From positions 1 to 26,215 of the IMG/VR virus record IMGVR_UViG_3300032282_001425: 26,215 bases of DNA; one strand, 5' to 3'. Every line of letters starts with the position of its first letter. Position 1 is the stretch's first letter. Positions 1-26,215 of this stretch are shown here, one piece after another. Source of the stretch: a virus. The notes below the pieces were generated by a model. It did no database searches. It saw only the letters and a program-made list of their open reading frames with translations, and was not told the origin of the DNA. A program made the translations under genes and the position numbers.

Positions 1-1
1 A

Positions 2-88
2 CAATATGCCATATCAGTTACAAATAATGGTACTATTGGTGGCGGTGGTGGCGGTGGCGGTGGTGGCGGTGGATCAAAATATGGTTAA
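2..88 (+). CDS. C-terminal end of a glycine-rich tail-fibre-like protein (partial)
   Basis: Only the last 28 codons are inside the window; the frame is open from the left edge and stops with TAA at 86-88. The visible tail reads roughly VTNNGTIGGGG and then a run of about eleven glycines, ending SKYG. Poly-glycine C-termini preceded by an NNGxI-type motif are common at the receptor-binding tips of T4-like tail fibres and adhesins, so this is probably the distal end of a fibre or fibre-associated protein. The next gene is also glycine-rich and starts 17 bases later. The family cannot be named from so short a piece; a non-fibre structural protein is possible. Confidence 0.6.
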   Translation, partial: QYAISVTNNGTIGGGGGGGGGGGGSKYG

Positions 89-105
89 AATAAAGGACAT
101 AACAG

Positions 106-513
106 ATGGAATTTAAACCCTTATTACAAAATAAAAGATTAGTGGCATGTGGAGCATGTGCGTGTGCTAGTAATGCTGGTGGTGGCGGTGGCGGCGGTCA
201 AGGAAATGGATCAGCCGGTAATGCTGGTTCTGCATACGGTCCGTATACTGTATATCCTGGCTCAAATGGCGGTGCTGGATCCTTATCAGGAGCAGGTGGA
301 GGTGGTGCTGGAGGTTCACGGTCAGGAGTGCAAGGTGGTACTGGTGGCGGTGGCGGTAGTGCTGGTTCTGCCGGTGGTGGTGGAGGCAATGGTACATCTT
401 ATGGGTATGTTTACTCTAGTGGTGCTGGCGGTGGCGGTGCAGGAGCAGCAATTGCAGGGAATTCATACGTAACATGGTTAGCAACAGGAACTAGATCTGG
501 TTCAATAGCTTAA
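106..513 (+). CDS. Glycine-rich adhesin-like protein (tail-fibre tip candidate)
   Basis: A 135-residue protein in which glycine makes up a very large share, arranged as blocks of 4-7 glycines (first block about residues 25-31) alternating with SAGSAG/NAGSAYG-type spacers and aromatic residues. An unusual ACGACACAS segment at about 14-22 holds three cysteines. There is no signal peptide or clear transmembrane segment. The start is supported by AAAGGA at 92-97, eight bases upstream. Known parallel: T-even gp38 adhesins (T2 type) use glycine-rich motifs stacked in a polyglycine sandwich to display variable receptor-binding loops. The composition and the neighbouring tail-associated genes fit such a role, but no sequence homology is claimed. 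It could also be a C-terminal module split off the preceding gene. Confidence 0.6.
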   Translation: MEFKPLLQNKRLVACGACACASNAGGGGGGGQGNGSAGNAGSAYGPYTVYPGSNGGAGSLSGAGGGGAGGSRSGVQGGTGGGGGSAGSAGGGGGNGTSYGYVYSSGAGGGGAGAAIAGNSYVTWLATGTRSGSIA

Positions 514-521
514 TATAAATA
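514..521 (+). promoter_or_regulatory. T4-type late promoter box TATAAATA
   Basis: Perfect match to the T4 late promoter -10 octamer, starting right after the TAA (511-513) of the glycine-rich gene. Transcription would begin around 527-530, so the ATG at 529 would be almost leaderless. Translation from ATG 538 or ATG 553 of the next gene may therefore be the real start from this promoter. Confidence 0.7.
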
Positions 522-528
522 TTATATT

Positions 529-1044
529 ATGAATTTAATGATTAATCATATAATGACATATAGAATTATTTCATTTGATGAACAATCTGGGCAAATACAA
601 ATAGAAGTTGATGAGTTACCACAAAGATTAGTAATTGATTTGCCTATTGAAGATGGAAAATATCCAGAAGGAGATATTTTAGATAATTATATCCGTGGAT
701 TTATTCCTGTATGGACTATTACTAGAAAAGAAAGAATTAAAAAAGGAATAAAAAATTCTGATTATATTAAATCATTAGTTACTAAACCTAGAAAAAAACA
801 GGTAAAATCAAAAGATTTAGCTAATATAAATCAGTCAATTAAACTTAATTATCTATATAGAACTGATTGGACACAATTACCTGATTCTCCATGTAATGAT
901 GAACAAAAAGAAAAATGGAGAATATATCGTCAAGCTATAAGAGATATAGATGTAACTATAGATAAAGATATAGAATGGCCAGATCCTCCAATAGAAGATC
1001 AGGAATATTTAAATAGATTTTTAAACAAACAAATGGATTACTAA
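529..1044 (+). CDS. Tail-fibre assembly chaperone-like protein
   Basis: 171 residues from ATG 529. In-frame ATGs at 538 and 553 (giving MTYRIISF) are better candidates if the late promoter box at 514-521 is used; no strong Shine-Dalgarno sequence distinguishes them. The C-terminal part, about residues 108-157, has the pattern YRTDWTQLPDSPC, then KWRIYRQAIRDID, then IEWPDPP. This is the hallmark of the phage tail assembly chaperone family (Phage_tail_APC type) that helps fold or attach fibres. The N-terminal 60 residues form a beta-rich IISFDEQSGQIQIEV region that resembles the protein encoded immediately downstream. A basic linker rich in Lys (about 74-100) joins the two parts. The position beside fibre-tip genes fits. 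The exact fibre partner is unknown. Confidence 0.7.
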   Translation: MNLMINHIMTYRIISFDEQSGQIQIEVDELPQRLVIDLPIEDGKYPEGDILDNYIRGFIPVWTITRKERIKKGIKNSDYIKSLVTKPRKKQVKSKDLANINQSIKLNYLYRTDWTQLPDSPCNDEQKEKWRIYRQAIRDIDVTIDKDIEWPDPPIEDQEYLNRFLNKQMDY

Positions 1045-1046
1045 AG

Positions 1047-1277
1047 ATGTCATATTCTATTATATCACATAATGACTCAGAAAAAAAATTTACTATAAAC
1101 CATAAAGGTTATAGTATTGATATTAATTACCCTAGTGACGTTGATTTATTTTCAGATATACTTCCTGAAAATTTAGAAACTATTATTTCAGGAATTACTG
1201 TTTCATATAATGATATGCCTGATTATACTGAACCAGAAGTAATTACGCCTACACCCGTTCATGGAGACTGGAGATAA
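1047..1277 (+). CDS. Small protein related to the chaperone N-terminal domain
   Basis: 76 residues, starting two bases after the previous stop and sharing its last base with the start of the next gene (TAATG), so the three genes look translationally coupled. Its start, SYSIISHNDSEKKFTINHKGYS, follows the same pattern as TYRIISFDEQSGQIQIEV in the preceding protein, including a later Ile-rich strand and a conserved-looking proline near residue 29. It looks like a stand-alone copy of that N-terminal domain without the DWTQLPD region. The C-terminus is acidic and proline-rich (TEPEVITPTPVHGDWR). Function unrecognised; a tail-fibre-associated accessory or chaperone role is an inference from context. 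Confidence 0.55.
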   Translation: MSYSIISHNDSEKKFTINHKGYSIDINYPSDVDLFSDILPENLETIISGITVSYNDMPDYTEPEVITPTPVHGDWR

Positions 1278-2608
1278 TGAAATTTTATATACCAAAAAGT
1301 TTATCACGTGGAAATACAGATATTTCTGCAACAAAACTTGGTAATTTTTTAAGTTCTGTTGGATTAGATTATACTACAGACGATACTGATTCTACTATAA
1401 CTAATTATATTTTATTTAGAAATCCAGATCCAACTCCACCAATAAACAATTTAACAGAACTTCAAAATTATATTGAAGTTCATGGAATGAACACGTCAAA
1501 TTATCTAAATGAAAAATTTGGTATTTCAGGATCACATAATTTAAATAATAAATTTGTATTACATCAACATTTAGAGTCTTTAAATCTTCCAAATATACCT
1601 ACATCATTTCCTAAAACAGAGAATGAAATAAGAGATTTTATTACTGCTAATGGTTCAATCATATGTAAACCAGTTTTGTATTATGGCTCAAAAGATCCAT
1701 TTGCTGATATTAAAGGAAATTTATTATCCATATCTGGAGATTTTAGAGATTCATATTTAGAAACTGTAGATCAAATTTCTACTACAAAGCATTTCTATAA
1801 TTACTATACTTCATATGAAGCATTTGCTGCGGATGTTGATGTAACTGAATTTTTAAAGATTCAAAATAGTACTAAAACAACATTAACTCATCAATGTATT
1901 TTCCAAAAAGATTTTGGTGATTCATATACTCACTTTATAGTTGTTGGTTATGTAAATGGATCTAATGAAATTATTCATGAGCCGTTTATTGTAATGAATA
2001 GATCAAATGAAGAAGTTCCTGATGATCTATATAATAAACTACCAGGTGCATTAGTTGCTAATGATAAAATAAATAATCATTCAAAACAAAAGATATCATT
2101 TGATTTTAATTCATTAAGTGAAACTGATATTGTTAATATTTTAACTACTGGATGGCATGTTCAAGGTTCTGATCCATATGATATGGAGAATAAATTAAAA
2201 TCATTATTTAGTGCCTCAAATACTAAGAATACGTATTTTACTGCTCAGGGATTTATTGATTCTGACGGAAATCCAGTTATATTTGATGTATCAACAGGAA
2301 AACTATTTGCTGCTACAAGACGTGAGTGGATTACTCCAGAACAGCATCTAAATAGATTTAAGTTTATACATGATTTAGAGCATGATGCTTCTAAATTATC
2401 AAATACAACTTATAGATTCTGGTTTGAAGGAGTTATGCCAAATGGTTTAAATCAATCATTGGTTGATTTAGCAGCTTCATTAAATATTGTTATTCTATTA
2501 CCAATAGGAGATGGTTATACACGTGGACCATTTACTGCTTATGGTAATACTAAAGAAGAAGTTGCTGCTCACGTAAAACAATTTTTAATTGCCTGCGCTG
2601 CAACATAA
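1277..2608 (+). CDS. ATP-grasp-like protein
   Basis: 443 residues. The middle reads like an ATP-grasp ligase: a Lys at 92 followed by a helix and NLPNIPTSF (about 103-111), then SIICKPVLYYGSKD (127-140), whose Lys131 matches the nucleotide-binding 'vvKP' lysine, then QCIFQKDF and a strand pair around 205-240. A late segment, GFIDSDGNPVIFDVSTGK, resembles the metal-binding end of the fold but lacks the usual Glu/Asn pair in clear form. ATP-grasp enzymes join a carboxylate to an amine or thiol through an acyl phosphate. The substrate is not visible. The start overlaps the preceding stop by one base. About 80 residues at each end are unassigned. A degenerate or non-catalytic version is possible. 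Confidence 0.5.
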   Translation: MKFYIPKSLSRGNTDISATKLGNFLSSVGLDYTTDDTDSTITNYILFRNPDPTPPINNLTELQNYIEVHGMNTSNYLNEKFGISGSHNLNNKFVLHQHLESLNLPNIPTSFPKTENEIRDFITANGSIICKPVLYYGSKDPFADIKGNLLSISGDFRDSYLETVDQISTTKHFYNYYTSYEAFAADVDVTEFLKIQNSTKTTLTHQCIFQKDFGDSYTHFIVVGYVNGSNEIIHEPFIVMNRSNEEVPDDLYNKLPGALVANDKINNHSKQKISFDFNSLSETDIVNILTTGWHVQGSDPYDMENKLKSLFSASNTKNTYFTAQGFIDSDGNPVIFDVSTGKLFAATRREWITPEQHLNRFKFIHDLEHDASKLSNTTYRFWFEGVMPNGLNQSLVDLAASLNIVILLPIGDGYTRGPFTAYGNTKEEVAAHVKQFLIACAAT

Positions 2609-2611
2609 ATA
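2604..2611 (+). promoter_or_regulatory. Probable late promoter box CATAAATA
   Basis: One mismatch from TATAAATA, overlapping the stop codon of the ATP-grasp-like gene and lying 31 bases upstream of the SpeD start. The 33-base intergenic gap contains nothing else except AAGGG near 2632-2636, a good ribosome site for ATG 2642. Confidence 0.45.
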
Positions 2612-2641
2612 GTTTACTATAATTTATTATGAAGGGTTATT

Positions 2642-2998
2642 ATGTCTTATTTTGGGTATCACTTGATGTTGGATTGCAGTGGATGCAATGATGGTATTAA
2701 AAGTAGAGAGAATATCTACAATTTTGTAAAAGAATTAGTCAAACGCATCGATATGACCGCACACGGAGAGCCTGTGATAGAATATCTTCTACCAGGCGAT
2801 CCTAAAGAAGGTTACAGCATGATGCAATTAATCACAACTAGTAATATCGTCGGTCATTTTATTGAACCAAATTCAACTGCATATTTTGATATATTCAGTT
2901 GTAAAGAATATGATATTCAAGTAGCTCAAGATGTAGTTAAAGAATTCTTTGGTCCAACTAAGATTAGAGTTAATTATATAACCCGTCATGCAGATTAA
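2642..2998 (+). CDS. speD: SpeD-type S-adenosylmethionine decarboxylase family protein
   Basis: 118 residues, the size of bacterial class 1b proenzymes. These self-cleave before a Ser that becomes the pyruvoyl cofactor; the classic product is decarboxylated SAM for spermidine synthesis. Family landmarks visible: YHLMLDCSGCN at 6-16, the internal TTSNIVGHF at 65-73, and YFDIFSC at 81-87. Ser59, Ser67, His72 and Cys87 have the same spacing as the Thermotoga catalytic set Ser55, Ser63, His68 and Cys83. The residue before the processing Ser is Thr66 instead of the usual Glu, and the following His is Asn68. Such changes occur in relatives reported to decarboxylate ornithine or arginine, so the substrate is open. 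No spermidine synthase is in the window. AAGGG lies 6 bases upstream of the start. The 3' end overlaps the desaturase gene. Confidence 0.8.
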   Translation: MSYFGYHLMLDCSGCNDGIKSRENIYNFVKELVKRIDMTAHGEPVIEYLLPGDPKEGYSMMQLITTSNIVGHFIEPNSTAYFDIFSCKEYDIQVAQDVVKEFFGPTKIRVNYITRHAD

Positions 2999-3845
2999 AA
3001 TATTTAATGATAGTCCAAAAGACTCTCTTCTAATATTAGTAACAGCATTCGCTGTTACCTATCCATTCGTATTTGTATATTATTTCCATCAGATGAGTTG
3101 GATCTCCGTATTCTTTTCGTCTTTAGGATTAATATTTTCTGCTATGTGGCATTTCAATACCACAATGCATTATCATATTCATCGAGCAATATTTACAAAT
3201 AAACTAGTTAATGAGATATTTGAATCTATTTGTACTATTCCGATGATGATTAGTTATGAAGAATATAAAAGTGTTCATATGGTTCATCATAAATGGGTAA
3301 ATGATCCGGTTGTGGATGGTAAATTATACGATCCAACTTCTACATTTAGAGGTGGTAAGGATGGAAAAGAAGAAGGATTCTTATCATATGTCTTTGGAAC
3401 TCCAATAAGATATTTCTTAACTATTGACGGGCCAGATCTACATAGACCCGTTCCATTTAAAAATCCTAAAAAATTAGTGAGAGAATTGTATGTTAAAATA
3501 GCATTCTTAATCATATATTCTATTATTGACTGGAGATTTATTCCTGTATTTTTAATATCAATGTACTTCGCGTGGGTATTTAATATGATGTTAACATATT
3601 CAGAACATCATAGTGCTACAGACTGGCAAGATCATACCAGAGATTCTTGTTCATGTTATGGTAAGATATATAATTTTTTAACCTTTAATTCTGGATATCA
3701 TCAAGAGCATCACTACAGACCAGGAGCACATTGGACTCAACTTCCAAGTTTAAGAAAAGAACTTCCTGCTGATAGACATATAGTTAAAGGCACATTGGTT
3801 TTTAACAATAATCCATTCACTCTACCATTTTCAAAGATTAAATAA
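2988..3845 (+). CDS. Membrane fatty acid desaturase
   Basis: 285 residues, integral membrane. All three histidine clusters of the diiron desaturase family are present: HYHIH at 61-65, HMVHH at 97-101 and HQEHH at 238-242, with extra histidines at 207-208 and 248. Hydrophobic segments are at about 13-33, 38-55, 168-180 and 185-203, matching the two-hairpin topology. Such enzymes insert a double bond into an acyl chain using O2 and ferredoxin or cytochrome electrons. Acyl-lipid versus acyl-CoA substrate and the bond position cannot be told. The ATG lies 11 bases inside the end of the SpeD gene, which suggests translational coupling; no separate ribosome site is seen. The last base is shared with the next start. 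A related hydroxylase or ketolase is a less likely alternative. Confidence 0.85.
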   Translation: MQIKIFNDSPKDSLLILVTAFAVTYPFVFVYYFHQMSWISVFFSSLGLIFSAMWHFNTTMHYHIHRAIFTNKLVNEIFESICTIPMMISYEEYKSVHMVHHKWVNDPVVDGKLYDPTSTFRGGKDGKEEGFLSYVFGTPIRYFLTIDGPDLHRPVPFKNPKKLVRELYVKIAFLIIYSIIDWRFIPVFLISMYFAWVFNMMLTYSEHHSATDWQDHTRDSCSCYGKIYNFLTFNSGYHQEHHYRPGAHWTQLPSLRKELPADRHIVKGTLVFNNNPFTLPFSKIK

Positions 3846-5074
3846 TGATTAAAATTGACTATAAAACCCTAACACACGATTCAAGATTAGGATTTTATGA
3901 AATAGGTAATAAAAAATATTGGGACAAAGCTAGTGCTGTTATGGAAGGCACAAAGATGGGTCTTGGATACAAAGACCTTTATTGGAACTTTAATGATGAG
4001 GACTTTTCAAAGTGGAATTGGTCTGAAGAGCCATCAGGAAGCATTAGACAATATTATCATACCAGAGCTCGGCAACTCAGAGAAAAATATGATTATATAA
4101 TTATAAATTGTTCCGGTGGAGCTGATTCATCTACAGCATTATATAGTTTTCTTCATCAAGGATTACATGTAGATGAAGTATTTGTCAGACACGCAGGTGA
4201 AGGGACAAATAAGTATAAATCAACTAATAAAGAGTTTGATGCTAGTAATGAACATTCTGAATTTGAGTATGCTGGATTACCTCTATTAAATTGGGTTAGA
4301 AAAGTAAGTCCTAAAACTAAGATTACCATACACGATTTTAGTTTAGATATTATTAAAGATGACCTAACATGGGATGAGAATTTTATTCATTGGTGCGGCG
4401 ATTATGTTACTCCTGGGTGTGTTGTTAGATATTCCCATGCGTCAAATAAAGATAGTTTAAATACATTTGATAAAGGTAAAAGTATCTGCATTTTATTTGG
4501 TACTGATAAGCCTAGAGTATCTATTACTCCCGACGGTGATATAGTTACATTCTTTGGGGATAAGGCCGTTTCTTCGGCTCTTCCAGCAGCTGTAAACAAT
4601 GGTTACACTAATACTCATGTAGAATTGTTTTATTGGAGTCCTGATGCGGTACCACTGATGATAAAACAATGTCATCTAATTAAAAAATGGTTTGAGATGC
4701 CTGAGAACAGAAGATTACAATACATGCTTAATCCAAACTGGCTATTAAACTCATTAAATAGAACATTGTATGAAAATATAGTTAAAGGTATTATATATCC
4801 TGACTATGATTTATCAATATTTCAATGTAATAAACCAGTAAAATCAGTCATGCAAGAATGGGATTACTGGATGAATGATTTTAAAAATACTGAGGGATTT
4901 GGTACATTCATGAGAGGATTATCACATTTATATAATAATACAAATAAAGACTTCTTTAAAGTTCCAGACATTGGTATTCATGACCAACAGATGTCTGAGT
5001 TAAACTGGGAATATAAAATTTGTCCTAGTAAACAGTACCTTATTGGTAAATTGAATAATTCTTTAATTTACTAA
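3845..5074 (+). CDS. PP-loop ATP pyrophosphatase (asparagine-synthase-like fold)
   Basis: 409 residues. The segment YDYIIINCSGGADSST, at about 82-97, is a PP-loop (SGGxDS) at the end of a beta strand, as in N-type ATP pyrophosphatases such as asparagine synthase, QueC, GuaA and tRNA thiolases. These activate a carboxylate, amide or base by adenylation. No glutaminase domain precedes it, so the nitrogen or sulfur donor would be free or supplied elsewhere. The N-terminal 80 residues are aromatic-rich (WNFNDEDFSKWNW). The long C-terminal half (about 250-409) is unrecognised. It starts on the last base of the desaturase gene. Substrate unknown; a modified metabolite, lipid head group or nucleotide are all possible. 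Confidence 0.65.
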   Translation: MIKIDYKTLTHDSRLGFYEIGNKKYWDKASAVMEGTKMGLGYKDLYWNFNDEDFSKWNWSEEPSGSIRQYYHTRARQLREKYDYIIINCSGGADSSTALYSFLHQGLHVDEVFVRHAGEGTNKYKSTNKEFDASNEHSEFEYAGLPLLNWVRKVSPKTKITIHDFSLDIIKDDLTWDENFIHWCGDYVTPGCVVRYSHASNKDSLNTFDKGKSICILFGTDKPRVSITPDGDIVTFFGDKAVSSALPAAVNNGYTNTHVELFYWSPDAVPLMIKQCHLIKKWFEMPENRRLQYMLNPNWLLNSLNRTLYENIVKGIIYPDYDLSIFQCNKPVKSVMQEWDYWMNDFKNTEGFGTFMRGLSHLYNNTNKDFFKVPDIGIHDQQMSELNWEYKICPSKQYLIGKLNNSLIY

Positions 5075-5105
5075 TAATACATTTTTAGTATATAATTAAT
5101 ATATT

Positions 5106-6398
5106 ATGATTAGTTTTTTATTGATTGTTTTATTTTCACTGATAATTGGTGCTTTAACTGGATTACTTCCAGCCCTACCAGTTTATACTGGAACTATTAT
5201 ATTATACTATTTTGGTCATAATATGCCATTAGAACACCTGATGGTATTTTGGTTAGTTGTTATTTCAGGAAGTCAATTCTTTGGATCTATTTCAACGATA
5301 GCAACTAAAATACCAGGTGAAGAAAGTTCTACTGTGTATTTAAAAGATATTGATTCTCTATCAATTAATCAACGAAATGCTTTACTTTATGATACTGCTT
5401 TAGGAAGTATGATTGCAGGTGTACTTTCCTTATTAGTTGTTTATGGAATAGTATCATATACTTCATCTAATGTATTATTCTTTAGCTCATTAAATTTCCA
5501 AATTATTTGTTATACGTTAGCGTTCTTAAGTTTTATATTATTAAATAAAAATATTATAATGACTATTTGTCTTGTTTTACTTGGACTTGCATTAGGACCA
5601 AAAAATAACTATGCACTTCCGGCTGCGTGGTTTGATTTTGTATCATTATTCCATGGATATACGTTCTATATGGTTATTCTTGGAATAATGATTATTCCAC
5701 AATTATTAACTAATGAGTATGATGCTGTAAATGATCATATAAAAGTAATTAATAATAAATCATTCAGTATAATTCAAGGATTTAAATCTTCAATTATAGG
5801 ATCTATTGTTGGATTAATTCCTGGCCCAAGCGCGTTTCTAGCTTCTTTAACTGCATACAAGACAGCCGGAACAGATATATCTAAAAAAATCATTGCCGCA
5901 GAAACAGCTAATAACGCATCAGTTATAACATGTGCTATGCCTTTGTTACTATTAGCATTACCTATAAATCAGAACACTCTAATATTCTCGAATATCATGG
6001 ATATAAGGTCTATAAATATAATTGAAGCAATTTTTCAAACGAGTTTTGTCTCAGGTTTATCAGTATTACAATTAGTAATACTAACATGTTTAATGTGCAT
6101 GTTTATCTATTTTTGGTTAAGCACACATCTAATTGATTATTATGTGTCATTTGTAAATAAGCTTCATGGTAGAATGAAATATATTTTACTGGCTATTATA
6201 GTATTGCTAATTGCATTAGATATTAGTACTGCTGAAATATCATTATATAATTATGTTATTTTGTTGAGTTTCTTTTCATTTATTGGTATATTATTAAAAC
6301 TTTGCAGCATTAATCCTTTGCCACTATTATTTGCCATGATTCTAGGTGATAAGATGGTATGGGTTTACATGCAATTTTTAACAATTCATTTTGCATAG
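5106..6398 (+). CDS. tctA: TctA-family tripartite tricarboxylate transporter permease
   Basis: 430 residues, hydrophobic throughout with roughly ten or more membrane spans. TctA signatures in order: GALTGLLPALPVYTG at 15-29, FGSISTIATKIPGE at 59-72, IGSIVGLIPGPSAF at 231-244, AAETANNAS at 264-272 and ALPINQN at 284-290. The two glycine/proline motifs and the ETANNA motif define the large permease of TTT systems, which import citrate or other carboxylates with Na+ or H+. It is shorter than the usual 500 or so residues, mostly at the C-terminus. No TctB-like small membrane protein follows; the next gene is a TctC-like binding protein 9 bases downstream. A sigma70-like TATAAT at 5091-5096 precedes it, but no clear ribosome site is seen. 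Confidence 0.85.
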   Translation: MISFLLIVLFSLIIGALTGLLPALPVYTGTIILYYFGHNMPLEHLMVFWLVVISGSQFFGSISTIATKIPGEESSTVYLKDIDSLSINQRNALLYDTALGSMIAGVLSLLVVYGIVSYTSSNVLFFSSLNFQIICYTLAFLSFILLNKNIIMTICLVLLGLALGPKNNYALPAAWFDFVSLFHGYTFYMVILGIMIIPQLLTNEYDAVNDHIKVINNKSFSIIQGFKSSIIGSIVGLIPGPSAFLASLTAYKTAGTDISKKIIAAETANNASVITCAMPLLLLALPINQNTLIFSNIMDIRSINIIEAIFQTSFVSGLSVLQLVILTCLMCMFIYFWLSTHLIDYYVSFVNKLHGRMKYILLAIIVLLIALDISTAEISLYNYVILLSFFSFIGILLKLCSINPLPLLFAMILGDKMVWVYMQFLTIHFA

Positions 6399-6407
6399 GA
6401 GTAGTAC

Positions 6408-7238
6408 ATGAAAAAATTATTGATTATTATGGGTTTATTAAGTGGGGTTGCTCAAGCTGAAATTACTGTAGTTAATCCAAGTAATAAAGCTAGTCCAGCC
6501 ACGGTATTTGCAACTTCATATAAAGATGCTTTAGGACAAGACACTAAGTTCTATCAAGCTTCTACATGTGAAGATGCACAAAAGGTTTTTGATAAAACTA
6601 AAGACGCTGTTATGGTCTATAATAGTTCTATTGAATTTGCTGCTAGAGATAAAGGGTTAAACTGCGGTCTAAAAGCCAATGCAGTTAATACTGTTTATAT
6701 TGGTAAGCAATATATGAGTTTATGTACATTAAAGGATAGTGGTGTATCGTTAACTAATGATAAAATCACTTTAGGTATGACTTCAATGTATGCAACTAAA
6801 ACCCACCAGGCAGATCTAAGATCAGTTGGTATTAATACAACTTTAGTACCATACGGCGGCAGTAAAGATATTGTGACTGCAGTTCTTAATAAAGATATCG
6901 CTGCCGGATATATTTCATCATCTATGGCTGATAAAAACAAAGATCTAGTGTGTTCTTATCAGACTAATCCAGACTTACCCAATTATATAGGCAAATCTTT
7001 TAAATTAAAGGTTCCAGATTTTAGAATTACGTATGTAGTCTATACTAATACTACAGATCCTAAAGTTATGGATAGTCTTTTAGCTGCTCAGTCTAATCAA
7101 TCATTTTCTGAATATTTAAAGACTTCTGGCACTATTTCTAATTGGACAGTACGTTTATCTGATATAGATGCTGTGAAATCTTATGTCGACAAATTATTTG
7201 ATAACTGGAGCTTCCATAGTGAAATTTTCACTAATTAG
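6408..7238 (+). CDS. TctC-like periplasmic solute-binding protein
   Basis: 276 residues with a clean Sec signal peptide (MKKLLIIMGLLSGVAQA, predicted cut after Ala17), so it should reach the periplasm. The segment TLVPYGGSKDIVTAVLNKDIAAGYISSS (about 145-172) matches the TctC/Bug family region where a VPY-Gly-Gly loop precedes an amphipathic helix and the second-lobe strand. Four cysteines (54, 86, 106, 182) could form two disulfides, which is unusual in this family. The TATA-box-free start has AGGAG at 6397-6401, overlapping the TctA stop, so it is the second gene of the TctA unit. TctC proteins capture a carboxylate and hand it to TctA/B. Homology is weaker than for TctA; another type 2 periplasmic binding protein is the alternative. 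Confidence 0.65.
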   Translation: MKKLLIIMGLLSGVAQAEITVVNPSNKASPATVFATSYKDALGQDTKFYQASTCEDAQKVFDKTKDAVMVYNSSIEFAARDKGLNCGLKANAVNTVYIGKQYMSLCTLKDSGVSLTNDKITLGMTSMYATKTHQADLRSVGINTTLVPYGGSKDIVTAVLNKDIAAGYISSSMADKNKDLVCSYQTNPDLPNYIGKSFKLKVPDFRITYVVYTNTTDPKVMDSLLAAQSNQSFSEYLKTSGTISNWTVRLSDIDAVKSYVDKLFDNWSFHSEIFTN

Positions 7239-7251
7239 TAGTTCGGTATCT

Positions 7252-7259
7252 TATAAATA
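7252..7259 (+). promoter_or_regulatory. T4-type late promoter box TATAAATA
   Basis: Perfect octamer in the 60-base gap before the TRAP binding protein gene, followed by a leader of about 35 bases that ends in AAGGA (7284-7288) 10 bases before ATG 7299. With the terminator at 8245-8271 it frames a single-gene late transcription unit. Confidence 0.75.
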
Positions 7260-7298
7260 GATATAGAAGGTATTCTTATTCAACAAGGACTGATAAAA

Positions 7299-8237
7299 AT
7301 GAAAAACATCAAATGGGTATTAGCCCACGAACCAATTGAGTTGTTTATTCGTGCAGCTGAGGTATTTGCTAAAGAAGTAAATGCTAAGGCACCTGGTCAA
7401 CTTAACATTGAAGTTATGACTTTAAGCGAGTATGCTGATAAGTATAACAATGGTGTTGCCGTTGACAAACATAGCTTAGTAGACTTACTTGATTCTGGTA
7501 AGATCGAAATGAGCCAAACTTACACAGTTACATTAGGTGAAATCGATAAAGATTTCCAAGCATTAGATCTCCCATTCTTATTTAAAGACCATGACCACGC
7601 AGCTAGAGTATTTGAAGGCGAAATCGGTCAAAGCTTATTAGCTGGTTTAAGCAAAAAGGTTGGCGTTAAAGGTCTAGCATTTACTTATTCTGGTGGTTTC
7701 CGTGTTATGCCTGGAAACGAATCAGTTAATCGTATCGAAGATTTAAGAGGTATGAAAGTTCGTACAAGCCATAGCCCAGTAGCTATTGATACATTCAAAG
7801 TATTGGGTGCTGATGTAGTTCCTATGGAAATTGAAGAACTATCTGACAACTTAGCTGACGTTACTGTTACTGTTGGTGAATCTACATATCCAAGAGTTTA
7901 TGCTTTAGGTCAAGATAAAGTATCTAAAGTAGTTAATCATACAGAACATAGTTTATTCTTAACAAGTATTCTAATTGGCGAATCATTCTGGGAAACTTTA
8001 AGTCCAGAGTTACAAGCAATTGTTAGCGATGCAGCTCTTGCAGCGGCTAAATATGAACGTGAATTAAGTGTTGAAGATGTACGTTTAACACGCGAACGTT
8101 GCCAAAAAGATGGTATTGTTTTAAATGATATGTCTAAAGAAGAACAAGCTAGATTCAAAAAAGCAACAGAATCTATCTATGATAAATACAAAGACTACTT
8201 CACACCAGGTTTAGTTGAAGGAATCTTAGCACACTAA
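7299..8237 (+). CDS. TRAP transporter solute-binding protein (DctP family), no signal peptide
   Basis: 312 residues. The mature DctP fold starts at once (IKWVLAHEP, then AAEVFAKEV, then QLNIEVM). Further landmarks are LDLPFLFKDHDHAARVF at 89-105, DLRGMKVRTSHSPV at 148-161 with Arg155 matching the carboxylate-clamping Arg of the family, and TVGESTYPRVYALG at 191-204. These proteins normally bind C4-dicarboxylates, sialic acid or other organic acids in the periplasm. There is no signal peptide: the upstream frame holds no hydrophobic stretch and reaches a stop at 7254, so a missed start is ruled out. No DctQ or DctM membrane subunit is in the window. A perfect late promoter upstream and a strong terminator downstream make it a stand-alone late gene. 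Codon use resembles the structural genes. A virion or cytoplasmic role is possible. Confidence 0.85.
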   Translation: MKNIKWVLAHEPIELFIRAAEVFAKEVNAKAPGQLNIEVMTLSEYADKYNNGVAVDKHSLVDLLDSGKIEMSQTYTVTLGEIDKDFQALDLPFLFKDHDHAARVFEGEIGQSLLAGLSKKVGVKGLAFTYSGGFRVMPGNESVNRIEDLRGMKVRTSHSPVAIDTFKVLGADVVPMEIEELSDNLADVTVTVGESTYPRVYALGQDKVSKVVNHTEHSLFLTSILIGESFWETLSPELQAIVSDAALAAAKYERELSVEDVRLTRERCQKDGIVLNDMSKEEQARFKKATESIYDKYKDYFTPGLVEGILAH

Positions 8238-8244
8238 GTAAGAT

Positions 8245-8271
8245 GGGCGGAGCAAATCCGCCCTCTTTTTT
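8245..8271 (+). terminator. Rho-independent terminator after the TRAP binding protein
   Basis: Perfect 7-bp GC-rich stem GGGCGGA (8245-8251) and TCCGCCC (8257-8263), with loop GCAAA, followed by TCTTTTTT. It lies 8 bases after the stop codon. Confidence 0.9.
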
Positions 8272-8293
8272 ATTATTTTGAGGAGTATTATAC

Positions 8294-9895
8294 ATGAGTA
8301 GGGTACAGATCCATACAGTAGATCAGCCAAATTCAGATACAACAACATTTGTTTTATCATGTAACAGACTTGATGTCCTAGATAAAACTCTCCAATCATT
8401 TTATGCAACAAGAGACTACATAACCAAGATGGTTATCGTGGATGATTCTGCTGAGCCAGGAATCTTTGAAACTCTAGTTGAAAAATATGGTAAGGATTGC
8501 GATGTTATCTGTTTCCCAAGGAATCGTTCACAATGGTGGGCAATGGATTTCATGGTATCTTACTGTGACTCAGACTATATATTCTATCTTGAAGATGACT
8601 GGGAAATGCTTAAACCAGGTTATCTTAATCAATCAAAAACAATCTTACAAAAATACCGTGATGTTGGTGTAGTCGATACTTCATGGCGTACATTCGAATT
8701 TCAGGGTATAGACTCATATCACAAGGGTCTTGTTGATGATATGTTCTACTGGAAGAGACCATGGAAGATTACCGATACTCATGTGGCTTGGCATGCATGG
8801 GTTGGATCTCCTAATCTTAGACGTCGTGACGATTTAATCATGTTAGGTCGTGTAGAGAAATGGCATAATGAATGGAACATCGATCGTAAGTTTACTGCAT
8901 TAGGTTTTAAAGGTGTATTCCTTAACGGAGAATATTCAAGACATCTTGGAGATAAATGCTCTAGAATGGAAGGTAAACGACCAGATGATTCTAAAGTTCC
9001 ATATGACTTCTATCCAAAAGAAGTTCTAGCAAATCGTAGAGCTCCACTTATTAACTATAGAGAGATGGATTGGATCTATGAATATCCAGCTGATGTAACA
9101 CTAGTTACTATGGCTCTTGATATATCTCGGGGCGATCGTTCTTTTGAAGAACATTATATCAAAGGTCTAGATCATTTACTTTCTGTTCGTAATCCATTAG
9201 TAGTATATGCAGATCCTAAGTATCATGACTATATTAGAAAACGCCGTAAAGAATTAAGTATTGCAACATCTAATAATCGAGTAGAATGTCGTGCAATAAC
9301 TTTACAGGATCTAGAACATAGAACAAAATTTAAAGAGATCCAAGATATTATATCAAGTGATAAATGGATCGATCAGTCTGGTTGGATTAAAGGTTCTGCC
9401 TTAACTAATCCATATTATATCCCTCTTACTTTAATTAAGAATGAGTTGCTTGCTCAGATCGCTAATTCAAATCCATTCAATTCTAAACGATTCTATTGGA
9501 TTGATTCAGGTATGTCTAATAGCTTTGGTGTAACTGAACCTATTAAGACGTGGAACTTCTTATTCTTACCTAAAGATAAGTTCTTCCTTACTTCATATCC
9601 GTATCAGACAAATTCTGAGATCCATGGATGCAATATAAATATTATGACAGATATCGTTGGTAGAAAACCAGAATACGTTTGTCGTGCAACATTATTTGGT
9701 GGTTCTAAAGATCAGATTACAGAGTTTAATAAGTATTACTATGATGTAATTACACAAACTCTAGATCAAGGAACTATTGGTACAGAAGAAGCAATATTTA
9801 CTATGGTGGAGATGATGAATCCTGACTTAGTAAATCGTTATGCAATGCCAAATGGCGATATTAAAAATTATTTGAACACTATAAGGAATAGATAA
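8294..9895 (+). CDS. Two-domain glycosyltransferase: GT-A domain plus HtrL/YibB-like domain
   Basis: 533 residues. The N-terminal part (about 15-250) is a GT-A fold: [16 protein letters not shown] at 18-33, VIVDDS at 47-52, and the sugar-nucleotide/metal motif YLEDDW at 98-103. The C-terminal part (about 265-520) has [17 protein letters not shown], a YIKGLDHLL helix, PLVVYAD and YWIDSGMSN (401-409), the pattern of the HtrL/YibB (WlaTC-like) putative glycosyltransferases of LPS and capsule loci. The protein probably makes two successive sugar transfers in the cytoplasm. Start supported by GAGGAG at 8280-8285, eight bases upstream. No promoter box is seen after the preceding terminator, so read-through or an unseen promoter feeds it. 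It shares its final base with the next start. The sugar and acceptor are unknown. Confidence 0.8.
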
Positions 9896-11589
9896 TGAGA
9901 TTTCATATTTTAGGTTTACCGCATACAGTATCAAGCAAGGAATATGTTGCTTGTGCATACACTCAAAAGGTCGTCAAATTTGCAAAGATGATGACTGATC
10001 GAGGTCATGAAGTTATCCATTATGGTCATGAGGATTCTGATCTACAATGTACAGAACATGTGCCAGTAACCACAAATAAAGATCTTGAAATCGCATATGG
10101 TTCTTATGATTGGCGTAAGAACTTCTTCAAGTTCGCAACTAACGATCATGCATATACTACATTCTATAAGAATGCTATTCGAGAAGTAGGTAAACGTAAA
10201 CAAAAGAATGACTTCATCCTCCCTTTCTGGGGTTCAGGTACTCGTCCAGTTTGTGATGCTCATCCAGATCTAATTTGTGTAGAACCAGGTATTGGTTATG
10301 CTGGTGGACATTGGGCTAAGTTTAAGATCTTTGAATCATATGCTATCATGCACGCATACTACGGTCTTGAAGCTGTTGGTATGTGTAAGAATAATTTCTA
10401 TGATGTAGTTATTCCAAACTATTTCGATCCAGATGATTTCACATTTGCTCCTGAAACTAAAGAAGACTATTGCTTATTCCTAGGTCGTGTATACGAAGGT
10501 AAAGGTATTCATGTTGCTATTCAAGCAACTGAACGAGCAGGCATGAAACTTAAAGTTGCAGGTCAGAATAACCTAGAAGCATGTGGTTATAAAGAGATTC
10601 CAAAACACGTTGAATTTATTGGTTATGCAGACGTAGAGAAACGAAGAGAACTTATGTCTAAGGCAAAGGTTTCTATGGTTGCTTCTATGTACGTTGAACC
10701 ATTCGGCGGAGTACAGATCGAGAACCTATTCTCTGGTACACCAACAATTACTACTGATTGGGGTTCATTCACAGAGAACAATATCCATGGCATCACAGGA
10801 TATCGTTGCCGTACCATGGAAGAGTTTGTATGGGCACTTAAGAACATCGATCGTATCAACCCACAAGACTGTCGTGATTGGGCATTAAGAAACTTCTCAC
10901 TTGAGAAAGTAGCTGGTATGTATGAAGAGTACTTCCAAGCGGTGCTTAATATCCATGGTGGAGCTGGTTGGTATGCAGAAAATCCAGGTCGTACAAATAT
11001 GGACTATGCAGTCAAACATTATCCAGGTCGTCCAGATCCTATCGACTATAATGTTGTGGATAATGAAGAACGTCCAATGGCAAAGAGTATTGCCAAATGG
11101 ATAAAAGACAATATTAAACCTAAAAAAGTACTTGATATTGGATGTGGTCCAGGAACATATGTTGAAGAATTAATAGCTGAAGGAATTAAAGCTGAAGGTA
11201 TAGATATTGATGATAGAGTTGAAGGCAAATCATATCTACACAAAGAAAGTATTTTTGATACTAAACGCACTGCCGATACTGTTATAACTTTTGAGGTGTT
11301 AGAACATATTGATCCAGCTTATGCAGATCAAGAAGTAGATGCTCTATATAATGCTATTAAATCTGGTGGTACTATGATATTTACTGCTGCTCAACCTGGT
11401 CAAGGTGGTATTGGTCATATTAACTGTCGTAAGAAAGATTATTGGGGTAAGAAGTTTGTTTCTAAAGGTTTGATTTTTGATGAAGAATTGACTACAGATC
11501 TTACTAAAGCTCTTCTTGAAGATAGATATAATCAAGAGACTTTTATGGGTTGGTTCATTAGTAACGTAATGGTGTTCAAGAAGCCATAG
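9895..11589 (+). CDS. GT4 glycosyltransferase fused to a SAM-dependent methyltransferase
   Basis: 564 residues. Residues 1-350 are a GT-B fold of family GT4: an N-terminal [29 protein letters not shown], the hinge region [17 protein letters not shown] at 193-209, and the EPFGGVQIE motif (E268 to E276, E-x7-E) followed by SGTPTITTD. Residues 400-564 are a class I methyltransferase: motif [12 protein letters not shown] at 412-422, acidic GIDIDD at 435-440 and FEVLEHI at 466-472. It likely builds and methylates a glycan, giving a methylated or capped sugar. A linker at 352-400 joins the domains. Codon choice shifts near the join, from ATC/AAG-rich to ATT/AAA-rich, hinting at a recent fusion. It overlaps the preceding gene by one base. 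Confidence 0.85.
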
Positions 11590-11607
11590 ACTTAGACGTT
11601 TATTTTA

Positions 11608-11615
11608 TATAAATA
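11608..11615 (+). promoter_or_regulatory. T4-type late promoter box TATAAATA
   Basis: Perfect octamer 27 bases before the gp13 start, in the 52-base gap after the GT4-methyltransferase gene. It marks the beginning of the neck and packaging operon; ATAGGA at 11630-11635 is the ribosome site. Confidence 0.8.
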
Positions 11616-11641
11616 ATAAAATAAGCTTATAGGATATCATA

Positions 11642-12652
11642 ATGGCCGTTAACAGTAGAGCAACACTCACAGAATACGCTTTAAGAGCACTTGGCGAGCC
11701 AGTAGTTGAAATTAACGTTGATGATTCTCAATTAGAAGAACGTATTGACGAGGCACTTGACTATTGGAATCAGTATCATTTTGATGGTGCAGAACGCATG
11801 TACCTCAAACAAAAAATTACTGCGTCAACAATAGCAATCACAACAGCCACTTCAGCAAATTTTCCAGTTGGTAGTAAGATTACAGGTAATACCTCAGGCG
11901 CTACCGCCAGCGTTTGTACTGAGATGGGTAGAACAGCAGATTCCCATCTTATTATAGTAAAAGACGTGACTACTACTGGTGATACTAATGCTCAACATGC
12001 TTTTAATGCTACAACTACAGCAACATTTGTAGTTGGTGAGACTATCACATGTGATAATGGTGAAACTGCTGTTATAGATACTGCAGGTGTAACTTTAGGT
12101 ACATACGACCTTCGTTATATTCCATTACCAGATTATATCTATGGAGTAACTAGAGTTATTCCATTCAATGTTGCTTCAAGCTCAAAGAACTTATTTGACT
12201 TACAATACCAATTAAGACTTAATGACTTATATGACTTGACTTCAACGTCAATCATCTACTATAAGACAGTTATGAGTCATATCTCATTACTTAACTTAGA
12301 ACTAAATGGTTATCCATTATATAGATTTAATCGTATGATGGGTAGATTAAGTTTAGATGTAAGTTGGAGTACTGCATTTGTCATTGGTGACTTCATCATG
12401 ATCGAATGTTATAGAGCTTTAGATCCAACAGTGTTTACAAAAGTATGGAATGAACCATGGTTCCGTAAATATGTAACTGCTTTATTCAAGCGCCAATGGG
12501 CAACAAACATTAAGAAATTCCAAGGAATCCAGCTACCAGGTGGTGTAACTATCGATGGGGACAAGTTATACCTAGAAGCTATCACAGAAATTAAAGAATT
12601 AGAAAATGAGATGTTGAATAAATCAGCACCTCTCGAATTCTTCCTAGGATAA
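11642..12652 (+). CDS. 13: Neck protein gp13 (head completion)
   Basis: 336 residues against 309 in T4. gp13 sits with gp14 at the head vertex and seals the packaged head for tail joining. T4-like features: the N-terminal SRATLTEYALRALGEPVVEINVDDSQLEERIDEALDYW pattern, YDLRYIPLPDYIYGVTRVIPF after residue 154, and the C-terminal EPWFRKYVTALFKRQWATN, KKFQG and LPGGVTIDGDKLY region. Residues about 60-153 are an extra Ala/Thr-rich beta domain (FPVGSKITGNTSGATASV, then FVVGETITCDNGETA) splitting the core; the two halves look like a repeated VGxxITxxxxG unit. It heads the block gp13-14-15-17 with gaps of only a few bases. Confidence 0.9.
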   Translation: MAVNSRATLTEYALRALGEPVVEINVDDSQLEERIDEALDYWNQYHFDGAERMYLKQKITASTIAITTATSANFPVGSKITGNTSGATASVCTEMGRTADSHLIIVKDVTTTGDTNAQHAFNATTTATFVVGETITCDNGETAVIDTAGVTLGTYDLRYIPLPDYIYGVTRVIPFNVASSSKNLFDLQYQLRLNDLYDLTSTSIIYYKTVMSHISLLNLELNGYPLYRFNRMMGRLSLDVSWSTAFVIGDFIMIECYRALDPTVFTKVWNEPWFRKYVTALFKRQWATNIKKFQGIQLPGGVTIDGDKLYLEAITEIKELENEMLNKSAPLEFFLG

Positions 12653-12653
12653 T

Positions 12654-13721
12654 ATGGCAAGAAGCGTTTACTTTACTAACGGAGTTAGATCCGAGCAACT
12701 TACCTATGAGGATATCATAGTTGAGTCAATCAGTATCTACGGTCAAGATTTCTATTATATACCTAGAACATTAGTAGGTAAAGATGAGATCTTAGGTGAA
12801 GATCGTTTATCACAATTTAAATCAGCTTATGGTATCGAGATGTATCTTGAAAGCCATGATGGATTTGAAGGTCAAGGCGCATTCATTCAAAAATTTGGTT
12901 TAATGATGGAACAATCAGCTACTCTTACTGTAGCTAGAAGAAAATGGGAACAACTTGTTGGACAACATGGTAAATCTATTTTACCTAATCGACCTACTGA
13001 AGGTGATTTACTTTACTTTCCGTTAACTGGTGGTTTATTTGAAATTAAATTTGTCAAACATCAAGATCCATTCTATCAAGTTGGTAAACTATTTGTTTAT
13101 AAATTACAAGTTGAACTCTTCCAATATGCATCTGAAAAGATCGATACTGGAATTGCATCAATTGATGTATTTGAAACTCTCAAATCGTTTGATGATGCAA
13201 TAGTTCCTAATGGCACCGTGACTGAGATTAAAATTACAAACAAAGGGGCTGGTTATGCCACTGCTCCTACAGTTGTATTAGGCGAAAATTGGGTTGCTAC
13301 TACAGCAATTGCAGTTGGAGATCAAGTATGTTTTGGCGGTAGAAGATATATTTGTACTATTGCTGGAACTACATCAAGCACTGGTCCTACTCATATATCA
13401 TCTGTTTCTACTAATGGAACGGCCTCATTACAATTCTTTGGCTATAGAGCTACAGCAACAGCATACTTAGGTAATGGATTAACTGCCAATGAGGTAGTTA
13501 AAATATCAGTTACTGCTGCTGGATCAGGTTATACAAAAGCTCCTATTGTTTATTTAAGTGGTGGTGGCGGTTCAAACGCTGCTGCAACTGCTATTATTGC
13601 AAACACAGATACTCCTGATTCATATGGAGATAATAATAAATTTAAAGAAGAAGCTGAAGGAATTGTCTTTCACGAAGATAATCCATTTGGTGAATTATCT
13701 ACTTATCACAGGACTCCATAA
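12654..13721 (+). CDS. 14: Neck protein gp14 (head completion)
   Basis: 355 residues, about 100 more than T4 gp14 (256). The N-terminal core runs through GQDFYYIPRTLVGKDEILGED at 30-50, FGLMMEQSATLTVARRKWEQ and GDLLYFPLTGGLFEIKFV; the C-terminus EEAEGIVFHEDNPFGEL closes it. Between them, residues about 186-316 form an inserted beta-rich module with two GxGYxxAPxV units (198-207 and 290-299), also present in the gp18 sheath protein. gp14 joins gp13 at the head-tail connector. It starts one base after the gp13 stop and shares its last base with the gp15 start. The insertion probably projects from the neck; a binding role is inference. Confidence 0.88.
   Translation: MARSVYFTNGVRSEQLTYEDIIVESISIYGQDFYYIPRTLVGKDEILGEDRLSQFKSAYGIEMYLESHDGFEGQGAFIQKFGLMMEQSATLTVARRKWEQLVGQHGKSILPNRPTEGDLLYFPLTGGLFEIKFVKHQDPFYQVGKLFVYKLQVELFQYASEKIDTGIASIDVFETLKSFDDAIVPNGTVTEIKITNKGAGYATAPTVVLGENWVATTAIAVGDQVCFGGRRYICTIAGTTSSTGPTHISSVSTNGTASLQFFGYRATATAYLGNGLTANEVVKISVTAAGSGYTKAPIVYLSGGGGSNAAATAIIANTDTPDSYGDNNKFKEEAEGIVFHEDNPFGELSTYHRTP
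13209..13601 (+). repeat. GxGYxxAPxV repeat module inserted in gp14
   Basis: Codes for residues about 186-316 of gp14. Each unit begins with V-T-E-I-K-I-T-N or a similar strand, then GAGYATAPTV or GSGYTKAPIV, then an Ala/Thr-rich strand (ATATAYLG, AAATAIIA). The two units flank a different segment of about 60 residues. The same consensus occurs in the sheath gene at 16405-16653. Confidence 0.75.
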
Positions 13722-14449
13722 TGTTAAACGGTCAAACCTATTATCATGGAGCTATAAGAAAAACGATTGTTGCATTTGGTCGTTTATTCTCTGATATCAA
13801 GATTGCAAGACAAGGAAACGATGGAGCTGTAGCTCAAACTGTATCTGTTCCGCTTGCTTATGCACCAAAAGAAAAATGGTTAGTTCGTATTGATTCAGAT
13901 CCTAATCTAACAAATAATACATATACAACATTACCAAGATTATCATTTGAAATTGTTGGCTATGCATATGATGCTGAAAGAAAAGCTAATAAGATGCAGA
14001 AGATTGTATGTAAGGATACCACATCAACTGGTAATCCTACTGCCAGATCAGTATTCTCTCCAGCTCCATACAATATTAGTATGAATCTGTATGTGTTAAC
14101 TAAAACACAAGAAGATGCAATGCAAATTGTTGAGCAAATTCTACCTATATTTAATCCACAATATACATTATCTATTAATGCTTTACCAGATTTAGAAATT
14201 GTTCAAGATGTTCCAGTGATACTTAATAGTGTCACAGTTGAAGATAACTATGATGGAGCATTTACTGAAAGACGATTTGTAGTTCATACACTTAACTTTA
14301 CATTGAAGACAAATATATTTGGTCCAGTATCAGAAAATGGAGTTATCCTTACTTCAATGGCTAATCTATCAGATCCTGGTAGAAAATATACCGCTGTAGG
14401 AACATCTCCAACAGCTCCAGTTACTGAAAACTGGGAAGCTCAGTTTTAA
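13721..14449 (+). CDS. 15: Tail completion / sheath terminator protein gp15
   Basis: 242 residues (T4: 272). gp15 forms the hexameric ring capping the tail tube and sheath and connects the tail to the neck. Visible features: YYHGAIRKTIVAFGRLFSDIKIAR at the start, PLAYAPKEKWLVRIDSDPN, LPRLSFEIVGYAYDAERK at about 66-83, and APYNISMNLYVLTKTQEDAMQIVEQILPIFNPQYTLSIN; this set is typical of T4-like gp15. The start shares one base with the gp14 stop, and the stop lies two bases from the gp17 start, leaving no room for gp16. Confidence 0.88.
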   Translation: MLNGQTYYHGAIRKTIVAFGRLFSDIKIARQGNDGAVAQTVSVPLAYAPKEKWLVRIDSDPNLTNNTYTTLPRLSFEIVGYAYDAERKANKMQKIVCKDTTSTGNPTARSVFSPAPYNISMNLYVLTKTQEDAMQIVEQILPIFNPQYTLSINALPDLEIVQDVPVILNSVTVEDNYDGAFTERRFVVHTLNFTLKTNIFGPVSENGVILTSMANLSDPGRKYTAVGTSPTAPVTENWEAQF

Positions 14450-14451
14450 TC

Positions 14452-16038
14452 ATGTCCTTAGTATATAATGCAAATCAACAGTTAAAGGCAGCAGGAGTAA
14501 AAATACCTTTTACTGAAGAACAAGTAACAGAATGGATGAAATGCAAAGATGATCCAATATATTTCATTGATAATTATTGCAAGATTATATCTTTAGATCA
14601 TGGTCTTGTACCATTTAAACTTTATGAGTGCCAACGTGAAAAGGTAAAGATTATACATGAAAACAGAAAAGTTATCCTTATGGAAGGTCGTCAACAAGGT
14701 AAGACGACTACTAGCGCAGCCTATATCTTATGGTATACGCTATTTCAAGATTCGAAAACAGTCGCGATCTTGGCTAACAAAGCAACCGCCGCCCGTGAGG
14801 TCTTATACAGGTATCAATTGATGTATGAGAATCTTCCATTATGGTTACAGCAAGGTGTAACTACATGGAATAAAGGCGATATTGAATTAGAGAATAATAG
14901 TAAAGTATTTACAGCAGCAACATCTGCTTCTGGTATCCGCGGTAAATCTGTCAATATGTTATATGTTGATGAAACTGCAATCATTCCAAATAATGTGGCA
15001 GAAGACTTTTTCACCTCAGTTTATCCTACAATTTCGGCCGGTGAAACAACAAAGATCTTATTATCGTCTACTCCATTAGGTTATAATCATTTCTGGAAGT
15101 TTTGGAACGATGCTGAGAATAAACGTAATGACTTTGTACCTCTATTCATACCGTATAATAGAATACCAGGTAGAGATGAAAAATGGGCTGAAGAACAGAA
15201 GAGACAACTTGGAGAACTTAAGTTTAACCAAGAGGTTCTTTGTACATTCTTAGGTTCTAGTTTAACATTAATTAGATCTGATGTTATTGGCAGGATGTCT
15301 GCTGATAAAATCATATATAGTAAAGATGGTCTTGATGTATATGAAACACCGCAAAAGGCTCATAACTATGTATTAGTTGCTGATACCTCAGATGGTGTTG
15401 GCCAAGATTATTCATCATTCGTCATAGTTGATATTACTGAAATGCCGTATAAACAAGTTGCCAAGTACAGGAATAATACTATAAGTCCTATGCTGTACCC
15501 AACAGTCATACATAAGATAGCTACAGAATATAATAAAGCATACGTTTTAATTGAAATCAATAAGATCGAGCAAGTTGCCTATATCTTATACTCTGAAATG
15601 GAATACGATAATATACTATTTGTTAATAGAAACTCACAAGGACAAGTAGTTTCAGGTGGCTTTGGAGGAGGTAAATCTCATCTAGGAGTCTATACCGATA
15701 AAAAAGTAAAAAGAATTGGTTGTAATAATTTCAAATCAATGGTAGAAGAGAATAAGCTTCTAATAAGAGATGCTGATACTATTGCTGAGATTTCAACCTT
15801 TATTGAGCACCGGGGTTCATATGCTGCGGATGAAGGTTATCATGATGACTTAGTGATGCCATTGGTACTATTTAGCTGGTTGACTACTAACCCATACTTT
15901 AAAGAGCTTAATGATGTTAACATACGAGAACTTATGTATGAGCATCAAATGAAGGCCATTGAAGATGAGTTAACCCCATTTGGGTTCGTTGATGACGGTA
16001 GACATTCTGACGCTGAAGAAGTTCTATTGAATTTTTAG
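14452..16038 (+). CDS. 17: Terminase large subunit gp17
   Basis: 528 residues (T4: 610). The ATPase-nuclease motor that packages DNA through the portal. Walker A is EGRQQGKTT (78-86, Lys84), Walker B MLYVDE (169-174, catalytic Glu174) and the coupling motif LLSSTP (203-208). The RNase H-like nuclease domain begins with VLVADTSDG (307-315, Asp310), continues with LIEIN (Glu369) and ends with HDDLVMP (Asp465/Asp466). All catalytic positions look intact. The N-terminus has CKDDPIYFIDNYCKI, typical of T4-like gp17. It follows gp15 directly rather than gp16. The smaller size comes mainly from a shorter C-terminus. Confidence 0.95.
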   Translation: MSLVYNANQQLKAAGVKIPFTEEQVTEWMKCKDDPIYFIDNYCKIISLDHGLVPFKLYECQREKVKIIHENRKVILMEGRQQGKTTTSAAYILWYTLFQDSKTVAILANKATAAREVLYRYQLMYENLPLWLQQGVTTWNKGDIELENNSKVFTAATSASGIRGKSVNMLYVDETAIIPNNVAEDFFTSVYPTISAGETTKILLSSTPLGYNHFWKFWNDAENKRNDFVPLFIPYNRIPGRDEKWAEEQKRQLGELKFNQEVLCTFLGSSLTLIRSDVIGRMSADKIIYSKDGLDVYETPQKAHNYVLVADTSDGVGQDYSSFVIVDITEMPYKQVAKYRNNTISPMLYPTVIHKIATEYNKAYVLIEINKIEQVAYILYSEMEYDNILFVNRNSQGQVVSGGFGGGKSHLGVYTDKKVKRIGCNNFKSMVEENKLLIRDADTIAEISTFIEHRGSYAADEGYHDDLVMPLVLFSWLTTNPYFKELNDVNIRELMYEHQMKAIEDELTPFGFVDDGRHSDAEEVLLNF

Positions 16039-16042
16039 AAAG

Positions 16043-16050
16043 TATAAATA
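16043..16050 (+). promoter_or_regulatory. T4-type late promoter box TATAAATA
   Basis: Perfect octamer in the 72-base gap before gp18. It is followed by a leader of about 50 bases and AAGGAG at 16095-16100, ten bases before the start, the best Shine-Dalgarno sequence in the window. This fits very high expression of the sheath protein. Confidence 0.85.
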
Positions 16051-16110
16051 AAAGTATAGAGGTGACTCTAGCTATATCATAAAAATCATAATTTAAGGAG
16101 AATCAAAAAA

Positions 16111-18066
16111 ATGCCGTTCCAATTATCTCCAGGAGTTGCGGTAGTCGAGAAAGACTTTTCAGCGTTAGTTCCAGCAGTATCAAGTTCTGCAGGTGCTTTT
16201 GCTGGTGTATTTGCATGGGGTCCCGTTTTAGATCCTGTTACAATTTCATCTGAAGCTGTGTTAGTACAAAGATTTGGTAAGCCAAACGATTCAACAGCAC
16301 AATCATTTTTCACTGCAGCAAATTTCCTTTCATATACAAATAATCTATTAACTGTTCGTGTAAATACGGCTGGTAATAGAAATTCAGTTGTTACACAAAC
16401 TGGTTCAGTTACTAGTTTTACATCTTTAGTTGGCGGTGACTCATACGCGTCTGCTCCTAGTGTTACTATTGCTGCACCAAACGTTACTGGTGGAGTACAA
16501 GCAACAGCTCATGCAGTTTTAACTAGTGGTTCAGTTACATCTATTGTTATTGATCAGCCAGGTACAGGTTATACATCTGCTCCTACAGTAACTATTGCTA
16601 CTGGCCCAGGTACAGATGCTACAGCTACAGCGGTTATTACAACTGGCGGTGTTAAAATCAATAACTTTGATTCATATACTAGTTCTTATGCTACTGGTCA
16701 AGGTGTAGTTGGTGAATGGGCTGCTAAATACCCAGGTGCATTAGGTAACTCCTTAAAAGTTTCTATGGCTGACTCACAAACATATACAGGTTGGGCTTAT
16801 GAGACTGAATTTGATTCAGTTCCTGGCACATCTGCTTATGCAGCAAGTGTTAATGGTTCAAACGATGAATTACATGTAGTTGTTGTTGACGAAGATGGTT
16901 TATGGTCAGGTACTCCAGGTACAGTGTTGGAAAAATTTGCTTTTGTTTCTAAAGCTTCTGATGCTAAAAAATCTGATGGTACAAATAACTATTATAAAGA
17001 TGTAGTTAATGGTCAATCTAAATATATTTGGTGGATGGATCATACCACAACAGTTGCTACATCAGTTGCTGGTGCAGGTACTTCTGGTCAAGCATGGGGT
17101 TTAACTGCTGCACGAGGATTTAAAGATCTTTCAGCTGTAGTTACAAAATCATTATCAGGCGGTGTTGATGATTTCTCAGCAACAGATGGTAACTTAATGG
17201 ATGGTTTTGCATTATTTGCTAATGCTGAACTTTATGATGTATCATTAATTCCTTTAGGTAAAGCTTCATCTACAGTAGCTGAATACGTTATTAATAACGT
17301 GGCAGAAGTAAGATTAGATTGCGTAGCATTTATTTCTCCAGAAGATGATGCAACTGGCGATATTGTTATTGGTTCTGCTTCTCAAAATATTGGCTCTTTA
17401 GTTGCTTATAGAAATGCATTGCCAAGTACATCTTACGCTGTATTAGATTCAGGTTACAAATATCAGTATGACCGTTATAATGACAAATACAGATGGGTAC
17501 CATTAAATGGTGACGTTGCTGGTCTTTGCGCTCGCACAGACTATACAAATGATCCATGGTGGAGTCCAGGTGGTTTAAATCGTGGTCAAGTTAAGAATGT
17601 TGTTAAGCTTGCTGTTAATCCAGGCAAGACTGAAAGAGATACATTATACAAAGCAGGCGTTAACCCAGTTGTTAACTTCCCTGGTCAAGGTACAGTTCTC
17701 TTCGGTGATAAGACACTTCTTGCTAAACCAAGTGCATTTGATCGTATCAATGTACGTCGTTTATTCATCGTGCTTGAAAAAGCTATTGCTACAGCGGCTA
17801 AATATCAATTATTTGAATTCAACGACAGTTTCACAAGAGCTCAGTTTACTAACTTAGTAACTCCGTTCTTAAGAGATGTTCAAGGTCGACGTGGTTTAAC
17901 AGACTTCCGTGTTAATTGTGATGATACAAACAACACAGGCGAAGTTATTGACCGCAATGAATTTGTTGCCGATATCTATATTAAACCTAATCGTTCTATC
18001 AACTACATTACATTGAATTTTATTGCAGCTCGTAGCTCAGTATCATTTGATGAAATTGGTGGATAG
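16111..18066 (+). CDS. 18: Tail sheath protein gp18
   Basis: 651 residues (T4: 659). It forms the contractile sheath. The N-terminal LSPGVAVVEKDFSALVPAVSSSAGAFAGVFAWGPVLDPV is the sheath family signature, and the C-terminal half (RWVPLNGDVAGLCARTDYTNDPWWSPGGLNRGQ, then FNDSFTRAQFTNLVTPFLRDVQGRRGLTDFRV) is the conserved sheath core. Residues about 99-181 hold two tandem GxGYxxAPTV beta repeats like those in gp14. These lie in the region where T4 sheath has its surface-exposed protease-resistant domains, so they probably face outward. Strong ribosome site and own late promoter; gp19 follows after a second late promoter. Confidence 0.93.
   Translation: MPFQLSPGVAVVEKDFSALVPAVSSSAGAFAGVFAWGPVLDPVTISSEAVLVQRFGKPNDSTAQSFFTAANFLSYTNNLLTVRVNTAGNRNSVVTQTGSVTSFTSLVGGDSYASAPSVTIAAPNVTGGVQATAHAVLTSGSVTSIVIDQPGTGYTSAPTVTIATGPGTDATATAVITTGGVKINNFDSYTSSYATGQGVVGEWAAKYPGALGNSLKVSMADSQTYTGWAYETEFDSVPGTSAYAASVNGSNDELHVVVVDEDGLWSGTPGTVLEKFAFVSKASDAKKSDGTNNYYKDVVNGQSKYIWWMDHTTTVATSVAGAGTSGQAWGLTAARGFKDLSAVVTKSLSGGVDDFSATDGNLMDGFALFANAELYDVSLIPLGKASSTVAEYVINNVAEVRLDCVAFISPEDDATGDIVIGSASQNIGSLVAYRNALPSTSYAVLDSGYKYQYDRYNDKYRWVPLNGDVAGLCARTDYTNDPWWSPGGLNRGQVKNVVKLAVNPGKTERDTLYKAGVNPVVNFPGQGTVLFGDKTLLAKPSAFDRINVRRLFIVLEKAIATAAKYQLFEFNDSFTRAQFTNLVTPFLRDVQGRRGLTDFRVNCDDTNNTGEVIDRNEFVADIYIKPNRSINYITLNFIAARSSVSFDEIGG
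16405..16653 (+). repeat. Tandem GxGYxxAPTV repeats inside gp18
   Basis: Two protein-level repeats of about 41 residues: 99-140 (core GDSYASAPSV) and 141-181 (core GTGYTSAPTV). Each starts with GSVTS or SVTS and ends in an Ala/Thr-rich strand followed by TSG or TGG. The DNA is diverged, so the similarity is conserved mainly at the protein level. Confidence 0.75.
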
Positions 18067-18068
18067 CA

Positions 18069-18076
18069 TATAAATA
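18069..18076 (+). promoter_or_regulatory. T4-type late promoter box TATAAATA
   Basis: Perfect octamer three bases after the gp18 stop and 28 bases before the gp19 start. Purine-rich AGAGGA (18081-18086) and AAAGGA (18092-18097) stand before ATG 18104. Confidence 0.85.
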
Positions 18077-18103
18077 ATAAAGAGGAAAAATAAAGGATAA
18101 AAT

Positions 18104-18700
18104 ATGGCAAATATTAGCGATTTTAAAGCCCAACTGATCGGTGGCGGAGCACGTCCTAATCAGTTTCAAGTTGAATTAACATTCCCTGCATATGTTACAG
18201 GCGGTCCAGCTGTTGGATTACAATCTCAGTTCCTATGTAAAGCTGCTTCATTACCAGCTTCTAACGTAGAAAATATGGGTATTCAATACCGCGGTCGTCA
18301 AGTTAACTTTGCTGGCGAAAGATCATTCCAACCATGGACAGTTTCTATCTATAATGATACAACATTTGCAATTAGAAATGCTATTGAAGTATGGTCTGAC
18401 GGTATTCAAAATCATAGTCAAACTAATGGTAGAACAAATCCACGTGATTACCAAGTTGATTTACGCGTTCATCAATTAGATCGTAACGGTGCTATCGTTA
18501 AGAGCTATAAATTCCATGACGCTTATCCAACAACTATTGGTCCTATTGTAGTTGACTACGAAAATGCTAACCAAATGGAATTATTTGACGTTGAATTTAC
18601 ATACAACTATTGGACATCTGACACATCTACACAAGGTTCAAACTTTGGCGTAACAGTGGCAGTTAATACTCCAGTAGGTACATTCCCATTACCAGTTTAA
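18104..18700 (+). CDS. 19: Tail tube protein gp19
   Basis: 198 residues (T4: 163). It polymerises into the inner tube around which gp18 assembles. Recognisable parts: the N-terminal DFKAQLIGGGARPNQFQVEL, FLCKAASLPASNVENMGIQYRGRQVNFAGERSFQPWTVSIYNDTTFAIRNAIEVWSDGI (about residues 45-103) and the C-terminal DVEFTYNYW. This is the order of the T4-like tube fold, with the FLCKAASLP strand and the PWTVSIYND strand. It has its own late promoter, so tube and sheath are expressed in parallel. A diverged relative of the same fold is encoded at 25630-26196. Confidence 0.93.
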   Translation: MANISDFKAQLIGGGARPNQFQVELTFPAYVTGGPAVGLQSQFLCKAASLPASNVENMGIQYRGRQVNFAGERSFQPWTVSIYNDTTFAIRNAIEVWSDGIQNHSQTNGRTNPRDYQVDLRVHQLDRNGAIVKSYKFHDAYPTTIGPIVVDYENANQMELFDVEFTYNYWTSDTSTQGSNFGVTVAVNTPVGTFPLPV

Positions 18701-18736
18701 TCTGGTAGGTGGGTTTAATATTATAAGGGTTATATT

Positions 18737-20296
18737 ATGGAAATTTTTGGTTTCGAGATAGCAAGAAAGAAGAATCAGACACAGCGGAGGCAGGGAACTG
18801 AGGTAGTAACACCTGCTTCTGATGATGGTTCAACGGTAATATCTACACTTGGAGCTGCCGCTGCCTATTATGGCATGACAGTAGACCTTGAAGGTGTTAT
18901 TAAGAATGAAAATGATTTAATTAGACGATATAGAGAAGTATCTCAATACGGCGATTGTGATAACGCTGTTGAAGATATCATTAATGAAGCTATTGTTGCA
19001 AATAATGACGAGCAACCAGTTGAAGTTGTATTAGATGATATTAAGTTATCTAGTTCAATTAAAGATAAGATTGCTGAAGAGTTTAAAGAAATTCTTAAGC
19101 TTTATAAGTTTAATCATAGAGGACATGATATATTCCGTTCATGGTATGTGGATGGTAGATTATATTATCATATCCTAATTGATAACGAAAATATTAAAAA
19201 TGGTATTCAAGAACTACGTTATATTGATCCACGTAAGATCAGACGTATTAAGAATATCAAAAAGGGCAAGAACGAAAAAGGTATTGAAGTTGTTACCAAT
19301 ATAGAAGAATTCTATCTATATAACGATAAAGGTATCAATGAGAATACAAGTCAAGGTGTTAAGCTTTCTCTTGACTCAGTTATCTATGCTCCATCTGGAT
19401 TAATTGATGCAAACTCTAACTCAATGTTAGGTTATTTGCATAAAGCAATTAAACCAGTCAATCAGTTAAAGATGATCGAAGATGCTTTAGTTATCTACAG
19501 AGTATCAAGAGCACCTGAACGAAGAATTTTTTACATTGACGTAGGTAACTTGCCAAAGCTTAAAGCTGAGCAATACGTTAATGATATCATGAACAAGTAT
19601 AGAAATAAAGTTGTCTACGATGCCAATACTGGCGAAATACGAGATGACCGTAAACATCTATCAATGATGGAAGATTTTTGGATGCCACGAAGAGAAGGTG
19701 GCAAGGGTACAGAGATTACAACCCTTTCAGGCGGTCAGACTTTAGGTCAAATCGAAGATATCCAATATTTCCAAAATAAATTGTATCAATGCTTGAACGT
19801 TCCAGTCTCAAGAATGAGACCAGATCAAAGTTTTAGTCTTGGTAAAACTAACGAGATTACTCGTGATGAAGTTAAGTTTAATAAGTTTATTGAACGCCTT
19901 CGTCGTAAATTTTCAGCATTATTTTCTGAGGCTTTAAGAGTCCAGTTAATTGCTAAACAGATTATTCGTCCTGATGAATGGGATGCTATTGCACAAGATT
20001 TAAGATTTGACTTCCAAGAAGATAACCACTTTGCGGAATTAAAAGAATCTGAAGTGCTTGCACAAAGATTAGATACATTACAAAGAATACAACCATATGT
20101 AGGTGTATACTACAGTATGGAGTATATAAAGAGATTTGTTCTTAAACAATCTGAAGAAGATATTAAAGAGATTGAAAAGAATATTAAGCAAGAACAAGCA
20201 GAGATACAAGCGGCTCAGCAAATATTAGGTATATTGCCTATGCCTACTGAACCAGTACCTGCTGATACAGTACAACCTAAAGGAGAAAGTAAATGA
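18737..20296 (+). CDS. 20: Portal vertex protein gp20
   Basis: 519 residues (T4: 524). Twelve copies form the portal through which gp17 pumps DNA and from which head assembly starts. Features: YREVSQYGDCDNAVEDIINEAIV at about 56-78, RSWYVDGRLYYHILID, ELRYIDPRKIRRIKNIKKG, a stem region ALVIYRVSRAPERRIFYIDVGNLPK, and TLSGGQTLGQIEDIQYFQNKLYQCLNVPVSRM (about 328-360), all typical of T4-like portals. AAGGG at 18725-18729 serves ATG 18737; no TATAAATA is seen here. The C-terminal coiled coil (about 450-500) is Gln/Glu-rich. The stop overlaps the next start by four bases (ATGA). Confidence 0.95.
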   Translation: MEIFGFEIARKKNQTQRRQGTEVVTPASDDGSTVISTLGAAAAYYGMTVDLEGVIKNENDLIRRYREVSQYGDCDNAVEDIINEAIVANNDEQPVEVVLDDIKLSSSIKDKIAEEFKEILKLYKFNHRGHDIFRSWYVDGRLYYHILIDNENIKNGIQELRYIDPRKIRRIKNIKKGKNEKGIEVVTNIEEFYLYNDKGINENTSQGVKLSLDSVIYAPSGLIDANSNSMLGYLHKAIKPVNQLKMIEDALVIYRVSRAPERRIFYIDVGNLPKLKAEQYVNDIMNKYRNKVVYDANTGEIRDDRKHLSMMEDFWMPRREGGKGTEITTLSGGQTLGQIEDIQYFQNKLYQCLNVPVSRMRPDQSFSLGKTNEITRDEVKFNKFIERLRRKFSALFSEALRVQLIAKQIIRPDEWDAIAQDLRFDFQEDNHFAELKESEVLAQRLDTLQRIQPYVGVYYSMEYIKRFVLKQSEEDIKEIEKNIKQEQAEIQAAQQILGILPMPTEPVPADTVQPKGESK

Positions 20297-20544
20297 CTCA
20301 AGGCGTAAATGATTTAATCAATGCTATCGTTGAAGGCGATGCAACAAAGATTGACGCAGCTTTTAATTCAGAAATGGCAATACGTATTTCTGATAAACTA
20401 GAAGATATGAGAGTATCTGTTGGTCAATCAATGTTTGCTACTGAACAAGTAGAAGAGCAAACTGAAGAAGTTGCTGAAGAACAAACTGAAGAAACTACAG
20501 AAGAAATTGCTGTAGAAGAAACAGTAGAGGCACAAGCTGAATAA
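20293..20544 (+). CDS. 67: Acidic prohead core protein, gp67-like
   Basis: 83 residues, the same size and position as T4 gp67 (80 residues, directly after gp20). The C-terminal 33 residues are almost all Glu, Gln, Thr, Val and Ala in EEQTEE/VAEEQTEE repeats. The N-terminal half, DLINAIVEGDATKIDAAFNSEM, is a helix pair with an IVE site of the (L/I)xE type cut by gp21. T4 gp67 is an internal core protein cleaved to an acidic peptide kept in the head. Identification rests on size, acidity, position and the possible protease site rather than strong sequence match. Confidence 0.65.
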   Translation: MTQGVNDLINAIVEGDATKIDAAFNSEMAIRISDKLEDMRVSVGQSMFATEQVEEQTEEVAEEQTEETTEEIAVEETVEAQAE

Positions 20545-20807
20545 TGTTTAATCCACTTAGCAATATGAATGTATCAACTCTTGGCTTAGATGCTGATTTA
20601 TTAGAAGCAGTTAAGAAGATTAAAGAGAATGACCCGTATAATCCTTCTGGATCAGGTCCGGCTCGTTTACCTTCTGAACCTTCTGCATCAGGCCAAAAAA
20701 TGAATATTGCTGATGATAAAAAACACAGTAAAGGTTGTACATGTAATGAGTGTTCTATGACACCAGGATATGTTAAAACAAATCGTACTTACGAAGAAAA
20801 GAAATAA
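20544..20807 (+). CDS. Small head-cluster protein with a CxCxxC motif
   Basis: 87 residues, overlapping both neighbours by one base (TAATG), so tightly coupled to the core genes. The N-terminus, LGLDADLLEAVKKIKENDPYNPSGSG, forms a short helix followed by a Ser/Pro-rich linker. The C-terminal HSKGCTCNECSMTPGYVK has a CxCxxC cluster with a nearby His, which could bind a metal ion. No T4 counterpart is recognised at this place. A role in the prohead core or assembly is inferred from position only. Confidence 0.6.
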   Translation: MFNPLSNMNVSTLGLDADLLEAVKKIKENDPYNPSGSGPARLPSEPSASGQKMNIADDKKHSKGCTCNECSMTPGYVKTNRTYEEKK

Positions 20808-21349
20808 TGTACTATAACCAGTTTATCCAATCATTGACTGGTAGCAATGCTATTAATCATATTAGATCCTTTGGTCATCTTATTGAGAAGACTGAAGATG
20901 GTATTCTTATTGATGGAGAAACTACAAGTTTTAAAGAATTAGAGGAAGCAAGACAATACATTAAGACACAATACGATACAAAAACTTTAGAAGAACAAAT
21001 TAAGACAGAACTATACGACGAGATATCAGATAATAAGATAGCAAATATAATTAAAGAACATCACGATACAAGAGTTACAGATACTTTAATAGAGTCATAT
21101 ATAGAACTTGCTTCCTCTAAACTTTTTACTGTAGATCCTGTTGTACAAGAAATTAGAAACCTCAATAAATTTGATAAACTTATTGAAGGTAAGATTGATT
21201 ATAAACTAGAAGATGGTACTATAATCGCAATTAATGAAGATACACAAAACACATTAAAAGATTTATTTAGTAATCATCAAGAAATCATTGAGCACATGAG
21301 AGAAAGTAAAGATAACTTTATCAGTGTACTCAAGCAAATCGGAGAATAA
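20807..21349 (+). CDS. Prohead core protein candidate, gp68-like by position
   Basis: 180 residues, mostly helical and acidic: an N-terminal YYNQFIQSLTGSNAINHIRSFGHLIEKTEDGILIDG, a charged middle (about 55-105) with likely coiled-coil character, and a C-terminal helix ending in VLKQIGE. In T4 the gene before 21 is 68 (141 residues, a prohead core protein), and this gene is in the matching area, but sequence similarity cannot be asserted. It overlaps the previous gene by one base and ends two bases before the PA14 gene. A scaffold or core role is the likeliest. Confidence 0.5.
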   Translation: MYYNQFIQSLTGSNAINHIRSFGHLIEKTEDGILIDGETTSFKELEEARQYIKTQYDTKTLEEQIKTELYDEISDNKIANIIKEHHDTRVTDTLIESYIELASSKLFTVDPVVQEIRNLNKFDKLIEGKIDYKLEDGTIIAINEDTQNTLKDLFSNHQEIIEHMRESKDNFISVLKQIGE

Positions 21350-21351
21350 GA

Positions 21352-22473
21352 ATGGCATTAGCAACTCATATCGTAAAGAATACAAATAAAGAGACTATAA
21401 TTTCAGTTAGTGGAGCAAATGATAATGTATCACTAGCATTGACTGGTTTAGTATCTTCAGATCAAGTATTAGGAGCAACTGGTGCTTCTGATTATCATGC
21501 TCCTGTAGTTAATGTTGCTGCGGTACTTACTTCAGGAACTCTTGGTTCTTCTATGTCACTTAGACGCGGTGCAACTGGTGCTACAGGTCATCTTGTATTT
21601 GCTGGTGCTCCAGAAAATTCTCCAACCGTACAGTTTAACCAATATGGTTTTACTGAAAATGGTCAAAGTGATAAAGATATCCTTGTTACACATGCTGGCG
21701 CTTCTGGTGCTAACGTTACAACATGGGTAGTACTACACAAACAAGAAGGTTACTTCTCTAAAGTTGAGTATGAAAAATATGGTGCTTATGACGACGAAAC
21801 ACAAGTTGGCGCATTGGAAATCCCAGGTGCTCCAAATACAATTCCAGCTGGATTGTATGACTTACCAGCTCCAGGATCTGGTACATATGAAAGTGCTCAA
21901 TCGTTAACTATGACTTCAGCAGGTACACCATACGTTCCAGGTTCAAGTGTAACATCTGTCTCTAGTGAGACAGCTGGTCTATGGCGTAAGAAATTTGTTG
22001 GTAACTTTGGTACATCTGCAGGATCTGGCAATGATGTTACATTCTGCCGTACTCAACCGAGTTACTTCGGTCAGGCTGATACATATGTTGGATTTGGTCA
22101 ACAAGATCTTGATTCAGAAAACAACTATACTCTCGAATGGGTTGGCTACTTTAAAGCTCCTAGTTCTGGAACTTACAACTTCTGGGCAAATGTTGATGAT
22201 GACGTATACTTCTGGATCGGTACAAATGCTTTAGATGGTAACAATACAAGCTCTAATGCTCATTTATATACCAATAACTCAACACACACTAAGAACACTA
22301 ACTCTGCAACATTAACTGCTGGTCGTTATTATCCAGTTCGTATCCAATTTGCAGAATACAGTGGTTCTGAAAACATGCAGATCCTATGGGGTAGAACTAC
22401 TGACACAACTGGTTCAGCGGGTTCTGACGTATCTGGTGTTTGGGTACATAATCACGCAACTAGAGGATTCTAA
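21352..22473 (+). CDS. Virion protein with a C-terminal PA14-like carbohydrate-binding domain
   Basis: 373 residues. The C-terminal domain (about 207-365) is PA14-like: an opening WRKKFVGNF, the central YTLEWVGYFKAPSSGTYNFWANVDDDVYFWIG (259-290) with the DDDV calcium/sugar-binding motif at 282-285, and TLTAGRYYPVRIQFAEYSGSENMQILW at about 320-346. PA14 domains in yeast adhesins and bacterial glycosidases bind glycans. The N-terminal 190 residues are Gly/Ala/Thr-rich beta structure (THIVKNTNKETIISVSGANDNVSLAL). Its place between the core genes and gp21 suggests it is a head decoration or other virion protein. Functionally it could resemble Hoc-type outer capsid proteins that help stick to surfaces; that is inference. 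Confidence 0.75.
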   Translation: MALATHIVKNTNKETIISVSGANDNVSLALTGLVSSDQVLGATGASDYHAPVVNVAAVLTSGTLGSSMSLRRGATGATGHLVFAGAPENSPTVQFNQYGFTENGQSDKDILVTHAGASGANVTTWVVLHKQEGYFSKVEYEKYGAYDDETQVGALEIPGAPNTIPAGLYDLPAPGSGTYESAQSLTMTSAGTPYVPGSSVTSVSSETAGLWRKKFVGNFGTSAGSGNDVTFCRTQPSYFGQADTYVGFGQQDLDSENNYTLEWVGYFKAPSSGTYNFWANVDDDVYFWIGTNALDGNNTSSNAHLYTNNSTHTKNTNSATLTAGRYYPVRIQFAEYSGSENMQILWGRTTDTTGSAGSDVSGVWVHNHATRGF

Positions 22474-22475
22474 GA

Positions 22476-23126
22476 ATGAAACTCATTAAAGAACATACCG
22501 AAACGGTAAAATACGTAGTTGAAGAAAAACTAGGTAAAGGAAAAGAATATTTCATTGAGGGTGTATTCCTTCAATCAAATTTAAAGAATCGTAATGGACG
22601 AATTTATCCAGTAGAAATACTTGATAATGAAGTCAAACGATATAATGACGAATACGTCAATAAGAATCGCGCTTTTGGCGAATTAGGACATCCTGATTCT
22701 CCTACGATTAATCTTGATCGTGTATCTCATATGATTAAATCTTTACGTCGTGAAGGTGATAACTTCATTGGTAAAGCTAAGATCATGGATACTCCATACG
22801 GCAAGATTGTTAAGTCTCTTATCGATGAAGGTGCAACACTTGGTGTTTCATCTCGTGGTATGGGTTCTTTAGATCGTAAAGGCGACGTATCTTATGTTGG
22901 TAAAGATTTCACTCTAGCAACTGCGGCAGATATTGTTGCAGATCCTTCAGCACCTAATGCATTCGTTGAAGGTGTTATGGAATCAAAAGAGTGGGTTATG
23001 GTCGATGGAAAATTTGTGGAGAAAGACTTACGTGAAGCTCAAGCAGTCATTAGAGCGGCTTCAAGTAGAAACTTAGAAGAGGCGAAGTTAAAAGTATTCA
23101 TGAACTTCCTCGCGAAAATTAAATAA
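22476..23126 (+). CDS. 21: Prohead protease gp21
   Basis: 216 residues (T4: 212). The serine protease (family S80) activates inside the prohead, then cuts the scaffold, core and capsid proteins after (L/I)xE. Family motifs: SNLKNRNGRIYP at 34-45, FGELGHPDSPTINLDRVSH at 67-85 with catalytic His72, LGVSSRGMGSL at 122-132 with the nucleophilic Ser (125 or 126), and ADIVADPSAPNAFVEGVMES at 151-170 with Asp156. All appear intact. It starts two bases after the PA14 gene. The C-terminal tail (LREAQAVIRAASSRNLEEAKLK) probably acts as the self-removed segment. Confidence 0.93.
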   Translation: MKLIKEHTETVKYVVEEKLGKGKEYFIEGVFLQSNLKNRNGRIYPVEILDNEVKRYNDEYVNKNRAFGELGHPDSPTINLDRVSHMIKSLRREGDNFIGKAKIMDTPYGKIVKSLIDEGATLGVSSRGMGSLDRKGDVSYVGKDFTLATAADIVADPSAPNAFVEGVMESKEWVMVDGKFVEKDLREAQAVIRAASSRNLEEAKLKVFMNFLAKIK

Positions 23127-23127
23127 C

Positions 23128-23135
23128 TATAAATA
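23128..23135 (+). promoter_or_regulatory. T4-type late promoter box TATAAATA
   Basis: Perfect octamer two bases after the gp21 stop and 38 bases before the gp22 start. It separates expression of the abundant scaffold and capsid proteins from the low-abundance protease. TAGGAG at 23161-23166 serves ATG 23174. Confidence 0.85.
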
Positions 23136-23173
23136 TTACTAATATCTATTAAGATAGAAATAGGAGATTAAGA

Positions 23174-24208
23174 ATGTCAATCGAACAAAAAATTGCACAA
23201 ATGTTAGCTGAATCAAAAGCTAAAGATACTGCAGAAGAAATCGTTGAAGAAAATGTAGTATCTGAAAATGCTGGTGATCAAGCTGTTATTCGTACAGCTA
23301 AAGACACAATCCCAGCTGAAAGCCCAGCACCTAATGAAGCTAATGCTAAGAACAATGCAAAAGATGAAAAAGAAGCTGAAGTTGCTTCTAAGAAACCTAA
23401 TGCAGCTACAGCAAATGCTCAAGCAGGTGATCAAGCTGTTATTCGCCAAGGCGATGCAGTTCCAGCTACGGCAACAGGTTCTGCAATTAACTTTAAAGAA
23501 GATGTAGAAGCTTTAGTTAATGGTGAAGACCTCTCAGAGGAATTCAAAGTTAAAGCAGCTACAATTTTTGAAGCAGCAATTATTAATCGAGTAAAAGAAG
23601 AAGTTACTCGTTTAGAAGAAGAATTCGATGCTAAGCTTGAAGAAGCTGCAGCACAGAATCAAGAGGGTCTTGTTGAAAAAGTTGATGGATACCTCAGCTA
23701 CGTAGCTGAGCAGTGGATTGCTAATAATGAAATTGCCCTTGAAAGTGGTATGAAGTCAGAAATCTTAGAAGGCTTCGTTTCTGGTCTTAAAGGCCTATTC
23801 GAAGAGCATTATATCGATATTCCAGAGGAAAAATTTGATATATTAGGTGCTCAAGAAGAAGCGATTGCTGAACTTCAAGCTAAGTTAGATGAACAAGTTG
23901 CAGCTAATGTTGAAATGACGAAAGTTATCAACGAAGCTACACGCGAGTCTATCATTGCTGACGGTGCAGAAGGTCTTGCTGAAACTGATAAAGAAAAATT
24001 CTTTGGTCTTGCTGAAGAGTTAGCTTTTGAAGATACGCAAACTTTTGAAACTAAGGTTAAGACAATTCGTGAAAATTATTTCACAAACAAGGCATCAACA
24101 TTAGTTGAGTCTGTAGTAACAGATACTCCAGTTGAAAATCTTACAGAAGAAAAAGCTGTAGATCCTTCAATCAGAAAGTATATGTCCGTACTCAACAACA
24201 TTAAATAA
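23174..24208 (+). CDS. 22: Prohead core scaffolding protein gp22
   Basis: 344 residues (T4: 269). The major internal scaffold around which gp23 assembles, later digested by gp21. The N-terminus, IEQKIAQMLAESKAK, carries an LAE site. Residues 32-108 are a low-complexity Ala/Glu/Asn/Lys stretch with a duplicated AGDQAVIR motif (33-40 and 84-91). From about 105 onward it is helical and acidic (LVNGEDLSEEFKVKAATIFEAAIINRVKEEVTRLEEEF), then YLSYVAEQWIANNEIALESGMKSEILEGFVSGLKGLFEEHYIDIP, the conserved gp22 segment. The C-terminus is SIRKYMSVLNNIK. The extra length relative to T4 comes mostly from the duplicated N-terminal region. Confidence 0.9.
   Translation: MSIEQKIAQMLAESKAKDTAEEIVEENVVSENAGDQAVIRTAKDTIPAESPAPNEANAKNNAKDEKEAEVASKKPNAATANAQAGDQAVIRQGDAVPATATGSAINFKEDVEALVNGEDLSEEFKVKAATIFEAAIINRVKEEVTRLEEEFDAKLEEAAAQNQEGLVEKVDGYLSYVAEQWIANNEIALESGMKSEILEGFVSGLKGLFEEHYIDIPEEKFDILGAQEEAIAELQAKLDEQVAANVEMTKVINEATRESIIADGAEGLAETDKEKFFGLAEELAFEDTQTFETKVKTIRENYFTNKASTLVESVVTDTPVENLTEEKAVDPSIRKYMSVLNNIK
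23270..23445 (+). repeat. Direct repeat in gp22 N-terminal region
   Basis: Two copies of a 23-base unit at 23270-23292 and 23423-23445 differ at one base. They encode AGDQAVIR-type peptides, each followed by a KDT/GDA-xPA sequence. The near identity at DNA level suggests a recent internal duplication of about 150 bases. Confidence 0.75.
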
Positions 24209-24218
24209 GGAAAATAAA

Positions 24219-25535
24219 ATGACAACTCGTCAAGACTTAGTAACAAAATGGAGCCCAATCTTAGAACACGGTTCGCTCCCAGAAATCAAAGATAACTACC
24301 GTAAGGAAGTTACTGCGATTCTTTTAGAAAATCAAGAACGTGAAATGCAAAAAGGTGCTGAGGCTCTTTTCGAAGCAGCTCCAGCTAACTCAGGTGGTTC
24401 TGGTATTTCTTTAGGTGGCGCTGGTTCTTCAACAGGTACAGTTGCTGGTTTCGATCCAGTACTTATCGCGTTGGTTCGTCGTGCTATGCCACAAATGATC
24501 GCTTACGATATCGCTGGCGTTCAACCAATGACACAACCAACTGGTTTGATCTTCGCTATGAAGAGCAAATATACAACACAAAATGGTACAGAAGCATTAT
24601 TCAACGAAGCTGATTCAGCGTTCGCTGGTGCTACTGGTGCTGCTCAAACTGGCACAAACCCATTCACTGACAACGTTGTTAATGGTATGTCAACAGCTAC
24701 TTCAGAACAATTAGGTTCTACACCTGCTGACTTCCATTCAATGGCTTTCTCAATTGAAAAAACTAGCGTAACTGCTAAAACCCGCGCTCTTAAAGCTGAA
24801 TATTCAGTTGAATTAGCACAAGACTTGAAATCAGTTCATGGTTTAGATGCTGAAGGCGAATTAAGCAACATCCTTTCAACAGAAATCTTAGCTGAAATCA
24901 ACCGTGAAGTTATTCGTACAGTTTACTACGGTGCTAAAGTTGGTGCTCAATACGGCACAGCTACTGCAGGTACATTCGACTTAGACGTTGACTCTAATGG
25001 TCGTTGGTCTGTTGAAAAATTCAAAGGCTTATTGTTCCAAATCGAACGTGAAGCTAATGCGATTGCTCAACAAACTCGTAGAGGTCGTGGTAATTTCATC
25101 ATCTGTTCATCAGACACTGCATCAGCATTGGCTATGGCAGGTGTATTAGATTACGCTCCAGCTCTTTCAACATCATTAAATGTTGACGAAGCATCTACAA
25201 CTTTTGCAGGCGTTTTAAATGGTAAGTACAAAGTTTATGTTGATCCATATTCTGGTGGTAATAATCCATCTGCTTCTGGTTCACAATTCTTTGTAGTTGG
25301 TTACAAAGGTACATCAGCATTTGATGCTGGTTTATTCTATTGCCCATACGTTCCTCTCCAATTGGTTAGAGCTGTTGATCCTAACACTTTCCAACCAAAA
25401 ATTGGCTTCAAGACACGTTATGGTATCGTAGCTAACCCATTTGTTAACTTAGACGATAGCAATTCAGATAACAACGTTATCGTAGCTAACAAAAACTACT
25501 ACTACCGTAAAGTAGCGGTCACAAACTTAATGTAA
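24219..25535 (+). CDS. 23: Major capsid protein gp23
   Basis: 438 residues before processing (T4: 521). The N-terminal propeptide (QDLVTKWSPILEHGSLPEIKDNYRKEVTAILLENQERE) is helical and ends in ALFE-AAPAN; cleavage by gp21 after Glu52 would leave about 386 residues. The core has the T4-like GFDPVLIALVRRAMPQMIAYDIAGVQPMTQPTGLIFAMKSKY (about 78-119), LSTEILAEINREVIR, RGRGNFIICSSDTASALAMAGVLDYAP and the final GFKTRYGIVANPFV. AAGGAAAA precedes the ATG. A TTAAATAA at the gp22 stop is only a weak relative of the late box, so transcription may come mainly from the gp22 promoter. Codon use is strongly biased toward a few preferred codons. A terminator follows. Confidence 0.96.
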   Translation: MTTRQDLVTKWSPILEHGSLPEIKDNYRKEVTAILLENQEREMQKGAEALFEAAPANSGGSGISLGGAGSSTGTVAGFDPVLIALVRRAMPQMIAYDIAGVQPMTQPTGLIFAMKSKYTTQNGTEALFNEADSAFAGATGAAQTGTNPFTDNVVNGMSTATSEQLGSTPADFHSMAFSIEKTSVTAKTRALKAEYSVELAQDLKSVHGLDAEGELSNILSTEILAEINREVIRTVYYGAKVGAQYGTATAGTFDLDVDSNGRWSVEKFKGLLFQIEREANAIAQQTRRGRGNFIICSSDTASALAMAGVLDYAPALSTSLNVDEASTTFAGVLNGKYKVYVDPYSGGNNPSASGSQFFVVGYKGTSAFDAGLFYCPYVPLQLVRAVDPNTFQPKIGFKTRYGIVANPFVNLDDSNSDNNVIVANKNYYYRKVAVTNLM

Positions 25536-25567
25536 TAAGATCCGAAAGGACGCTACATTGGTAAAAG

Positions 25568-25590
25568 AGGGAACTTCGGTTCCCTTTTTT
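25568..25590 (+). terminator. Rho-independent terminator after gp23
   Basis: Perfect 7-bp stem AGGGAAC (25568-25574) and GTTCCCT (25579-25585) closed by a stable TTCG tetraloop and followed by five further T residues. It lies 33 bases after the capsid stop. Confidence 0.9.
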
Positions 25591-25596
25591 ATTGCA

Positions 25597-25604
25597 TATA
25601 AATA
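25597..25604 (+). promoter_or_regulatory. T4-type late promoter box TATAAATA
   Basis: Perfect octamer immediately after the gp23 terminator, starting a new transcription unit. Its leader of about 20 bases contains AAGGA (25617-25621), nine bases before ATG 25630. Confidence 0.85.
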
Positions 25605-25629
25605 GTATATAACATTAAGGAATTAAAAT

Positions 25630-26196
25630 ATGGCAAATCCAAATTGTCCAATACCTAATAATATTAATCCATTACAACCTACTGGATTTCAACTGGCTAT
25701 TACAAAATTACCAGAAGTAACATTCTTTTGCCAATCAGCAATTATACCTCAAATAATGATTATTCCTGTTGATATGGGTACTCCATTCTCACTTAATAAA
25801 ATACCTGGTGATAGAATTACATTTGGTGAATTTACTATTAATTTCTTAATAGATGAAAATATGAGCAACTATATGTCTATATGGAATTGGATGATTGGTT
25901 TAGGTTTTCCTGAGAACTATACCCAGTACCAAGAATTATTAACTTCTAGTCAAACATCTACTCAAAAAAATACATCAGCTACTGGACTACTTCCTAAATT
26001 TGGTACATTACAAGGAAACTATTCTGATGCTACACTACAAGTATTAGGTAGTAATAATGTGGCTGTCAGAACTATTCATTTTATTGACTTACATCCTATT
26101 TCATTAAGTTCGTTAGAATTTAAAGCTAATACACCAGATGTGCAATATCTAACTGGATCAGCAACGTTTGGTTATACATATTTTAATTTACTTTAA
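25630..26196 (+). CDS. Second tail-tube-fold protein (gp19-like; baseplate or tube-terminal candidate)
   Basis: 188 residues. It follows the same plan as gp19: TGFQLAITKLPEVTFFCQSAIIP at about 17-39 parallels the FQVEL and FLCKAASLP region, DRITFGEFTINFLIDENMSNYMSIWNWMIGLG at about 61-92 parallels FQPWTVSIYNDTTFAIRNAIEVWSDG, and LEFKANTPDVQYLTGSATFGYTYFNLL parallels the last strands. So it is a diverged tube-like protein, probably one of the proteins that begins or caps the tube (gp54, gp48 or gp3-type functions). In related marine T4-like phages gp3 usually follows gp23, but the sequence alone does not settle which it is. It has its own late promoter; 19 bases remain after its stop, with no feature seen. 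Confidence 0.7.
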   Translation: MANPNCPIPNNINPLQPTGFQLAITKLPEVTFFCQSAIIPQIMIIPVDMGTPFSLNKIPGDRITFGEFTINFLIDENMSNYMSIWNWMIGLGFPENYTQYQELLTSSQTSTQKNTSATGLLPKFGTLQGNYSDATLQVLGSNNVAVRTIHFIDLHPISLSSLEFKANTPDVQYLTGSATFGYTYFNLL

Positions 26197-26215
26197 TAGC
26201 AGTTTATGATATAAT

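Follow-up and report, generated by a model that had tools for sequence, protein, structure and literature searches.

A DctP-family solute-binding protein without an export signal as a conserved cargo protein of T4-like phages, encoded in the neighbourhood of PP-loop ligases

Introduction

In tripartite transporters, the binding protein is by definition a component that acts outside the inner membrane. What, then, may such a protein do when a phage encodes it without an export signal? This question is raised by a gene for a DctP-family protein in a T4-like phage represented by IMG/VR record IMGVR_UViG_3300032282_001425, of which we analysed a stretch of 26,215 nt (hereafter the window). The nearest named records to this phage are Pelagibacter phage Mosig and Methylophilales phage Melnitz. 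We address the question through the fold and pocket of the protein, its transcription unit, its phage and bacterial homologues and the genes that accompany it.

Results

The protein matches PF03480 (DctP/SBP_bac_7) over residues 17-297 with an E-value of 2.3e-54 and a score of 185 bits, against a curated cut-off of 23.4. Its AlphaFold model (pLDDT 96.6) covers the entire bilobed fold, aligns with the TRAP binding protein DctPAm (7bbr) over 298 residues at 2.2 A (Z 36.9) and finds 4p47 as its top Foldseek match (E 6.5e-29). An initial annotation, made from the sequence, had placed the start of the DctP fold almost at the N-terminus and described the ligand arginine as kept. The model bears out the first point, being full-length with beta-strand 1 at residues 2-8. 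As to the second, Arg155 is the counterpart in the alignment of the conserved TRAP arginine (Arg147 of SiaP), which acts as a carboxylate selectivity filter and is found in 96.8% of family members (PMC4646407). Pfam score, full-length TRAP fold and carboxylate arginine all place the protein in the DctP family.

Arg155 is retained in 42 of 43 signal-less proteins of types 1 and 2. Residues W6, H10, H100 and FTYSGG (128-133) are common to signal-less and signal-bearing forms, with S131 varying once; one pocket would thus serve in two compartments, which suggests similar ligands. The signal-less protein can probably still bind a carboxylate. Several phages additionally carry long signal-less paralogues with an insertion (type 3; L018 8980-9999, L042 3213-4319, L051 3251-4330, and L201). 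Arg155 is absent from these long paralogues, the carboxylate arginine being missing in the three that were aligned.

The gene was proposed to form a late transcription unit of its own, closed to a longer N-terminus by a stop codon, and both proposals hold (Table 1). The in-frame TAA sits within the T4-type late promoter TATAAATA, and the unit continues with a ribosome-binding site and ends in a strong terminator whose hairpin (8245-8263), followed by a T-run, has a folding energy of -18.6 kcal/mol (z -3.1). With a late promoter just 5' of it, the gene has what marks a T4-type late gene. There are nine TATAAATA sites in the window, exclusively on the plus strand, where 5.3 were expected over both strands; the count by itself is weak evidence because 6 of 100 shuffled windows reach nine. 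Seven of the nine sites lie 15-68 nt 5' of gene starts (p 2e-7), and the promoter is found at most 160 nt upstream in 14 of 41 non-redundant phage homologues. Codon use had been said to resemble that of virion genes. The log ratio of +0.070 is indeed virion-like (gp23 has +0.115), but the neighbouring glycosyltransferase GT1 is equally so (+0.062), and the DctP gene is therefore not singled out as a virion gene.

Table 1. Features of the DctP transcription unit and of the nearby cargo genes (window coordinates)
Feature	Position	Strand	Basis
PP-loop ATP pyrophosphatase, asparagine-synthetase/beta-lactam-synthetase-like	3845..5074	+	SGGADS motif, model
TctA-type membrane subunit, possible carboxylate supplier, same cargo block	5106..6398	+	PF01970 1.2e-35
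Secreted protein, signal peptide MKKLLIIMGLLSGVAQA (by eye), adjoins TctA	6408..7238	+	no family match
T4-type late promoter TATAAATA, 47 nt 5' of ATG	7252..7259	+	sequence
In-frame TAA, closes any longer N-terminus	7254..7256	+	sequence
Ribosome-binding site AAGGA	7285..7289	+	sequence
Signal-less DctP/SBP_bac_7 solute-binding protein, 312 aa	7299..8237	+	PF03480, model, N-terminus
Intrinsic terminator, 7-pair stem + T-run	8245..8270	+	folding energy

The protein begins with MKNIKWVLAHEP, a stretch that lacks a hydrophobic core and leads directly into the first beta-strand; neither the signal peptide nor the lipobox of an exported TRAP receptor is present. A single-sequence search identified 18 phage loci and a profile search 457 IMG/VR relatives; we retained the best 80 of these. 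The signal is absent from every phage homologue read (about 80, the best 80 of the 457), and the start of each phage coding sequence lies a few residues ahead of (K)I(R/K)WV(L/I)AHEP. Those additional DctP copies in large records that were read are signal-less too. A median dN/dS of 0.195 among phage homologues indicates purifying selection. Such a survey had been proposed in the initial annotation, where signal-bearing close relatives were named as the sign of an artefact; none were found, the signal-bearing relatives being bacterial and 27-47% identical. Because all phage homologues read are signal-less and no close relative bears a signal, a cytoplasmic reading is favoured.

Two trivial accounts of the missing signal were rejected. 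A start-site artefact is ruled out by the stop at 7254 together with the identical start in all close phage homologues. Longer open frames 5' of the usual ATG occur in L028, L042 and L083 (a bacterial contig); we treat the hydrophobic upstream extensions of L028 and L083 as chance, and the L083 record (504 kb), in which the neighbouring genes are phage-like, is possibly a large phage that was mis-binned. Likewise, the idea that phage genes lose their signals generally is excluded by phage receptors that retain them, namely the DctP beside DctQ/DctM in L053, the TAXI-type receptors of L068 and L075 and the TctC proteins of L002, L004 and L018. Since the ordinary binding proteins of the same phages keep their signals, the loss is specific to this DctP family, and the receptors of L053, L068 and L075 argue that phages retain signals where export is needed. 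The protein is a complete and conserved member of the DctP family, but no component of a TRAP transporter as defined.

A GTDB genome scan for bacterial relatives yielded 26 loci. Clear signal peptides mark the Bdellovibrionota forms (e.g., L087, L089 and L090); a signal-less set (L084, L085, L088, L091 and L100) comes from Bacteriovorax and gammaproteobacterial MAGs, and two MAG assemblies contain both kinds. In most of the signal-less set, the DctP gene comes after genes for an MFS transporter and an uncharacterised small protein. The phage proteins all fall, with most of the signal-less bacterial ones, into one clade of the tree (SH-aLRT 89) beside the signal-bearing Bdellovibrionota proteins, and the signal label needs two changes. 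Two signal-less rows (Nannocystaceae and Planctomycetota) fall outside this clade, and some branches are long.

Three genes 5' of the DctP gene, outside its transcription unit, the window encodes a PP-loop protein; the linkage of such proteins to DctP, described here, is new relative to the initial annotation, which had missed it. The model of this protein (pLDDT 82.7) resembles asparagine synthetase B (AsnB, 1ct9; Z 11.8) and also beta-lactam synthetase; no close homologue was found in 50,697 phage records. Sequence comparison of the PP-loop A and B profiles with the PDB gave either no match or one confined to the PP-loop motif and its vicinity. Members of the same family as the window protein are found next to signal-less DctP in other phages as well. 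More broadly, SGGxDS PP-loop proteins are found in the flanks of 64 of 81 phage DctP loci, often adjacent, and a DUF2061 membrane protein (PF09834) in 33 of the 81, often directly 5' of signal-less DctP. The small membrane protein at 7708-7962 of L015 is an example of the latter. Large phages (L022, L023, L025, L045 and L069) hold several different PP-loop families within one cargo region.

To quantify this linkage, T4-like controls (n = 28) were fetched via their capsid protein. Of 46 DctP-bearing records, 43 gave a match to the PP-loop A profile, usually next to DctP; 35 of these matches have E < 1e-20 and the remainder are weak hits to PP-loop B or C, at the level of the motif. The three records that gave no match are fragments, one of them the twin of the window with a PP-loop B gene. 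PP-loop A is present in 2 of the 28 controls: the sole control that contains DctP, where the two genes lie side by side, and one of the 27 DctP-free controls (Fisher p 2e-15 overall). Among contigs of at least 35 kb the proportions are 28/30 for DctP-bearing records versus 1/8 for controls (p 2e-5), with an uncertain effect size because the controls are mostly short, sample the capsid region and under-sample cargo. The link is one of neighbourhood, and DctP and PP-loop genes could merely be common cargo of large phages.

Asparagine synthetase B and beta-lactam synthetase activate carboxylates, and PP-loop ligases use ATP. Our preferred reading, held tentatively, is that the protein is a cytoplasmic carboxylate holder tied to the phage PP-loop ligases. 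We infer that DctP, made late and probably in quantity, would remain cytoplasmic in the infected cell and close on a small carboxylate via Arg155, with Arg135 and family-specific residues forming the rest of the predicted pocket. As a stoichiometric holder it might hand this ligand to the AsnB/beta-lactam-synthetase-like PP-loop ligases, or keep it for them, and the ligases would then activate the carboxylate with ATP. The acid could enter through the phage TctA, a phage TRAP system or the host's own transporters.

The main rival, which we judge unlikely, dispenses with a partner enzyme: the protein would be a cytoplasmic sponge that sequesters a carboxylate metabolite or signal of the host, in a regulatory or defence-related role. 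A late, probably abundant and stoichiometric binder with a conserved pocket would suit this role, as would the two or three divergent DctP copies of several phages, as if different ligands or variants were bound. However, we saw no association with defence genes, a late gene comes into play after the early responses of the host, and the strong PP-loop linkage would be left without explanation.

We give still less credence to an enzyme, or enzyme subunit, built on the binding-protein fold. It could account for polar residues that are invariant yet lie outside the usual pocket (H10, H100, R199, T129 and Y130) and for the repeated company of adenylating enzymes, that is, PP-loop proteins in phages and an AMP-binding gene near some of the bacterial signal-bearing forms. 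Yet neither the fold nor the carboxylate arginine departs from what ordinary binding proteins have, and the polar residues are not specific to the cytoplasmic form, since signal-bearing periplasmic relatives keep them.

We next consider the transport genes near DctP. The initial annotation had stated that membrane subunits are lacking. This is correct for DctQ and DctM, neither of which was found in the 26-kb fragment, but a TctA-type subunit had been overlooked (Table 1). The secreted protein that adjoins it has no match in Pfam or PDB and is thus TctC-like by position and size only; its homologue comes after TctA in L071. Of the 46 homologue records, 9 contain DctM and 5 contain TctA. In L053 a complete TRAP system (DctQ, DctM and a signal-bearing DctP; 4802-7800) immediately precedes the signal-less DctP. 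The same order is seen in the viral contigs L042 and L050-L052, one contig being 244 kb long. Near gp17, L068 (8093-10361) and L075 (12199-14461, minus strand) encode a TAXI-like signal-bearing receptor and a DctM-domain protein.

These transport genes would lend themselves to an extracytoplasmic action, in which the protein, released by lysis or exported independently of a signal, feeds a TRAP or TctA transporter. Most homologue records nevertheless carry neither TctA nor DctM, L004 (228 kb) and L020 (345 kb) among them, and the TRAP systems that are present have a signal-bearing binding protein of their own (L053 and L068); we regard such an action as improbable, to about the same degree as an enzymatic one.

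The position of the gene bears on the choice between cytoplasm and virion that the initial annotation had offered. L204 (G047), whose virion DNA is 95.8% identical, has no DctP at the same site or anywhere in its 42-kb record; a glycine-rich ORF directly before glycosyltransferases occupies the site. In Pelagibacter phage Mosig the site holds 2OG oxygenases, ferrochelatase and heme oxygenase. Because both relatives hold other genes there, the DctP site is a variable cargo site, and the gene lacks the constancy of a T4-type virion protein, which relatives sharing the virion genes would also carry. Among phages the genomic position of DctP varies widely and its companions are metabolic, above all PP-loop ligases; in L006-L014 it lies inside the structural block. 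Of the two roles offered, the cytoplasmic one is favoured by the missing signals and the other is weakened by L204. A virion component presenting a binding site is very improbable, for all that the late promoter, the virion-like codon use and the structural-block position in L006-L014 would fit, given its absence from L204, its varied positions and metabolic companions, and a codon use common to GT1. We read the protein as a conserved accessory (cargo) protein of phages rather than as part of a transporter.

Other cargo was seen around these sites. Positions 1277-3845 of the window encode an ATP-grasp-like protein (recognised by eye, no Pfam match), an S-adenosylmethionine decarboxylase and a fatty acid desaturase, for which polyamine or lipid chemistry is possible. 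An HtrL/YibB domain fused to a family 2 glycosyltransferase lies at 8294-9895, and a GLEYA/PA14 domain protein at 21352-22473 has portal and prohead genes on either side. At the edge of the cargo block, a PF16778 tail assembly chaperone-like domain (529-1044) marks the end of the tail fibre region. In L204, positions 4674-9582 of the corresponding cargo site, before gp13, encode a radical SAM protein, a TonB-dependent receptor and another TctA.

Discussion

The holder reading can be widened, with more reserve than we attach to the reading itself: it is possible, if rather doubtful, that a periplasmic family of carboxylate-binding proteins has moved to the cytoplasm and become coupled to AsnB-like PP-loop ligases, often with DUF2061, that convert acids to amides or other products. 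If true, this would be a previously undescribed module by which host or imported organic acids are captured inside the infected cell, and transport receptors would have been re-used by phages as cytoplasmic metabolite binders in at least 457 IMG/VR stretches. It provides a lead on the use of organic acids by uncultivated aquatic T4-like phages, with DctP and the PP-loop protein as a defined, testable pair.

We found no paper dealing with DctP in phages or with TRAP binding proteins of the cytoplasm, and no close DctP homologue from cultured phages in 50,697 phage records, where the best matches (about 26%) were in unannotated or bacterial-like records. The same phage family, or fragments of it, is represented by PHROG phrog_31178 (unknown function) and by the BFVD DctP/TeaA entries A0A6J7WI33 and A0A6J7WKL0 from uncultured Caudovirales; these names derive from homology only, and function, context and the missing signal are not described. 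A phage-encoded tctA on a SUP05 viral contig (PMC4164917) is alike as a carboxylate transporter gene in viral cargo, but it concerns the membrane subunit alone, known by a domain match alone, with no signal-less binding protein described.

Closer counterparts are bacterial. The Bacteriovorax and gammaproteobacterial MAG proteins (L084, L085, L088, L091 and L100) are likewise signal-less and 46-50% identical, but belong to type 2 (WVIAHEPLSLF) and have no PP-loop gene in the loci seen. The Bdellovibrionota WVLAHEP-type proteins (L087, L089, L090, L093, L095, L096 and L098) share the subfamily and the pocket motif, whereas they carry a signal peptide, are 39-47% identical and sit in a bacterial chromosome context. 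Finally, the phage protein shares with DctP-type TRAP binding proteins (SiaP, 7bbr and 4p47) the full-length fold, the Arg147 equivalent and 23-30% identity to solved members. It differs from them in having no signal and no DctQ/DctM in the window, and in belonging to a subfamily with a motif of its own, WVLAHEP...FTYSGG.
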